DNA from: Bacteroidota bacterium
Lineage (GTDB): Bacteria; Bacteroidota; Bacteroidia; Chitinophagales; Chitinophagaceae
Direction: 5' to 3'
NCBI GenBank assembly: GCA_020161435.1
Contig: JAIUNV010000008.1
Span: 62,001-126,000, forward strand
DNA: 64,000 nucleotides
Part shown: positions 1-64,000 of the stretch, piece after piece
Numbering within the stretch: the first letter of the stretch is position 1
How the letters are laid out: every line of letters begins with the position of its first letter
Translations under genes and position numbers: made by a program
The notes under the pieces: generated by a model
Databases searched by the model: none
Seen by the model: only the letters and a program-made list of their open reading frames with translations
Told to the model about the DNA's origin: nothing

Positions 1-915
1 GATCTCGAATTCTTTGATGTACAACTGCGCAGCCATACCGTGCAGCTGGCAGAAGGTGCCGACGTAGTATGCATTTTTGTAAACGACCATTGTCATGCAG
101 GCATTATTGAAAAACTGGCTGCCCTTGGTGTAAAGTTAATCGCCTTGCGCTGTGCGGGTTTCAACAATGTAGATGTAGCAGCTGCAGCTGCACATGGCAT
201 TGGTGTGGTACGTGTGCCAGCCTATTCGCCACAGGCCGTGGCCGAGCATGCCTTGGCCTTGATGATGACGCTCAACCGCAAAACGCACAAGGCTTACAAC
301 CGGGTACGGGAGCAAAACTTTGCATTGAATGGCTTGTTGGGTTTTGATGTGTTTGGCAAAACCGTAGGCGTAGTAGGCACCGGCAATATTGGTCAGGCAT
401 TTGCCAAAATTATGCTGGGCTTTGGCTGCAACGTGCTGGCTTTTGATGTGGTAGCCAACAAAGATTTGGAAGCCATGGGCGTTACCTATACCAACCTGCC
501 CGACATGTTTGCATCGGCTGACATAATCTCCTTGCATTGCCCGCTGATGGACAGCACCCGCCACATGATTAATGAATCGAGTTTGGCTACAATGAAAAAA
601 GGCGTGATGCTCATCAACACTAGCCGGGGTGGTTTGGTAGATACAAAAGCCGCCATTCATGCACTCAAGAATGGCCAGCTGGGTAGCCTCGGTATTGATG
701 TGTACGAGCAAGAAGAAAAATTATTTTTCCGCGACCTCAGCGGCGATATTATTCAGGATGATACCATTCAGCGACTGATGAGTTTTCCCAATGTTATCAT
801 CACGGCGCATCAGGCATTTTTTACACAAGAAGCATTGACACAAATCTCCAATGTTACGCTGGGCAATGTGCAGGCTTTCTTCAATGGCGAGTTGCGCAAT
901 CAAGTAAAAATCTAA
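1..915 (+). CDS. ldhA: D-lactate dehydrogenase / D-2-hydroxyacid dehydrogenase, 5' end missing
   Basis: NAD-dependent D-2-hydroxyacid dehydrogenase, most like fermentative D-lactate dehydrogenase, which interconverts pyruvate and D-lactate in the cytoplasm. The frame is open from base 1, so the N-terminus lies outside the window. Roughly 25-30 residues are missing compared with the usual ~330. The GTG at 40 is only an internal codon. The Rossmann motif GVVGTGNIGQAF and the catalytic trio are visible: Arg in INTSRGG, Glu in DVYEQEE, and His in ITAHQAF. The FF segment after DVYEQEEK is typical of LdhA rather than of 3-phosphoglycerate dehydrogenase. Other D-2-hydroxyacid substrates cannot be excluded. 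Confidence 0.85.
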   Translation, partial: DLEFFDVQLRSHTVQLAEGADVVCIFVNDHCHAGIIEKLAALGVKLIALRCAGFNNVDVAAAAAHGIGVVRVPAYSPQAVAEHALALMMTLNRKTHKAYNRVREQNFALNGLLGFDVFGKTVGVVGTGNIGQAFAKIMLGFGCNVLAFDVVANKDLEAMGVTYTNLPDMFASADIISLHCPLMDSTRHMINESSLATMKKGVMLINTSRGGLVDTKAAIHALKNGQLGSLGIDVYEQEEKLFFRDLSGDIIQDDTIQRLMSFPNVIITAHQAFFTQEALTQISNVTLGNVQAFFNGELRNQVKI

Positions 916-930
916 CACACGATCCAATTA

Positions 931-1094
931 AGCCCGAAGGGCTGACATGATTATAGTAAAGGGAAAATTTATTTGTACAAAACCCCGAAGGGGTGGTATA
1001 AACAAAGCATTTTTTGAGGTATTGTTTCACCCCTTCGGGGTTTGGCTGATTAATAATGAATGCTGTTTCTACAATCATATCATCCCTTCGGGAT
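931..1094. repeat. Cluster of four CCCGAAGGG-type palindromes
   Basis: Four 13-bp palindromes lie in the gap after the dehydrogenase gene: AGCCCGAAGGGCT at 931-943, ACCCCGAAGGGGT at 982-994, ACCCCTTCGGGGT at 1029-1041 and ATCCCTTCGGGAT at 1082-1094. The first two show GAA at the centre and the last two show TTC, so two copies face each way. The middle pair extends to a perfect 16-nt inverted repeat (980-995 and 1028-1043). Each can form a short hairpin. They look like small interspersed REP-like elements; a role in transcription termination is also possible. The rest of 916-1210 shows no gene. Confidence 0.75.
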
Positions 1095-1210
1095 TGTGAA
1101 AGTTTAAATAGAGGATAGTATCTGTTTTGATTTTCAAACACTGAAAATCTAAACAGCTATTGCCTGCTTCATAAAGCTGTAGTACAATAGAAAAACAAAC
1201 GGACATTGTT

Positions 1211-1612
1211 ATGAAAAATTTCTTGCTGCTGATGGCTGTAGGTTGCTTTTGCCAAGTGGCTTTTGCACAAACTGCTCCGATACCAGAAGTGAACCTTGAC
1301 CGTTACAACAAACTGCGGCACCAACAGCAGCTGGCACCATTGGTGCAGAAAAGAAACCAACATCAACTGCCGCAAGGTTTTCCGGCAAACATCAAGCAGC
1401 CAAATTCAGTGCAATTGGCACTTTCGCATACCAATGCTTTGGGCGAAGTGTACGTATTACCACAAGACAAAATGCCGATGCTCAAACCATGTTTTCAAGA
1501 TAATACGATGTCGGCAAAAACGGATACTACCAATAGTCAAGTAAATTTGATTTGGAAAATATCTAATGCAGCACAAAATCAGTCGTCTGCATTTTGGCAA
1601 GTAAAAAAGTAA
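1211..1612 (+). CDS. Small secreted protein of unknown function
   Basis: A 133-residue protein that I do not recognise. It starts with a convincing signal peptide (MKNFLLLMAVGCFCQVAFAQ, likely cleaved after residue 19 or 20), so it is probably periplasmic or secreted. The mature part is rich in Gln, Asn, Pro and Leu, has a single Cys and shows no domain that I can name. Base composition is like the surrounding genes and unlike the AT-rich gene that follows. It appears to stand alone: the palindrome cluster lies upstream and about 110 bases separate it from the next gene. Confidence 0.6.
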   Translation: MKNFLLLMAVGCFCQVAFAQTAPIPEVNLDRYNKLRHQQQLAPLVQKRNQHQLPQGFPANIKQPNSVQLALSHTNALGEVYVLPQDKMPMLKPCFQDNTMSAKTDTTNSQVNLIWKISNAAQNQSSAFWQVKK

Positions 1613-1720
1613 TGAAAATATATGATATAACTGCCACTTTTAAAATCCCAATTTACTGATAGCATAAACTGTCATGGTTCATAAAGAAATAAATATCCAT
1701 CTATAAATTTTGAAATAATC

Positions 1721-2587
1721 ATGAATGTCTCGAGATTTTGTTTTTTTCCTATTTTATTTTTGCTGGGGGTTACTATTTTTTCATGTTCTAGTATTGAAGA
1801 AAGGGCAATTGAAATCAATCAAAAGAATGTACTAGATAGTTTATATGACCTTCCAATTTCAGAAAAAATAACAGGAACAGGTATTGAAAATCTAAACTTG
1901 ATAAGAGGGTTAAAGGGAATTCAATTAGGGCTTCATTATAATGAATTCGATTATTTAAGACTAAATGTTCCCAGTAAACGATTTAAAATGGTTCAGGCTG
2001 ATGAAAATGAATCTGGATTAAAAAGAATTTTTAGTACAACTAATGAAGACGGAAGAGAATATGGGCTTGAGCTTGTCTTCGCTAATAATAGATTAGGCCT
2101 AATAAAAATAAAGGATTTGGATTCCATTGAAATAACAAGAGAATCATCAATTTTTAATATTCCAGAATATGAAGATTATGTTGAAGTTTTTGGTGAGCCA
2201 AGAATGAAGAATAATGATGATGAAAGGCGTTATTCTTATTTAAAAAAGGTAAAGCAAGTTGGATGGAATTCATATTTACAGCCAGGGAAGTATTCAAATT
2301 TCTCTGAATATGCTAAATGGGTAACTAACGAAGTCGAATTTTTGTATAAATCACTCTATTTAAGATATTATTTTGATGAAAGTGACACCGGAGGACAGCT
2401 AGTCTACAAATCAAAAAGTTTAGAGTTCAAGACAAAAAGTATTGGTCTACGTGCTACATTAGACAGTGCATTAAAGGTTGAAGCTCTCAATTATGAGAAA
2501 TTTGTTAAAAAAATTGTAGACGGTATTGAAGGAAAGAATCTTAGTACAAAAGAGAAGTTCAATCGGGCAATTGAAAAGTTTAAATAA
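1721..2587 (+). CDS. AT-rich lipoprotein of unknown function
   Basis: A 288-residue predicted lipoprotein. The N-terminus has a hydrophobic stretch followed by a lipobox (TIFSCSS, Cys at about residue 22). The rest is rich in Lys, Glu, Asn and Ile and shows no recognised domain. Base composition is strikingly AT-rich compared with every neighbour, including the flanks at about 1613-1720 and 2588-2625. Codons such as AAA, GAA, ATA and AAT dominate. This suggests recent acquisition from a low-GC relative, but no integrase, repeat or transposase borders it. The function is unknown. Confidence 0.65.
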   Translation: MNVSRFCFFPILFLLGVTIFSCSSIEERAIEINQKNVLDSLYDLPISEKITGTGIENLNLIRGLKGIQLGLHYNEFDYLRLNVPSKRFKMVQADENESGLKRIFSTTNEDGREYGLELVFANNRLGLIKIKDLDSIEITRESSIFNIPEYEDYVEVFGEPRMKNNDDERRYSYLKKVKQVGWNSYLQPGKYSNFSEYAKWVTNEVEFLYKSLYLRYYFDESDTGGQLVYKSKSLEFKTKSIGLRATLDSALKVEALNYEKFVKKIVDGIEGKNLSTKEKFNRAIEKFK

Positions 2588-2629
2588 CAGGACAAATGAA
2601 AAGTCTTTGATTTTTAAGCTTTAAAACAC

Positions 2630-3226
2630 TCAGGGAATTTTGATCACAAACCGGATATCCGATACCCGTACTAATTTTCCATCTGCAGTTTGCGCCTCGC
2701 CAAAGGCGTAACCTTTTGCAATGCCTGTACTATGTGAGTATTCTTCAATCACTATCGTCATTACTTGCCCGGTTTTCCGCTCCAGCACAAATGTGTTTCC
2801 GATTCTGTCGTAGTAATAAAATGCGGTACGTTGCGTACTCACATTTTTAAGGTCGCGGTCAAATACCAGCGGCGACCAAAATGAGTTGAGGATAAGCCCC
2901 GAATCTATAGAGCAAGCCGATGGGCCAAAAAAAGTAAACGCATCACGGGTTGGGGTAATCACGGTACGGGTAAAATTGCCACAGGCTTTTGACTTAGGCA
3001 GTTGAATGCGCCAGGTATCCACTGCTTTTCCGAAACTATCTGCCACACATAAAGCGCAGGGCAAAAATTGAAGGCTGTCTTGACGGGTGGTATCTGGCGC
3101 TGGAACAAAGTTGCTGCTGTCGGGTAGTGATCCGCCTTCATAACTGTATTCTTTGGTACAGCCGGCTATGCTCCACCAGCTAAGGCTAAGTATAGCAGCA
3201 ATAAACAAGAAAGAGGAAAGGCGCAT
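2630..3226 (-). CDS. Lipoprotein of unknown function
   Basis: A 198-residue predicted lipoprotein: MRLSSFLFIAAILSLSWWSI leads into a lipobox with Cys in AGCTKEYSYEGG. The sequence after the Cys, with a Ser/Pro/Asp-rich linker (residues ~30-50), fits a surface- or periplasm-anchored protein. It contains a CALC pair and further cysteines that could form disulfides. I see no catalytic motif. It lies downstream of the glucanotransferase gene on the same strand, but a strong terminator hairpin sits in the gap, so it is probably transcribed separately. Confidence 0.65.
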   Translation of the reverse strand: MRLSSFLFIAAILSLSWWSIAGCTKEYSYEGGSLPDSSNFVPAPDTTRQDSLQFLPCALCVADSFGKAVDTWRIQLPKSKACGNFTRTVITPTRDAFTFFGPSACSIDSGLILNSFWSPLVFDRDLKNVSTQRTAFYYYDRIGNTFVLERKTGQVMTIVIEEYSHSTGIAKGYAFGEAQTADGKLVRVSDIRFVIKIP

Positions 3227-3276
3227 GGCAGCAAGCTTCTGCTTTAAAAGTAATTGTTACAACAACGCCACTATTA

Positions 3277-3309
3277 CAAAAAAATCTCCGAAGCGTTCAC
3301 TTCGGAGAT
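3277..3309 (-). terminator. Rho-independent terminator of the glucanotransferase gene
   Basis: The inverted repeat ATCTCCGAAG / CTTCGGAGAT (arms 3284-3293 and 3300-3309, 6-nt loop) is followed on the minus strand by a run of seven T. It lies just past the stop codon of the minus-strand gene ending at 3329. Confidence 0.85.
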
Positions 3310-3328
3310 GGTTCATATTGTTGCCAGC

Positions 3329-6022
3329 TTATCTGTCGCAGCGGCCACTGCTTTGCAGCAAGCCGTGAATGTCGGTATTGAAGGTATCGGCAGATTGCAG
3401 CTCACTGAGTGTAAGATGCATACGGTAGCGCCAGTAATGCTTGGGATTGGCCGGTACATTAATGCGTTCTGCATTGGGGTCGGTGCGTCGCAGTTCGGCA
3501 CTGCTGCCCAGCAAATCCTGCAGTTGGAAAATGCTCCACATGGCCGGACTGTACACGTGTTGGGTAATGATGGCCCGGTTAATCCATGGTTCACAATAGA
3601 ATGGTGCTTCGCCCCACTGGCCCAGTTGCTCGTTGTAAAAACGCTGGGTGGTGTCGCGGCTTTCTTCCCACCAGCCACGAATGGTGCTCATGTCGTGGGT
3701 GCTTGGGGTTACTACGCTCAAATAAGGGGCATCGCCGGGATGGAAAAATTCTTTCGTGGGATCCTTCGGCATGCGTTGAATTTCCAGGCTTAAAAAGCCA
3801 AGGTCTTTCATTACACCGGGTACACAATCGGGCACCATGCCCAGGTCTTCACCACAAATCAGCATGTTGGTGCTGGCTTTGAGAGCCGGCAGTTTTTGCA
3901 TGGCTTGCTGGCGCCAAAAATCATTTTGCCTGCGGAAAAAATAATTCACGTACAACTCACTCAGCTGGCGGCGTACATGCTCATTCAACCACTGATAGCT
4001 GCTGGTGCCTTCCATGCCAATACGGAAATGATACTGGGTACCATTGCTGCCGGGTTCTTCAATCAATATCACGTTGCTGATGCAATCGTACAGCTTCAGC
4101 TTTATCCATTCTTCTACTTCAAAATGCTCTGTAAACCAGGCTTCCACTTTTCGTTGCGTTGCAAATGCATCCTTCATGCGCAAGCTGCCCCAGCCCATGT
4201 CTTCGAGGAAGGTTGCTTTTACCCAATCGGCTTTTTCACCAAACCATTCGTTTACCAACTGTTCGTTGATGAAGGGCTGGCAGTAGCGGTTGTAATCAAA
4301 CCAAATGCCTTTTTGTGCAAACTCGTCGATATGCACGGGCAGGCAGGGCACAAAGCGGCCGAGAATGCCTTCCACTGCATCCATAGGAATGCTCCAGATG
4401 CGGAAGAAACCTAAAATATGGTCAATGCGGAACGCATCGAAATACAAACTCATTTGCTCAAAGCGCTGCTTCCACCAGGCAAAACCATCGGCTTGCATGC
4501 GTTGCCAGTTGTAAGTGGGAAAGCCCCAGTTCTGACCCTTCACCGCAAAGTCGTCGGGTGGTGCACCAGCTTGTGCATCCATATTGTAGAGTTCTGGCTG
4601 TGTCCATGCATCGCAGCTGTGGCGGTATATGCCAATGGGAATATCACCTTTTACCACCAAGCCTTGTGTATGTGCATAGTCAACGGCTGCTTTCAGTTGC
4701 AGGTGCAAATGCCATTGTACAAACAAATGGATGGCCACGGCATCGTACGACTTGGCTTTGGGGCTCAGCAGCTTGGCTACATTTTTAGCATCGTAGCTGC
4801 TGTGGGTTTTCCAGGTATGAAATTCGGTGGTATTGTATTTATCCCTCAGGTAGCAAAAAGCCGCGTAGGGCTCCAGCCAGTGCTTGTTTTGTTCAAAGTA
4901 TTCCTGATAGGCTGCGTCTTTTTGCCAGCTGTCTTTCTGTGCTTCGTACAGTGCTTTCAGGTATTGCCATTTCAGCTGCATTAACGCTTCGTAGTCTACA
5001 TCTTCCAGTGCATTCAGGCGGGCTTTGGCTTCGTCCAATCCTTTCAGCAAAGCAGCGTGTTTTTTACCCGCAACTTTTTCCAGATTGATGTATTGCGGAT
5101 GCAAGGCAAAGGCTGAAATAGCTGCGTATGGGTAGCTATCTGTCCAAGTGCCCGTGGCCGATGTATCGTTGAGGGGCAGCAGCTGAACAAGCTTCATACC
5201 CACCTGCTTACACCAGTCGGCCAACTGTGGTATGTCGGTAAATTCGCCCACACCCAAGCCGTTTTCACTCCGCAGGCTAAATACGGGAATGGCTACTCCG
5301 GCACCTTTAAATGTATTGTTGGGCAAAGCAGCAAAGCCATCGTGTAAAATCACCAATTGCTTTTTAACCATGCCATACAGCATGCGGTTGCTGCCGTCTT
5401 CGTAGCGTACAAGCTGCTTGCTGGCCGTGTTGTACACGCCGTATTTGTAAGCAATGGGAAACTGTGCTTTGCTCAGGTTGAGGCCGGCGGTGTACCAGTT
5501 ACCTTCTTTGCGCATTACGATGCAATCCGCTTCGTTCCAGCTGCCCAGTGCGGCATCGCTGCCCAGCAAGCAAAGGGTTTCGTTGCTACCCAGCAGCGGT
5601 GCTTTTACTTTAAAAATATGGTTCACACCTTTGCTGCTACCTGCTTTTACTTTTTCGCCGGCATACTCAAACAGGGTTTGGGTAAAGGGCTGGGTGTAAA
5701 AGGCATTTTCAAATTCACCGGCATAGTTCCATTGGTCTATCACCTGTATTTCGGGCGATTTAAGTTTGGCCACATCAATGCTGCGGTCGGTAGGCCACTC
5801 AATGCTTTCGTAACCATCGCTATTGCGCAACATATATTTATAGGTAAATGCCGGTGTATCGTCGGCCACATCTATGCTATGGTGCCACAAATCATCGTTG
5901 AGGTAATGAATGGGCATGGCCTGCTGCGGGTCGCCATTACCGAGTTCAGGAATATTTCCCGACACAAAAAAGGTTTGGCCATAAGTGCTACGGAACCGCA
6001 GGTAAAAATGAATGGTAGTCAT
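3329..6022 (-). CDS. malQ: 4-alpha-glucanotransferase (GH77) with two N-terminal CBM20 domains, DPE2-like
   Basis: Amylomaltase that transfers glucan units between maltooligosaccharides in glycogen or starch metabolism. Two CBM20-like starch-binding domains occupy about residues 1-105 (beginning TTIHFYLRFRSTYGQTFFVSG) and 120-235 (GSNETLCLLGSDAALGSWNE). The GH77 catalytic domain runs from about 250 to the end. Nucleophile Asp lies in DAFRIDHILGFF, acid/base Glu in LICGEDLGMVP, and a third Asp in STHDMSTIRGWWE. Two CBM20 domains plus an enlarged GH77 domain (897 residues) match plant DPE2 and bacterial DPE2-like enzymes rather than short MalQ. The start at 6022 (MTTIHF) is preferred over an in-frame ATG 13 codons upstream because the CBM20 strand begins right there. 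No signal peptide: cytoplasmic. Confidence 0.93.
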   Translation of the reverse strand: MTTIHFYLRFRSTYGQTFFVSGNIPELGNGDPQQAMPIHYLNDDLWHHSIDVADDTPAFTYKYMLRNSDGYESIEWPTDRSIDVAKLKSPEIQVIDQWNYAGEFENAFYTQPFTQTLFEYAGEKVKAGSSKGVNHIFKVKAPLLGSNETLCLLGSDAALGSWNEADCIVMRKEGNWYTAGLNLSKAQFPIAYKYGVYNTASKQLVRYEDGSNRMLYGMVKKQLVILHDGFAALPNNTFKGAGVAIPVFSLRSENGLGVGEFTDIPQLADWCKQVGMKLVQLLPLNDTSATGTWTDSYPYAAISAFALHPQYINLEKVAGKKHAALLKGLDEAKARLNALEDVDYEALMQLKWQYLKALYEAQKDSWQKDAAYQEYFEQNKHWLEPYAAFCYLRDKYNTTEFHTWKTHSSYDAKNVAKLLSPKAKSYDAVAIHLFVQWHLHLQLKAAVDYAHTQGLVVKGDIPIGIYRHSCDAWTQPELYNMDAQAGAPPDDFAVKGQNWGFPTYNWQRMQADGFAWWKQRFEQMSLYFDAFRIDHILGFFRIWSIPMDAVEGILGRFVPCLPVHIDEFAQKGIWFDYNRYCQPFINEQLVNEWFGEKADWVKATFLEDMGWGSLRMKDAFATQRKVEAWFTEHFEVEEWIKLKLYDCISNVILIEEPGSNGTQYHFRIGMEGTSSYQWLNEHVRRQLSELYVNYFFRRQNDFWRQQAMQKLPALKASTNMLICGEDLGMVPDCVPGVMKDLGFLSLEIQRMPKDPTKEFFHPGDAPYLSVVTPSTHDMSTIRGWWEESRDTTQRFYNEQLGQWGEAPFYCEPWINRAIITQHVYSPAMWSIFQLQDLLGSSAELRRTDPNAERINVPANPKHYWRYRMHLTLSELQSADTFNTDIHGLLQSSGRCDR

Positions 6023-6237
6023 GCTGGCAAGGTTGAAAGAATCGTCAGCAAATGTAAGCACTGGTCTGGTAATGTGTAGTATTTACGCAAAGTATTCTTG
6101 TAAATGCTGCGTAAAGGGTGGATAAGGCTAAACAATTCGCCAATACCGGAAGGGGCAGGGGGTGTAATCCGTTGGTTTGCCTTAGCTTCGCAGCGTTTTC
6201 AAATAATCCATCATTCTAATCAAAATATCTTCCGATC

Positions 6238-7623
6238 ATGTCGTACGACGTAATTGTATTGGGCAGTGGCCCCGGCGGTTATCCTGCTGCTATCCGTGCT
6301 TCGCAGCTGGGTAAAAAAGTAGCCATTATCGAAAAGGAAAGCCTGGGTGGCATTTGCCTCAACTGGGGTTGTATTCCTACCAAGGCGCTGCTGAAGAGTG
6401 CTCAGGTGTATGAGTACCTGAAGCATGCTCAAACCTATGGCATCAATGCCAGCGGTACCCACGACTTTGGTGCTGTGGTAAAGCGCAGCCGCGGCGTTGC
6501 TGATAAAATGAGCAAGGGTGTTACCTTTTTGATGAAGAAGAACAAGATCGACGTGATCATGGGCTTTGGCAAACTGGTAGCCGCCAATAAAATTGAAGTA
6601 ACTGCAGCCGATGGCAGCAAGCAGGTGGTAGAAGCTAAGAATATTGTGATTGCTACCGGCGGCCGTGCCCGTCAGCTGCCCAGCATGCCCATCGACGGCA
6701 AAAAAATTATTGGTTACCGCGAAGCCATGGTACTGCCTGAGCAACCCAAGAGCATGATTGTAGTAGGTAGCGGCGCTATTGGTGTTGAATTTGCTTATTT
6801 CTACAACAGCATGGGCACCAAGGTGACCATCGTAGAATTTTTGCCCCGCATTGTACCGGTAGAAGACGAAGACATTTCGAAAGAACTGGAAAAGCAATAC
6901 AAGAAGAGTGGCATCGACATTATGACCAACGCCGAAGTAACCAAGGTAGATACCACTGGTGCCGGTGTAAAAGCCACGGTAAAAACCAAGGATGGCGAAA
7001 TCACCCTCGAAGCCGACATTATGCTGAGTGCTGTTGGTGTGGTAGCCAATATTGAAGGCATTGGCCTCGAAACCATTGGTGTAAAAACTGATAAGGGTAA
7101 AATCATTGTGGACCAGTATCAGCAAACTTCTGTGCCCGGTGTATACGCCATTGGCGACTGTACTCCCGGACAAGCACTGGCACACGTGGCCAGCAAAGAA
7201 GGCATCAACGCTGCCGAGCACCTGGCCGGTCACAAGCCCGAAGCCATCGATTACAACAACATTCCTGGTTGTACTTATTGCACTCCCGAAATTGCTTCGG
7301 TAGGTTACACCGAAGCCAAGGCCAAAGAAGCCGGTTACGAAGTGAAAGTGGGTAAGTTTCCTTTTATGGCCAGCGGTAAAGCCAGCGCAGCCGGTGCTAC
7401 CGAAGGTTTTGTAAAAGTGATTTACGATGCCAAGTATGGTGAGTTTTTGGGTTGCCACATGATTGGTGCCAACGTAACAGAAATGATTGCAGAGGCAGTA
7501 ACTGCCCGTAAGTTGGAAACAACGGCGCATGAAATTCTGAATGCTGTGCACCCGCACCCCACCATGAGCGAAGCACTGAAAGAAGCGACTGCTGTGGCTT
7601 ATGGCGAAGCCATCGATATTTAA
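6238..7623 (+). CDS. lpdA: Dihydrolipoyl dehydrogenase
   Basis: E3 flavoprotein of the pyruvate and 2-oxoacid dehydrogenase complexes (and possibly glycine cleavage). It reoxidises dihydrolipoamide with NAD+. The 461-residue length is normal. Visible parts are the N-terminal FAD motif GSGPGGYPAAIRA, the redox disulfide in GGICLNWGCIPTK, the NAD motif VVGSGAIGVEFAYFY, the second FAD site AIGDCTPG, and the C-terminal catalytic His-Glu pair in AVHPHPTMSEAL. It is transcribed alone, divergently from the glucanotransferase gene, and is followed by a strong terminator. No other complex subunit is nearby. Confidence 0.97.
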   Translation: MSYDVIVLGSGPGGYPAAIRASQLGKKVAIIEKESLGGICLNWGCIPTKALLKSAQVYEYLKHAQTYGINASGTHDFGAVVKRSRGVADKMSKGVTFLMKKNKIDVIMGFGKLVAANKIEVTAADGSKQVVEAKNIVIATGGRARQLPSMPIDGKKIIGYREAMVLPEQPKSMIVVGSGAIGVEFAYFYNSMGTKVTIVEFLPRIVPVEDEDISKELEKQYKKSGIDIMTNAEVTKVDTTGAGVKATVKTKDGEITLEADIMLSAVGVVANIEGIGLETIGVKTDKGKIIVDQYQQTSVPGVYAIGDCTPGQALAHVASKEGINAAEHLAGHKPEAIDYNNIPGCTYCTPEIASVGYTEAKAKEAGYEVKVGKFPFMASGKASAAGATEGFVKVIYDAKYGEFLGCHMIGANVTEMIAEAVTARKLETTAHEILNAVHPHPTMSEALKEATAVAYGEAIDI

Positions 7624-7644
7624 TTCAAAGGATTAGACAGAATA

Positions 7645-7677
7645 AAAAAGAGGTTAGTGTTGAGCTAACCTCTTTTT
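7645..7677. terminator. Bidirectional terminator between convergent genes
   Basis: A perfect 13-bp stem (AAAAAGAGGTTAG 7645-7657, CTAACCTCTTTTT 7665-7677) with a 7-nt loop. Flanking A and T runs allow it to stop transcription from lpdA (plus) and from the minus-strand gene that ends at 7697. Confidence 0.9.
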
Positions 7678-7696
7678 ATTTATGCAGTATTTTTTT

Positions 7697-8545
7697 TTAC
7701 TGATAGCTATACTCAATCCTTCCTTCCGGCTCTTTGTATTTGTTGAATACGCCTTCTTTCAACTTAAGACCACGGGCATCGTACACATAGCGCCAAATGC
7801 GGTACATGTTGCTGCCGGCTTGTACACTGGTTTGCTGGCTGATTCGGCCTGCAGCATCGTATTCAAATATGAGATCAGGCAATATTCTGCCGGCTTTTTT
7901 ATTGGGTCGTGCAATGTCGGTAAGCTGTTGTTGCTCGTTGTAATAGTAGAACCAGGTTTCAATTTTTCGATTGCCTTTCCACCATTGCTCCTCGCCGGGT
8001 TTGCCGGTTGTTTCGTCGGCTATAAAAATCACTTTGGTCGTGTCGCTATTGTTTTTAATCCGGAGCATGGTCGTTGGCATTCCTTTACTATCGTAGCTGT
8101 ACAGATGTGTTTCGGTTACGCTGAACTGCTGCAATGAATCGTTGGTAAGAATGCTCATGAGCAGCAGTTGCCCTTTCTCGTTGTACTGATATTGCGTTTC
8201 ACTACGCAGCGTACCCGATTCATCCACCGTTTTTATCAGCCTGTTGGAGGCGTCATAATAACTGGTAAGTACGGAGCTGTTGGTGTAATCCGATTTGGAA
8301 GTGGTGGTGAGGGTTTGCTGTGTAGCATTTACTTGCTGATACAATACAAAGTTGGCAGAAGGGCTGCCATCAGCATCAAAGCTGCTGGCCGTAATTTGGC
8401 GAACGTTGTGCTGCTTGAGCAGGGCAAACTGTGCCGATGTTTTGGCTACCTGCAATACATCTTGATAATAAAACTGTGCCCCTGCTTGTGTAGCCAGTAT
8501 GGTACCCAGCAGCAGCAGGCTTTTCCTAATCCACATGTGTTTCAT
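7697..8545 (-). CDS. Secreted protein with RHS/YD-like repeats, function unknown
   Basis: A 282-residue protein with a signal peptide (hydrophobic residues 8-20, probable cleavage after AGA at about 22). The mature part holds several degenerate YD/RHS-type repeats of the form YYDASNRLIKTVDESG, YQYNEKGQLLLM, YSYDSKGMPTTM, FEYDAAGRISQQT and YVYDARGLKLKEG. Such short arrays are common in Bacteroidota secreted proteins. The large shell and toxin domains of true Rhs proteins are missing. Its role is not known. It is convergent with lpdA and divergent from mazG. Confidence 0.7.
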   Translation of the reverse strand: MKHMWIRKSLLLLGTILATQAGAQFYYQDVLQVAKTSAQFALLKQHNVRQITASSFDADGSPSANFVLYQQVNATQQTLTTTSKSDYTNSSVLTSYYDASNRLIKTVDESGTLRSETQYQYNEKGQLLLMSILTNDSLQQFSVTETHLYSYDSKGMPTTMLRIKNNSDTTKVIFIADETTGKPGEEQWWKGNRKIETWFYYYNEQQQLTDIARPNKKAGRILPDLIFEYDAAGRISQQTSVQAGSNMYRIWRYVYDARGLKLKEGVFNKYKEPEGRIEYSYQ

Positions 8546-8771
8546 TGTTTCGCCAAAATTAGCGGGCTTCAGCCGCAGTAGCAGTGTTAATTAATCCACC
8601 GTGGCTGTGCAGCCTTTTGTAGTATTTTACGGCGTTCAAAACAACCAATGTGCCCCACTCGAAATATGATTCAAGTTTTCCATTCTATTCATCTGCATGT
8701 TGCTGTTAATCGCAATGCAAAGCATTTTATTTACAATTAATTCTCTTCTTCAAGCATAACTATTTTTTAGC

Positions 8772-9533
8772 ATGACAACCGGCGAACGATTTGAACGACT
8801 CTTGCACATTATGGACGAACTACGGGAGCAATGCCCTTGGGATAAAAAGCAAACCATTGAAACCCTGCGGCCACTCACCATTGAAGAAATGTATGAACTG
8901 GCCGATGCTGTGGTGGAGCAAGACTGGAAAGGCATTCGGGAAGAAATTGGCGACCTGTTGCTACACATGGCTTTTTATGCCCGCATTGGCCGGGAGGAGC
9001 AGCAGTTTACTATGGATGAAGTGATTGATCAGATTTGCGAAAAGCTCATCAGCCGTCATCCGCATATTTATGGAGATGTACAAGTGGCCGATGAAGAAGA
9101 GGTAAAAGCCAATTGGGAAAAATTGAAATTGAAAGAAGGTAAAACTTCTGTGCTGGCGGGTGTGCCCAATGGATTGCCTGCCATGGTTAAGGCATGGCGC
9201 ATGCAGGAGAAAGCCCGCAAGATTGGGTTTGAGTGGGAGCACAAAGCCGATGTGTGGAAAAAAGTAGAAGAAGAAACTGCTGAGCTGAAAGAGGCAGAAA
9301 TATTGGGGGTGCAGGAAAAAGTGGAAGAAGAATTTGGCGACCTGCTGTTTAGTCTGGTAAATTATGCAAGGTTTTTGCAGGTAGATCCGGAGCTGGCACT
9401 GGAGCGTACCAACCGCAAATTCAAATCACGTTTTATGCAAATGGAAGTACTCGCCAAGGAGCGAAACTTGTCATTGGAAAACATGAGTTTGCAGGAAATG
9501 GATACCCTGTGGAATGAAATCAAAAAGCAGTAA
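8772..9533 (+). CDS. mazG: Nucleoside triphosphate pyrophosphohydrolase MazG
   Basis: Hydrolyses (d)NTPs to NMP and PPi; a house-cleaning enzyme linked to aberrant nucleotides and stringent-response control. At 253 residues it has two MazG units. The N-terminal one shows CPWDKKQT, EEMYELADAV and EEIGDLLLHMAFYARIG, with the acidic Mg-binding residues. The C-terminal one shows EEETAELKEAE and EEEFGDLLFSLVNYAR. The next gene starts only 9 bases after its stop on the same strand, so the two probably form an operon. Confidence 0.93.
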   Translation: MTTGERFERLLHIMDELREQCPWDKKQTIETLRPLTIEEMYELADAVVEQDWKGIREEIGDLLLHMAFYARIGREEQQFTMDEVIDQICEKLISRHPHIYGDVQVADEEEVKANWEKLKLKEGKTSVLAGVPNGLPAMVKAWRMQEKARKIGFEWEHKADVWKKVEEETAELKEAEILGVQEKVEEEFGDLLFSLVNYARFLQVDPELALERTNRKFKSRFMQMEVLAKERNLSLENMSLQEMDTLWNEIKKQ

Positions 9534-9542
9534 CCCAACACC

Positions 9543-12500
9543 TTGAAAAACAGACTTCAAACCGTATTTCCTTATTTACTGGTATTGCTGGCGGCCTGCT
9601 GGCTTTACTCGTTGTCTGTTATCATCGACCGGTATTGGTTGAAGTATGCCAGCTACGAATCGCTGACAGAAAACTTTCAGGAAAAGCTAAAAGACAAGGA
9701 AAAATCTTTCTTTGATTTTGTAAACGAAGAGCAGCAATTGCTGCAACAAATCAGTAGCGGAAAATATGCACTGTCGCAAACAAGCGTAATTGAAGAGCAG
9801 CCATTTTACTTGTTTTTATACAGAAGCAACCAGCTGAATGCAAGGCCGTTTTATTGGAGTACCAATCAGGTAGAGCCACCGCAATGGGTACCGCAGGTGG
9901 CAGAAACGGGCAAACTGCTGCGCTATGGCAACGGCTATTACGAAGTACTGCGCAAACGAGTGCAACTCGGCAATGAAGACATTGAAGTTATTGGCCTCAT
10001 TTTATTGTATAGGGAATACTTTATTGACAATGCCCGCTTGCACAAAGGTTTTCCGGGTTTTAAACCGATGGATGGTCGCTTGTTGTTTAGCACCACACCT
10101 ACCAATTATGTAATTGAGAATGTAAAGAACGAAGCACTATTTTATTTACAACCAGCCCTCAATGAACCACTGAAATATTTTTCGGTTGCCACTTTGTTGG
10201 TGCAGTTACTCACCATGGCTATTTTGATTATGATGGTGAGTCGAATTGCATCTGCCATCATTCAAAAAGGCCATGCACTGTGGGGCTTTTTATTTTTTGT
10301 GAGTTGTTTTGTGGGCTTGTGGTTTAGCATCCGGTTTGCAGGGGTGCCTATCAATCTTGATCAGTTTTCGTGGCTCGAAAAAAGTGAAACACTGTCGCTT
10401 CCGCCTGCTGGTCTGCTCGATTTGTTGCAGAACTCCTTGTTCGTTTTTTGGCTGGGCGTTTTTCTCACGTTGCAATCACAAAAAGTGGGGCAGTTGCTCA
10501 CCGGGTTGAATTACAAACTGAAAGCACTCATTGCAGTAATATTGGTAGCAGCAACAATTGCCATTCATTTTGCTGTGGTAGAAAAACTATGCTCATTGTA
10601 TTTGAGCAGTGCGGTTGCGTTTGATTTCAACAACTTCTTCAGCCTCGATTATACCACAGTGCTGGCGTTTCTGGTGTTGTTTCTGATGTTGTTGGCACAC
10701 CTCATGCTGGCCCGTTTTTTTGCACGTTCCTTACTCTTTATTACAGCGGGCAATATTCGTTTTGTATTGTTGGCGTTGCTTGCAGGCGGCTTACTCACTT
10801 TATCGGTAGGTTGGTTTTTACAGTTTAAAATCCAACTGTTGTTTTCCATGCTGTGGCTCATTGTGTTTGCATGGTTTATTTGCCGCTATCCAAAGCCTGC
10901 GTTTCCACTATCAACAGTGCGTATCGTTTCGTGGTTATTTATTTACTCGTTATCAGTAGGAGGCCTGCTGAGCAACTTATCGGCTGAGCGGTTGCGCAAC
11001 CGGTTGGGAGATATTGGCAAAACATTACTCATGCAAAACGACGAAACGAGTGACTATCTGGTTCGTTTTGCATCGGGTGGTATTCGGCGCCTCGATTGGA
11101 ATGCAATCATTGAACAGTGTAAAGATTCCGCTAGTAGTGCCAGCATCCGCGATTCGCTGACGAAGAAATATTTCAGCGGGTATCTGCAAAAATTTGATAC
11201 CCGTTTTTACTTTTTTGATGCGGCGCGGCAGCCGGTCAATAATCCAGGCAAGGAGTCTTATGAGTCGTTGCTTACATTGTTTCAAAACAATAAGAAAGAA
11301 GAAGGCTACCCATGGGTGGCTTCCTTTGAAGAAGCTTTCGACAGGTTTGGTTATATCATGACGTTTGAAGTAACCTCGGCCAACAGTACCGAAAATACCG
11401 GACATGTATTTGTGGTAACCCGTTCGGAAGTGATGCGCAATGCCATGCTGGCACCTGAGCTTTTTCGGCAGATACAAGATTTTGCGGTGGATTTGCCACC
11501 GGGCTTCAGTTATGCATGGTACAAAAACAATCAGCTGATTGATCAGTATCGTAATTATCCTTTTCCATCTGTATTGCCTGCAAAAGGGCCGCAACATCAA
11601 TCGGTTTGGTTGCAGGAAAAAACAGATGCCTACGAAACATGGATGAATGCAGGCACCAATTCAATACTTGCAGTAGCCGGTCAGCGCAATGTATGGATTG
11701 GTTTGGTATCGCTGGTGGCGTACATGTTTGGTGCTTTTCTTGTTCTCTTTATGTTGCTACGGGCTGTAGGAGGTTTTTTGCAAAACAAAGTTTTTTTTGT
11801 GCAGGTGTTTCGGCCGGTTGTGCTCACCATACAAGCACAAATCCGCTTAACAATTATTGCTATTCTTGGTTTGTCATTCATCATCGTTGCCTATATCACT
11901 ATTAGTTTTTTCATTAACCAGTATACCAAAACAAACGAAGAACGATTGGCCAAAAGTGCAGCCTCTGTGTCGGCAGAGTTGGCACAGCAATTGCCCGGCG
12001 ATATGCTGAATTATGATCCTGCAGGTCAGCAAAACGTAGTAGCCGCACCGTTGCAGCAAATAAGTGAAAACCTTGATGTAGATGTGAGTTTGTACAATGC
12101 GGCAGGAGTGCTCATTGCCAGCACACAAAATGTATTGTTTGTAAAAGAGGTAATTAGTGAACGAATGAATCCAAGGGTGTATTATCAGCTTACCCGTGGG
12201 CAAGTGCACCGGCATTTGGAAAATGAAACCATTGGTAATCTTGAGTATAGCAGTATTTATCAACCGGTACGTAATTCGTTTGGTGGGTTGATGGGCTATT
12301 TGCAAATACCATATTTCGCTACGCAAAATGAATTGAAACAAGAGATATCCAACTTCGTTGTTATCCTCATCAACATCATTGCATTTGTGTTTTTAATATC
12401 TGGTGGTTTGGCATTGTTAATTAGTGGTAGCATCACCCGTTCGTTTGCCATTATTGCCGACAGAATGAATCAGATCAGGCTCTCAGAAAAAAACGAACGC

Positions 12501-13280
12501 ATTGAATGGAGTGGTAAAAATGAAATTGGTACACTGGTAGAGCAGTACAATAAAATGGTGGATCAGCTGGAGTCGAGTGCTGCCAGGCTTGCGCAAAATG
12601 AAAGGGAACTGGCCTGGCGGGAAATGGCCCGGCAGGTGGCGCATGAAATCAAGAATCCACTAACACCCATGAAGCTGAGCCTGCAGTTTTTGCAAAAAGC
12701 CATCAAAGAAAAAAGCGCCGATGTACCACAGATTTCTGAACGGGTGGCTACCAACCTGGTGAGCCAGATTGATCATCTTGCGAAAATTGCCTTCGAGTTT
12801 TCGCAGTTTGCCAATATTGGTCAGGTAAAAGCTACCGAGTTTGATTTGCATGCTGTGCTGAAGGATTTGGTGATGCTTTACGAAATTCAGGATAACCTTT
12901 CTATTACCTGGGAGCCTATTGAATTGCCTGTGGTAATTAATGCCGATAAAACACAAATGAACCGCTTGTTTACCAACTTGCTGCAAAATGCATCTGAGTC
13001 GGCGGGTGGTAATTATGCCGTACATGTGAGCATTACAGAATCACTACGCGGAGATAAAATATTACTGGAGGTAGCTGATAATGGTCCGGGTATTGCAGCT
13101 GAAGTACAGGCCCGTATGTTTATGCCCAACTTTACTACCAAAAGTAGCGGCACAGGTTTGGGGCTGGCCATTTGCAAAGCCATTGTAGAAAAAGCCGGTG
13201 GCAATATTTGGTTCAAAACCAAATACCAACCTGATGGTACAGGAACGGCATTTTATGTTGAACTTCCTTTAGCCGGCTAA
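9543..13280 (+). CDS. NtrY-like membrane sensor histidine kinase
   Basis: A 1245-residue sensor kinase. The N-terminus has one membrane helix (~10-27) and an extracytoplasmic loop, then a cluster of hydrophobic helices between about 210 and 480. A second large extracytoplasmic region is followed by another helix at ~755 and one at ~935-960. Then come HAMP, a HisKA dimerisation helix with phospho-acceptor His1034 (MARQVAHEIKNPLTPMKLSL) and an ATPase domain (NLLQNASES, DNGPGIA, GTGLGLAICKAI). The HEIKNPLTP box is typical of NtrY-type kinases. Translation appears to start at TTG 9543. No response regulator is adjacent, so the partner and signal are unknown. The last 12 bases overlap the end of polX on the other strand. 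Confidence 0.85.
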   Translation: MKNRLQTVFPYLLVLLAACWLYSLSVIIDRYWLKYASYESLTENFQEKLKDKEKSFFDFVNEEQQLLQQISSGKYALSQTSVIEEQPFYLFLYRSNQLNARPFYWSTNQVEPPQWVPQVAETGKLLRYGNGYYEVLRKRVQLGNEDIEVIGLILLYREYFIDNARLHKGFPGFKPMDGRLLFSTTPTNYVIENVKNEALFYLQPALNEPLKYFSVATLLVQLLTMAILIMMVSRIASAIIQKGHALWGFLFFVSCFVGLWFSIRFAGVPINLDQFSWLEKSETLSLPPAGLLDLLQNSLFVFWLGVFLTLQSQKVGQLLTGLNYKLKALIAVILVAATIAIHFAVVEKLCSLYLSSAVAFDFNNFFSLDYTTVLAFLVLFLMLLAHLMLARFFARSLLFITAGNIRFVLLALLAGGLLTLSVGWFLQFKIQLLFSMLWLIVFAWFICRYPKPAFPLSTVRIVSWLFIYSLSVGGLLSNLSAERLRNRLGDIGKTLLMQNDETSDYLVRFASGGIRRLDWNAIIEQCKDSASSASIRDSLTKKYFSGYLQKFDTRFYFFDAARQPVNNPGKESYESLLTLFQNNKKEEGYPWVASFEEAFDRFGYIMTFEVTSANSTENTGHVFVVTRSEVMRNAMLAPELFRQIQDFAVDLPPGFSYAWYKNNQLIDQYRNYPFPSVLPAKGPQHQSVWLQEKTDAYETWMNAGTNSILAVAGQRNVWIGLVSLVAYMFGAFLVLFMLLRAVGGFLQNKVFFVQVFRPVVLTIQAQIRLTIIAILGLSFIIVAYITISFFINQYTKTNEERLAKSAASVSAELAQQLPGDMLNYDPAGQQNVVAAPLQQISENLDVDVSLYNAAGVLIASTQNVLFVKEVISERMNPRVYYQLTRGQVHRHLENETIGNLEYSSIYQPVRNSFGGLMGYLQIPYFATQNELKQEISNFVVILINIIAFVFLISGGLALLISGSITRSFAIIADRMNQIRLSEKNERIEWSGKNEIGTLVEQYNKMVDQLESSAARLAQNERELAWREMARQVAHEIKNPLTPMKLSLQFLQKAIKEKSADVPQISERVATNLVSQIDHLAKIAFEFSQFANIGQVKATEFDLHAVLKDLVMLYEIQDNLSITWEPIELPVVINADKTQMNRLFTNLLQNASESAGGNYAVHVSITESLRGDKILLEVADNGPGIAAEVQARMFMPNFTTKSSGTGLGLAICKAIVEKAGGNIWFKTKYQPDGTGTAFYVELPLAG

Positions 13281-14948
13281 TGTTTTCGCTGCTTTATTTT
13301 GCTCCAAAAATTCTTCAAATGCCTGCAGAGAGAAGCTGCTCAGGTTTTGCTGTTTGCGCAGCATCCCTTTTTGCGCAGCCAATACGCCATACCGTGTGTC
13401 GGCAAAGCCTTCTACGGCATGCGCATCGGGGTTGATGGAAATGAGTATGCCTTTGTTGACAGCCTTTGGAATCCAGCGCCAGTCAATATCCAGCCGGCGG
13501 GGGTGGGCGTTCAGTTCGATGCACACATGGTGTTTGGCACAGGCTTCTATGAGGGCGTCGTAGTTTACAGGATAGCCTGCCCGGCTGAGCAACAATCGGC
13601 CCGTCATATGTCCGAGAACGGTAACTGCAGGATGTGCAATGGCCGTTAGTAACCGCTGCATGGCCTTTTCTTCAGTCATCTTCAGGTTGCTGTGTACAGA
13701 TGCAATTACCAAATCGAAACTGTTGAGCACTGCGTCGCTGTAATCAAGAGAGCCATCGTTGAGGATGTCGCATTCAATGCTCTTGAAAATTTTGAACGGT
13801 GCCAGTTGCTTATTAAGTAAGTCAATTTCTGCATGCTGTTGAAGAATACGTTCTTCACTCAAACCGTTGGCATAACCGGCCGATTTGCTGTGATCGCTGA
13901 TCACCAGGTATTCGAGGCCTTGTGCTTTAGCGGATTCAGCCATCTCCCGAATGCTGTTGCTGCCATCGCTCCACACACTATGCGAGTGAATGATGCCTTT
14001 AATGTCCTGTGGTTGTATGAGTTCAGCACTTATATTTCCTGCAGCATCTATTACATCTTGAGGTAAATCACGAAAGGCTGGCAATATGTAGGGCTGTTGA
14101 GCCGCAGTAAACAAATCTTCTTCTGAGGCAAAGGCTGTTGTTGTGAGTGATGCTATAATGCTGTTGCAAAATGCATCAGGCCCTGTGGTAGTTAATAGTG
14201 CATGTCCCCAAGTTTCGGAGCTGGTGGTATGAATAAACAGTTGAGGCCCGTTGTTGATTTGATAGCACAAGCCGTTGGGTAGTTCTTCTGTCAAGGTTAA
14301 TGCATCTAGTGGTTGTAACAATGGCATTACAGCTGTTGCATCGGCAGTAGTAAGCAGGTCAATGCTATCGACTGTTTCCATTTGTCTGCGAATACTTCCT
14401 GTAATTACAGTCTTATGAGTTGGCAGCTGTATCTGTAGCAATTGCAAAAACTGTTGCGCTATTTCTTCTGCTTGTTGAAATAAAAACCATCCTTGTTGAT
14501 TGAGGTAAAAACGAATGGCGTCTGCAACATTGTTTTGCGTTTTTTCGCCAAATCCTTTATACAGCGTTAATCTGTTTTCGTTGCAGGCATATTCCAATTC
14601 ACCAATTGTTTCGATGCCCATTTCTTTCCATACAGTATGAATTTTTTTGGGACCTAAACCTTTTATGCTGAGCATTTCAATCACACCTGGCGGTGTGTTG
14701 GCAATGTATTCGTTGAGGATACTCAGAGAGCCTGTTTGTAATAGCTCTGCAATTTTTTGAGCAGTAGCCGCACCAATTCCTTTTTGTGCAGCGATGCTTG
14801 CCGCATCCATATCGGCCAGTTGTAGGGGCAGCTTTTCTATCTGAAAAGCCGCATTGGCGTAGGTTTTCGTTTTAAAACTATTCTCGCCGTGTATGTCCAT
14901 TATTTTGGCTAGCAGTGCAAATGCGTCGGCTATCTGATAATTATCCAT
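13269..14948 (-). CDS. polX: PolX-type DNA polymerase/PHP exonuclease with an altered polymerase motif
   Basis: Family X polymerase with a C-terminal PHP phosphoesterase, implicated in base-excision repair. It has helix-hairpin-helix repeats (IEKLPLQLADMD..KGIGAATAQKIAELL and SIKGLGPKKI), a polymerase-beta-like core and a PHP domain from about 325. The PHP domain carries metal ligands in HSHSVWSDG, ISDHSKSAG, IECDIL, SVHSNLK, GHMTGR and NPDAHA. The catalytic motif, normally GS.RR..ETVGDIDIL, here reads GSIRRQMETVDSIDLL. The first Asp of the D.D pair is Ser195; Asp194 and Asp197 are present. Polymerase activity may be reduced while exonuclease is kept. The start at 14948 is preferred: an upstream in-frame codon adds only 11 unconserved residues. 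Confidence 0.88.
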   Translation of the reverse strand: MDNYQIADAFALLAKIMDIHGENSFKTKTYANAAFQIEKLPLQLADMDAASIAAQKGIGAATAQKIAELLQTGSLSILNEYIANTPPGVIEMLSIKGLGPKKIHTVWKEMGIETIGELEYACNENRLTLYKGFGEKTQNNVADAIRFYLNQQGWFLFQQAEEIAQQFLQLLQIQLPTHKTVITGSIRRQMETVDSIDLLTTADATAVMPLLQPLDALTLTEELPNGLCYQINNGPQLFIHTTSSETWGHALLTTTGPDAFCNSIIASLTTTAFASEEDLFTAAQQPYILPAFRDLPQDVIDAAGNISAELIQPQDIKGIIHSHSVWSDGSNSIREMAESAKAQGLEYLVISDHSKSAGYANGLSEERILQQHAEIDLLNKQLAPFKIFKSIECDILNDGSLDYSDAVLNSFDLVIASVHSNLKMTEEKAMQRLLTAIAHPAVTVLGHMTGRLLLSRAGYPVNYDALIEACAKHHVCIELNAHPRRLDIDWRWIPKAVNKGILISINPDAHAVEGFADTRYGVLAAQKGMLRKQQNLSSFSLQAFEEFLEQNKAAKTLAG

Positions 14949-14980
14949 GGCGTAAAGATGAAGAATGATGACGGATAGCA

Positions 14981-15015
14981 AATAAAAAAAAGTCCTGCAG
15001 GTGTTGCAGGACTTT
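14981..15015 (-). terminator. Terminator of the histone-like gene
   Basis: An 11-bp stem (AAAGTCCTGCA 14989-14999, TGCAGGACTTT 15005-15015) followed on the minus strand by a T-rich run, immediately downstream of the lysine/alanine-rich gene. Confidence 0.88.
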
Positions 15016-15038
15016 GTACGTACAATAACGTAGAAGAA

Positions 15039-15314
15039 TTACTTCTTAGCGGCTTTTTTAGGAGCGGCTTTCTTAGCAGCTTTTTTAGGAGCAGCTTTCT
15101 TAGCAGCTTTCTTTGGAGCAGCAGCTTTTTTAGCAGCAGCCTTCTTTGGAGCAGCGGCTTTCTTTGCAGCGGCTTTTTTAGGAGCAGCTTTCTTAGCAGC
15201 TTTTTTAGGAGCGGCTTTTTTAGCGGCAGCCTTTTTAGGAGCAGCTTTCTTTACGGCTTTCTTAGCAGCTTTTTTTGGAGCAGCTTTCTTTACAGCTTTT
15301 TTAGCAGTTGCCAT
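15039..15314 (-). CDS. Histone H1-like lysine/alanine/proline-rich DNA-binding protein
   Basis: A 91-residue, extremely basic, low-complexity protein made almost wholly of KKAAPKKAAKK and KKAAAPKKAAAKK units after MATAKKAVKKAAPKK. This composition matches the C-terminal tail of histone H1 and bacterial H1-like proteins. It would bind DNA electrostatically and act in nucleoid compaction. I chose the ATG at 15314 because the 26 in-frame residues before it do not resemble the repeat and run into the promoter region. Near-identical codon blocks make the DNA itself repetitive, so copy number may vary between strains. It has its own promoter-like upstream region and a strong terminator. Confidence 0.85.
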   Translation of the reverse strand: MATAKKAVKKAAPKKAAKKAVKKAAPKKAAAKKAAPKKAAKKAAPKKAAAKKAAAPKKAAAKKAAAPKKAAKKAAPKKAAKKAAPKKAAKK

Positions 15315-15349
15315 GTTTTTCAATTTAATGGTTAGTAAATAATGCTTAG

Positions 15350-15379
15350 TAAAAATAACGACATTTTTTTTTCTCCAAA
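15350..15379 (-). promoter_or_regulatory. Candidate promoter of the histone-like gene
   Basis: On the minus strand TTTG (15376-15379) is separated by 18 nt from TATTTTTA (15350-15357), one base away from the Bacteroidota -7 consensus TAnnTTTG. The box ends 35 bases before the ATG. Confidence 0.4.
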
Positions 15380-15408
15380 TGTTTTTATTCACTCGATATC
15401 CACCAAAT

Positions 15409-15440
15409 AAAAAAGATGGTGCATAACACCATCTTTTTTT
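15409..15440 (-). terminator. Terminator after rpmA
   Basis: A 13-bp stem AAAAAAGATGGTG (15409-15421) / CACCATCTTTTTT (15427-15439) with a 5-nt loop and A/T tails on both sides, just downstream of rpmA. Confidence 0.88.
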
Positions 15441-15470
15441 ATCAAAAACCTATAAGGTAAAATGATAATC

Positions 15471-15725
15471 TTAGGCTGTAAGAACAGAAATGAATGTTCT
15501 GTTTTCTTTTCCTTTCTTGAATTCTACAATACCATCAGCAATTGCATAAATGGTAAAGTCTTTACCAACGCTTACGTTTTTACCGGGATGGTAAACAGTG
15601 CCACGTTGACGAACAATGATGTTGCCAGAGATTGCAGGCTGACCACCATATATTTTTACACCGAGGCGTTTGCTTTGTGAGTCGCGGCCGTTTTTTACTG
15701 AGCCTTCCCCTTTCTTATGTGCCAT
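15471..15725 (-). CDS. rpmA: 50S ribosomal protein bL27
   Basis: Large-subunit ribosomal protein near the peptidyl-transferase centre. 84 residues, with the family start [16 protein letters not shown], the [17 protein letters not shown] block and [17 protein letters not shown]. The N-terminus begins directly with the mature A-H-K-K sequence, so no Firmicutes-type cleavable extension is present. It lies 45 bases downstream of rplU in the usual rplU-rpmA operon. Confidence 0.97.
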
Positions 15726-15770
15726 ATCAGGTTGTGTTTTTAAAGTTGATACAAAAGAGATTGCCTGCTA

Positions 15771-16076
15771 TTAAGCAATGCTTTCAATTTTAATTTGAGT
15801 GTAATGAGTACGGTGACCGTGCTTTTTACGGAAGCCCTTTCTGCGTTTCATCTTAAAGGCAATCACTTTGTCACCCTGTACCAAAGCGTTTACAATTTCA
15901 GCTTTCACAGTTGATTTAACTGATGCACCAGCTTCAATTGTTCCATCGCGGTCTACCAGCAATACTTCACTCAGCTCCACCTTGTCTCCGGCGTTTCCTT
16001 CCAGATGGGGAACGTACAGGTTTTGACCTTCCTGCACCTTAAATTGCTGACCGGCTATTTTTACAACTGCGAACAT
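15771..16076 (-). CDS. rplU: 50S ribosomal protein bL21
   Basis: Large-subunit ribosomal protein that binds 23S rRNA. 101 residues from MFAVVKIAGQQFKVQEG to HYTQIKIESIA, with the conserved GDKVIAFKMKRRKGFRKKHGHR block. I chose the ATG at 16076; an in-frame GTG two codons upstream is less likely. It is the first gene of the rplU-rpmA operon and has a good upstream promoter match. Confidence 0.96.
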   Translation of the reverse strand: MFAVVKIAGQQFKVQEGQNLYVPHLEGNAGDKVELSEVLLVDRDGTIEAGASVKSTVKAEIVNALVQGDKVIAFKMKRRKGFRKKHGHRTHYTQIKIESIA

Positions 16077-16098
16077 AATCACTCAAAATTTAGGGACG

Positions 16099-16134
16099 CA
16101 AAAGTAGGGTTTTTGCTTACAACTACAACAAAAA
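16099..16134 (-). promoter_or_regulatory. Bacteroidota-type promoter of rplU-rpmA
   Basis: On the minus strand TTTTTG (16129-16134) and TACTTTTG (16099-16106), a full match to the -7 consensus TAnnTTTG, are 22 nt apart. The box ends 22 bases before the rplU ATG, giving a short leader. Confidence 0.55.
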
Positions 16135-16263
16135 TTTTATAAAAAACCCAGAAATTCTACCTGCTATGTGCCGTAATTTGCCCGGATTATTACTTCCAAG
16201 CGGGTAGTAGAGCTAGCGTTGCTGCAAATGTAACGCCGCTGTAGCACCCAAAAATGAGCATAC

Positions 16264-17757
16264 ATGAACCTGAAGTCGCTGCTTGCCCGGCCCTTTGCTG
16301 GCTATATTAATAAACAAATTGCCCGTTCCAGAGAGAATGCCGTTGCAGATCAGGAACGAATTTTGAAAGAACTGCTGGCCGTGCTGCGCAATACCGAATT
16401 TGGCAAGGAGCACCATGCCGCTGACATTGCACAAATACAGGAGTTTCGACAGGCTGTTCCCATTCGTGATTACGAGGCACTCAAGCCTTACATCCAACGC
16501 ATTAAAGACGGCAAACACAATGTTCTTTGGAAAGGCCGACCCATTTATTTTGCCAAAACGAGTGGCACCACCAGCGGCACCAAGTACATTCCCATCACCA
16601 AAGATTCTATTCCCAACCACATAAATACCGCTCGAAATGCACTCTTGAGCTACATGTCCGAAACCGGCAATTATGCATTTGCCGGCGGCAAAATGATTTT
16701 TTTGAGCGGCAGCCCCGTATTGGAAAGGGTGGGCGATGTGCCAACCGGCCGCTTAAGTGGCATTGTAAACCACCATGTACCTAAGTACCTGCGTACCAAC
16801 CAACTGCCCAGCTACGAAACTAATTGCATAGAAGACTGGGAAACCAAACTCGATAAGATAGTAGCGGAAACCATACTGCAAAACATGACCCTCATTAGCG
16901 GAATACCACCGTGGATGCAGATGTACTTCGACAGGTTGATTGAAAAAAGCGGCAAACCAGTTGGCGAATTGTTTCCGAACCTGAGCGTATTGGTGCAGGG
17001 TGGTGTAAATTTTGAACCTTACAAGTCTAAACTCTTTGCCTCTGTAGGTCGCCCTGTTGATACTATCGAACTTTTTCCGGCAAGTGAAGGTTTTTTTGCT
17101 TATCAGGATAGCCAGCAGCACGAAGGCCTGTTGCTCAATACCAATAGTGGCATCTATTTTGAATTTGTGCCCGCTGCAGAAATATTCAACGAGCATCCTA
17201 CCCGTTTATCCTTGTCGGAAGTGAAGCTGGGAGAGCAGTATGCCCTCATCATCAACAGCAACGCAGGTTTGTGGAGCTACAACATTGGCGATACCATTCG
17301 TTTTGTGTCGCTCAATCCATACCGCATTGTGGTTACGGGCCGTACCAAACATTTTATCAGTGCCTTTGGCGAACACGTAATAGGCGAAGAAGTAGAAGCT
17401 GCAATGCTGCAAGCCTGCCAGCGGCACAATGCCAGTGTGGTGGAGTTTACCGTGGCGCCGTACATTGCCACCGGCGAAGGCAAAAGCTACCACGAATGGT
17501 TTGTAGAGTTTGAAAAACACCCCGACAACAAGGCCGCATTTGTGCAGGATTTGGACAATGCCCTCCGGCAAAAAAACGTTTACTATGACGACCTGATTGC
17601 AGGCAATATTTTGCAACCCCTCCAATTGCAACAACTGCAACCACAGGGTTTTGTACAATACATGAAATCAATAGGAAAGCTTGGCGGACAAAACAAAGTG
17701 CCCCGGTTGAGCAACGACCGGAAACTGGCCGATGGGCTGATGACTTTTGTACAATAA
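16264..17757 (+). CDS. GH3 auxin-responsive-promoter family protein (acyl-adenylate-forming)
   Basis: A 497-residue protein of the GH3 fold, in the ANL adenylating superfamily. Plant members conjugate amino acids to jasmonate or auxin; the bacterial substrates are mostly unknown. Visible motifs are the ATP-binding loop AKTSGTTSGTKYIPIT (residues ~98-113), FPASEGFFAYQD and the hinge region VVTGRTKHFISAFGEHV followed by GEEVEAAM. Length and ends fit full-length bacterial homologues. It lies 51 bases upstream of dxr on the same strand, so co-transcription is likely, but I see no biochemical link. Confidence 0.88.
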   Translation: MNLKSLLARPFAGYINKQIARSRENAVADQERILKELLAVLRNTEFGKEHHAADIAQIQEFRQAVPIRDYEALKPYIQRIKDGKHNVLWKGRPIYFAKTSGTTSGTKYIPITKDSIPNHINTARNALLSYMSETGNYAFAGGKMIFLSGSPVLERVGDVPTGRLSGIVNHHVPKYLRTNQLPSYETNCIEDWETKLDKIVAETILQNMTLISGIPPWMQMYFDRLIEKSGKPVGELFPNLSVLVQGGVNFEPYKSKLFASVGRPVDTIELFPASEGFFAYQDSQQHEGLLLNTNSGIYFEFVPAAEIFNEHPTRLSLSEVKLGEQYALIINSNAGLWSYNIGDTIRFVSLNPYRIVVTGRTKHFISAFGEHVIGEEVEAAMLQACQRHNASVVEFTVAPYIATGEGKSYHEWFVEFEKHPDNKAAFVQDLDNALRQKNVYYDDLIAGNILQPLQLQQLQPQGFVQYMKSIGKLGGQNKVPRLSNDRKLADGLMTFVQ

Positions 17758-17808
17758 TTTTACCAGACAAGGGCAATGCGTTTGCCCGAATTGAATACAA
17801 CAAACAAC

Positions 17809-18975
17809 ATGACTGACAGTACTCAAAAAAGGATTGCAATTTTCGGTTCAACCGGCTCCATTGGCACTCAGGCACTGGATGTAATCAAAGCAAATCCGGA
17901 TAAATTTTCTGCAGAAATACTAACGGCACAAACCAATGCCGAACTGCTCATAGCACAAGCAAAAGCATTTGACCCCAATGTGGTGGTGATTGGTGATGAT
18001 ACCAAATATGCCATGGTGAAAGAAGCGCTGGCCGATACACAGGTGAAGGTATTTGCTGGTGAGCAGGCTTTGGTAGAAGCCGCCGCAATGGATTGCTACG
18101 ACATGATGCTGGCCAGCATTGTTGGTTACGCAGGGCTGAAACCAACATTAAAAGCGGTGGAAATGGGCAAAGCCATTGGCCTGGCCAACAAAGAAACCCT
18201 GGTGGTGGCCGGAGACATTGTGATGCAAAAAGCTGCGCAAAACAAAACACCCATTTTACCGGTAGATAGCGAACATTCGGCTATTTTTCAATGCCTGGTG
18301 GGCGAAATGCGCAATCCTATTGAACGCATTATTCTTACTGCCAGCGGTGGTCCTTTCAGGGGAAAGAAGCCCAACTTTTTGGTGAATGTAAAACGTGACC
18401 ATGCACTGCAACACCCCAACTGGAGCATGGGAGCTAAAATTACCATCGACAGCGCTACTCTTATGAACAAAGGGCTGGAGATGATTGAAGCCAAATGGCT
18501 TTTTGGATTGAAACCATCGCAGATAGAAGTCGTGATTCATCCGCAAAGCATCATACACAGCATGGTGCAGTTTGAAGATGGCAGCATGAAAGCACAAATG
18601 GGCCTTCCCGATATGAAGTTGCCCATTCAATACGCCATGGCCTTTCCGGAACGGATTAAAAATGACTTTCCCCGGCTCGACTTCAGGCGTTGTGAGCAAC
18701 TCACATTTGAGGAACCCGACTTACGTACCTTCCGCAATCTGGCTCTGGCTATAGAAGCCCTGCAAAAGGGCGGCAACCTGCCCTGCATTATGAATGCAGC
18801 CAATGAAATAGCCGTGTGGGCGTTTCTCCGCAATCGTATCGGCTTTTTGGACATGATGGCGGTGGTGGAGCAAGCCATGCAAAAAGTAAGCTTCATAGAG
18901 AAACCAACCCTGGACGATTACTTCGAATCGGATGCCGCTGCCAGAGAGTTTGCTGCATCACTCATTCATTTGTAA
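17809..18975 (+). CDS. dxr: 1-deoxy-D-xylulose 5-phosphate reductoisomerase
   Basis: Makes MEP from DXP with NADPH, the first committed step of the non-mevalonate isoprenoid pathway. 388 residues from the chosen ATG. NADPH motif FGSTGSIGTQALDVI, substrate/metal residues in PVDSEHSAIFQCL and SGGPFRGKK, and the C-terminal helical domain ending in FAASLIHL are all present. An in-frame ATG at 17776 would add 11 residues (MRLPELNTTNN) unlike the family. The gene sits between the GH3-like gene and rseP, all on the plus strand. Confidence 0.96.
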   Translation: MTDSTQKRIAIFGSTGSIGTQALDVIKANPDKFSAEILTAQTNAELLIAQAKAFDPNVVVIGDDTKYAMVKEALADTQVKVFAGEQALVEAAAMDCYDMMLASIVGYAGLKPTLKAVEMGKAIGLANKETLVVAGDIVMQKAAQNKTPILPVDSEHSAIFQCLVGEMRNPIERIILTASGGPFRGKKPNFLVNVKRDHALQHPNWSMGAKITIDSATLMNKGLEMIEAKWLFGLKPSQIEVVIHPQSIIHSMVQFEDGSMKAQMGLPDMKLPIQYAMAFPERIKNDFPRLDFRRCEQLTFEEPDLRTFRNLALAIEALQKGGNLPCIMNAANEIAVWAFLRNRIGFLDMMAVVEQAMQKVSFIEKPTLDDYFESDAAAREFAASLIHL

Positions 18976-19079
18976 AACCATCCCGGCCAATTTCTGTTTT
19001 CCTTATGGTGAAATATGTATTTGTTTGCACCTTAAAAGAGAACTGTATCCTTTTTCCATTTTATTAAGATCATCATTAC

Positions 19080-20450
19080 ATGAGTTTACTGGCTATATCG
19101 TGGGACGTGGTAGGCGTAAAAGTGGGGCAACTATTGTTGTCGCTTTCCATACTGGTTATCCTGCACGAATTCGGGCATTACATTACTGCCCGTTGGTTTG
19201 GCTGCCGGGTCGAACGTTTCTTTCTGTTTTTCGATCCGTGGTTTTCTTTATTTAAAAAGAAAGTAGGCGACACCGTGTACGGTATTGGCTGGCTTCCCTT
19301 GGGTGGTTATGTAAAAATATCGGGCATGATAGATGAAAGCATGGATAAAGAGCAGCTTGCCCTGCCACCAGAGCCATGGGAGTTTCGCAGCAAACCCGCC
19401 TGGCAGCGACTTATCATTATGATTGGCGGTGTAACGGTCAACATATTGCTGGCGTTTATCATTTACGCCGGTATACTTATGGTGTGGGGCGAAAAAAAGA
19501 TTGTAAACGCCTCGTTGAAATACGGCATTGAAGTACAAGACAGCCTGATGCTGGAGCTTGGTTTTAAAGATGGCGATAAGGTTGTAGCACTCGATGGCAA
19601 GCCAGTCGAAAACTACTACGATGTAATACCTACACTCATTTTGAGCAGCACAGCCACCATAGAACGGAATGGCCAACAGCAAACGCTGACCATGCCCCGC
19701 AACCTCATTGGTAAACTGGTGGAAAAGAAGCGAAGAGATGTGCCACTCATCGGCATTCGTTATCCTATGATGATTGGCGCTGATACTGGTGTTTCTGCCC
19801 GTTATGGCTGGAAGCGTTTCGACAAAGTGATTGCCATAAATGGAAAACCAACAGCCTTTTTTACAGATGCGGTTGCCGTGATGGAGCAGCATAAAAACAA
19901 GCAGGTGAATTTTACTTTGCTGCGCAATGCCGATACCCTGCAAAGCACTGTACAGTTGGATAGCACCGGTTATGTAGCTGATTTGCGCATCATTGGCAAA
20001 CCAGAGTCGTTGGAGGAAGCAGGTGTTGTTGATTATGAAGTCATCAAATATGGTTTTTTTGCTGCTATACCTGCGGGTATTCGTATGGCGGGTGATAAAC
20101 TCAGCTGGTATATCGATCAATTTAAAATGATACTGAGTCCCGAAACGGAGGCCTACAAAGGCGTTGGTGGCTTTAAAGCTATGGGCAATGTTTTTCCCGG
20201 CAGCTGGGATTGGGAATCGTTCTGGACTATCACCGCTTTCTTTAGTATCGTGCTGGCATTTATGAACCTGCTACCCATACCTGCACTCGATGGTGGCCAT
20301 GTATTATTTACTTTGGTAGAAATGATTACAGGTCGCAAACCCAACCAGAAGTTTTTGGAGTATGCGCAGGTGGTAGGCATGGTACTGCTGCTGGGGCTGA
20401 TGCTCTATGCCAACGGCAACGACTGGCTGGGCTGGGGCAGAGGTAAATAA
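19080..20450 (+). CDS. rseP: Site-2 intramembrane zinc protease RseP (M50)
   Basis: Inner-membrane metalloprotease of regulated intramembrane proteolysis, typically cleaving anti-sigma factors. 456 residues. Helix 1 carries HEFGH (ILHEFGHYITARWFG, ~residue 28-42). The third metal ligand is in the NLLPIPALDGGHVLF helix (~395-410). Two PDZ-like domains lie between (LELGFKDGDKVVALDGKPV and RYGWKRFDKVIAINGKPT). Final helices are VVGMVLLLGLML. Adjacency to dxr is common in bacteria. A hairpin terminator follows. FecR-type anti-sigma factors such as that at 60.2 kb are possible substrates by family analogy. Confidence 0.93.
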   Translation: MSLLAISWDVVGVKVGQLLLSLSILVILHEFGHYITARWFGCRVERFFLFFDPWFSLFKKKVGDTVYGIGWLPLGGYVKISGMIDESMDKEQLALPPEPWEFRSKPAWQRLIIMIGGVTVNILLAFIIYAGILMVWGEKKIVNASLKYGIEVQDSLMLELGFKDGDKVVALDGKPVENYYDVIPTLILSSTATIERNGQQQTLTMPRNLIGKLVEKKRRDVPLIGIRYPMMIGADTGVSARYGWKRFDKVIAINGKPTAFFTDAVAVMEQHKNKQVNFTLLRNADTLQSTVQLDSTGYVADLRIIGKPESLEEAGVVDYEVIKYGFFAAIPAGIRMAGDKLSWYIDQFKMILSPETEAYKGVGGFKAMGNVFPGSWDWESFWTITAFFSIVLAFMNLLPIPALDGGHVLFTLVEMITGRKPNQKFLEYAQVVGMVLLLGLMLYANGNDWLGWGRGK

Positions 20451-20538
20451 TAGATGCCGGTTGGCAGAAACGCTGCTTTGGCAATCGAACTAGTACATCA
20501 CGGATTCGCAATTAGTAAAAGACATTCGGAAGTAATAA

Positions 20539-20567
20539 AAAAGGCAATCCACTAAGGATTGCCTTTT
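20539..20567. terminator. Shared terminator of rseP and tmRNA
   Basis: A 12-bp perfect stem AAAAGGCAATCC (20539-20550) / GGATTGCCTTTT (20556-20567) with a 5-nt loop and A/T tails on both sides, between the convergent rseP and ssrA genes. Confidence 0.88.
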
Positions 20568-20576
20568 ATTTTTTTG

Positions 20577-20947
20577 TGGAGCTGCAGGGAGTCGAACCCT
20601 GGTCCAAACAAAATCGCCAAACGCTTTCTACATGCTTATTTCATGATTCATTGTCGGGAATAAACAGGACCTGAACCTACCAATCTATTCCTTAGCTGTA
20701 TGAGTCTTAAGCCATCGTCACAGCCTTCGATGGCAGCAACCTGTGTTTGTTTTTGAGTCGGCGGCGGCGCATGGTAACAGGTCAACCTGCACGGCGGCCC
20801 TAATGACTGGCTAATCTCCGATTAGGCAGCCATGGCATACTGTGTATTGCCATTTGAATTTTGAATATTCAGATTATCGAGCTAATTATCCAACGCTCGG
20901 CATGCTTACACGTTCAAAGATCTTTGCTGTCAAAACCGGTCAGCCCC
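20577..20947 (-). ncRNA. ssrA: tmRNA (ssrA), tag GNTQYAMAA
   Basis: Transfer-messenger RNA for ribosome rescue. The minus strand begins GGGGCTGACCGG (from 20947) and ends CAGCTCCA (20577), so the 7-bp acceptor stem GGGGCTG/CAGCTCC closes. The T arm CAGGG-TTCGACT-CCCTG precedes the 3' end. The tag frame (20822-20851) reads GNTQYAMAA followed by TAA, close in form to other Bacteroidota tags that start with G and end in YAMAA or YALAA. About 371 nt is a normal length. After the discriminator A the DNA reads CAA, so the 3' CCA is not encoded and must be added. A terminator follows. Confidence 0.95.
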
Positions 20948-21108
20948 GTAGCACATTGAAAAAGAAATCTTTTCACTTCCATTTCAAGTGTCTTCCAGTT
21001 GCAAATATATCTGAACAAAAGTTCTGGTGCAGTAGATTAACTATTTCTGTTGAGAGCATAGGACTTGCCACTTTCAAAAAAGATAGTGGTTGGGCCATAT
21101 TGACAGTT

Positions 21109-21528
21109 TTAATTGTCGTTTGCTGCTACAGGTATTTTCGACATGTCCATATAGAAAAACTCCCACGTGTGGCCATCGAAATCAACGAGTGTCCGCTGCA
21201 GCATGAAACCATAGTTACGTGGTTCATGTGGCTCTGTACCGCCTGCCAGCAGCCCTTTACCCATCAGTGCATGTACTTCTTCTTCGCTGCTCAGCGATAG
21301 TGAATACAAGCCTGCGACGGTAGCTTTTGTGTCGGCAATAGGTTTGGTTGCAAAGGAGGCAAACTTTTGATGCGATAAAAGCATCAGGTAAATGGTATCG
21401 CTCCACACCATGCATTTTCCCTGGTCGTCAGAAAATTGTGGATTGTTGGTAAAGCCCAATGCGGCGTACAACGCCATCGATTGTTCAGGATCTTGAACGG
21501 GTAAGTTAATGAAAACCTGTTTGGTCAT
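21109..21528 (-). CDS. VOC-superfamily (glyoxalase/bleomycin-resistance-like) protein
   Basis: A 139-residue vicinal-oxygen-chelate protein. It begins TKQVFINLPVQDPEQSMALYAALGF and ends with the paired motif LVDFDGHTWEFFYMD, which carries the C-terminal metal-ligand-type Glu. This subgroup is often annotated as lactoylglutathione-lyase-like with unknown substrate. The start at 21528 (MTKQ) is preferred over an in-frame ATG 42 codons upstream, since the extra residues are unlike the family and would run back to the end of the moaC-mogA gene. It is on the same strand as the molybdenum-cofactor locus, about 120 bases after it, perhaps as a separate unit. Confidence 0.85.
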   Translation of the reverse strand: MTKQVFINLPVQDPEQSMALYAALGFTNNPQFSDDQGKCMVWSDTIYLMLLSHQKFASFATKPIADTKATVAGLYSLSLSSEEEVHALMGKGLLAGGTEPHEPRNYGFMLQRTLVDFDGHTWEFFYMDMSKIPVAANDN

Positions 21529-21650
21529 AATATCGGATAGTTGATGGAAAGAGGAAAGTGTCTTACGCTCAATTGTTTGATTCGGATTGTAAAGAAAAGA
21601 AACACGCAAATACTTTGAATGCGTATTGTGGTGAACGAACGATTTCACCA

Positions 21651-22562
21651 TCAATCGTGCCGCATGCCTGCTGCCACCTTAAACAGGTGCAGGACGTAAG
21701 GAAACAATGCATCCATGGTTTCTGCTGCGCCTTTGGGAGAGCCAGGCAGGGTGAGTACCAAGGTTTGTTGAATAAAGCCTGCTACGCCCCGGGAAAACAT
21801 GGCATAGGGTGTTCGTTGTTGGCCATAATTGCGGGCTGCTTCCATAATGCCGGGAATAGTGCGGTCGAGCAGTGGTGCCACAGCATCGGGTGTTACGTCC
21901 CGGGGAGAGAGCCCAGTGCCACCGGTAAAAAGTATGAGGTGATATCCTTCATTGCTGTATTGTTTTGCTTTTGCCTGAATGCTTGCTACATCATCAGGAA
22001 TGATATCGAAAGCTGCTGCCTGTAGTTGGTGCTGTTCCAGTTTTTGCAAAATCGTTTGGCCACTGGCATCTGCATTGTTGCCTGCCGCAATAGAATCTGA
22101 ACACACTATTACAGCAATGCGTAAGTCCTCTCTTCCTTCTTTGCTAATGCCCGATTTGCCGCCTTTTTTACTCTCCAGTTTTACTGCAGCAATCTCTACA
22201 CCGCTATCCAATGGTTTGAGCATATCGTACATGGTGAGTGCTGTAATGGCAGCGCCGTGCATCGCTTCTACTTCTACACCAGTTTTATAAATTGTATGCA
22301 CTTCTACTGTTATGAGAATGCTCAGTCCATCAATCGAATGTTTGATAGATGCAAACTCAACCGGTAGTGGATGGCAATCAGGAATAACATCACTTGTTTT
22401 TTTGACTGCCAGCAAACCTGCAGCTCTCGAAAATTCAAATACATCTCCCTTCGGAACGCTTTTGTTTTGAATAGCGTCAATGGTTGCTTGTTTGGATACG
22501 GTGAGCCTGGCAGTTGCAATGGCTTCCCGTAGCGTAGAAGATTTATGTGTAATGTTGACCAT
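21651..22562 (-). CDS. moaC: Bifunctional MoaC-MogA/MoaB molybdenum-cofactor protein
   Basis: A fusion of two cofactor-biosynthesis steps. Residues ~1-150 are MoaC (cyclic pyranopterin monophosphate synthase): KGDVFEFSRAAGLLAVKKTSDVIPDCHPLP and the GVEVEAMHGAAITALTMYDMLK block. Residues ~155-303 are MogA/MoaB (molybdopterin adenylyltransferase fold): VIVCSDSIAAG, LILFTGGTGLSPRDVTPDA, and LPGSPKGAAE. One chain would therefore catalyse an early step and the adenylation that activates molybdopterin for metal insertion. It starts 3 bases after the moaE stop, indicating one transcript. Confidence 0.93.
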   Translation of the reverse strand: MVNITHKSSTLREAIATARLTVSKQATIDAIQNKSVPKGDVFEFSRAAGLLAVKKTSDVIPDCHPLPVEFASIKHSIDGLSILITVEVHTIYKTGVEVEAMHGAAITALTMYDMLKPLDSGVEIAAVKLESKKGGKSGISKEGREDLRIAVIVCSDSIAAGNNADASGQTILQKLEQHQLQAAAFDIIPDDVASIQAKAKQYSNEGYHLILFTGGTGLSPRDVTPDAVAPLLDRTIPGIMEAARNYGQQRTPYAMFSRGVAGFIQQTLVLTLPGSPKGAAETMDALFPYVLHLFKVAAGMRHD

Positions 22563-22565
22563 AAT

Positions 22566-23006
22566 TTATTGATTGACTTTCCATTGGTGAGATGCATCTT
22601 CTAATATTTCTTTCCCCCAAATGGGCAACTCGTTTTTGATGCGTTCTACTATTTCGTTGCAGGCATCAATAGCAGCACGGCGGTGTGCCGATGATGTAAA
22701 AACAAACAAGCAAATTTCGCCAACGGCTACCCGGCCGAGGCTATGATGAATGTGCATACAGGTAAGTGGGTATTTGGAGAATATAGCTTCCCGTATCTGG
22801 TGCATTTTTTCCAGTGCCAGCTCGTTGTACGCCGTGTATTCTATAGCTATCACTTGCTTATCATCAATCACATCAGCCCTTACCTGACCGAGGAAAATAC
22901 TGTGTCCGCCAATGGAAGTGTTGCTGCTGTGTTTAGCAATACTATCCGAAATAAAGGCTGGAGCTATTGGCCCTTCTGTAAAGATATTTTTGGGAGTCTT
23001 TTTCAT
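22566..23006 (-). CDS. moaE: Molybdopterin synthase catalytic subunit MoaE
   Basis: Large subunit of molybdopterin synthase; with thiocarboxylated MoaD it inserts two sulfurs into cPMP. 146 residues from ATG 23006. The core reads GGHSIFLGQVRAD, HHSLGRVAVGE, and SSAHRRAAIDACNEIVERIKNELPIWGKE, with the active-site Lys of the PIWxKE motif. The ATG overlaps the TGA of the upstream moeB-like gene (ATGA at 23003-23006), implying translational coupling. An upstream in-frame codon at 23036 is possible but less likely. Confidence 0.94.
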   Translation of the reverse strand: MKKTPKNIFTEGPIAPAFISDSIAKHSSNTSIGGHSIFLGQVRADVIDDKQVIAIEYTAYNELALEKMHQIREAIFSKYPLTCMHIHHSLGRVAVGEICLFVFTSSAHRRAAIDACNEIVERIKNELPIWGKEILEDASHQWKVNQ

Positions 23007-24133
23007 GATGTTGCTTGTGTTTGCAATTGCATCCATGCTTGTATACCACCTTTTACACTCAGTATTTTTTTAGCGCTGCCAAAATGGTTTGTCAACTGCA
23101 TGGCAGCCTGAGCACTGCGGATGCCGGATAAACAAAAGATGACGATGGTTGGTGCTGTGAGCCATGCTGTGTGTTGCATTAGTTGCGCCAATGGAATGTG
23201 TAGATGACTAAACTGAGTTACCAACGGCCATTCATCTTTTTCCCGCACATCTACAATGCTGATGGCGTCATTATGCAGCAAGTCATTAAACTGAGCAGCA
23301 TCAATTTCTTCAATCGCAAAAGTTGCATTACAAAAACTGTCATAGTCTGTTTGCATCAATGCATGAAGCGTGGCAGGAATGAGCTGCCGTGTTGCGGATT
23401 GCGGACTGATGTTGATTTCGTAAGTCTGACTGTTCAGTGCATTGTACGTTAGCAATTGATTGCTTAATGTTTGACCGATACCTGCAATGAGCTTAATGGC
23501 TTCGTTGGCCATGAAACCACCAATGATGGCGGGCAATACACCGAGTACGCCTGCTTCCGCACAGTTGAGTACTTCGCCCGGTTTGGGTGGCAGCGGAAAT
23601 AAGTCGCGGTAATTGGTTGCCGGAGTATTGTTGAGTGATACATTGAACACAGCCACCTGTCCTTCGTATTGTGCAATGGCACCAAAGATGAGTGGCTTTT
23701 CCAGTAGCACACAAGCATCATTGATGAGGTACCTGCTGGCAAAATTATCGGTGCCGTCTATCACTATATCGTAGCCGGAAATAATGTTGGCGGCGTTGTG
23801 GTTAGTCAAACGTTCGTGGTGAATGGTGCAGGTAATGTTAGGATTGAGTTGCTGCAACACCTTGGCTGCACAAATAGCTTTTGGTTGTCCAATCATTTGT
23901 ACGTTGTACAATACCTGCCGGTGCAAATTGTTGAGCGAAACAACATCGTCGTCTACAATACCAATGTGGCCAACGCCTGCTGCGGCAAGGTATTGCAGCA
24001 CCGGGCATCCCAAGCCGCCAGCTCCTACAACCAATACGTTGGCGGCCAACAGTCGTTGCTGTGCAGCATCTCCAAATCCTTTCAGAATGAGTTGGCGATG
24101 GTAGCGTTCCTGATATAGTTCTTGTTCTTTCAT
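23003..24133 (-). CDS. moeB: MoeB/ThiF-type adenylyltransferase with C-terminal rhodanese domain
   Basis: Adenylates the C-terminal GG of MoaD so that it can be sulfurated. 376 residues. The E1-like domain (~1-245) has the nucleotide motif VLVVGAGGLGCPVLQYLAAAG, the Arg finger in LNNLHRQVLY, the Asp in IDGTDNFASRYLIND, and the crossover Cys in NCAEAGVLG. The rhodanese domain (~265-376) has the Cys loop FCLSGIRSAQAA, so sulfur delivery is on the same chain. The usual pair of zinc CxxC motifs is missing: the expected YRCLF site reads YRDLF. The ATG at 24133 overlaps the moaD stop (TAATG). Confidence 0.92.
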   Translation of the reverse strand: MKEQELYQERYHRQLILKGFGDAAQQRLLAANVLVVGAGGLGCPVLQYLAAAGVGHIGIVDDDVVSLNNLHRQVLYNVQMIGQPKAICAAKVLQQLNPNITCTIHHERLTNHNAANIISGYDIVIDGTDNFASRYLINDACVLLEKPLIFGAIAQYEGQVAVFNVSLNNTPATNYRDLFPLPPKPGEVLNCAEAGVLGVLPAIIGGFMANEAIKLIAGIGQTLSNQLLTYNALNSQTYEINISPQSATRQLIPATLHALMQTDYDSFCNATFAIEEIDAAQFNDLLHNDAISIVDVREKDEWPLVTQFSHLHIPLAQLMQHTAWLTAPTIVIFCLSGIRSAQAAMQLTNHFGSAKKILSVKGGIQAWMQLQTQATS

Positions 24134-24384
24134 TAGCCGCCAGAAAATGGTGGAAGTAAAGCTACTGTACAATTATCAGGTAGTTCTGTGTTTGTGTGAA
24201 TGGTTTGTTTGTTTACCGCTACCGCAAATTTTTCATTTGCCAATGCAGGAAATTGGGTGTGTAAATGCTGAATGAGTTCGTCGGTATTGTGCAGGTTGCT
24301 GAGCGTTGTAGCAGCTCCTGCAATTTCACTCAGCTTGCCAAAAAAAAACACCTGTATTCGTTTGCCGTTTTCCATAATCAACAT
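24133..24384 (-). CDS. moaD: Molybdopterin synthase sulfur-carrier subunit MoaD
   Basis: Ubiquitin-like sulfur carrier, 83 residues. The sequence GKRIQVFFFGKLSEIAGA and the C-terminal VALLPPFSGG ending exactly at Gly-Gly before the stop are diagnostic: the terminal Gly is thiocarboxylated. Start may be ATG 24384 (MLIMENG) or ATG 24375 (MENG). A much longer in-frame extension into the TSUP gene is rejected as cysteine-rich noise. It lies 5 bases after the TSUP gene and overlaps the moeB start by one base. Confidence 0.93.
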   Translation of the reverse strand: MLIMENGKRIQVFFFGKLSEIAGAATTLSNLHNTDELIQHLHTQFPALANEKFAVAVNKQTIHTNTELPDNCTVALLPPFSGG

Positions 24385-24389
24385 TGAAG

Positions 24390-25121
24390 TTAGGTAACCA
24401 AAAGTTTTACTGCTGCAATACACAATACCAGTGCCAGTAAATATTTCAACAGCTGCTGATTGAATTTTACAGCACCATAATATGCACCTGCTAAACCACC
24501 AGCAAAGGCCACCAGTACATAGCCATACATGGCGGTTGTGAAATGAATACCGTTGGTGAATTGCCCGGCAAGGCCTGCCGCAGAATTGACGAAAATAAAC
24601 AGGGCACTGACGGCCGCGGTTTGTTTCATGTTGGCCCAATGAAGCATCAATAATACTGGCGATAAAAGAATGCCGCCGCCAATGCCGATGAGCCCCGATA
24701 AAAAACCGATGGCAGCACCAATGAGCAACGCCAATGGCACAGATTCTTTGCGCTGTTCTGTATATGCCGAATCTTTGGCCAGCAACAATCGTACAACAGG
24801 TAGTAGTAAAAACCAGCCAAGTATTTGTTTGTACACAGCTGCATCGATTGCAATGGCACCACCAATGAAGGCCATTGGAATAGAAACAATGGCAAGAGGA
24901 AGAAAGAGCCTGAGGCGAAAATGACCACCCCTATAAAAATGGATGAACGATGTGAGTGATACAAACAAATTGAGCAACAGCGCTGTGGGTTTCATTACAG
25001 CTGGAGCAATGCTGAACAGTACCATTAATGCGAGGTAGCCACTGGCACCACCATGACCTACCGCTGCATATAAAAACGCAACAATAAATAAGAGGACATA
25101 AAATAGTGCAATATAATCCAT
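24390..25121 (-). CDS. TSUP (TauE/SafE) family membrane permease
   Basis: A 243-residue inner-membrane protein with about eight helices, starting MDYIALFYVLLFIVAFLYAAVGHGGASGYLALM, with the TSUP repeat motifs (AVGHGGASGYLA, GIGGGILLSPVLLM). Family members move sulfite, sulfonates or other small anions. It is embedded between moeA (4 bases upstream) and moaD (5 bases downstream) on one transcript. A role with molybdate, or with sulfite from sulfur transfer, is a contextual guess; no ModABC genes are in the window. Confidence 0.88.
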   Translation of the reverse strand: MDYIALFYVLLFIVAFLYAAVGHGGASGYLALMVLFSIAPAVMKPTALLLNLFVSLTSFIHFYRGGHFRLRLFLPLAIVSIPMAFIGGAIAIDAAVYKQILGWFLLLPVVRLLLAKDSAYTEQRKESVPLALLIGAAIGFLSGLIGIGGGILLSPVLLMLHWANMKQTAAVSALFIFVNSAAGLAGQFTNGIHFTTAMYGYVLVAFAGGLAGAYYGAVKFNQQLLKYLLALVLCIAAVKLLVT

Positions 25122-25125
25122 GTGC

Positions 25126-26304
25126 TTACTGGGGTAAAAGATGAATGCGAACGGTATCGCCTTTTAGGCCGCCGGTACTTTCTTCCGGCAGTTCTAACAG
25201 GCAATTGGCAACAGCAAACGTCTGTAGCTTGTACGATTCTTGTGCCGCTAATGGCTGCACTTTTCCATCGGCATATGTTGCTTTTTGAAAGTGTGTAAGG
25301 CCAGCTGCTTTTTTACAGTCTGCAGCAAGTGTGCAGTTGATATGTGGTACAGCCAATGGCCGCAGTGTAAGTTGCGCCAAAGCATTGCAGACATAGATAT
25401 AAAAACAGGTGAGCACAGAAGATGGATTGCCCGGCAAACCAAAGACAAGCTGTTGCTCCTTTGTACCGAAATACAACGGCTTGCCAGGTTTTTGTTTCAC
25501 TTTATGAAACTGTGTGCTGATACCGCAAGCCTGTGCAGCTTGTAGTACAAAATCATAATCTCCAACACTTACACCGCCGGTGAGTAATACTACATCACTG
25601 TCGTGCAATGCTTGTGCCAATGTGTTGGTTAGAGAATCAAGGTTGTCTGTTACTGTGTAAGTGCGGAACACAGGCAAATGCAAGGCTTCGAGTGCTGCTG
25701 TAAGGCTATACGAGTTAGACTCATACACTTGCCCGTATTGCAATGCGTTGCCGGGTGTTTGCAATTCGTTACCTGTGAGTATGATACTGATTATTGGATT
25801 CGGAATAACCGACACATGAGTGATGCCAATACCTGCCAAAAAGCCAATGGCTGCAGGCTTAAGTAGGCTTCCTTTGGGCAATGCTAAAGCGCCGGCCTGA
25901 ATTTCGCTACCTGCTGATCTTACATTGGCACCGCGTTGTAGTTGAGAATCTTCAATCAGCAGCTGTCCGTTTTCTACACGTACTTTTTCCTGCATCACCA
26001 CGGTGTCGGCACCTGCAGGTACGGGGGCGCCGGTAAATATGCGCATTGCATTTCCTGTTGCCAACGTTATGTTTGCTGCAGCACCAGCGGCCATTTCTCC
26101 GGTTATATGCAGTGGCTGATGCACATCATCAAATACAAACGCATATCCATCCATGCTGGATTGCGGATATGCAGGAATATCAATGCTTGCAAATACATCT
26201 TCGGCCAATACTTTGCCTGCTGCCAGTTGCAACGGCATTGTTGCTGCTGGCAGTGGCGTTATATTTTCTTTGATGTATTGTAATGCTGCTGATACGGAAA
26301 TCAT
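25126..26304 (-). CDS. moeA: Molybdopterin molybdenumtransferase MoeA
   Basis: Inserts molybdate into adenylated molybdopterin. 392 residues, full length. N-terminal segment LPLQLAAGKVLAEDVFASIDIPAYPQSSMDGYAF is the family signature. The catalytic domain has IILTGNEL, LLTGGVSVGDYDFV, KPGKPLYFGT and FGLPGNPSSVLTCFYIYV. The C-terminal domain IV is present. The start codon at 26304 is followed by ISVSAALQYIKENITPLPA. It is 4 bases from the TSUP gene, and 50 bases follow the moaA stop. Confidence 0.95.
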   Translation of the reverse strand: MISVSAALQYIKENITPLPAATMPLQLAAGKVLAEDVFASIDIPAYPQSSMDGYAFVFDDVHQPLHITGEMAAGAAANITLATGNAMRIFTGAPVPAGADTVVMQEKVRVENGQLLIEDSQLQRGANVRSAGSEIQAGALALPKGSLLKPAAIGFLAGIGITHVSVIPNPIISIILTGNELQTPGNALQYGQVYESNSYSLTAALEALHLPVFRTYTVTDNLDSLTNTLAQALHDSDVVLLTGGVSVGDYDFVLQAAQACGISTQFHKVKQKPGKPLYFGTKEQQLVFGLPGNPSSVLTCFYIYVCNALAQLTLRPLAVPHINCTLAADCKKAAGLTHFQKATYADGKVQPLAAQESYKLQTFAVANCLLELPEESTGGLKGDTVRIHLLPQ

Positions 26305-26354
26305 AGCGTCCGTTTTATTTGTGCATGTGGTTGAAATAATACTGCTGAAATTTC

Positions 26355-27335
26355 TTACCCTCCAATACCAATCATACTTCGGTTGTGCAGGTCTTGAGCA
26401 TTCAGGTGTTCAAAGTCGGTGGTAAACTGGCCGCCGAGTGCTGCAGCTTTTGCTGCCACATTTTGTTGAATCAGTTTTGTCACGTCTTCGCCTTTACGCA
26501 GTGCTGAAAGCAAATCTGTTTCATTGGCGGCAAACAAGCAGTTTTTCATTTTGCCATCGGCAGTTAAGCGAAGCCGGTTGCAGCTGTTGCAAAAAGGTGC
26601 ACTCATGGTACTGATGACAGCAAATGTACCTGCATGGCCTTCCACCTGATACGCTTTGGCAGTGTCGTGTGCTGCATTGTGCAGTGGTTCAAATGCAAAT
26701 TGCTGTTGAGCTACGGCTAGTATTTCTTGCCATGTAAATACTTTGTTACTCGTCCAGCGGTTGCCTTCAAAAGGCATGAATTCGATAAAGCGGACATGTA
26801 CAGGACTATCTTTTGTCCAAGCAATAAAGTCATTGATTTCACCATCGTTGATGCCCTTCATTACTACCATGTTCACTTTTACATGAAACTGTTTTTGCAA
26901 CATCAACTGAATATTATTATACACCTGTTGAAATGCATTTCTCCTGGTTAAATGCAGAAAGGTGTCGGGCTGCAATGTGTCTAAACTGATATTGAGTGAA
27001 CGTACACCAGCGTCGGTTAATACATCTATAAATTCATGTATTCTGGTGCCATTGCTGGTGAGGGTAAGTTGTACCGGCAGTTTACTCAATTGCATGATGA
27101 TATCAGCTGCATCTTTTCGTACCAAAGGTTCACCGCCGGTGAGCCGTATTTTAGTAACGCCCATTTGAACGAATGTGGCAGCGAGGGATGCTATTTCATT
27201 GGCTTGCATGCGAGATGCCGCAGGCATAAAGTCATATTCTTCTTCGGGCATGCAATAAAAGCATCGCAAATTACAATTGTCTGTAAGCGAAATTCTCAGG
27301 TATTGGTGCTCTCTGCCAAAGCTGTCTGTCAGCAT
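26355..27335 (-). CDS. moaA: GTP 3',8-cyclase MoaA
   Basis: Radical-SAM enzyme that turns GTP into 3',8-cH2GTP, the first step of molybdenum-cofactor synthesis. 326 residues. The SAM cluster motif CNLRCFYC is near the N-terminus, the second [4Fe-4S] cluster motif is FCNSCNRLRLTADGKMKNC, and the chain ends in Gly-Gly, which is needed for activity in the family. The ATG at 27335 is preferred; an in-frame TTG at 27341 touches the upstream stop. It is co-directional with mocA. Confidence 0.96.
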   Translation of the reverse strand: MLTDSFGREHQYLRISLTDNCNLRCFYCMPEEEYDFMPAASRMQANEIASLAATFVQMGVTKIRLTGGEPLVRKDAADIIMQLSKLPVQLTLTSNGTRIHEFIDVLTDAGVRSLNISLDTLQPDTFLHLTRRNAFQQVYNNIQLMLQKQFHVKVNMVVMKGINDGEINDFIAWTKDSPVHVRFIEFMPFEGNRWTSNKVFTWQEILAVAQQQFAFEPLHNAAHDTAKAYQVEGHAGTFAVISTMSAPFCNSCNRLRLTADGKMKNCLFAANETDLLSALRKGEDVTKLIQQNVAAKAAALGGQFTTDFEHLNAQDLHNRSMIGIGG

Positions 27336-27341
27336 ATTCAA

Positions 27342-27944
27342 TCAGGCTCCTTCTTTAAGTTTACGATAGTCTGCTTCGGTGTCAATATCTATATCGCCAT
27401 TCGTAAAATGAATATAAGCAGCACTGTTTTCGTTTTGCAGAATTAATTGTTTGGCGCCCTTGTCTCCGGTGAGTTGCAGTAGTTGCGGAAAGAATGTTTT
27501 AGAAAACAGGACAGGTGTACCAAAGCCTTTGCTGTAGCGGCTGTACTCGATAGGTTGTTGGCTTTGCTGATGTGTATTAATGAGTTGTTGAATGCACATG
27601 GTATTAAGATGCGGCTGATCTGCCACCACAAAAATGAGGGTGGATGTTTCAGGTTGCTTTGCCAGTGCAGCCTGCATGCCGCAGCAAATGGAAGAAGCCA
27701 TGCCACTTTCCCAATCGGGGTTGGTACACACCGCAGCTGTGGTTCGTAATTGTGGTAAAATTGCTGATGCGTAAGCGCCAACAACCAGTTGCACAAAATC
27801 AACTTTCGCCGTTTTGCATACATCCAACGTATGTTGTAATAAAGTGGAACCTGCATATGGTAGCAATTGCTTTGCCGTACCCATCCGCGAAGCCTTGCCA
27901 GCAGCAAGTATGATGATGCCTGTATGTGTTGCCTTTTGCATCAT
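27342..27944 (-). CDS. mocA: MocA/MobA-like molybdenum-cofactor nucleotidyltransferase
   Basis: A 200-residue NTP transferase. Motif GIIILAAGKASRMGTAKQLLPY is the NTP-binding signature; the rest (GMASSICCGMQAAL, VVADQPHLN) matches MocA/CTP-type enzymes that make molybdopterin cytosine dinucleotide. The cofactor of xanthine-oxidase-family enzymes in bacteria is commonly the cytidylated form, which fits the hydroxylase genes just upstream. CTP over GTP is an inference from context. The ATG at 27944 overlaps the xdhC TGA (ATGA). Confidence 0.85.
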   Translation of the reverse strand: MMQKATHTGIIILAAGKASRMGTAKQLLPYAGSTLLQHTLDVCKTAKVDFVQLVVGAYASAILPQLRTTAAVCTNPDWESGMASSICCGMQAALAKQPETSTLIFVVADQPHLNTMCIQQLINTHQQSQQPIEYSRYSKGFGTPVLFSKTFFPQLLQLTGDKGAKQLILQNENSAAYIHFTNGDIDIDTEADYRKLKEGA

Positions 27945-29095
27945 GAATGTTCAGTGGCTTCGGTTGTGCTGTTGCTCCTTGGATGAATGGCTTCCTGCCT
28001 GTAGCGAAGGGAATATCCGTTTCGGTAGGAGAGCACCGCTTTGATTTCGGCTAATACAGAGAGGGCAATTTCTTCCGAAGTTTCTGCACCAATGTCCAGC
28101 CCAACAGGGCCATACAAGTGTTGCTGCTGAGCTGCGGTGATGGTACAACCTTGCTGTACCAATTCATTCAACAACCGCTCCATGCGCCGCTTGGGGCCAA
28201 GCATGCCAATGTAGCGCAGTGAATGCTTCAATAGCAATGGCAGCAACGCCAGATCGTAGTTATAGTTGTGCGTCATCATCACTACAACGCTCCATTCATC
28301 TTTCGAAATATCATGGATGATTTGTTCGGGCTTGCCCACAACTAAATGATCGGCCAAGGGAAAACGGGTTTGAGTTACAAGATGATTTCTGCCATCCATT
28401 ACACTCACCTGCCAGCCGAGTTGTTTGGCCATGTGTACCAGCGGCATGGCATCGTTGCCTGCGCCAATAATGTGCAATGCAACAGCAGGAGATACAAACT
28501 CAATGAATGCCGATAACGCTTGCTGATTGATGTTGTCAGCAAACAAAGATGTTTTTGTTAGCAATACTTGTAGAGCTTTTGCTGCAACCACAGTTTCAAG
28601 TGTGGTGGGCAATGCGCTGCTTACCGTATTTTCTTTTGTAAGCAGGTAGCAGGTGCCGGGTTGCTGGTTATGGGTTGCTTGCAAAGAAAACAGCGTTACC
28701 AGTACCGCTTCTTTTCTTTCCTGAATGGCTTGTTGCAAACAGGCCACAGGATTGTTGGCATCCTGAGGATGGATGGGTTCAAACAAAATATGAACAATGC
28801 CATTGCAGCCAAGTTGTATACCAAACGTTGCATCATCCTCTTCCATACTGTTGTAGGATACGAGTTTGTTTTGCTGTTGATGCAGCGCCATCAGTGCTTT
28901 GCGTAGCGCATCGCCTTCGAGGCAGCCTCCACTAATGGCACCCGTTATTTTTCCCGTTTCATCCACCAGCATCCGGGCTCCGGGCCTGCGGTACGAGGAG
29001 CCTTCTACATGTACAACCGTAGCCAGTACCATACCCGTACCAGTGCGAATGTTTTGCTCATAGGCGGCAACAATATCTGTGAGTTCTTTCTTCAT
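27941..29095 (-). CDS. xdhC: XdhC/CoxI-family molybdenum-enzyme maturation factor
   Basis: Chaperone-like protein that binds and helps sulfurate molybdenum cofactor before insertion into xanthine-oxidase-type enzymes. 384 residues from ATG 29095. The N-terminal XdhC/CoxI domain shows VHVEGSSYRRPGARMLVDETG and GAISGGCLEGDALRKA with the conserved Cys. The C-terminal Rossmann-like XdhC_C domain shows LHIIGAGNDAMPLVHMAKQLGW and YIGMLGPKRRMERLL. An in-frame ATG at 29125 would add 10 residues and run through a palindrome, so 29095 is preferred. It leads a run of tightly packed biosynthesis genes. Confidence 0.92.
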   Translation of the reverse strand: MKKELTDIVAAYEQNIRTGTGMVLATVVHVEGSSYRRPGARMLVDETGKITGAISGGCLEGDALRKALMALHQQQNKLVSYNSMEEDDATFGIQLGCNGIVHILFEPIHPQDANNPVACLQQAIQERKEAVLVTLFSLQATHNQQPGTCYLLTKENTVSSALPTTLETVVAAKALQVLLTKTSLFADNINQQALSAFIEFVSPAVALHIIGAGNDAMPLVHMAKQLGWQVSVMDGRNHLVTQTRFPLADHLVVGKPEQIIHDISKDEWSVVVMMTHNYNYDLALLPLLLKHSLRYIGMLGPKRRMERLLNELVQQGCTITAAQQQHLYGPVGLDIGAETSEEIALSVLAEIKAVLSYRNGYSLRYRQEAIHPRSNSTTEATEHS

Positions 29096-29102
29096 TTTTG
29101 TT

Positions 29103-29116
29103 GCAGTGTACACTGC
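29103..29116. promoter_or_regulatory. Perfect 14-bp palindrome next to the xdhC start
   Basis: GCAGTGTACACTGC is a perfect dyad 7 bases upstream of the xdhC ATG. It could be an operator or an RNA hairpin close to the start codon. No known regulator is assigned. Confidence 0.4.
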
Positions 29117-29168
29117 GTCAATCAATAAGCGTTATAGGTTATATTTCTGATAGCACCCATGAAGGTCA

Positions 29169-29194
29169 CGTTCTGACTATATACTGACAGAACG
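29169..29194. promoter_or_regulatory. Inverted repeat upstream of xdhC
   Basis: CGTTCTG (29169-29175) and CAGAACG (29188-29194) are separated by 12 AT-rich bases, in the 282-base gap between the hydroxylase genes and xdhC. Possible operator; the remaining gap shows no gene. Confidence 0.35.
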
Positions 29195-29260
29195 AATAAG
29201 CATTAATGAGGATAGCAATACCAATAAGTGCAGAGTGAAGATATAGCAGCAATACCGGCT

Positions 29261-29302
29261 AAAAATTAAACCTATCATGAACGTAATGAAGTACATGATA
29301 GG
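29261..29302 (-). terminator. Probable terminator of the molybdenum hydroxylase genes
   Basis: CCTATCATG (29271-29279) pairs with CATGATAGG (29294-29302). On the minus strand the stem is followed by TTTAATTTTTAG. The 14-nt loop and interrupted T run make it moderate. It lies 76 bases past the large-subunit stop and could separate the enzyme genes from the biosynthesis genes. Confidence 0.55.
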
Positions 29303-29377
29303 CTTTTAAGCTGATGGTATTTTTACCGGTTTTTAGTGCAGTATTCACTAATCAACCACTGCAGTGAAAAGCCGCAT

Positions 29378-31483
29378 TTAACCCATTTGCTCTGCAAAAG
29401 GCATTTTACGAATGCGCTTACCAGTAGCTGCAAACAAGGCATTGGCCAAGGCTGCAGCAATGGGTGGCAATGCAGGTTCGCCCAATCCTGTTGGTGGTTC
29501 CTCTGATGGTACAAAGCCTACTTCAATATCCATGGGTGCATCTTTCATCCGTAGCATTTTGTAAGCATGAAAATTGGTTTCCTGCACCGCACCATTTACA
29601 AAAGTTACTTTAGGATACATGGCGTGGCCAATGCCATCAACAATGGAGCCCTGCACCTGATTTTCTGCACCGCTCAGGTTGATCACCCTGCCGCAGTTGA
29701 CAGCACAATACACTTTCACTATTTTGGGCTGGCCTTTTACCAGTTGCACTTCTACCACCTGCGCTACATATGAGCCAAATGAATACCAGGTAGAAAAGCC
29801 TTTGAAAATCCCGGGCTTTTTACTGTTCCAGTTGCTCATATTCACTACGAGGTCTATTACACTTTTGTACTTGTCGGGGTCGTAACTGAGTTTGCCTACG
29901 GGCTGCTGTTTGGCTTGCTGTAAAATGGCCAACCGAAATGCTACGGGATCTTTTTTCAGCGCCACGCATATTTCGTCCATAAAACTTTCGGCGGCAAATG
30001 CAAGTGTATTGGCACCCGGTGCCCGCCACCAACCGGTGGGGGTATTGCTGGCAAATCCTTGTCCTTCGGCACGGTAGTTGGCAATGCTGCCGGCAATGTA
30101 ACTATCGCCACGTACACCGCGGCCAATGCCAATGCCCGACTGGTGCCACGACAACAACTCTGTAGCCGAAAGTGCCGCCCGGTAGCGCCACATTTCTGCA
30201 GGCCGGTAAAAGTCGTTTTGCATGTCGTCTTCTCTTGTCCACTGCACCTGCACGGGGCATTTTGCCGCTGCCGAAATTAAGGCAGCTTCTACACCGTTAT
30301 CGGTCATGAGTTTGCGGCCAAAGCCACCGCCCTGGCGGGGAGATGCAATGGTGATGTCTGCTTCGGCAATGCCTAATTTCTTGGCTACTTCACTTCGTAC
30401 CGAAGCCGGCACCTGCGTAGGGCCGTACAATGCTGCTTTGTCATTTTGCACGTTGGCATAAAAATTCAGAGGCTCCATTTGCCCATGCGACAAAGCAGGC
30501 ATTTCATAATACACATCCAACACTTTTACCGCTTGTTGCGCAGCGGCCTCTACATTACCATCGTTGCGGGCAGGTGGTGTAGCCGATGGCTTGTCCAACA
30601 GTTTTTTAAAGCTGTCGAAATGGGCTGCCGTATTCTCCAGTTTTTCTTTATCGTTCCATTGTACTACCAATGCATCCCGTCCTTTTTTGGCAGCCCAGGT
30701 AGAGGTAGCCAGCACGGCCACCGCATTTTCTATTTGTACTACTTTTTTTACGCCCTGCACTTTCAGGGCAGCGGTATCATCTACTTTGCCCAGTGTTTTG
30801 CCATAGGCCGGTGGTCGGCTCACCATGGCAAACAGCATGCCTTCTTTTCGGGTGTCTATCCCAAACAGGGGCTGGCCGGTCACTATTTTTTTTGCATCCA
30901 CATCGGTAATGCGGGTGCCAATGAGTTTGAATGTTGTAGGGTCTTTCAATGCAGGCTTTGCAGGCACGGGCATGGTAGCTGCCGTAGCAGCCAAAGCACC
31001 GTAGCTCAGTTTTTTACCCGTAGGTGTGTGCGTTACTTCGCCGTTGGCGGCAGCGCATTCTGTTACAGGTACACTCCATGTTTGTGCAGCTGCGGCTACC
31101 AGCATTTCACGGGCAGTGGCTCCAATGGTACGCAGCTCAGTGTAGCGGCCCCTTACCGATCCGCTGCCACCTGCAGTTTGCCTGCCCATGGCGCTGTGCA
31201 ATGGTGCCAGCTCTACCTGTATGGTTTGCCAGTTTACTTCCAGCTCTTCGGCTATGATGAGTGGCAGCGATGTTTTTACACCCTGTCCAATTTCAGGATT
31301 GGGGGCCATGAGCACAATGCTGCCATCGGCCGAAATTTTGATGTAAGCATTGGGTGCAAACGGTTCACTATCGGCGGGCTGTGCACCGGCAGATAATTGC
31401 AGCAGGTTAAAGCTGATGAGCATGCCGCCTCCTGATAGTGCAGACACTTTCAGGAAATTTCTTCTGGAATAACTTTTTGCCAT
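29378..31483 (-). CDS. Molybdenum hydroxylase large subunit (IorB/CoxL-like), Tat-exported
   Basis: Molybdopterin-binding subunit of the xanthine-oxidase family, closest in form to isoquinoline 1-oxidoreductase beta and aldehyde oxidases. 701 residues. A twin-arginine signal SRRNFLKVSALSGGG is followed by a hydrophobic stretch, so the folded enzyme is exported to the periplasm. Cofactor and active-site blocks include GQGVKTSLP, RQGGGFGRKLMTDNG, WWRAPGANTLAFAAESFMDE, and the C-terminal GLGEPALPPIAAALANAL with the catalytic Glu. It starts 2 bases after the small-subunit stop. No FAD subunit gene is near, so electrons probably go to a cytochrome or quinone. Substrate unknown. Confidence 0.9.
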   Translation of the reverse strand: MAKSYSRRNFLKVSALSGGGMLISFNLLQLSAGAQPADSEPFAPNAYIKISADGSIVLMAPNPEIGQGVKTSLPLIIAEELEVNWQTIQVELAPLHSAMGRQTAGGSGSVRGRYTELRTIGATAREMLVAAAAQTWSVPVTECAAANGEVTHTPTGKKLSYGALAATAATMPVPAKPALKDPTTFKLIGTRITDVDAKKIVTGQPLFGIDTRKEGMLFAMVSRPPAYGKTLGKVDDTAALKVQGVKKVVQIENAVAVLATSTWAAKKGRDALVVQWNDKEKLENTAAHFDSFKKLLDKPSATPPARNDGNVEAAAQQAVKVLDVYYEMPALSHGQMEPLNFYANVQNDKAALYGPTQVPASVRSEVAKKLGIAEADITIASPRQGGGFGRKLMTDNGVEAALISAAAKCPVQVQWTREDDMQNDFYRPAEMWRYRAALSATELLSWHQSGIGIGRGVRGDSYIAGSIANYRAEGQGFASNTPTGWWRAPGANTLAFAAESFMDEICVALKKDPVAFRLAILQQAKQQPVGKLSYDPDKYKSVIDLVVNMSNWNSKKPGIFKGFSTWYSFGSYVAQVVEVQLVKGQPKIVKVYCAVNCGRVINLSGAENQVQGSIVDGIGHAMYPKVTFVNGAVQETNFHAYKMLRMKDAPMDIEVGFVPSEEPPTGLGEPALPPIAAALANALFAATGKRIRKMPFAEQMG

Positions 31484-31485
31484 AA

Positions 31486-31953
31486 TCAGATGGTGCGTTG
31501 TTTTTTAGCTGCTGTATGAATGGCTTTGCGAATGCGCAGGTAGGTGCCACACCTGCAAATATTGCCGCTCATGGCAGCATCAATTTGTGCATCGGTTGGG
31601 TTGGGGGTGCGGCGTAGCAATGCCACAGCACTCATCATTTGTCCGGTTTGGCAGTAGCCGCACTGGGCCACATCCTGCTCTACCCAGGCTTCTTGCACGG
31701 GGTGGTCGCCATTGGCCGACAGGCCTTCAATGCTGGTGATGGCCCGCTGGCCTACGGCCGAAACCGGCAGCATGCAGGAGCGAACAGCTACATTGTCGAG
31801 CAGTATAGTGCAGGCACCACATTGTGCCATACCGCAACCAAACTTGGTGCCTACCAAATTCAAATGATCTCTCAACACCCACAACACAGGTGTGGATGGG
31901 TCCACGTCAATTTGTATTTTTTTTCCGTTGACGGTCAGGCTAAGCTCAGGCAT
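31486..31953 (-). CDS. [2Fe-2S] small subunit of the molybdenum hydroxylase (IorA/CoxS-like)
   Basis: A 155-residue electron-transfer subunit with two [2Fe-2S] clusters. The plant-ferredoxin-like N-terminal cluster is in [24 protein letters not shown]; the C-terminal helical cluster is in [14 protein letters not shown] and [16 protein letters not shown]. No signal peptide is present, so it is probably co-exported with the Tat-bearing large subunit. It is the first gene of the minus-strand run, divergent from the AraC regulator. Confidence 0.94.
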
Positions 31954-32251
31954 TGGAGAATTCTTTGTGGGAAGTTAATCGTTTTTGCATACCAAAGGAT
32001 AGCTGCCTTGGCGCTTACTCTACAACAGGCGCAGTTTTCAATTGGTTGTCAATATTTATTATCCAAAAAAATGCGGGTGTGTTTGTTGTGATGAATTGTA
32101 ATTCAGCCATGGCATTTAAAAATGAACACTTTTACAGCAGGCCTTGTATATGCATTCCTGATTCATCTACCATTTTTACTGATTGTGTTGTTGTAGTACC
32201 TTGTTACACATGGCAACAAGTACTTTTATCTATCGTTAAATTGTACTGGCC
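31954..32251. other. Divergent intergenic region, hydroxylase genes and AraC gene
   Basis: 298 bases without a gene. It must hold the promoters of both directions. On the minus strand TATCCTTTG at 31989-31997, with TTG about 20 bases upstream, is a loose match to the Bacteroidota promoter. The plus-strand candidate is listed separately. No other structure was seen. Confidence 0.4.
32200..32228 (+). promoter_or_regulatory. Candidate araC promoter with an embedded inverted repeat
   Basis: TTG (32201-32203) and TACTTTTA (32221-32228) lie 17 nt apart, one base off TAnnTTTG, 23 bases before the ATG. The spacer carries CTTGTT (32200-32205) and AACAAG (32215-32220) as an inverted repeat, a possible autoregulatory operator. 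Confidence 0.35.
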
Positions 32252-33163
32252 ATGACACCGGTTTTTAAGTTTGATTCAGTATCTGATTACAATGCCTTGA
32301 ATAACCATGAAACGCTGCACCCACTGGTGAGTGTGATTGATTTTTCGAAAGCGGCACCACGGTCGTGGGGCAATGAGCAAACCATTAAAATCAACTACGG
32401 GTTGTATTGTGTTTTTTTGAAAGAGATTAAATGTGGCGATATTAAATACGGCTGTAACTACTACGATTATCAGGAAGGAACGCTGGTATTTGTAGCACCG
32501 GGTCAGGTACTGGATATTGAAACCGATGGACAGGTGTATCAACCCAAAGGATATGCATTGGTTTTTCATCCTGATTTACTGCATGGCACATCGCTGAGTA
32601 AGCACATTAAGGATTATACTTTTTTTGGGTATCAATCGCATGAAGCCCTGCATTTATCTGAAAAAGAGAGACAGCTGGTGATGGATTGTTTTGCAAAAAT
32701 TGTGTATGAATTACAGCAATCAATAGACAAACACAGCAAGAAGCTCATCGTGTCAAATATTGAATTGTTCTTAAACTATTGTACCCGTTTTTACGACCGG
32801 CAGTTTATTACCCGAGAGAACGCTAACAGAGGCATTCTGGAAAGGTTCGAAGTATTACTCAACGATTATTACCAAAGCGAAAAGCCACAAACCATTGGCC
32901 TGCCTTCTGTGGCATGGTGTGCCGGCGAGTTGCATTTGTCGGCCAATTATTTTGGCGACCTCATTAAAAAAGAAACGGGCAAAACCGCACAGGAATACAT
33001 ACAGGCCAAAGTGATAGACCTGGCAAAAGATAAGATGGCAAATCTGGAAAAGTCGGTAAATGAAATTGCGTTTGAACTAGGCTTTAAATATCCGCAGCAT
33101 TTCACCCGTTTGTTTAAGCAGCGGGTTGGGCAATCGCCCAGCCATTATCGAATATTGAATTAG
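32252..33163 (+). CDS. AraC-family transcriptional regulator
   Basis: A 303-residue regulator with an N-terminal cupin-like sensing domain (residues ~20-150, including YQPKGYALVFHPDLLHGTSL) and a C-terminal double helix-turn-helix (~200-303). The latter includes LHLSANYFGDLIKKETGKTAQEYI and VNEIAFELGFKYPQHFTRLFKQRVGQSPSHYR, the AraC signature. It is divergent from the molybdenum hydroxylase genes and is the best local candidate to control them, which is a contextual inference. The effector is unknown. Confidence 0.92.
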   Translation: MTPVFKFDSVSDYNALNNHETLHPLVSVIDFSKAAPRSWGNEQTIKINYGLYCVFLKEIKCGDIKYGCNYYDYQEGTLVFVAPGQVLDIETDGQVYQPKGYALVFHPDLLHGTSLSKHIKDYTFFGYQSHEALHLSEKERQLVMDCFAKIVYELQQSIDKHSKKLIVSNIELFLNYCTRFYDRQFITRENANRGILERFEVLLNDYYQSEKPQTIGLPSVAWCAGELHLSANYFGDLIKKETGKTAQEYIQAKVIDLAKDKMANLEKSVNEIAFELGFKYPQHFTRLFKQRVGQSPSHYRILN

Positions 33164-33245
33164 CAGTAGTTGCTGAACTATCATTCATCAGCGCAACATT
33201 TGTAGCGAAGCATTGCTTGTATTTTACTTGCTGACTATAAAACCG

Positions 33246-34592
33246 TCAATCCTTTTTATGGATGCGTTTATTACGTGCCTGCCTTACAGTGGTGTCAGTT
33301 ATTGCTTGCTGCGGGTGCGTTTTTGATACACCTATTTTTTGCGATAAATAAATGCCGGAATGTCCGCTGAAATAGTATGCGGTAAAAGTGGCAATGGCAT
33401 AGTAGAGCAGGTACTCTCCGCCAAAGAGTTCTACACCCATGATAGCGCAGGCAATGGGTGTATTGGTAGCGGCTGCAAATACGGCTATAAAGCCTAGCCC
33501 GGCCATTAAATCAACAGGTGCGCCGGTGAGCACGGCAATGCTGTTGCCTAAGGCGGCGCCAATAAAAAACAGCGGCGTTACTTCGCCACCTTTAAAACCC
33601 ATACCAATGGTAATGGCAGTAAATAACAGTTTCCAGGCCCAACTGAAAGTGGACACACCATCGGCTTCGAAAGCTGACACAATAGAGGCGCCGCCTGTGG
33701 GGTTGGTTACACCCAGCCCCAGATAATCCCTTGTACCCAGTAGCCATGTAAGTGCTATAATCATGAGGCCGCCGATGAAAGGCATCAACCATTTGATTTT
33801 TATCCAACGGTTGCTATAGTTTTTGATGGTATGAGAGAGCTCCGCAAAAATAAATCCGGTGATACCAAAGGCGATGCCAGCGGCTACTACCGTAAGCAAT
33901 AAAGCAGCATCCAAGTGCAGGTAAGGCATGCTGCTTTGCATTACATTGCTGAATGTGATGTGGTAGTGTGTATGCGTAATGCCATACGCACTACAGGTAA
34001 TATCTGCCAGTACCGCCGATATAAAGCAAGGCATCAATGCATGATGACTGATGCGCCCAACCGCCAGTACTTCCAGTGCAAATATGGCACCGGTAACAGG
34101 GGTGCCAAATACAGCGCCAAAGCCTGCAGCAATGCCACACATAAGCAAAGTGCTGGTATCTTGTTTGCTGAGTGTAAACCACCGGGCAAGCAGGCTGGCT
34201 ATACTGCCGCCCATTTGTACAGCAGTGCCTTCGCGGCCGGCAGAGCCACCAAACAAGTGGGTAATGATGGTGGTAAACAATACTAACGGCGTCATGCGTA
34301 ATGGAACACCGCCGCCCGGCTCATGAATTTCATCCATGATAAGGTTGTTGCCTGCTTCGGCTTTTTTGCCCCAGTATTGGTACAAAAAATAAATGAGCAC
34401 TCCTGCCAATGGCAATGCATACAATAGCCAGGTATACCGCCATTGCAACTTGGTGGCCTCATCCAGTAGCCATAAAAAAAGGGCTACCAATGAGCCTACC
34501 ACTAGTGCTAACGGCACCGACAGTAAAGTCCAGCGAAAGAGTTGCTGCGCAATAGTGAATTGTTCAAATTGTTTCCTGAAAGTGTTGATCAT
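33246..34592 (-). CDS. ClC-family transporter, probable fluoride exporter (CLC-F type)
   Basis: A 448-residue ClC membrane protein with about ten helices. Gating-glutamate motif FGGSAGREGTAVQMGG, GTPVTGAIFALE, and the late GMGFKGGEVTPLFFIGAALG motif are visible. The chloride-selectivity motif GSGIP of canonical ClC proteins is absent; the equivalent region reads GNNLIMDEIHEPGGGVP, as I recall for the CLC-F clade of F-/H+ antiporters. The mRNA leader carries a fluoride-riboswitch match, strong contextual support. The C-terminus is short and basic (KRIHKKD) without CBS domains. Confidence 0.88.
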   Translation of the reverse strand: MINTFRKQFEQFTIAQQLFRWTLLSVPLALVVGSLVALFLWLLDEATKLQWRYTWLLYALPLAGVLIYFLYQYWGKKAEAGNNLIMDEIHEPGGGVPLRMTPLVLFTTIITHLFGGSAGREGTAVQMGGSIASLLARWFTLSKQDTSTLLMCGIAAGFGAVFGTPVTGAIFALEVLAVGRISHHALMPCFISAVLADITCSAYGITHTHYHITFSNVMQSSMPYLHLDAALLLTVVAAGIAFGITGFIFAELSHTIKNYSNRWIKIKWLMPFIGGLMIIALTWLLGTRDYLGLGVTNPTGGASIVSAFEADGVSTFSWAWKLLFTAITIGMGFKGGEVTPLFFIGAALGNSIAVLTGAPVDLMAGLGFIAVFAAATNTPIACAIMGVELFGGEYLLYYAIATFTAYYFSGHSGIYLSQKIGVSKTHPQQAITDTTVRQARNKRIHKKD

Positions 34593-34627
34593 CCTACAAA
34601 TATTTTATCCGGCAACATTTCGTTGCC
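34593..34627 (-). promoter_or_regulatory. Putative expression platform between fluoride aptamer and start codon
   Basis: The RNA contains hairpin GGCAAC-GAAAU-GUUGCC (34611-34627) followed by AUUUGUAGG (34593-34601), which touches the AUG. AUUUGUAGG is perfectly complementary to CCUACAAAU (34639-34647), the 3' edge of the aptamer. Pairing would form a long helix over the hairpin, hide the start-codon region and break the aptamer. No strong T run follows the hairpin, so translational control is more likely than termination. Inference from base pairing. Confidence 0.55.
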
Positions 34628-34640
34628 CATGTTCGATTAT

Positions 34641-34707
34641 TTGTAGGCGCCATTAGTCGTTGCATGTATTGCACGACGGTTTGTGCATAGGAAGACACCA
34701 TTTCCCG
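34641..34707 (-). ncRNA. Fluoride (crcB-type) riboswitch aptamer
   Basis: Minus-strand RNA beginning GGGAAAUGGUGUCUUCC, then ACAAACCG, a hairpin GUCG-UGCA-AUACA-UGCA-A-CGAC, then CUAAUGGCGCCUACA. This follows the crcB motif order: P1 GGGA/UUCC closing an AUGG.GU loop, an AAACCG linker, P2, then a CUgAUG..GCCUAC 3' strand whose CGCC can pair with the P1-loop GGUG as the pseudoknot. The one notable deviation is CUAAUG where CUGAUG is usual. It lies directly upstream of the ClC gene, a known target class. Rfam RF01734 scoring would settle it. Confidence 0.85.
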
Positions 34708-34713
34708 TGATCA

Positions 34714-34721
34714 CAAATGTA
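34714..34721 (-). promoter_or_regulatory. -7 promoter element for the riboswitch-ClC transcript
   Basis: TACATTTG on the minus strand matches TAnnTTTG exactly. Transcription starting about 6-7 bases downstream would begin at the first bases of the fluoride aptamer. No clear TTG is found at the -33 position. Confidence 0.5.
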
Positions 34722-34807
34722 GGGCTGTTTTGTATAGGAAGAATTGCGAATTAGTGTACGGTAATGTTCAACCAAACGATGAGTGTGTAGCTAATTGATG
34801 AAGGCTG

Positions 34808-37729
34808 TCATTCGGCCACTTTGGTTTGCGGCAACAGGCTGTATGCTGAAGGCAAACCACCCCAGTTGATGCGAATTTCATCGAGGATTACACCGGGGTC
34901 AATGGCATATATATGCAGCATATGCACACCGGCAGATAGTTGCCCCAGTGGCCATTGGCGTATCGTTCTGTTGGCCAGTACATTTTGTTTCCATTCTTCA
35001 CTTCTGCCTACCGTTTTGGTATCAGTTATTTGTAAAGGCCCGTCATCGATTTGTATAGCATAGCGTAAGCTGTGCAGATTACTAACAGGATGTGTAGGCA
35101 GCGTAAATACATGGAGCGTTGCCGGTCGATTCTCAGTTTGGTAAAACGTATAACTCAATCGGGCTGCGGCAGTAGGAGGAATGCTGTCGATGTTATTGGA
35201 TGTGAGCACTTGCATGCCTTTGCCCGAATAGCCTAAGCCATGCACGGGCTGCCATTGTTGCTGCTCATGTTTTTTTTCTTGAGTAAACCCTGCTGCATGC
35301 ATTACCAGCAATCCATTGTTGGGTACAAAGCCATGAAAACCTTTTGGCAATGACTTTCGGAGTCTTCGTGCTTCGAGATGTATGGTTTGGGTAATACCAT
35401 TGGCAGCAATGCGAATGCTACCAGCGTTGCTGTTTTGTAACGGCGCTTTTGCCCAATTGATGTTGACTACAATCCTTTGTTCATTATGACCACTATTTGC
35501 ATTGAGTGTTCCATTAGCATGGCTGAGTTGTATCCAATCGGCAGATGCAGTTGCCTGCCATAGGATGGTTTGTGGCTGGCACAAATACACATCTATAAAA
35601 TATTGCTGTTGGAACATATCATCGAATGCTGGTAATTGATTGCGGTGAATGCTGTCGGCCGCTTCTATTGCCAGTTGCCATGCTTGACTTGGCTTTGCAA
35701 TTTCAGGCAATACCGGTGTTGGCAAAAACACAGGCAGGTTGCGTGTCTGCATCGACATCATGTGGTGCCATTTGCCGCCACTCATGGTTGTGTTGTAATG
35801 CCTTGTTAGTAGTGCAATGCTGTCGTAAGCAGCGTTTGCTTTTGCTGCATAATGAGTAGCACTCAATCGCTGCTGTTGTTGGTACAAACTGGCTTTGTGT
35901 TGGTACAACCATTTTTTGTTCATGAGTGCTGCACCCATCACCGGGTAATACATCAATTGGTAAAATGCATCGGCTCTGTGCAACGAAAAGTTTGGCTGCA
36001 ATTGTTGAACTGCTTTTTGCAATTGCTCATACATGTGGATGCGTTTGGCAGCCTCGTCGCCGTAGTAAAAATGATTGTATGCGGTTGCACTTGTTTTGGT
36101 GGTGGGTTCTGTTTGGCTCCAGCCCATGAATTCTGGTTTGCGTTCAAAAGCAAGCTGGTAATACTGCCACATGATGCGGCTCATTTGCGCAGCGTATTGA
36201 TGGCTCAGGTTGCTGGCCAGCCATTGCTGCAGGTGTTGCTGCACATAGCTGCTTTGGGTAAATGGTTTCGTTTGATAGGCCATATCCAGAAACATTTCGA
36301 TGTTGTACTCCAGCGGTTTTATATCTCCTACATTGAGTATCCACAGTTTGGTGGCCCCCTGCTGGTATGCCTTCATCATTTCTTCTCGAATGAGTGCAGG
36401 ATGCTGTGTAGACAGCCATAAATAATCGTGTGGCCGGCCCCAGTAAGAAGCGTGGTAATACACACCAGATCCGCCGCTGCGTTGTTGTTCTGCTGCATTG
36501 CTCAGGCGTTGTATATACCCATAGTTATCATCGGGCCATACAATGGTAATGTCGTCAGGAAGCTGAAGACCGTTGTCATAAATTTCCAGCACCTCTTTGT
36601 AAGCTGTAAATACCTGCGGAATACTTGTTACATTTTTATGGATATATGTGCCCAGCAACTGGCGTTGATCTTGTACAATTTGTTGTAGCAATGGCACTGC
36701 TTCTTTGGCATCTTTTACGCCTTCCATCTTGCTGTCGTGTACGCCCCGCATGCCCATACTGTACATGGCATTCAGTCCCTTACTTTCTTGTACCCTTTCT
36801 TTCCAGTATTGGTACACGCCAGGTTTGTTGGTTACATAATTAAACGGCCCCATGGTATTGCTGTGCCACTCACGGGTATTGGTGCGGAGCATAGGCTCGG
36901 CATGCGAGGTACCAATGACGATGCTATAGTCTTCAGCCATTTGTACATTGCCGGGTATAGTGAAAAACGGTTTGGTTACTTCATGCATGGCAGGCCAAAT
37001 CAGGTTGGCTTTCAGGCGCAGTAGCAGTTCAAAAACTTTTGCATAGGTTTTCGGGCCAATATCGCCGGTTTCGGGTTCGAAAGTGTTGGCCGCCCAAGGT
37101 TGCAGGCCCCAGTCTTCATCGTTAATAAAAATGCCGCGGTATTGTACAGCAGGTGGAGAGGAAGTGTAACTGCCTTCGCTGATGTACAATGCTTTTTTTC
37201 TGGTGGGGCTTACATCGGCCCACCAGTAAAATGGTTGTACTCCCAATTGTTTCGATAATTCAAAAATACCATAGGCTGTACCACGGGCATCGCTACCGGC
37301 AATGATGAGTGCCCGGGCTGTACCGGGAAATGGATGCTCTAGGGTAGTGATGGTAAAGCATTCCCATTTGCCTTGTATGGCTGTTACATTCAATCGCTTT
37401 GATGCTACAAGAGCATCAATCCATTTATTGTGCCCGATAGTGCCGGCAATCACCGTGTATTTACCCGTTGGTTGATGTTGCAGGGGCAGCTGTTTGCCCG
37501 TCAGCAATGCAATGTCGTTACAAAAAGCTTTAGCGGCTATTTGCACCACACTGGCGTCAGTACTGTCTGTAAGCAAGTTGGCCAATCTACCCGATGCTAC
37601 CAGTGGAAAACTGTTGGCTGCAGGTTGTTCGGAAATGCGCAGTCTAATTTGCTGTGCTGCAGCTGGCAGCAATAAAAAGATGCTGGCAGCCATGGTTAGC
37701 AAATGCATCCTGAATGCAAGCTGTTTCAT
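34808..37729 (-). CDS. GH115 family glycosidase (probable alpha-glucuronidase)
   Basis: A 973-residue secreted enzyme. Signal peptide (residues ~1-25, ending LLPAAAQQ). Family-115 blocks include YGIFELSKQLGVQPFYWWADV, RGIFINDEDWGLQPWA, LKANLIWPAMHE, WPDDNYGYIQRL, SGGSGVYYHASYWG, and PHDYLWLSTQHPALIREE. A C-terminal beta-rich region (~775-973) completes the fold. Characterised GH115 enzymes remove alpha-1,2-linked (4-O-methyl-)glucuronic acid from xylan side chains; some act on arabinogalactan. It is 5 bases downstream of the GH43 gene on the same transcript. Confidence 0.9.
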   Translation of the reverse strand: MKQLAFRMHLLTMAASIFLLLPAAAQQIRLRISEQPAANSFPLVASGRLANLLTDSTDASVVQIAAKAFCNDIALLTGKQLPLQHQPTGKYTVIAGTIGHNKWIDALVASKRLNVTAIQGKWECFTITTLEHPFPGTARALIIAGSDARGTAYGIFELSKQLGVQPFYWWADVSPTRKKALYISEGSYTSSPPAVQYRGIFINDEDWGLQPWAANTFEPETGDIGPKTYAKVFELLLRLKANLIWPAMHEVTKPFFTIPGNVQMAEDYSIVIGTSHAEPMLRTNTREWHSNTMGPFNYVTNKPGVYQYWKERVQESKGLNAMYSMGMRGVHDSKMEGVKDAKEAVPLLQQIVQDQRQLLGTYIHKNVTSIPQVFTAYKEVLEIYDNGLQLPDDITIVWPDDNYGYIQRLSNAAEQQRSGGSGVYYHASYWGRPHDYLWLSTQHPALIREEMMKAYQQGATKLWILNVGDIKPLEYNIEMFLDMAYQTKPFTQSSYVQQHLQQWLASNLSHQYAAQMSRIMWQYYQLAFERKPEFMGWSQTEPTTKTSATAYNHFYYGDEAAKRIHMYEQLQKAVQQLQPNFSLHRADAFYQLMYYPVMGAALMNKKWLYQHKASLYQQQQRLSATHYAAKANAAYDSIALLTRHYNTTMSGGKWHHMMSMQTRNLPVFLPTPVLPEIAKPSQAWQLAIEAADSIHRNQLPAFDDMFQQQYFIDVYLCQPQTILWQATASADWIQLSHANGTLNANSGHNEQRIVVNINWAKAPLQNSNAGSIRIAANGITQTIHLEARRLRKSLPKGFHGFVPNNGLLVMHAAGFTQEKKHEQQQWQPVHGLGYSGKGMQVLTSNNIDSIPPTAAARLSYTFYQTENRPATLHVFTLPTHPVSNLHSLRYAIQIDDGPLQITDTKTVGRSEEWKQNVLANRTIRQWPLGQLSAGVHMLHIYAIDPGVILDEIRINWGGLPSAYSLLPQTKVAE

Positions 37730-37734
37730 AGTTA

Positions 37735-39384
37735 TTACTTTTCTTGTGCAAACGCTACATCATCGATGTGGCAATAGGCAAGAGCATTGGCTTTTATGTA
37801 AAAACCAATATCTGCCTGTCCATTTTTTACCAGTACATTATTTAGGGTTACCTTGTGCCATGTTTCGGTGTGGCTGTGCAGGGGCAGGCGATAGGTTTGC
37901 TGATTGCTTGTGGCAAACAGTTCCAGTTTTTCTATACCGGCGCTGTATTTTACCATTGCAGAAAAAGTGTAACGTCCATTGGGTAGGGGCACATGATATG
38001 TGCTGCTGATTGTTTGGTACACTTTTCTTTCAAAAGCCGTTTTATCACTCATGCACAAGCTTCGTTCCCCTGTTACCATGTGTCTTTCTGCCGTTGTATT
38101 GGCATGATTCAGTATTGGTGAAATTGATGTATCAAGACTGATGTTGTTGCCTTGCAATACTTCGCTATGCCAGCCGGTGAGCTGTTGCTGCACTGGTTTT
38201 ACCAAACTGGGTATTGCTTTTCTGTCAGCTTCAAAACTGGGATTGAGTGCATAATTGTTGAGCGGATTTACTTTCCAAACTCCGGTTGATGCATTCAGGT
38301 CCCATGCATGCAATGAATTAAAAATGGGCAAACTGTCTTCGAAGGAAAGCGGTACCCATTGGTTATAGCCAAGACCATTGCCGGCAAAGTTGGCCCAGCG
38401 ATCGCCGCAATACAAAATGCTGGTTTGCTTACTGCCATGGATGCTTACAAAAAAGCCCGTTTGCGACACGTGTGCATAGTCGAATTCGCAACCTTTCATT
38501 ACCTGCATGTTGTTGACGGGTGTGTAGGGCCCACGAATATCATTCGCCACCAGATAGTAGGCATACGAAGCATCCCAGCCATAAATATTGGAGGCAGCCA
38601 TGTAGTAACGACCGTTGTATTGAAACATGCAATTGCCTTCACGGCTTTCACCTTCAAACACCTTGGTGCAATCGAGTAAACCAACCTGACCATTGACTAC
38701 TCCAATTTCAGAAACATAGATTTTGTTTCTGCCTTTACCATAAGAATATACGAGAAATGATTTGCCTGTTGTTTCGTCGGTAAATACAGTTTGGTCGCCA
38801 GTATTGCTGGTACCAATCATAGATTGCATGTTGATTTTGCGATGCCATGTAAACGGTCCTGTTGGTTGTTTGCTTACAGCAATCAATACTTCATAACCAT
38901 GCTGCACCAGCATGGCATATTGTTGTGTTTCGGGCAGGTAAGCGACGCCCAATCGGCCCACCCAGGTATTACGGCCATCCTTTAGTACTTCACTTTTGCT
39001 AAGTACATTGGCTTCAAAAGTCCAGTGCACTAAGTCGGTTGACGAATAGCATGTGACAGCTTCAAATGTGCATTGATTAAAAGTCTTGGTAGGATTATTT
39101 CGAAAACTGTCTGCTTCTGCATAGTGTACGCCGTACCAATAATATTTTTCTTCACCAGTTGCGTTGGCAAAACGGAAAATACCCCCACCTTGACTATTGA
39201 TGGGTTTGCCATCATTGGTGTACCAAAACCGGTCGTTTTTGATAGTTGCAAATTGAGCATGTATCAAGCTGCTACGCAGCAGGAATGTACAAGCTAACAA
39301 AACTGCAAACCTTGCTGAATAAAAGTGCGAATGAAGTATAGGCAAATACTGCATACAATCGTTGTTGTGCTGTGGAAAGTACAA
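37735..39384 (-). CDS. GH43-like beta-propeller glycosidase with C-terminal carbohydrate-binding-like domain
   Basis: A 549-residue secreted protein. The signal peptide is near residues 25-44 (FAVLLACTFLLRSSLIHAQ), so the start may be the ATG at 39354 (MQYLPILHSH) rather than 39384. The catalytic region (~50-365) is a five-bladed propeller with GKPINSQGGGIFRF and KYYWYGVHYAEA; this start resembles exo-beta-1,3-galactanase-like members (GH43_24/34). The C-terminal ~175 residues resemble a beta-sandwich carbohydrate-binding domain (NPSFEADRK ... CHIDDVAFAQE). Paired with GH115. The exact linkage specificity is unknown; beta-xylosidase or galactosidase are options. Confidence 0.75.
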   Translation of the reverse strand: MYFPQHNNDCMQYLPILHSHFYSARFAVLLACTFLLRSSLIHAQFATIKNDRFWYTNDGKPINSQGGGIFRFANATGEEKYYWYGVHYAEADSFRNNPTKTFNQCTFEAVTCYSSTDLVHWTFEANVLSKSEVLKDGRNTWVGRLGVAYLPETQQYAMLVQHGYEVLIAVSKQPTGPFTWHRKINMQSMIGTSNTGDQTVFTDETTGKSFLVYSYGKGRNKIYVSEIGVVNGQVGLLDCTKVFEGESREGNCMFQYNGRYYMAASNIYGWDASYAYYLVANDIRGPYTPVNNMQVMKGCEFDYAHVSQTGFFVSIHGSKQTSILYCGDRWANFAGNGLGYNQWVPLSFEDSLPIFNSLHAWDLNASTGVWKVNPLNNYALNPSFEADRKAIPSLVKPVQQQLTGWHSEVLQGNNISLDTSISPILNHANTTAERHMVTGERSLCMSDKTAFERKVYQTISSTYHVPLPNGRYTFSAMVKYSAGIEKLELFATSNQQTYRLPLHSHTETWHKVTLNNVLVKNGQADIGFYIKANALAYCHIDDVAFAQEK

Positions 39385-39429
39385 CGATTGTCAGGCGGGG
39401 CTGTCCTGCTGCATCATGCGAAGCGTTGC

Positions 39430-40140
39430 TTACGCTTCCTCTTCTTTGATATTGAAAATGTAACCTGCACCGTACACGTTGCTCAGTGTTATTTTTTCTG
39501 ACTTAGACACAATTTTGCGTAGCCGGGAAATAAATACATCGAGGCTGCGGCCCAGGAAATAATCGTTTTCGCCCCAAATGCGCACCAGTATTTCTTCTTT
39601 GCGAATGCGTTTGTTTTTGTGCTGGTAAAAGTATTCCAGCAACTCCGCTTCGCGGTTGGTGAGCTTTGTTATTTTTTTGTCTGGTGGCGTTACGGTGAGT
39701 TGTTCGCGGTTGTACAGCAAATCGCCAATCATGAACACTGATGTTTGTGGCTTGGTGGCCACATGGCCCGAAGTCATTTTCATGATGTTCTTGAGCTTGA
39801 GGGCCAACTCATCTATGTCAAACGGCTTGCAGATATAATCGGCGGCTCCGATTTTTAAACCGGCAAGGCGATCCTTCTTTTCGGTACGGGCCGTCAAGAA
39901 AACAAAAGGCAAATGTTCATTGATGGTTTGAATATTTTCTGCCAGTTCAAAACCACTTTTTTGTGGCATTTGTACATCAAGCAGGCAAATGCCATAATGA
40001 TCGTAGTTGTCGCGAAAAGCTTTCAGCGCATTTTTTGGATTGTCGTGCCAATCAATATCGAAGCCCTTGGTTTCGAGGTATTGTTTCACCAAACTGCCCA
40101 GGTCTTGTTCGTCCTCCACAAATAATACTTTCTCTGGCAT
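39430..40140 (-). CDS. OmpR-family response regulator
   Basis: A 236-residue regulator. Receiver domain (1-~120) with the acidic pair in FVEDEQD, phospho-acceptor Asp55 in CLLDVQMPQKSG, Thr in VFLTARTEKKD and Lys in YICKPFDIDEL. DNA-binding winged helix from ~140 (LTNREAELLEYFYQHKNKRIRKEEILVRIWGE, then DVFISRLRKIV). The start at 40140 (MPEKVLF) is preferred; 30 extra in-frame residues would run into the kinase gene. It follows the sensor kinase by 28 bases and is its likely partner, probably controlling the adjacent glycan genes. Confidence 0.94.
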   Translation of the reverse strand: MPEKVLFVEDEQDLGSLVKQYLETKGFDIDWHDNPKNALKAFRDNYDHYGICLLDVQMPQKSGFELAENIQTINEHLPFVFLTARTEKKDRLAGLKIGAADYICKPFDIDELALKLKNIMKMTSGHVATKPQTSVFMIGDLLYNREQLTVTPPDKKITKLTNREAELLEYFYQHKNKRIRKEEILVRIWGENDYFLGRSLDVFISRLRKIVSKSEKITLSNVYGAGYIFNIKEEEA

Positions 40141-40168
40141 AGTGTGCTTTTTTTGGGAATGGTTTGCG

Positions 40169-41626
40169 TTAGCTATCGCTGTTGGAGTGTTTTGTTGCGA
40201 TGGGTATGTAAATAATAAACTCTGTACCAATGTCTTTTTTGCTGTGTACTTCTACACTCCACTGGTGCGCATCAATACACTTTTTGGTATGGTACAATCC
40301 AAGGCCAATGCCAGGTTTGTTGCTGGATACCAACGATGGATTGCGGTAAAATTTTTGAAACATTCTTTTTTTCACTTTGCTGCTCATGCCGTCACCATTG
40401 TCTTTGATGCTGAGGGCAATGGTACTTGCATTTTTCAGGTAGGTGCTCACCAAAATTTCTTTTTCAGTCTTGTGATTGTATTTGACGCTGTTGTCGAGCA
40501 TATTCAGCACGATGGACGTAAAATGTAGTTTGTCCAACAGTACCCGCTGCTCACCACTGTGTGGCGAAAAAACGATGTGGGTGTTTTCTTCATCCACATT
40601 GATGCGGTAATCAGAAATGATTTCTTCCAGTTCATCGTTGAGCACATGCTCTTCCAGCTCTAAGCGAATGGGTTTTTCGCCACTGGTTTCTATTACTTGT
40701 TTTACCAGTACGGTCAAGCGTTCACTTTGCCGTTTAATAATGCTGCTGAGTGCATCAAGCTGCGGACTGCGGATTTGCTGGTTTTCGTTTTCGATGGTTT
40801 TGTTGGCAATAATGATGGTAGTGAGTGGTGTTTGAAATTCGTGGCTGATGGTGTTGATGAAATCTGATTTCATTTCACTTTCCTTTTTCTGCCGTACCCA
40901 GTTGGCAAACGTGAGAAAGTAAATGCTGAGCATGGCTACAATAGAAAACACTGACAGCGAGGTTTGCGGCAATGTTTTTTTAAGGATATACGTAAGCCTG
41001 TCTGGCCGGTCGCAGTACAGTGAAAACTCCATGCGGTAGCTGTGTGCAATGGTAGAACTCACTTTAATATTGGACACCAGCGACTGTGGCGGATAGCTGC
41101 TGAGTGTACCACCAATTTTGGCGCCATAGTGTGCCAGATAAGGCACGGTGCTGTGCACATTGTCTGCGGTGTTGGTAAACAAGGGTACATACACATTGGC
41201 TTCCGGCGCTATAGACAAATGATTTACAAACAATGCATACTGCAGGTCCGGATTCATTTTATGTTGCGCTATCACTGCATCCAGCAGGGGTTGTATGTTG
41301 TTGGCTGCCGACAGGCGGATAAACATAGAATCGGTAATGCGCTTCGATAAATCGGCAAAGGCAGCTTTGTTTTGCCGGGACAAATATTCCAACGTGTCCA
41401 AATGCCGGTAAATAAAGCTATCGATGATGTGTACTCCACCAGGAAAAAGTTTATCGTTTACAATGCTTTCTTCATATGCCTTTTTAATGATTTTGGCTTC
41501 TTCTACATTGTATACTTTTTCTTCAAGCTTGTAAATGTTTTGGATGTGTATGAGCTGCACCAAACACAAAATGCTGGTGCATACAATAGCAATGATTTTG
41601 TATAAAAAAATGCGGTCTCTTTTCAT
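40169..41626 (-). CDS. Sensor histidine kinase paired with the OmpR-type regulator
   Basis: A 485-residue membrane kinase. Helix 1 at ~9-29 and helix 2 at ~223-244 enclose a periplasmic sensor domain of about 190 residues. Then HisKA with phospho-acceptor His262 (DFINTISHEFQTPLTT) and the ATPase domain (MLDNSVKYN, IKDNGDGMSS, GIGLGLYHTKKCIDAHQW). There is no HAMP domain and no receiver domain; it is not a one-protein hybrid regulator. It is divergent from susC across a 171-base gap. The ligand is unknown. Confidence 0.93.
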   Translation of the reverse strand: MKRDRIFLYKIIAIVCTSILCLVQLIHIQNIYKLEEKVYNVEEAKIIKKAYEESIVNDKLFPGGVHIIDSFIYRHLDTLEYLSRQNKAAFADLSKRITDSMFIRLSAANNIQPLLDAVIAQHKMNPDLQYALFVNHLSIAPEANVYVPLFTNTADNVHSTVPYLAHYGAKIGGTLSSYPPQSLVSNIKVSSTIAHSYRMEFSLYCDRPDRLTYILKKTLPQTSLSVFSIVAMLSIYFLTFANWVRQKKESEMKSDFINTISHEFQTPLTTIIIANKTIENENQQIRSPQLDALSSIIKRQSERLTVLVKQVIETSGEKPIRLELEEHVLNDELEEIISDYRINVDEENTHIVFSPHSGEQRVLLDKLHFTSIVLNMLDNSVKYNHKTEKEILVSTYLKNASTIALSIKDNGDGMSSKVKKRMFQKFYRNPSLVSSNKPGIGLGLYHTKKCIDAHQWSVEVHSKKDIGTEFIIYIPIATKHSNSDS

Positions 41627-41797
41627 GTTGTGGATGCTGCTGCACAGCCTTACAAATTGGAAAGTAGAGAAATTATACTACCAGCCATAAAATCAAGCGG
41701 CGTTAAGTATTCATTAACCATCCGTTCGTATTGTGTTGACCACAGCCGCTTGCAATAGCAATTAGTATTGCTCATACAAACCAACTACTATCTACTT

Positions 41798-44700
41798 ATG
41801 AACAAACTATCAGTAAGTAGGTCTTTCCTCAGCTTGCTTCTTGGTTGTTGTCTGCTGGCTTTTTCAGCAGCGGCACAAACTACCGTAAAAGTAAGCGGCG
41901 TAGTAAAAGACCGACTGGACAAAGCAATGTCTGGTGTAAGTGTAACCGTGCAAGGCAATGCCAAACTGGGTACACAAACCAACGACAAGGGTGAATTTTC
42001 CATCACCGTTTCTACCACCGATGCCCTCGTGTTTTCGTATGTGGGCTATCAATCTGTAACCCGGCCTGTAAGCAACACCATTTACTTTGAAGTAGTACTC
42101 GATGCCGCACAAGGCAGCCAGGAAGAAGTAGTAGTGGTGGGTTTTGGTAAGGCCAAAAAAGTAAGCCTTGTAGGGGCACAGTCGTCTGTAAATGTGCAAG
42201 ACCTGAAACAACCCGTTGCCAATTTGAGTACTGTATTGGCTGGTCGAATTTCGGGTATTGTGGGTGTGCAGCGTACGGGCTTGCCCGGCGAAAATGCCGG
42301 TGATCTCTGGATTCGCGGCATTTCTACTTTTGGCCCCAACTCAACCGGCGCATTGGTGATTATTGATGGTGTGCAGGGTCGTGACCTCAACTCTCTCGAT
42401 CCGGAAGACATTGCCTCTTTCACCATTTTGAAAGATGCCTCGGCCACAGCAGTGTATGGGGTAGCAGGTGCCAATGGTGTTATTCTCATCAATACCAAGC
42501 GGGGCAAAACTGCTAAGCCAGTATTGAAGTTCAACTACAATCAAGGGGTAACTGCATTTACAAAATTGCCTGAGCTTACCGGTGCTGCATCGTACATGAA
42601 TTTACGCAATGAAGCCCGCCTGGCTTCCGGACTTGGCGCTGAGTATGCACAAGCATACATCGATTCTACCATGGCCGGCAATCAGCCTTATCTCTATCCA
42701 AATGTTGATTGGATGAAAGAGATATTTAAAGAAGCCGGTGGTACTCGTCGCTTCAACTTTAGCGCCAGCGGTGGCAGCGAAAATGCCAACTACTATGTGG
42801 CATTGGCATACTACGATGAGCAGAGCCTGCTGCGCAACGATGGGTCACAAGGGTACGAATCAAATCAGCGTTTTAAGCGTTACAATTTTACCAGCAACAT
42901 TAGTATGAACTGGACGAAGACGACCAAGTTCGACCTCGGTATTCAGGGCTACATTACCAACCTGAACACACCGGGGGTAAATGCACAAGCTGCTTTTCGT
43001 GATGTGATGGTGACCACGCCTATTTTGTATCCGAAAATGTATCCGGGCAATTTGGTGCCGGGTATCAACGCGGCCAATGCACAGCGCAACCCGTACGAAG
43101 AAATTACTCAAACCGGCTATGTAAACACAGCCAGCAATCAGGTGTATTCCAATGCCCGCATTACGCAGGATTTGGCGGCTATTACGCCCGGTCTTACGGT
43201 ATACGGTTTATTTTCTTTTGATGCTTACAACACACAGGTCATCAGCCGTACCCGTCAGCGCAATACCTATAAAATCGATCCAGTTAATCCGTACAATGCA
43301 GATGGTTCTGTAAACCTGCTGCCCGTTATTACCAATGGATCCGACAACCTGAACTATGGTCGTGCCAACGGTGGCAACCGTTCGTATTATCTGGAAACAG
43401 CCCTCAATTACGACCGTGCTTTTGGCAAAAATCATCGGGTTACAGGGTTAATGCTCTTTAACCAACGCTCATATATTGATGCATTTGCTGCAGACCTTAC
43501 TGCTTCGCTGCCATACCGCAGTATGGGCCTGGCCGGCAGGGGCACCTATGCATACAAAGAGAAATATTTTGCAGAGCTCAACTTCGGGTACAATGGTTCT
43601 GAAAACTTTGCACCAGAAAAACGTTTTGGTTTCTTCCCTTCAATAGGTGTGGGCTGGGTGCTCTCTAAAGAAAAATTCTTTGAGCCCATCAGCAATGTGT
43701 TTCAGTTTTTCAAACTCCGCTACTCCGATGGTTTAGTAGGTTCTGGTGCTGGTGGCCGTCGTTTCGGTTATCTCACCATTGTGTCCGATGCGTCTACTGT
43801 GCCCGGTTTTAACTGGGGCAATGGCCAAAGCAACCAGGGAAGCGGCGGCGGTGTACAGGTGCAGGATTTTGGTGCAGCTGTGCAGTGGTCTAAATCCCGC
43901 AAGCAAGATTTGGGTATTGAATTCAAAACATTCAATTCAAAATTGTCTGTCATTGTCGACTTCTTTAAAGAACACAGAACAGGTGTGTTTTTGCAAAGGG
44001 CCAGTCTTCCTTCATACGTAGGATTGGTAAACAATCCTTATGGCAACCTGGGTGTGATAGACAATGCAGGTTTTGATGCCACCATTGAAACATCGCAGTT
44101 TCACTGGGGCAATACCAAGTGGGATTTCCGTGGTACAATCACTTACAACCGCGACAAGATTATTGAAAATGATCAGCCGGTACAGCCCTTCCCTTACATG
44201 GAACGCAGAGGCTTCAATAGCTTGTCTACATACGGCTACACCGCTATGGGTTTGTTTGCCGATCAAAAAGAAATTGACAATGCGCCAGACCAAACACCAC
44301 TTGGCGGACGTCCTCGTCCCGGTGATATCCGCTACAAAGACTTGAACAGCGATGGTCTCATCAACAACCTCGACATCAGCCGCATTGGCAATGGTGATGT
44401 GCCCAATTTGATTTATGGTTTGGGCGCCAACGTAGAATGGAAACGCTTTTACATTGGTGTTTTCTTCCAGGGCTCTGATGGTGCACAGCGATTGCTGACT
44501 GGTGATGGTATTATTCCTTTCAACAACAGCACCGGCCCTGAGCGGAGCAACCTGCTTACCATTGCAGAAGATCGTTGGACAGAAGCCAACCCCAATCCGA
44601 ATGCGTTTTATCCTCGCCTGGCATACGGCAATGCGGCCAACCGCAACAACGCAGTGGCAAGCAGCTGGTGGATCAAAGACATTTCATTTGTTCGCTTGAA

Positions 44701-44899
44701 AACATTGGCCATGGGTTACAACCTGCCCGATAAGTGGGTGAAACGTGCTGGCTTCAAAAGTGCACAAGTGTATGCACAAGGTTTCAACCTCATTTATTGG
44801 AGTCCCTTCAAACTCTGGGATCCTGAGCTCAACACCGGCAATGGTGCGATTTATCCAAACATCCGCACTTTCTCTGTTGGTCTCGAATTCACCTTATAA
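41798..44899 (+). CDS. SusC/RagA-type TonB-dependent outer-membrane transporter
   Basis: Imports glycan fragments across the outer membrane with its SusD partner. 1033 residues from ATG 41798. Signal peptide MNKLSVSRSFLSLLLGCCLL..SAAAQ; carboxypeptidase-regulatory-like domain (~24-105, VSGVVKDRLDKAMSGVSVTVQG); TonB box/plug (~115-245, EEVVVVGFGKAKK, ILKDASATAVYGVAGANGVILINTKRG); then the beta-barrel ending in a terminal aromatic FSVGLEFTL. An upstream in-frame TTG at 41768 is unlikely. susD follows 17 bases later. Confidence 0.95.
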   Translation: MNKLSVSRSFLSLLLGCCLLAFSAAAQTTVKVSGVVKDRLDKAMSGVSVTVQGNAKLGTQTNDKGEFSITVSTTDALVFSYVGYQSVTRPVSNTIYFEVVLDAAQGSQEEVVVVGFGKAKKVSLVGAQSSVNVQDLKQPVANLSTVLAGRISGIVGVQRTGLPGENAGDLWIRGISTFGPNSTGALVIIDGVQGRDLNSLDPEDIASFTILKDASATAVYGVAGANGVILINTKRGKTAKPVLKFNYNQGVTAFTKLPELTGAASYMNLRNEARLASGLGAEYAQAYIDSTMAGNQPYLYPNVDWMKEIFKEAGGTRRFNFSASGGSENANYYVALAYYDEQSLLRNDGSQGYESNQRFKRYNFTSNISMNWTKTTKFDLGIQGYITNLNTPGVNAQAAFRDVMVTTPILYPKMYPGNLVPGINAANAQRNPYEEITQTGYVNTASNQVYSNARITQDLAAITPGLTVYGLFSFDAYNTQVISRTRQRNTYKIDPVNPYNADGSVNLLPVITNGSDNLNYGRANGGNRSYYLETALNYDRAFGKNHRVTGLMLFNQRSYIDAFAADLTASLPYRSMGLAGRGTYAYKEKYFAELNFGYNGSENFAPEKRFGFFPSIGVGWVLSKEKFFEPISNVFQFFKLRYSDGLVGSGAGGRRFGYLTIVSDASTVPGFNWGNGQSNQGSGGGVQVQDFGAAVQWSKSRKQDLGIEFKTFNSKLSVIVDFFKEHRTGVFLQRASLPSYVGLVNNPYGNLGVIDNAGFDATIETSQFHWGNTKWDFRGTITYNRDKIIENDQPVQPFPYMERRGFNSLSTYGYTAMGLFADQKEIDNAPDQTPLGGRPRPGDIRYKDLNSDGLINNLDISRIGNGDVPNLIYGLGANVEWKRFYIGVFFQGSDGAQRLLTGDGIIPFNNSTGPERSNLLTIAEDRWTEANPNPNAFYPRLAYGNAANRNNAVASSWWIKDISFVRLKTLAMGYNLPDKWVKRAGFKSAQVYAQGFNLIYWSPFKLWDPELNTGNGAIYPNIRTFSVGLEFTL

Positions 44900-44916
44900 T
44901 CCATCAACGCATTTTC

Positions 44917-46713
44917 ATGAAAAAAATATTTTCCATAGCCATGCTTGCCTCCCTGCTATTGCTGGGTAGTTGCAGCAAGTTTCTGGATACTGTTCCCGAC
45001 AATATCCTCACCATCGACGATGTATTTAAAACACGGACCAATGTGATTAAATACCTCGGCAATATTTATCAGGCCATGCCCAATGAGTTCAACCAGCGTT
45101 TTGCCGGCAATGAAAACTCAGGTAACTGGACCGGTGCTGCCGATGAAGGCAAGTATACCTGGGACTTTAACTACAGCACCAACATGAACAAAAGTGCATG
45201 GGCCAATACCGATGGTACTGTATCTGCCTATTGGGACAACTACTACCGGGCCATCCGCAAGGCTACAGATTTCATTCAGCGCATCGACGGTGCTACACCC
45301 GAAATCAGTGCTGCAGAAAAAACCATTCTAAAAGGTGAAGCCCGTGCCCTCCGTGCCTTTTACTACTATCAGCTCATGCGTTTGTATGGTCCCGTAGTTA
45401 TTTTGGGCGAAGAGCAAATTCCTGTTGATGCCACGAATGATGTAGTGATGAAAGAACGTTCTTCTTTCGATGACTGCGTAGCATTTGTAGTAGACCAACT
45501 GGATAAAGCATACACCGAATTGCCAGTTACTTCTGCAGTGGCTGGTAAGTTTACCAAGCCAGTAGTAAAAGCATATAAAGTACAGGTATTGATGCTGGCG
45601 GCCAGCCCGTTGTTCAATGGCAATACCGATTATGCCGAACTGAAAAATGATGATGGTAAAAATCTTATCAGTCAAACAGCTGATGCCACAAAGTGGACAA
45701 AAGCTGCTGCTGCTGCCAAAGAGTTCATTACAGAGTTCGTACCCACCACTTACGATTTGTACCGTGCTACAGATGCCGATCCTTTCAAAGCAGCGTACCT
45801 CTCTTGCCGCGATGTGATTTTGCAAAACTGGAATAAGGAATGGATTTTTGGTCGTTCTAATTCTGGCTACTCTTTCATTCGCTACGATCGTACACCGTTT
45901 CATGCAGGCTATGCCAACCAGCGTGGTGCCGGTGCCAACGGTGCTACACAAGCACAAGTGGATGCCTATTTTATGGCCAATGGTAAAGCCATTACCGATC
46001 CTACTTCGGGTTACAATGCTACAGGCTTCAGCAACTATCGTGCTCCGTTCGACAATACGGCCCGTTCTACCTTCAACCAATGGGTAAACCGTGAGCCTCG
46101 TTTTTATGTAGGCATTACTTACAACAACAGTGTATGGTTGTACCCCGACCAAAACACCGGCAATCTTATCATTACCAACATGGAGTTCAATGGCAACTCT
46201 GGTTTGGCACAAAGCACTTCTGATGTAACGCCAACCGGCTACATCATTCGCAAGGGCGTGGCCAATACCGATGATAGTCGTGGTTGTTTGTATCTCCGCT
46301 TAGGTCAGATTTATCTGGACTATGCAGAAGCCTTGAACGAATCCAATCCTGCTGATCCGGATGTACTCAAATACCTCAACCTGATTCGTGAACGTGCCGG
46401 TGTGCCATTGTATGGCTCTACAGATATTGCTGTGCCTGCTACAAAAGAAGACATGCGCAATGCTATCCGTGCAGAAAGAAGGGTAGAGCTGGCATTCGAA
46501 AATGTTCGCTACTTCGAAACCAGAAGATGGAAAATAGCCGAGCAAACAGATGCAGGTCCTTTTTATGGGCTCGACCGCACCAAATCGGGCACTGCTTTTT
46601 ACAACAAAGTATTGCTGGAAACACGGGTGTTTCGCAAACGTGATTATCTGTTCCCCATTCCCGCCAACGAAGTGCTGCGTAATCCAAAGCTGAAACAAAA
46701 CACAGGCTGGTAA
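44917..46713 (+). CDS. SusD/RagB-type outer-membrane glycan-binding lipoprotein
   Basis: Surface lipoprotein that caps SusC and binds glycan. 598 residues, lipobox LLLGSCSKF with Cys19. TPR-like helical family pattern is visible: FLDTVPDN, FKTRTNVIKYLGNIYQAMP, YWDNYYRAIRKATDFIQRID, AEKTILKGEARALRAFYYYQLMRLYGPV, YLRLGQIYLDYAEALNE, IRAERRVELAFENVRYFETRRW, and the C-terminal YLFPIPANEVLRNPKLKQN. Directly follows susC. Confidence 0.95.
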   Translation: MKKIFSIAMLASLLLLGSCSKFLDTVPDNILTIDDVFKTRTNVIKYLGNIYQAMPNEFNQRFAGNENSGNWTGAADEGKYTWDFNYSTNMNKSAWANTDGTVSAYWDNYYRAIRKATDFIQRIDGATPEISAAEKTILKGEARALRAFYYYQLMRLYGPVVILGEEQIPVDATNDVVMKERSSFDDCVAFVVDQLDKAYTELPVTSAVAGKFTKPVVKAYKVQVLMLAASPLFNGNTDYAELKNDDGKNLISQTADATKWTKAAAAAKEFITEFVPTTYDLYRATDADPFKAAYLSCRDVILQNWNKEWIFGRSNSGYSFIRYDRTPFHAGYANQRGAGANGATQAQVDAYFMANGKAITDPTSGYNATGFSNYRAPFDNTARSTFNQWVNREPRFYVGITYNNSVWLYPDQNTGNLIITNMEFNGNSGLAQSTSDVTPTGYIIRKGVANTDDSRGCLYLRLGQIYLDYAEALNESNPADPDVLKYLNLIRERAGVPLYGSTDIAVPATKEDMRNAIRAERRVELAFENVRYFETRRWKIAEQTDAGPFYGLDRTKSGTAFYNKVLLETRVFRKRDYLFPIPANEVLRNPKLKQNTGW

Positions 46714-46745
46714 TTCATTTGTTCACCTTATTATTCTACATCCAT

Positions 46746-47711
46746 ATGTTCAACAATAAATTATACGGGGCCTTGGCCGTGCTGCTGCTGGCAATGGCAG
46801 CCTGCAATAAACCGGCAGATATAACGCTGACCAACGAAGGCTCAGTGTATATGCCGCAGGCTAGCGGCACCCGAGCTAAAGTTGATTTGCTCTACACCAC
46901 TACCAATACCCGTACCGACCTGGTATTTGGTGCTGCCTACGGTGGCATGGAATACGCCGGCAGTGATATCGCAGTTACATTTGTGATAGACAGTGCCAAA
47001 GTGGCCAACTACAATTTAGCCAATGGTACCAATTACAAACTACTGCCCGCCGGCAGTTACGAATACACTGGTTTGAGCAGCGTAATTGCTGCAGGCAAAA
47101 CCAGTTCTGACCCACTCACCCTCACGGTAAAAACAAATACCATTGCGCAAGGAGTAAAGTACATGCTGCCTATCACACTGAGTTCAGCATCGAAGGGTAC
47201 CATAATCGACAACATGCAAACCACGTATTTCCGGTTTGATACTTTGCTGCGCAAATCAACAGACGTGACAGGTTTGGCCAGCATTACCGTAAGTGATGAA
47301 AACACTGGTGGAGCTACGGCCAACGAAGGTTCGCTGAAGCTGATAGATGGTGATGTAAACACCAAATACCTTTTCTTTAACTGGCCGACGGCGTTTGCCA
47401 ACAATGGCGGATCCTGGTTTCAGTTAAAGTTTGCAGCGCCAATAGCCATCGGTGCGTACACATTCACTTCGGCCAACGATGCTGCAACCCGTGATCCTAA
47501 AGATTGGAAGTTGCAGGCCTCCAACGATGGTACCACCTGGACCACCATTGACACACGTGCCGGCGAAAGTTTTGCCAGTCGTTTCCAAACCCGTCGTTTT
47601 GAAGTTAGTGCTGCACCACAGCCTTATACCTACTATCGTATATTTATGACAGCTAACGGTGGTAGCTCACTGTTTCAAATGGCTGAGTGGCGGGTAATAC
47701 GCTACGATTAA
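46746..47711 (+). CDS. DUF1735/discoidin-domain surface glycan-binding lipoprotein
   Basis: A 321-residue lipoprotein (lipobox AMAACNKP, Cys20). Residues ~30-155 match the DUF1735 (BT_3987-type) N-terminal domain. Residues ~175-321 form an F5/8-type C (discoidin-like) domain: LIDGDVNTKYLFFNW, WFQLKFAAPIAIGAYTFTSA, DPKDWKLQASNDGTTWTTID, and a terminal FQMAEWRVIRYD. By position after SusD it is a likely SusE/SGBP-type auxiliary binding protein. In Bacteroides such proteins occur in loci for N-glycan mannose. The ATG at 46746 is chosen over one 9 codons upstream because the signal peptide follows it directly. Confidence 0.85.
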   Translation: MFNNKLYGALAVLLLAMAACNKPADITLTNEGSVYMPQASGTRAKVDLLYTTTNTRTDLVFGAAYGGMEYAGSDIAVTFVIDSAKVANYNLANGTNYKLLPAGSYEYTGLSSVIAAGKTSSDPLTLTVKTNTIAQGVKYMLPITLSSASKGTIIDNMQTTYFRFDTLLRKSTDVTGLASITVSDENTGGATANEGSLKLIDGDVNTKYLFFNWPTAFANNGGSWFQLKFAAPIAIGAYTFTSANDAATRDPKDWKLQASNDGTTWTTIDTRAGESFASRFQTRRFEVSAAPQPYTYYRIFMTANGGSSLFQMAEWRVIRYD

Positions 47712-47803
47712 TGCAATCATTGTGGCAGTGCAACTTCTGGTTGTACTGCCACTATTTTTCTTTTCTACATCATTATTTCATTCACACTCCACAACACCGT
47801 TGT

Positions 47804-48745
47804 ATGGACAAGCATTTTATTACCCTTACAATTTCAGCAACCATGTCGGCGGGGTTGCTCTTGATGCCCGGTTGCAAAAAAGACAATACCAGCAGTGGCA
47901 GTACGCCTCCGCCGGTAGTCAATTACAACGTACCGCCTTCTACCTGGCAAGAGCATTGGTTCGATCACAAACAGTTGGTGTCACGTGTTTATTATGATAC
48001 TTCACTGGTGGTGTATTACGATGCCGATGTAAAAAAAGACATTGCATGGCCTTTCAGTTTTGTAAAAGATGTATGGCTCTATTCCCGCAAAGTATACGGC
48101 GCCGAATTTGGTACTGACAAACGCTTGTATGCGGTTTTTCATACAGGCAAATACAGCGGCGGTCATCCGGGCTATTACTATAGCGACAATCACGACAATC
48201 GAAATGTGATTGACTGCGGATCGAACAGCAGCAATGCCTGGGAAAGTGGTGCCGGCAACGATTTGGATTTGGTGACACACGAAATTGGGCACATTGTAGA
48301 AAGTGCGGCCAACAACACAAAAGGCTCTCCCGCATTTGCCATCTGGAAAGACAGCAAGTGGATGGAAATTTATATTTATGATGTGTACCGTGGCCTTGGC
48401 CGTACTGCCGATGCCGAACGCTGGTACAATCTGATGATGAACACCACGGATAATTTTCCAAGAACCAATACGCAATGGTTTAAGAACTGGTTTTATCCCA
48501 TTTACACCCAATACGGTGGCAGTGCGGTATTGAATAAATTTTTTAAAATGGTTGCCCTGCATTTTCCGAAGGATGGAAGTCAGAAATTTACACGGGATAT
48601 GAACTGGGGCGAGTTTGTGCACTTTTGGAGCGGTGCTGCCGGTGCCGATTTGAAAGCCATGGCATCGAACGCATTTGGCTGGTCAAATGAATGGGAACAA
48701 CAACTTACAAAAGCAAAAACCGATTTTCCTTCGGTGAAATATTAG
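47804..48745 (+). CDS. HEXXH-containing lipoprotein, putative zinc peptidase
   Basis: A 313-residue lipoprotein (lipobox LLMPGCKKD, Cys24) that I cannot name with certainty. It carries a zinc-peptidase-type motif HEIGH (His159-Glu160-His163, in DLVTHEIGHIVESAANN). A conserved-looking SKWMEIYIYDVYRGLG helix about 20 residues later could give a third ligand (Glu). The same DLVTHEIGH pattern resembles the DVVTHELMH motif at the C-terminus of the next protein, so the two may be distant relatives (basic-secretory-protein-like gluzincins). Located inside the SusCD operon, so it may act on protein parts of a glycoprotein. The ATG at 47804 sits directly before the signal peptide. Confidence 0.7.
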   Translation: MDKHFITLTISATMSAGLLLMPGCKKDNTSSGSTPPPVVNYNVPPSTWQEHWFDHKQLVSRVYYDTSLVVYYDADVKKDIAWPFSFVKDVWLYSRKVYGAEFGTDKRLYAVFHTGKYSGGHPGYYYSDNHDNRNVIDCGSNSSNAWESGAGNDLDLVTHEIGHIVESAANNTKGSPAFAIWKDSKWMEIYIYDVYRGLGRTADAERWYNLMMNTTDNFPRTNTQWFKNWFYPIYTQYGGSAVLNKFFKMVALHFPKDGSQKFTRDMNWGEFVHFWSGAAGADLKAMASNAFGWSNEWEQQLTKAKTDFPSVKY

Positions 48746-48779
48746 GAAAGATTTTTTCGAACTTTTAAGTACAACAGGC

Positions 48780-51749
48780 ATGATGAAGCGTAACGTGATG
48801 ATGGGGCTATGCACACTCTGCATGGCAATGCTGGCACAAGCACAGGTAAGCAATCCGGTGCAGTATGTCAATCCGCTGATGGGCACTCTGTCGAGGCCCG
48901 ATATTTCGAATGGCAATACGTACCCCGCTATTGGTACGCCTTGGCCCATGAACATGTGGACGCCTCAAACCGGCGACAATGGCAATGGCTGGCAGTATGT
49001 GTACACTGCCGATAAAATCAAAGGCTTCAAGCAAACGCATCAGCCTTCGCCATGGATGAATGACTATGGCGTTTTTTCCATCATGCCCGTATCGAAGAAA
49101 AGTGTATTTAAACCTGATGAAAGAGCCAGCTGGTTTTCGCACAAGGCCGAAGTAGCACAGCCGCATTACTATAGCGTGTATCTCGCAGATCATCACATTA
49201 CCACAGAAATTACACCCACCGAAAGGGCAGCAATATTTCGTATCACCTACCACAGCAAAGACAGTGCTTTCCTCGTAGTGGATGGCTTTCGCAAGGGCAG
49301 TTATATCAAAATTATTCCTGAAGAAAATAAGATAGTGGGTTATAGTACTTACTACTCTCGTGGCCGGCTCAAAAACTTCGCCAACTATTTTGTGTTGCAA
49401 TTCAACACGCCTTTTGCCAGCAACAAAGTATGGAGCGGCACTGCACTGGCAGAAGGTTTGGAAAACAAAAGTGATAATGCCGGCGCTATTGTAGGCTTCA
49501 ATATTACACAACCTAACCAGCAGGTATTGGTGAAAGTGGCTTCTTCATTTATTAGTCTGGAGCAGGCAGCGTATAACCTCAACACCGAAATTGGAAATAA
49601 GGATTTTGAAACGGTGAAGCGTCAAACCCAACAGCAATGGAACAATGTGCTGGGTCGCATTCAAATGGAAGGCGCTACAACCGAACAGATGCAAACTTTT
49701 TACTCTTGCTTTTATCGTGCCGTTATGTTTCCCAACAAACTCTATGAACGAAACGCTGCCGGACAAACCGTGCATTACAGCCCTTACACAGGGCAGGTGT
49801 TGCCCGGCTACATGTATGGCGGCACTGGCTTTTGGGATACTTTCAGGGCCCTGTACCCATTCCTCAATTTTCTTTTTCCTTCCATCAATACCGAAATGCA
49901 GGAAGGCTTGCTGAATGCTTACAAAGAAGGCGGCTTTTTACCGGAGTGGAGCAGCCCCGGTTTTGCAGATATCATGGTGGGTAACAACTCTGCATCGGTG
50001 GTTGCAGATGCGTATTTGAAAAGCGCCAAAATTGCCGACATCAACAAGTTGTATGAAGGCTTATTGAATGGTGCTAATAACGAAGGACCCATGCATGCTG
50101 TAGGCCGTTATGGTGTAAAATATTACAACGCTTTGGGCTATGTGCCATACGATGTAAAAATCAATGAAAACGTGGCACGTACCCTTGAGTATGCGTTTGA
50201 TGATTTTTCAATTTTCAAACTGGCACAACAACTCAAACGTCCTGCTGCTGAAATTGAGTTATATGCGCAGCGGTCGCTCAACTACCGCTTTGTATTTGAT
50301 GCAGCTGCTAAACTTATGCGGGGCAAAAATGCGGATGGCCGTTTTCAATCGCCCTTCAAGCCATTGAAATGGGGCGATGCATTTACGGAAGGCAACAGCT
50401 GGCATTATACATGGAGCGTGTTTCACGACATTGACAACCTCGCCAATCTGATGGGAGGCAAGCACCAGTTTGCACAAATGCTGGACTCTGTTTTCCATCA
50501 ATCACCTGCATTTGATGATTCTTACTATGGTGGTACCATTCATGAAATTCGGGAAATGCAAATTGCGAATATGGGCCAGTATGCACACGGCAATCAGCCC
50601 ATTCAGCACATGATTTATTTATACAACCATGCGGGCCAGCCTCACAAAACACAATACTGGGTGCGGGAAGTAATGAACCGTATGTATAAGCCCACACCCG
50701 ATGGTTATTGTGGCGATGAAGACAATGGTCAAACCTCTGCATGGTACCTGTTTTCTGCCATGGGTTTTTATCCTGTTTGCCCCGGAAGTGATGAGTATGT
50801 GTTAGGAGCCCCTTTGTTCAAAAAATTGACCATCAATTTGGAAAACGGAAAGCGATTGATGATACAGGCGCCAGCCAATAGTGATGTTAACCATTATGTG
50901 CAATCACAAAGCTTCAACGGAATGCCGTATAGCAAAACCTACCTGCGCTATGCCGATGTAATGAAAGGCGGCACATTGCAATTGCAGATGGCGGCTACAC
51001 CGAATACAAAACGGGTGGTAAAAGAAGCGGACCTCCCGTACTCTTTTTCGAAAGATGAAAAAGCGTTGTACGAAAAAGTGAAAGACCGCATGCCGCCGGG
51101 CCTGGGTGATATTAAACTGCCGGCCAAGCCCGATACCATTTCTAAAAATGGCCTGACGCTGTACATGATAGACGAAGAAAGCAGCCTTACACCAGCATTC
51201 AAACAGCGACTGATTGATGCCTATTTTGAGCAGTATCCAAAATTGATTGCCCGTTATAATCCCAATGCTAAAAAGGCCATCAGGTTTGTGATAGATGCGA
51301 AGTATGATGGCGTGGCTGTAACCACTGCCGACGATCGCATTGTGTACAATCCGGCATGGTTTCATCGCAATCCAGAAGACATAGATGTAGTAACTCACGA
51401 ACTAATGCATGTAACACAAGCGTACAAGTTTGGCAATGTGCCCGGATGGGTAACAGAAGGCATTGCAGATTATGTACGGGCTACTATTGGTATCAACAAT
51501 GTGAAAGCCAAATGGTCGATGCCCGATGTACAGACTACACACCATTACAAAAATGCATACCGCATTACAGCCCGCTTTTTCTTGTGGCTTACCCAGCATT
51601 ACGATAAAGACTTTATTGTGAAGCTGGATAATGCAGCCAGAACCAATCAATACAATGCCGATATCTGGAAACAAAACGGCAATAAAACAGTAGATGAGTT
51701 GTGGGCTGAATACACGGCCAATCCATCCGTAAATATCACTTACCAATAA
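48780..51749 (+). CDS. GH92 alpha-mannosidase fused to a C-terminal basic-secretory-protein-like HEXXH domain
   Basis: 989 residues, signal peptide to AQAQ (~22). Residues ~25-745 are GH92, a Ca-dependent exo-alpha-mannosidase family. Motifs include GTGFWDTFRALYPF, EGNSWHYTW (Glu537), AHGNQPIQHMIYLYN and GDEDNGQTSAWYLFSAMGFYP (Asp646, Asp648). Glu537 and Asp646/648 have the same spacing as I recall for Bt3990 catalytic residues E533/D642/D644. Residues ~790-989 resemble the basic-secretory-protein family: DVVTHELMH (His873, Glu874, His877) and WVTEGIADYVRA (Glu893), a gluzincin-like zinc site. Such a mannosidase-peptidase fusion could act on a glycoprotein. The next GH92 gene follows after 11 bases. 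Confidence 0.88.
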   Translation: MMKRNVMMGLCTLCMAMLAQAQVSNPVQYVNPLMGTLSRPDISNGNTYPAIGTPWPMNMWTPQTGDNGNGWQYVYTADKIKGFKQTHQPSPWMNDYGVFSIMPVSKKSVFKPDERASWFSHKAEVAQPHYYSVYLADHHITTEITPTERAAIFRITYHSKDSAFLVVDGFRKGSYIKIIPEENKIVGYSTYYSRGRLKNFANYFVLQFNTPFASNKVWSGTALAEGLENKSDNAGAIVGFNITQPNQQVLVKVASSFISLEQAAYNLNTEIGNKDFETVKRQTQQQWNNVLGRIQMEGATTEQMQTFYSCFYRAVMFPNKLYERNAAGQTVHYSPYTGQVLPGYMYGGTGFWDTFRALYPFLNFLFPSINTEMQEGLLNAYKEGGFLPEWSSPGFADIMVGNNSASVVADAYLKSAKIADINKLYEGLLNGANNEGPMHAVGRYGVKYYNALGYVPYDVKINENVARTLEYAFDDFSIFKLAQQLKRPAAEIELYAQRSLNYRFVFDAAAKLMRGKNADGRFQSPFKPLKWGDAFTEGNSWHYTWSVFHDIDNLANLMGGKHQFAQMLDSVFHQSPAFDDSYYGGTIHEIREMQIANMGQYAHGNQPIQHMIYLYNHAGQPHKTQYWVREVMNRMYKPTPDGYCGDEDNGQTSAWYLFSAMGFYPVCPGSDEYVLGAPLFKKLTINLENGKRLMIQAPANSDVNHYVQSQSFNGMPYSKTYLRYADVMKGGTLQLQMAATPNTKRVVKEADLPYSFSKDEKALYEKVKDRMPPGLGDIKLPAKPDTISKNGLTLYMIDEESSLTPAFKQRLIDAYFEQYPKLIARYNPNAKKAIRFVIDAKYDGVAVTTADDRIVYNPAWFHRNPEDIDVVTHELMHVTQAYKFGNVPGWVTEGIADYVRATIGINNVKAKWSMPDVQTTHHYKNAYRITARFFLWLTQHYDKDFIVKLDNAARTNQYNADIWKQNGNKTVDELWAEYTANPSVNITYQ

Positions 51750-51760
51750 GCCTGCTACTC

Positions 51761-54067
51761 ATGAAAAGTTTAAAGTGGATGGTGATGCTGATGCTGGTAA
51801 GCGTTGCTGCTGCAGCACAGCAAGAACGTTATGTGCAATATGTAAATCCGTTGATTGGTACGGCCAAAATGGGCCACACATTTCCCGGTGCTACAGTACC
51901 GTTTGGGATGGTGCAGCTGAGCCCCGATACAGATACCATTCAGTACATCGACAAAGGAAAGTACAACCCCGACGTATATAAATATTGCGCCGGATATCAG
52001 TACGCCGATAAAAGCATTGTGGGCTTTAGTCATACCCACTTTAGTGGTACCGGCCATTCAGATTTGGGCGATTTTTTAGTGATGCCTACTACAGGTGAGT
52101 TGAAGCTGAATCCTGGTGTGGCAACTGTTGCCCGTAGTGGTTACCGCTCAGCATACCGGCATGAATCTGAAACAGCCCGCCCCGGTTATTACAGCGTACT
52201 GCTCGACGATTATCAGGTGAAGGCCGAGTTGACCGCAACTGAAAGAACAGGTTTTCATCGCTACACTTTTCCAGCCAGCAATGAAGCACATATTCTGCTC
52301 GATTTGGTGCATGGCATATATAACTATCCCGAAAAGAACGTATGGACATTTGTGCGGGTTGAAAATGATACGCTCATTACAGGTTACAGACAAACGCTGG
52401 GTTGGGCCAGAACGAGAACCGTGTATTTCGCCATGACGTTTTCAAAGCCATTCAAGAGCTATGGCAGTGTAAATGAAAAGCAGGAAATGTATGGAGGCTT
52501 TTGGCGCAAGTTCAATCAAAAGCAAAATTTTCCTGAATTGGCGGGCCGCCAGCTGAAGTTGTATTTCAATTTTGATACAAAGGCCAATGAAGCAGTGCAG
52601 GTAAAAATGGCTTTGTCTGCAGTGAGTACTGCCGGCGCTTTGCACAATATGCAGGCCGAAATTCCGCATTGGAATTTTGATGCTGTTGCACAAGCTGCTT
52701 CCGACAAATGGGAGCAAGAATTGCAACGCATTCAAATAGAAGCAGACCTTACCACAAAGCAGAATTTTTACACAGCCATGTATCATGCATTCATTGCACC
52801 CAATTTGTTTATGGATGTGGATGGCAGCTATCGGGGCCTCGATCAGCAGGTGCACAAGGCACAGGGCTTTACCAATTATACCACGTTTTCCTTGTGGGAT
52901 ACTTATCGGGCTTTGCATCCGCTGTACAACCTTGTGCAGCAGCAACGCAACAACGATATGGTACAATCGATGCTGGCACACTATGATCAAAGTGCTGTAA
53001 AGATGTTGCCCATTTGGAGCCACTATGCCAATGATAACTGGTGCATGAGTGGCTACCACAGTGTTGCTGTGTTGGCAGATGCTTTTGTAAAAGGCGTAAG
53101 CACTACAGGCATTGACAAAGCATTGGCTGCATGTGTGGCTACAGCTAATAAATCAAGCTACGAGGGCATTGGTGAATACATAGCCCGGGGATATATTCCT
53201 GCAGAAAGATCGGGCACATCAGTGTCAAATACATTGGAATACGCCTATGATGATTGGGCCATTGCGCAGCTGGCTAAAAAAGCAGGCGACAATGCTGTGT
53301 ATGAAACGTTCATGCAGCGGGCAGCGCAGTATAAAAATGTGTTCGACAAAGATGGATTCGTGAAACGCAAAAATGCTCTGGGTCAATTTTTACCCAATGC
53401 TGATTTGCTGAGCACACATGGGCAAGGTTTGATTGAAGGCAACTCGTGGAATTATAGCTTTTTTGTGCCGCATGATCCGGCTGCACTCATTCAGCTGATG
53501 GGTGGCAAAAAAGCCTTTGTGGCACGAATGGATTCCTTATTTACTATGTACCTGCCGGACCATTATTTTGCTGAAACGGAAGACATCACCAGGGAAGGAA
53601 TCATTGGTACGTATGTGCATGGCAATGAGCCAGCGCACCATGTGCCTTACCTGTACAACTTCGCAGGTGCGCCATGGAAAACACAGGAACTCATTCGCCG
53701 CATTTTGCCATTGCAGTACAAACCTACACCAGATGGTTTGGGTGGTAATGATGATTGTGGTCAGATGAGTGCCTGGTATATTTTTAGTGCCCTTGGTTTT
53801 TATCCGGTGGCACCGGGTAGTGGTTCGTATGAAATTGGCAGCCCCATTATCCATCATGCTGTATTGCCGTTGGAAAATGGCCGCCAGTTACGCATTACCG
53901 TGCAACATCAGAGTGAGAAAAATATCTATGTGAAGCAGGTATTGGTAAATGGGAAACCCATTGCCGGAACGAGCATTGCACACGACGATTTGATGCAAGG
54001 TGGTGAAATTGTGTTTGTGATGACCGATAAGAAAACAGCGCAGCGGCTGGCAGAAAAATTAAACTAG
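51761..54067 (+). CDS. GH92 alpha-mannosidase
   Basis: A 768-residue secreted exo-alpha-mannosidase of family 92, without extra domains. Signal peptide ~1-20 (MVMLMLVSVAAAAQQ). Motifs: YVNPLIGTAKMGHTFPGATVPFGMVQLSPDT at the N-terminus, FSLWDTYRALHPLY, IEGNSWNYSFFVPHD (Glu559), YVHGNEPAHHVPYLYN and GGNDDCGQMSAWYIFSALGFYP (Asp664, Asp665). The motif set differs from that of the preceding GH92 (GNEP vs GNQP, GNDDCG vs GDEDNG), so the two belong to different subgroups and likely cut different alpha-mannosidic linkages. Last gene of the susC operon; a terminator follows. Confidence 0.94.
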   Translation: MKSLKWMVMLMLVSVAAAAQQERYVQYVNPLIGTAKMGHTFPGATVPFGMVQLSPDTDTIQYIDKGKYNPDVYKYCAGYQYADKSIVGFSHTHFSGTGHSDLGDFLVMPTTGELKLNPGVATVARSGYRSAYRHESETARPGYYSVLLDDYQVKAELTATERTGFHRYTFPASNEAHILLDLVHGIYNYPEKNVWTFVRVENDTLITGYRQTLGWARTRTVYFAMTFSKPFKSYGSVNEKQEMYGGFWRKFNQKQNFPELAGRQLKLYFNFDTKANEAVQVKMALSAVSTAGALHNMQAEIPHWNFDAVAQAASDKWEQELQRIQIEADLTTKQNFYTAMYHAFIAPNLFMDVDGSYRGLDQQVHKAQGFTNYTTFSLWDTYRALHPLYNLVQQQRNNDMVQSMLAHYDQSAVKMLPIWSHYANDNWCMSGYHSVAVLADAFVKGVSTTGIDKALAACVATANKSSYEGIGEYIARGYIPAERSGTSVSNTLEYAYDDWAIAQLAKKAGDNAVYETFMQRAAQYKNVFDKDGFVKRKNALGQFLPNADLLSTHGQGLIEGNSWNYSFFVPHDPAALIQLMGGKKAFVARMDSLFTMYLPDHYFAETEDITREGIIGTYVHGNEPAHHVPYLYNFAGAPWKTQELIRRILPLQYKPTPDGLGGNDDCGQMSAWYIFSALGFYPVAPGSGSYEIGSPIIHHAVLPLENGRQLRITVQHQSEKNIYVKQVLVNGKPIAGTSIAHDDLMQGGEIVFVMTDKKTAQRLAEKLN

Positions 54068-54152
54068 TTCATTGACCTTATTTCAGTTGTTGTTGATTGC
54101 CTGATATGATGCACAGTCTTTGCCTGGCAAGGGTTGGCGTACATATTGGTTG

Positions 54153-54181
54153 GGTCCACTGGTGCAGCCGGTGGACCTTTT
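54153..54181 (+). terminator. Terminator of the susC-GH92 operon
   Basis: A 10-bp stem GGTCCACTGG (54153-54162) / CCGGTGGACC (54168-54177), with one G-T wobble, followed by TTTTGT, 85 bases after the second GH92 stop. Confidence 0.78.
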
Positions 54182-54315
54182 GTACAGAAAAAATAATTTG
54201 GTTATACAATTAGCAAGCAGCAATCATTTAGATGCAATACCGGCGGTAATGTCTATTACTGCTGGTTTATTTTTCTGTATCCTTCAGTGGTAGAATTGTA
54301 CCTTAAATAAAATTC

Positions 54316-56772
54316 ATGCGTATGCAAACTGTTCGTTTTTTGTTGTGTTGTTTGCTCAGCTTGCCTGCGTTGGCACAGCAGCAGGCGCCGGCATATCCGC
54401 TCATTACACACGACCCGTATTTCAGCATCTGGTCTTTTACTGATACATTGAATGCATCGCCTACCAAACACTGGACAGGCACTACGCATGCACTGAATGC
54501 GATAGTGCAGGTAGATGATGTTTTTTACCGCATTATGGGTGCCGCAGAAGATGTGTATGAAACGGTATTGCCTACCGGCGATGAAAACGATTTTTCTTTT
54601 CGCTATGTGCTGCAAGAACCTGGAGCTGCGTGGACGGAAACAACTTTTCAAGACGATAAATGGTTGGCAGGCGTTACGCCTGTTACACATCGCAAAGAAG
54701 GAAACGGTACGGAATGGAGCACCCGTCATATTTGGTTGCGCCGGAGTTTTGAGCTCTCGCAGCTACCAGTGCATCCGATGTATTTGCTCACCGGCTTTGA
54801 TGATAATGCAGAAATTTATTTGAATGGCACCCGCATTCACAGTGCCAAAGGCGTAGCCAGAAAATTTCAATACCTCGCATTGGATGCACAGCTTCGTGCA
54901 TTATTAAAACAAGGGAAAAATGTATTGGCTGTGCATGTAGAAAATACCGGCGGCGATGCTTTTGTAGATGTTGGTATTGCGGCCAAAATGCCACGCCTGC
55001 ATGAGCAAAAAATAAAAAATGCCCTGCAGCAATCCGTGAAGATGACGGCTACACAAACCAGCTATCAATATGCTTGTGGTCCTGTACAGATTTCATTGCG
55101 TTTTGTTTCGCCATTGCTCCTGCAAGATCTGGAACTGATGTCGCGGCCGGTGTCGTACATCACGTATGAAGCAGTAGCTACAGATGGCGATACACACCAG
55201 GTAAAAGTGCTGATGACTGCCGCAGGTGCCATTGCCAGCAATCATGCTTTGCAAACGCTTACAGCACAACAATATCAGCATGCTGGGCTTAGCATACTCA
55301 AGGCAGGTACGCTGGAGCAACCCATTTTGCAAAAGAAAGGCGATGACCTGCGGATTGACTGGGGTTATGTATATGTAGCTGCCAACATTGCTCCGGGTTT
55401 GCAGCAAAGCGTTGGTACAACTGCAACGGCCATTGCAGATTTTATCACGCATCAATCATCAGGCAAGGTAATGCGCCAAGGGAAAGCGTTGAGCCTGAAT
55501 ACACAGTTTGATTTAGGCCGGGTGGGCAGCAAAACTGCAACGCAGCAATTGCTGATAGGTTATGATGATATTTTTTCTGTTCAGTACTTTGGCAGCAATC
55601 TGCGTCCGTGGTGGAACAGGAGTGGAAAGGAAACGATAGAGCAACAATTGCAAAAAGCTGCAGCTGGTAGTGCAACAGTGCTCCAGGCTTGTGCTGATTT
55701 TGACGCTGCATTACAACAGCAATTGACAAAGACAGGTGGAGATGCCTATGCACATTTGGGCATATTGGCCTACAGGCAAAGCATTGCTGCACACAAGCTG
55801 GTGCAAAGTCCGCAAGGTGAGTTGCTGTTTTTATCAAAAGAAAATTTCAGCAATGGTTCTATTAATACAGTAGATGTTACCTATCCGTCGGCGCCTTTGT
55901 ATTTGTTGTACAATCCATTGCTGATGCAGGGTATGCTCAATGGAATTTTTTATTACAGTGAAAGTGGCCAATGGAAGAAACCTTTTGCAGCACACGACCT
56001 CGGGACATATCCCATTGCCAATGGTCAAACTTATGGCGAAGACATGCCAGTGGAAGAATCTGGCAACATGATTATTCTTACCGCAGCCATTTGCAAAACG
56101 CAGAAAAATTATGCCTATGCCAAACAACATTGGGCAACGCTGACGCAGTGGGTAAATTTTTTGGTAACAGATGGATTTGATCCTGCCAATCAATTGTGTA
56201 TTGATGATTTTGCCGGGCATTTGGCCCGCAATACCAACCTGTCGGTAAAAGCCATTGTAGGCATTGGTTGCTATAGTCAAATGGCAGAAGCATTGGGTGA
56301 AAAAGCCATTGCCCAACGATACCGTGACACAGCCTCCGCCATGGTGCAGCGTTGGATGCAAATGGCCGATGATGGTGATCATTACAAACTGACTTTTGAT
56401 AAAAGCGCTACCTGGAGCCAGAAGTATAATTTGGTGTGGGATAAAGTACTGGGGCTGAATTTGTTTCCTGCAGCGGTGTACAACAAGGAAATCAACTATT
56501 ACCTCAGCAAGCAACAAGCATTTGGTTTGCCACTTGATAGCCGGCGTACGTACACCAAAAGCGATTGGATATTGTGGACTGCAGCACTCACTGAAAACCG
56601 AGCACAGTTTGATGCCTTGTTATTGCCTGTGTATCGATTTGCTACCAGCACAGCCAGCAGAGTGCCGCTCAGCGATTGGCACGAAACAACCAATGGCCGG
56701 CAGGTTGGCTTTCAGGCAAGAAGTGTGGTAGGCGGCTACTACATGCCATTGCTGAAAGCTGTATTGCGTTAG
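54316..56772 (+). CDS. Glutaminase-like protein (DUF4964/DUF5127/DUF4965/DUF1793 type) with inserted jelly-roll domain
   Basis: An 818-residue secreted protein, signal peptide MRMQTVRFLLCCLLSLPALA. Fungal GtaA-type glutaminase homologue: the N-terminal YPLITHDPYFSIWSFTDTLNA block, the middle DUF5127 region (SRPVSYITYEAVATDGDTHQVKV..), and the C-terminal alpha/alpha-barrel (LGTYPIANGQTYGEDMPVEESGNMIILTAAI, DDFAGHLARNTNLSVKAIVGI, WDKVLGLNLFP, SDWILWTAAL, FQARSVVGGYYMPLL). Between them residues ~95-220 form a sugar-binding jelly roll (RRSFEL, LTGFDDNAEIYLNGTRIH, GKNVLAVHVENTGG). The barrel is glycosidase-like and true substrates of bacterial members are uncertain. Separated from the GH92 genes by a terminator. 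Confidence 0.83.
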   Translation: MRMQTVRFLLCCLLSLPALAQQQAPAYPLITHDPYFSIWSFTDTLNASPTKHWTGTTHALNAIVQVDDVFYRIMGAAEDVYETVLPTGDENDFSFRYVLQEPGAAWTETTFQDDKWLAGVTPVTHRKEGNGTEWSTRHIWLRRSFELSQLPVHPMYLLTGFDDNAEIYLNGTRIHSAKGVARKFQYLALDAQLRALLKQGKNVLAVHVENTGGDAFVDVGIAAKMPRLHEQKIKNALQQSVKMTATQTSYQYACGPVQISLRFVSPLLLQDLELMSRPVSYITYEAVATDGDTHQVKVLMTAAGAIASNHALQTLTAQQYQHAGLSILKAGTLEQPILQKKGDDLRIDWGYVYVAANIAPGLQQSVGTTATAIADFITHQSSGKVMRQGKALSLNTQFDLGRVGSKTATQQLLIGYDDIFSVQYFGSNLRPWWNRSGKETIEQQLQKAAAGSATVLQACADFDAALQQQLTKTGGDAYAHLGILAYRQSIAAHKLVQSPQGELLFLSKENFSNGSINTVDVTYPSAPLYLLYNPLLMQGMLNGIFYYSESGQWKKPFAAHDLGTYPIANGQTYGEDMPVEESGNMIILTAAICKTQKNYAYAKQHWATLTQWVNFLVTDGFDPANQLCIDDFAGHLARNTNLSVKAIVGIGCYSQMAEALGEKAIAQRYRDTASAMVQRWMQMADDGDHYKLTFDKSATWSQKYNLVWDKVLGLNLFPAAVYNKEINYYLSKQQAFGLPLDSRRTYTKSDWILWTAALTENRAQFDALLLPVYRFATSTASRVPLSDWHETTNGRQVGFQARSVVGGYYMPLLKAVLR

Positions 56773-56786
56773 CAAATGTATTCTAT

Positions 56787-56821
56787 AGCAATAGGCGTTC
56801 TGCAACAGAACGCCTATTGCT
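56787..56821. terminator. Strong hairpin between convergent genes
   Basis: A perfect 16-bp stem AGCAATAGGCGTTCTG (56787-56802) / CAGAACGCCTATTGCT (56806-56821) with a CAA loop, between the glutaminase-like gene and uxuA. The T tails are weak, so termination is likely but not certain. Confidence 0.6.
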
Positions 56822-56850
56822 GTTTGTAAATATTGAATCAGCGGAACTGA

Positions 56851-58032
56851 CTAATAGTTGCTGCGCAAAATGCCCAGTTCCAAACCACGCAATTCAGCAA
56901 GGCCCCGCAGCCGACCAATAGCGGTGTAGCCGGGGTAGGTTTTCTTTTTTAAATCATCCAGCATTTGATGGCCGTGATCGGGTCGCATAGGCAGGTTTAT
57001 TTGCCGCTGCTGCATTACGCCCGAAAGGGCTTTTACCACGGCATACATATCTACATCACCATCCAAATGGTCTGCTTCAAAAAAGTTGCCTTCTGCATCT
57101 CTTTTGGTGGTACGCAAGTGTACAAAATGAATGCGGTCGCCAAATTGCTCAATCATTTCTGCCAAAGGATTATCGGCACGTACACCCAGTGATCCTGTAC
57201 AAAAGCAAAGACCATTTGCTTTTACCGGCACTGCTTGCAATAACGCTTCCAAATCGGCCCTGGTGCTTACAATACGGGGCAGGCCCAGTAATGGATAAGG
57301 CGGATCGTCGGGGTGAATGGCAAGGGTTACACCACAGGCTTCTGCCACTGGTGCTACCTCCGATAAAAAGTAGTAAAGGTGCTGTTTGAGTTTGGCTGCA
57401 TCAATATGTGCATAGTTGTCCAGTGCAGACAGTATTTCTTCTGGAGTAAAAGGCACTTCGCTGCCGGGCAGGCCCAGCAGACAGTTGTGAAAAATGCGGT
57501 CTTTTTCTTCCTGACTGGCGCTGTCAAAAAAGGCTTTGGCGCCTGCTATTTCGGCTTCACTGTAATCCTTCTCTGCATTGGGTCGCTTGAGCATAAACAG
57601 GTCGAAAGCCATGAATGCTTTTTTGTTGAAATACAGCGCCCTGCTTCTGTCGGGCAGTTCGTACGATACATCTGTCCGCATCCAGTCGAGTATAGGCATG
57701 AAGTTGTAGGTAATTACCTGCAAACCACAGTCAGCAATATTGCGGATGCTTTGTTTGTAGTTGTCTATATGTAGCAGGTAGTTGCCGGTTTGGCGTTTTA
57801 TGTCTTCGCTTACGGGCAGGCTTTCAATCACCGTCCAGGTAAGACCAGCTTCCGCTACTGCTGCTTTTCTTTTTTCAATTTCTGCTACTGTCCACACTTC
57901 GCCCACGGGTATGTGGTGCAGCGCAGTTACCACACCGGTGCAGCCCGCCTGGCGTATGTCCCAAAGGCTTACCACATCGTTGCCCGGCCCATACCACCTC
58001 ATGGTTTGTTCAAATTTGTAGGCATTTTTCAT
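56851..58032 (-). CDS. uxuA: Mannonate dehydratase
   Basis: Dehydrates D-mannonate to 2-keto-3-deoxygluconate, the last specific step of glucuronate catabolism. 393 residues, normal length. Family features are [32 protein letters not shown] at the N-terminus, [72 protein letters not shown] and [21 protein letters not shown]. Context: it would process uronate released by the GH115 enzyme of the same region. No uxaC or uxuB is in the window. Confidence 0.96.
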
Positions 58033-58441
58033 TGGCTTTTACTTGTTGTTGTGTATTGCGAAAAAATATGACATACAGCGGTGAAGATATTTCATCCCAT
58101 ACTTGCTTCGCTTTCTCCGGTGCTTCTGTTTTCAACAATTCACGGAAACGTTTTCGAAGCGGCTATACATGGTTTGTTTAGCCAATCTGCAGGATAGAAG
58201 GCCAGGTGATCAACAACCTTCGGCAGCGTTCGCTCAACAGCATGGAAGGCATCGAAGGCTACTAGTACATAGGGGGTGAATAATGCAGTTTTTGGGTGTG
58301 TAACATTCAATTTGGTTTTGGCCGATTAATCGAAGAATGTCCCCTGTCTATCTTCATGTGGTGTATCAAACTTATCTGGAATTTGGCCATGGATACGCAA
58401 GGATTTTCCCTTTCAACTAAAAAATTAAAGGATTGCTGATT
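58033..58441. other. 409-base stretch without a confident gene
   Basis: No complete gene is visible between uxuA and the decayed secreted protein. On the minus strand about 58080-58155 reads open and protein-like (RELLKTEAPEKAKQVWDEIS) but has no start and runs out of frame into uxuA; it may be a relic or chance. No hairpin or repeat stands out. Confidence 0.4.
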
Positions 58442-59214
58442 ATGAAAAAACTCTACGCTGATTGTTTGTCTTTATTGAGTACTTTTTCTTTTGCGCAGGC
58501 ACAAACGCTCATCCCCGTTACTGATGAATTGGTGCTGCCTCAGTATGCCTACTACGGAGGAACTTCAATATCCAACACCAACAGGTTGCCGTTTGTGGTT
58601 CGCTTGAAGCTTTCCGGTCTTACTGCCAATACCACTTACCGCTACCTGGCGGGTATCAGTAGCAATCCATCGCTAACCACCACTCAGGCGCCGGGGGCCG
58701 TGCCGTAAAAAACAATGTAGAACTTACCTGGACTACCGCTCAGGAAAAAGACAATAAGCATTTTGAGATTCTTCGTGCCGGTACCGATGGCCGGTTCTTC
58801 AATATTGGTACCGTGGCTGCAACTACCTCCACTGCTGCTACACATCAGTACAGCTTTGTGGATGCAGAGCCTTTATCAGGGAAAAATTTGTACCGACTCA
58901 GGCAGGTAGACAAAGACGGAAAAAGTACTACCTACAAAACCATAGTGGTACAGGCTGCACAGCAGGCACAAGCCATTCGCATCGTTTCGGTAAGTAATGC
59001 AGAACTGGTGTTGTCGGTAACTGCTGCCGCTCAAGGGAATGGCGCCATCAGTTTTACCGATATGCGTGGCAGCGTGTTGCACAGCAGAACAGTTCAGTTG
59101 CAGCAGGGCGATAACCTGATACGCATTCCCATGAATGGTATGCCTAAGCAAATGGGCATTGTGCAGGTAAAAGGTGCACAGGCAGAACGCATGCACCTGA
59201 AGGTGATCTTATAA
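58442..59214 (+). pseudogene. Decayed secreted protein: N-terminal and C-terminal parts in different frames
   Basis: The first part (58442-58708, MKKLYADCLSLLSTFSFAQA...) has a signal peptide and a start TLIPVTDELVLPQYAYYGGTSI, typical of Bacteroidota secreted proteins, and stops at residue 88. The second part, one frame away, is open from about 58690 with AVKNNVELTWTTAQEKDNKHFEIL, LYRLRQVDKDGKSTTYKT and ends VKVIL at 59214. This is the fibronectin-like segment and C-terminal sorting-like tail usually found at the end of long secreted proteins. The junction near 58685-58700 suggests an internal deletion that also shifted the frame. A sequencing error could explain the shift but not the missing middle. 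Confidence 0.6.
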
Positions 59215-59222
59215 AACGTTTC

Positions 59223-59264
59223 AAAAAAGTCGCTGTGTGTCTATGCAACTACAGCGGCTTTTTT
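59223..59264 (+). terminator. Terminator after the secreted-protein remnant
   Basis: A 14-bp stem AAAAAAGTCGCTGT (59223-59236) / ACAGCGGCTTTTTT (59251-59264), with one G-T wobble, ending in a run of six T, 8 bases after the stop. Confidence 0.85.
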
Positions 59265-59504
59265 GGTGTATGCATAGTAAGGTGGATAGCATAACGGTTT
59301 CTGACTGTTGTGCTATTTTTTTGCACAGGAATTTTTCGGAAAGATTGCGTGTATCAAATCGTTGAGTGCCTTGGCTTTGCCCGGTAACCTGTAGCACTGT
59401 TCAAATGGTTTGTGCACATTCAATTTGGTGATTTCGACCAAAGCCTGCCTAATTTTGACAGCCCTAACAGGATGTTCTGCTAAATTTATGGTCACTATTT
59501 GACG

Positions 59505-60083
59505 ATGCCTGCCTCTTACCGCACATATGCCAACGATGAACTGGTTCGCCTGCTACAGCAGGATGATGCGGAGGCTTTTTCAGAATTGTACCGCAGGTAT
59601 TGGCAAAAGATGTTTGCCATTGCTATCAACCGCCTGCACGACAGTGCTTTGGCCGAAGATGTGGTGCACGATGTGTTTGCCAGCCTATGGGCCAACCGCA
59701 CAGAAGCGGCCATTCAAACCATTGAAAATTACCTGGCTGTAGCCACCAAATACATGGTGCTCACCCGTCTGAAACAGCAGGCCCGCCAGCAGCAGTTGCT
59801 GCAACAGGCACCGGCAACGCTAGCCATCAACGATGAGGTTGAACTGCGGATGCAGCAGCGCCAGCTACTGGCCCGCATTGCCGAAGAGGTAGAAAAACTG
59901 CCCGAAAAGTGCCGCCTCATTTTTAAGTACAGCCGCGAAGCAGGCATGCCGGTAAAAGAGATTGCCCGGTTATTGCAGCTATCGCCCAAAACGGTGGAAA
60001 ACCAACTCACCAAAGCCCTGCGCCAGTTGCGTGTGGCTACCCGCAGCCTCTTTATGATGCTGGTTTTGTTCCTCTTTTTCTAA
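59505..60083 (+). CDS. ECF-type RNA polymerase sigma-70 factor
   Basis: A 192-residue extracytoplasmic-function sigma factor. Region 2 spans ~10-75 (AFSELYRRYWQKMFAIAINRLHDSALAEDVVHDVFASLW). Region 4 spans ~115-170 (LPEKCRLIFKYSREAGMPVKEIARLLQLSPKTVENQLTKALRQL), including the helix-turn-helix. ATG 59505 (MPASYR) is preferred; a TTG two codons earlier is in frame. The hydrophobic tail LFMMLVLFLFF is common in this Bacteroidota subgroup. FecR and a SusC with an STN domain follow, the standard trans-envelope signalling order. Confidence 0.94.
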   Translation: MPASYRTYANDELVRLLQQDDAEAFSELYRRYWQKMFAIAINRLHDSALAEDVVHDVFASLWANRTEAAIQTIENYLAVATKYMVLTRLKQQARQQQLLQQAPATLAINDEVELRMQQRQLLARIAEEVEKLPEKCRLIFKYSREAGMPVKEIARLLQLSPKTVENQLTKALRQLRVATRSLFMMLVLFLFF

Positions 60084-60150
60084 TCACTTACTTTTTTTTC
60101 ATGCGCCGTGGGGGATATCCTTTCTGCGGCATACTTATTCTATTACAACG

Positions 60151-61335
60151 ATGCCAACGCCTGCTCACATAGAAGCTTTAATTGAGAAATATCTCCAGGG
60201 AACTACCAGCCCCGAAGAGGTTGCGGAACTGAATAACTGGTACCGCTCCTTCGATGACAGCGAGGCGGAAATTCCGCTGGCTTCTGCAGCCGATTTGGCC
60301 GGATTAGAAGCCCGGTTACAACAAAGAATTTTACAGACAACAGGTCATCATACCACAAGCAATCGAAAGCGCAGCCGCCCTTGGGTGGCTGCCGCTGCTG
60401 CGGTGCTGCTCATGGGGTTGATGGGCACGGCCTATTATCTGTTTTTTGCCCAACAACAACCTGTGGACTCACCATCAGTAGCCGTACAGCCCAAGCCGGC
60501 GCCGGTGCAAATTGTACCCGGCGGCAACAGAGCTATTTTGACACTGGCCGATGGCAGCACCATCGTATTGGATAGTGCATCGAACGGGGTGTTGAGCCAG
60601 CAGGGCAATATTGCCGTAGAAAAGTTAGACAACGGTTTGCTGGCCTATCACATCAATGGCAAAATCATTACTGAAAACGACGAAGCTTTTTACAATACCA
60701 TCAGCACACCCAAGGGCGGTCAGTATCAGGTAACGCTGTCTGATGGCACCAAAGTGTGGCTCAATGCAGCGTCTTCTATCCGTTTTCCGGTGGTATTTAC
60801 TGGTGCCATGCGGGAAGTAACCATTACTGGTGAAACCTATTTCGAAGTCACCAAAAATGAACATCAGCCCTTTATTGTGCAGGCCGGTAATAGCAGGGTA
60901 GAAGTGTTGGGAACGCATTTCAACATCAATGCGTATGATGATGAAGCGAGTGTAAAAACCACGCTGCTGGAAGGTAAAGTAAAAGTGAGTGTGGCGGGGC
61001 AAACTGCAGAGCAGGCCAGCCGCTACCTGAGCCCGGGCCAGCAATCGAATGTGGGCAAAAACGGCCAGCTGCGCATAGTAGACAATGCCGATACCGAAGA
61101 AGCAGTAGCATGGAAAAATGGCCGTTTCCATTTTAAAAGCGCCGACCTCAAAACCATACTGCGGCAAATGGCCCGCTGGTATAATATAGAGGTAGAATAC
61201 CGGGGTAATGTGGATTTGCATTTTACAGGACAGCTCACCCGCAACGAAGAAGTGGAGCGGGTTTTCCAACTGTTGGAGCTGACCGGCGAAGTGCATTTCC
61301 GTACAGAAGGAAGAAAAATAATCGTAACCCGCTAA
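60151..61335 (+). CDS. FecR-family anti-sigma factor
   Basis: A 394-residue inner-membrane anti-sigma factor. The N-terminal cytoplasmic domain (1-~80) begins MPTPAHIEALIEKYLQGTTSPEE. One helix is at ~77-98 (WVAAAAAVLLMGLMGTAYYLFF). The periplasmic FecR domain covers ~180-280 (GGQYQVTLSDGTKVWLNAASSIRFP, GETYFEVTKNEHQPFIVQAG, VEVLGTHFNINAYDDE). The C-terminal DUF4974 domain (~320-394) contains LKTILRQMARWYNIEVEYRG. It lies 67 bases after the sigma gene and about 90 before the SusC gene. It probably relays ligand binding at that SusC to the sigma factor, possibly via RseP-type proteolysis. Confidence 0.94.
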   Translation: MPTPAHIEALIEKYLQGTTSPEEVAELNNWYRSFDDSEAEIPLASAADLAGLEARLQQRILQTTGHHTTSNRKRSRPWVAAAAAVLLMGLMGTAYYLFFAQQQPVDSPSVAVQPKPAPVQIVPGGNRAILTLADGSTIVLDSASNGVLSQQGNIAVEKLDNGLLAYHINGKIITENDEAFYNTISTPKGGQYQVTLSDGTKVWLNAASSIRFPVVFTGAMREVTITGETYFEVTKNEHQPFIVQAGNSRVEVLGTHFNINAYDDEASVKTTLLEGKVKVSVAGQTAEQASRYLSPGQQSNVGKNGQLRIVDNADTEEAVAWKNGRFHFKSADLKTILRQMARWYNIEVEYRGNVDLHFTGQLTRNEEVERVFQLLELTGEVHFRTEGRKIIVTR

Positions 61336-61428
61336 GCGGAACCGATGAAAATAAAACAGCAGCAATACCTGTACGTGGTGTACAGTATGGTTGCTTCAAC
61401 GATGATTAAAACAACGAAGCTAAAAGCT

Positions 61429-64000
61429 ATGGAAAAACCATATGAAGGCAGCCTGTCTGCCAATTCCGTTTCGGATTGTATAACCCAACAAATAAATTGT
61501 ATGCATCAAGCTGTAACTCAGCAATCTGGCTTTGCAGAAAGTCGTATTGCCAAGCAAACCCTTCGGCTGGTGAAGCTTACTTCGGTATTGCTGCTGGCAC
61601 TTTGCCTGCAGGTAAGTGCCAGTGGATTGTCGCAAACAGTCACCATCCGCGAAAACAACGTAAGCCTCCAGAAAGTATTTGAACAAATCAGAAAGCAAAC
61701 CGGCTATCAGTTTTTTTATGCCGATGAAGTACTGAAAATGGCAAAGCCCGTTTCACTGTCGGTACAAAATGAACGACTGGTAAATGTGCTGAACCTCTGT
61801 TTTGCCGACCAGGTGCTTACGTACACCATTGAAGAAAAAACGATAGTGGTAAAACGCAAACCTGCTGAGCCAGAAGTGGAAATACCCAACACGGGTGTGG
61901 TGGTAGAGCAGCCTCAAATAGTGGTAACCGGTCGTGTGTCCGACATAAAAGGGCAGCCGCTGGTGGGTGCCAGTGTAACAGTAAAAGGTACCAACAACGG
62001 CACCACTACCGATAACAATGGAGAGTACACTCTTTCAGTTGACGACAATGCTACCTTGGTGTTTTCCTTTGTAGGCTACACCAGCACCGAGCAAGCGGTA
62101 GGTAATCGTAAATCTATCAGCGTTAGCCTCAAGCTCATTGAGCGTTCTATGGAAGATGTGGTAGTGGTGGGTTACGGTACCCAAAAGAAAAGAGACCTCA
62201 CAGGTTCTGTTTCTTCCATCAAAGGCGAAGAAGTAGCCAGCATGCCTGCTACCAACCCCATTGCTTCTTTGCAGGGTAAAGTAGCGGGTTTAACGGTATC
62301 AAACAGTGGCCGTGCAGGTGCCAGCCCGGTGGTACGCATTCGTGGTGTAAACAGCACCAACAGTGCCAGCCCCGTGTATGTGGTGGATGGTATTTTGCAC
62401 GACAATATCGACTTCCTCAATCCTGCAGACATCGAAACCATCGACATTCTTCGTGATCCTTCTTCTATTGCCATTTATGGTGTACGTGGTGCAAACGGTG
62501 TTATTGCAATTACCTCTAAAAAAGCAGCTCGTGGCCAAACCCGTATCAACCTGCAAAGCAATGTAGGTGTGCAGGTAGTGCAGGATAAAATCAAAATAAC
62601 CGATGCTGATGGTTTCAAGAAATTGTACAACGCACAGTTGGCCAACCTGAATGCTACACCGTTTGATTATACCAACTATACGGCCAATACCAACTGGCAA
62701 AATGAAGTGTTGCAAAAAGCTGTGATGTCATCAACCAACCTCAGCATTTCTAACAACAGCGAAAAATCAACCACCTATGTAAACATTGGTTATACCGATC
62801 AGGAAGGTGTGTTGAAGTTTGACCGCTACAAGCGTTACCTCGTTCGTTTGAATGAAGAAATTCGTTTCAACAAAAACATTAAAGTGGGTGGTGATATCAC
62901 CGGCTATCATTTTGTAAACACGCCTCCCGGTGCTTCTATTTCCAATGCACTGTGGGCTGCACCCATTGTGCCCATTCAGGCCGATGCCAACACGTATTAC
63001 AGCATGCCTTCTTTTCAGCGGGCACAGGTGGGCAACCCCATTGCTGCGCTGAATCGCAACCAGGGCAATGAGGTAGATAAAGGTTTCCGGGTGATTGGTA
63101 GTTTGTTTGCCGAAGTGAAGTTTTTACAAAACTTCACCTGGCGCAGTACCGTGTACACCGACCTTGGTTTCAATACCAACCGTAGCTACTCACGGCTGCC
63201 ATTTTCGTTCATCAATTTGGGCGAAGGCGGTACACCTACCACCACTACATTCGACCAACTGGCCCGCACCACTGTGTCGCAACAGCAAAGCGAATCCCGC
63301 CGCTTCCAGCAAGATCATACATTGGCCTTCGATAAGAAGTTTGGCAATGGCCACAGCATTAATGCACTGGCTGGTTTTACAACCATTTACAGCGCCAGTT
63401 CTTTTGTAGGTGGTAGCCGCAGAGATACTGCGGTAAACATTCCGGATGATCCTGATTTCTGGTACCTTAGTATTTCTAACCCCAACAATCCTATTACAAA
63501 CACTGGTGGTGGTAGCGAAAGTTCTATTGTGGGTGCGTTTGCCCGTGTGGGTTATCAGTTTAAAAACAAGTATTTGCTCAATGCCACTATCCGCCGCGAT
63601 GGTAGCTCCAAGTTTGCACCAGAAAATCGCTGGGGTACCTTTGGAAGCATCGGCGCCGGTTGGGTACTGAGCGATGAAAAATTTTTTGATAAAGTAAAAG
63701 GCATCAACTTCCTGAAACTTCGTGCAGCCTGGGGCCGTACGGGTAATGCCAACGGTATTGCCGACAACATCTTCAGACCCGGTGTGCAAAATGCGTCAAC
63801 CGCCATTTTTGCCGACAACATTTACACTTCTATTCAGGCCGCTTACATTCCCGATCCTAACCTGCATTGGGAAACCGTACAAGGGCTGGATTTGGGTGTA
63901 GACATTCGTGCATTCGACAATCGCCTGAATGCAGAACTGACTTACTACGATCGTACCACTACCGACATTCTTACTGCCGTAACCCTGCCCAACGAATCCC
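61429..64000 (+). CDS. STN-domain SusC/RagA TonB-linked receptor, truncated by the window end
   Basis: At least 857 residues, open to base 64000. An unusually long N-terminal segment precedes the signal helix TSVLLLALCLQVSASG. Starts at 61387 and 61402 are equally possible. Next come the secretin/TonB short N-terminal (STN) signalling domain (~60-140, VTIRENNVSLQKVFEQIRKQ, IVVKRKP), a carboxypeptidase-regulatory-like domain (VVTGRVSDIKGQPLVGASVTVKG), the TonB box/plug (EDVVVVGYGTQKKRDLTGSVSSI, DILRDPSSIAIYGVRGANGVI) and the barrel. The STN domain is what contacts FecR, so this receptor both imports and signals. A SusD gene would be expected just beyond the window. Confidence 0.93.
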   Translation, partial: MEKPYEGSLSANSVSDCITQQINCMHQAVTQQSGFAESRIAKQTLRLVKLTSVLLLALCLQVSASGLSQTVTIRENNVSLQKVFEQIRKQTGYQFFYADEVLKMAKPVSLSVQNERLVNVLNLCFADQVLTYTIEEKTIVVKRKPAEPEVEIPNTGVVVEQPQIVVTGRVSDIKGQPLVGASVTVKGTNNGTTTDNNGEYTLSVDDNATLVFSFVGYTSTEQAVGNRKSISVSLKLIERSMEDVVVVGYGTQKKRDLTGSVSSIKGEEVASMPATNPIASLQGKVAGLTVSNSGRAGASPVVRIRGVNSTNSASPVYVVDGILHDNIDFLNPADIETIDILRDPSSIAIYGVRGANGVIAITSKKAARGQTRINLQSNVGVQVVQDKIKITDADGFKKLYNAQLANLNATPFDYTNYTANTNWQNEVLQKAVMSSTNLSISNNSEKSTTYVNIGYTDQEGVLKFDRYKRYLVRLNEEIRFNKNIKVGGDITGYHFVNTPPGASISNALWAAPIVPIQADANTYYSMPSFQRAQVGNPIAALNRNQGNEVDKGFRVIGSLFAEVKFLQNFTWRSTVYTDLGFNTNRSYSRLPFSFINLGEGGTPTTTTFDQLARTTVSQQQSESRRFQQDHTLAFDKKFGNGHSINALAGFTTIYSASSFVGGSRRDTAVNIPDDPDFWYLSISNPNNPITNTGGGSESSIVGAFARVGYQFKNKYLLNATIRRDGSSKFAPENRWGTFGSIGAGWVLSDEKFFDKVKGINFLKLRAAWGRTGNANGIADNIFRPGVQNASTAIFADNIYTSIQAAYIPDPNLHWETVQGLDLGVDIRAFDNRLNAELTYYDRTTTDILTAVTLPNES

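Follow-up and report, generated by a model that had tools for sequence, protein, structure and literature searches.

A fluoride riboswitch leader in Chitinophagaceae predicted to mask the start region of a CLC-F-type transporter gene

In the fluoride riboswitches of B. cereus crcB and T. petrophila, the 3' edge of the aptamer, including the 3' strand of its pseudoknot, is also part of a competing downstream helix, and these systems use an intrinsic terminator. Covariation over this overlap between the platform and the pseudoknot strand has been described for the terminator type (PMC13273304), and in a fluoride riboswitch the competing strand can invade only once the linchpin has broken (PMC11077080). 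Translational fluoride riboswitches are known from P. syringae and B. pseudomallei, and these two served as translational controls in PMC13273304, which is the sole full-platform covariation study of fluoride riboswitches in the literature searched and which filters for the terminator type. F. johnsoniae has no Shine-Dalgarno (SD) sequences, and its initiation is tuned by structure in the start-codon region (PMC6847099); masking of the start is thus a sensible control point.

We analysed the leader of a CLC-type gene on the minus strand of a 64,000-nt stretch of Bacteroidota DNA (the window), the features of which are collected in Table 1. Like the riboswitches of B. cereus and T. petrophila, this leader shares the 3' edge of its aptamer with a downstream helix. 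Unlike them, it lacks a U-tract and its helix ends at the start codon, and it takes up two pseudoknot bases plus U48 where the terminator type takes six. The riboswitches of P. syringae and B. pseudomallei are of the same aptamer class, have no fluoride-dependent termination and share the expected ON logic. Set apart by description rather than base by base, the Bacteroidota leader differs from these two in that it belongs to an SD-less phylum and hides the stretch directly next to the AUG, and in that the platform is conserved and covarying over one bacterial family. Judging from the sequences of the locus and its relatives, we consider it likely, with a probability of about 0.85, that the leader acts as a fluoride riboswitch and switches on the translation of a fluoride exporter of the CLC-F type.

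Table 1. Features of the riboswitch leader and the gene downstream of it (window coordinates)
Feature	Position	Strand	Basis or remark
-7 promoter box TACATTTG, Bacteroidota TAnnTTTG	34714..34721	-	exact match
Fluoride aptamer	34637..34714	-	RF01734 model positions 1-64, of which 1-9 are unstructured leader
Predicted +1, about 3 nt ahead of P1	34709	-	inferred from T-12/G-5 numbering (PMC6847099)
Pseudoknot 5' strand GGUGUC, within P1 loop	34694..34699	-	6/6 pairs with GGCGCC
Pseudoknot 3' strand GGCGCC	34646..34651	-	sequence; final CC doubles as the start of the sequestering helix (its bases 1 and 2)
U48 equivalent, linchpin partner of A40 (34653)	34645	-	numbering by homology to T. petrophila/B. 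cereus aptamer
Helix 5' arm CCUACAAAUA	34638..34647	-	10 bp perfect; covariation
Internal hairpin GGCAAC-GAAAU-GUUGCC, between arms	34611..34627	-	predicted in MFE and centroid
Upstream ORF, 13 codons, MGNEMLPDKIFVG	34589..34630	-	sequence; UGA overlaps CLC AUG
Helix 3' arm UAUUUGUAGG, adjoining start codon	34593..34602	-	folding; AUG at 34592
CLC-F-type fluoride/proton antiporter, 448 aa	33246..34592	-	Pfam Voltage_CLC (PF00654), 245 bits

The original prediction had recognised the layout of a crcB/fluoride aptamer from the sequence alone, and a cmscan search confirmed it with a full-length match to RF01734 (34714-34637, minus strand) that scored 45.1 bits, above the gathering score of 34 (E 2.9e-9), and was the only RF01734 match in the whole genome. 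Both linchpin bases, A at 34653 and U at 34645, can be read from the sequence under the homology numbering, and the latter is common to the bound aptamer and the sequestering helix. The pseudoknot, which joins the P1 loop to the 3' edge, forms all six of its pairs in 133 of 142 CLC leaders from relatives. On these sequence features, membership in the fluoride riboswitch class appears secure, ligand binding excepted.

The exact TAnnTTTG box that had been taken to place the transcription start at the beginning of the aptamer is present, and when numbered as in F. johnsoniae, with the T at -12 and the G at -5 (PMC6847099), it predicts a +1 near 34709. The 40 nt upstream of P1 contain 100 exact boxes across the 142 CLC leaders, against an expectation of 0.011 per leader from coding-sequence controls, and they mostly end 6-16 nt before P1, so that their distance from the aptamer is nearly fixed. 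Two large ORFs, putative glycoside hydrolases by their look, lie upstream of the riboswitch (34808-39384, minus strand). Since about 90 nt separate the end of the nearer ORF from the -7 box, the CLC gene is probably under its own promoter. Elsewhere in the window there is a tmRNA gene (20574-20947, minus strand, 126 bits).

The gene begins 52 nt after U48. That it encodes a CLC-F-like transporter, as originally suggested, is borne out by the Pfam match and by phmmer, which found its best solved relatives to be the CLC-F antiporters 6d0j, 6d0k and 6d0n (E 6.7e-65), with the likeness to 6d0j extending over residues 17-421. The phmmer alignment also shows that the glutamates E118 and E318, whose roles in CLC-F are described in PMC12035849, are conserved as E121 and E337. 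Protein relatives come mostly from Chitinophagaceae, and the closest named record, from a metagenome-assembled genome, is 99% identical. At the position of the chloride-coordinating serine, the protein differs from 6d0j in having Asn82 instead of Met (M79). Asn at this position is found in a second group of CLC-F proteins, and because of it we name the protein CLC-F-type by homology and not as a proven CLC-F. The same genome also encodes a Fluc (CRCB) protein (G000:C2:617035-617370), and the genome search gave no RF01734 match near that gene.

Folding placed the 10-bp helix between CCUACAAAUA and UAUUUGUAGG in both the minimum free energy (MFE) and the centroid structures. The prediction of a perfect complementarity between the aptamer edge and the segment flanking the AUG was thus correct as to the pairing and one base pair short as to its length, which had been given as 9 nt. 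The partner does touch the start codon, its 3' arm ending at the base immediately before the AUG, and the GGCAAC/GUUGCC hairpin was recovered between the two arms as proposed. The 71-nt element has an MFE of -20.3 kcal/mol (z -4.0), a stability reached by 0 of 200 shuffles, and the pattern CCTACAAAT-N25..55-ATTTGTAGG occurs a single time in the 4.19-Mb genome, at this locus, with 0 occurrences of the reversed-pattern control. The last two bases of the 3' strand of the pseudoknot open the 5' arm, which also contains the U48 equivalent; C46, C47 and U48 (34647-34645) are accordingly common to aptamer and helix. When the aptamer edge was locked in folds computed without the pseudoknot, the accessibility of positions -9 to +3 rose from 0.16 to 0.29 at the locus and from a mean of 0.29 to 0.44 over the leaders, a modest gain that speaks against the proposed switch.

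Loci from relatives were gathered by RF01734 searches at family, phylum and class level, by protein similarity and by direct extraction, giving 196 loci with a recognised aptamer, of which 169 were CLC-linked; start codons were assigned by similarity, and in most analyses aptamers were located by regular expression, so that some loci were missed. After removal of duplicates and application of a spacer limit, 142 distinct CLC leaders remained. The complementarity was not lost in these homologues: the score for pairing between the edge and the start exceeded the 95th percentile of the shuffle null in 95% of the 142 leaders, the MFE structure paired the edge with the start region in 133, and in 138 a distance of 1-8 nt separated the 3' end of the partner from the AUG downstream of it. 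Just 15 of the 142 have an SD-like motif. Outside this family, some Bacteroidota CLC leaders (L134, L138, L139 and L259) have no upstream partner, and for this reason we do not regard the platform as phylum-wide.

The pairing also covaries in relatives. In the helix register, which is biased because it was chosen by pairing, nt 49 forms 88 A-U, 32 G-C and 22 G-U pairs and 0 A-C combinations in the 142 leaders, nt 50 forms 130 C-G and 12 A-U pairs, and nt 51 forms 119 A-U and 11 U-A pairs. We therefore place more weight on an independent register, in which the final AGG ahead of the start is the sole anchor for the partner (133 leaders, 107 unique). In this register, pairing reached 89.7% compared with 34-43% when it was slid by 1-3 nt, and the covariation of 0.282 (shuffle mean 0.128, maximum 0.155) lay above all 300 shuffles and all slid registers. 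Double-change cells numbered 88 against a maximum of 42, and nt 49 again showed no A-C combination (83 A-U, 30 G-C, 20 G-U, 0 A-C). The raw association is very strong (Fisher 8e-17) but uncorrected for relatedness. On the CLC protein tree, the 5' side of nt 49 accounts for 26 changes and the 3' side for 14, and the tree-aware independent pairs gave about six changes in the same direction and none in the opposite one, with a median p of 0.016-0.031 that is modest because informative pairs are few. The swap at nt 50 is a single event on this tree.

From these observations we propose a mechanism in which transcription would begin just ahead of the aptamer, as the promoter box suggests. In the absence of fluoride, UAUUUGUAGG would be paired with the final two bases of the pseudoknot, U48 and the seven bases that follow, and the resulting 10-bp helix, a structure indicated by complementarity and covariation, would hold its 3' end against the AUG and presumably block ribosome loading. 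With fluoride, by analogy with the known aptamer mechanism, the pseudoknot and the A40-U48 linchpin would hold CCU, so that the helix could not nucleate and the start region would be freed. The great stability of the helix suggests that the choice probably falls while transcription is under way and the 3' arm has yet to be synthesised. A Shine-Dalgarno sequence would be unnecessary, because the switch masks the initiation region itself. The shared C46, C47 and U48 suggest that the bound aptamer and the helix are mutually exclusive. The exclusion originally envisaged between pseudoknot and helix would apply, by base overlap, to the last two pseudoknot pairs and U48 and not to the whole pseudoknot; with 2 of 6 pairs overlapped, it is partial on paper and would depend largely on the linchpin. 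The start-region pairing, kept by matched mutations in more than 100 related leaders, is very probably the on/off switch for the pump.

Other readings of this leader were weighed against that proposal. The complementarity might be expected by chance or as a by-product of aptamer conservation, given that the aptamer largely dictates CCUAC and that the leaders are rich in A and T. The partner, however, is not part of the aptamer and in the independent register it covaries with the edge, the TTTGTAGG motif at the start is absent from 15 CLC homologues without a recognised aptamer, and Fluc-linked leaders score no higher than shuffles at the same upstream position. Covariation already argues against this explanation, and we regard it as scarcely credible. 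It is also very improbable that the 10-bp helix acts as a terminator, as in B. cereus and T. petrophila, even though its strand logic resembles that of the known terminator platform (PMC13273304; PMC11077080). A search of the leader region (34400-34800) for intrinsic terminators found none, and no U-tract follows the helix, since it is succeeded by AUGAUCAACACUUUC at this locus and almost directly by the start codon in relatives.

A reading that retains the helix and shifts its effect would have it mainly lower the mRNA level, because a message that is not translated lies open to termination by Rho or to cleavage by RNase. Coupling to Rho and to decay can occur in translational riboswitches, and nothing in the leaders speaks against this; the partner is, however, held against the AUG, which indicates initiation as the primary target, and we consider an effect mainly on mRNA level rather unlikely. 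The 13-codon upstream ORF, ending as it does on the start of the CLC gene, could instead drive expression by translational coupling and melt the helix. Such start-ending ORFs occur in 40 of the 142 leaders compared with 27 +/- 3.8 in dinucleotide shuffles, but the trait is scattered on the tree (27 changes against 31-38 with random labels), and constitutive translation of the ORF would defeat control by fluoride. In view of the weak excess and this scatter we rejected upstream-ORF coupling, to which we give very little chance, and the ORF is probably incidental. The start-ending ORFs of these 40 leaders do show an excess of one reading frame. Masking of the CLC start by the aptamer edge remains our preferred explanation.

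Aptamers were also found ahead of other genes. Fluc (crcB) leaders mostly have CUCCUGUxx as their edge, and its best partner often spans the AUG and codons 2-3, as in the pairing of UCCUGUACAU with AUGUACAGGA in L001, L100 and L101 and of ACUCCUGUUCA with UGAACAGGAGU in L109; the pairing exceeded the 95th percentile of the null in 18 of 34 Fluc leaders, the choice of start being uncertain for some loci. In seven leaders (L001, L100, L101, L109, L122, L243 and L282) the edge is complementary to a Fluc start reading AUG-UAC-AGG or AUG-AAC-AGG, and the switch strand is itself coding sequence. A sample of Fluc genes from the same family consisted almost wholly of aptamer-less ones; codon 3 was AGG in three of the 28 without an aptamer and thus usually another codon, and the N-terminus of aptamer-less Fluc proteins in the family is mostly MIK or MLK. 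A common SD-independent rule for Bacteroidota, in which the edge pairs with the flank of the AUG or with the AUG itself, the CLC partner lying just upstream and many Fluc partners covering the AUG and codons 2-3, seems to us evenly balanced between right and wrong. If it is true, the riboswitch dictates the N-terminus of Fluc.

Two RF01734 aptamers (L177 and L199) precede a gene of neither the CLC nor the Fluc type, with an N-terminus like KKATIFVVLLGCTSLFSDMTYE. CLC genes linked to an aptamer are present in these genomes too; this is possibly a third fluoride-linked membrane protein. In L238 and L266, the aptamer lies about 160 nt before an ORF starting MKITKVEAIEILDSRGNPTIEADLT, by its appearance a putative enolase. 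Enolase is inhibited by fluoride.

In the literature searched, which included few subscription papers, we found no description of a start-masking platform in Bacteroidota, and as far as that literature shows, a conserved, covarying and SD-independent platform of this kind appears to be new. Riboswitch expression platforms have been hard to align, yet the translational fluoride platform described here is alignable and shows covariation throughout one family. It lets riboswitch control of SD-less initiation be tested directly, including whether two pseudoknot bases and the linchpin suffice for switching, and it may offer ready-made fluoride-inducible parts for Bacteroidota.
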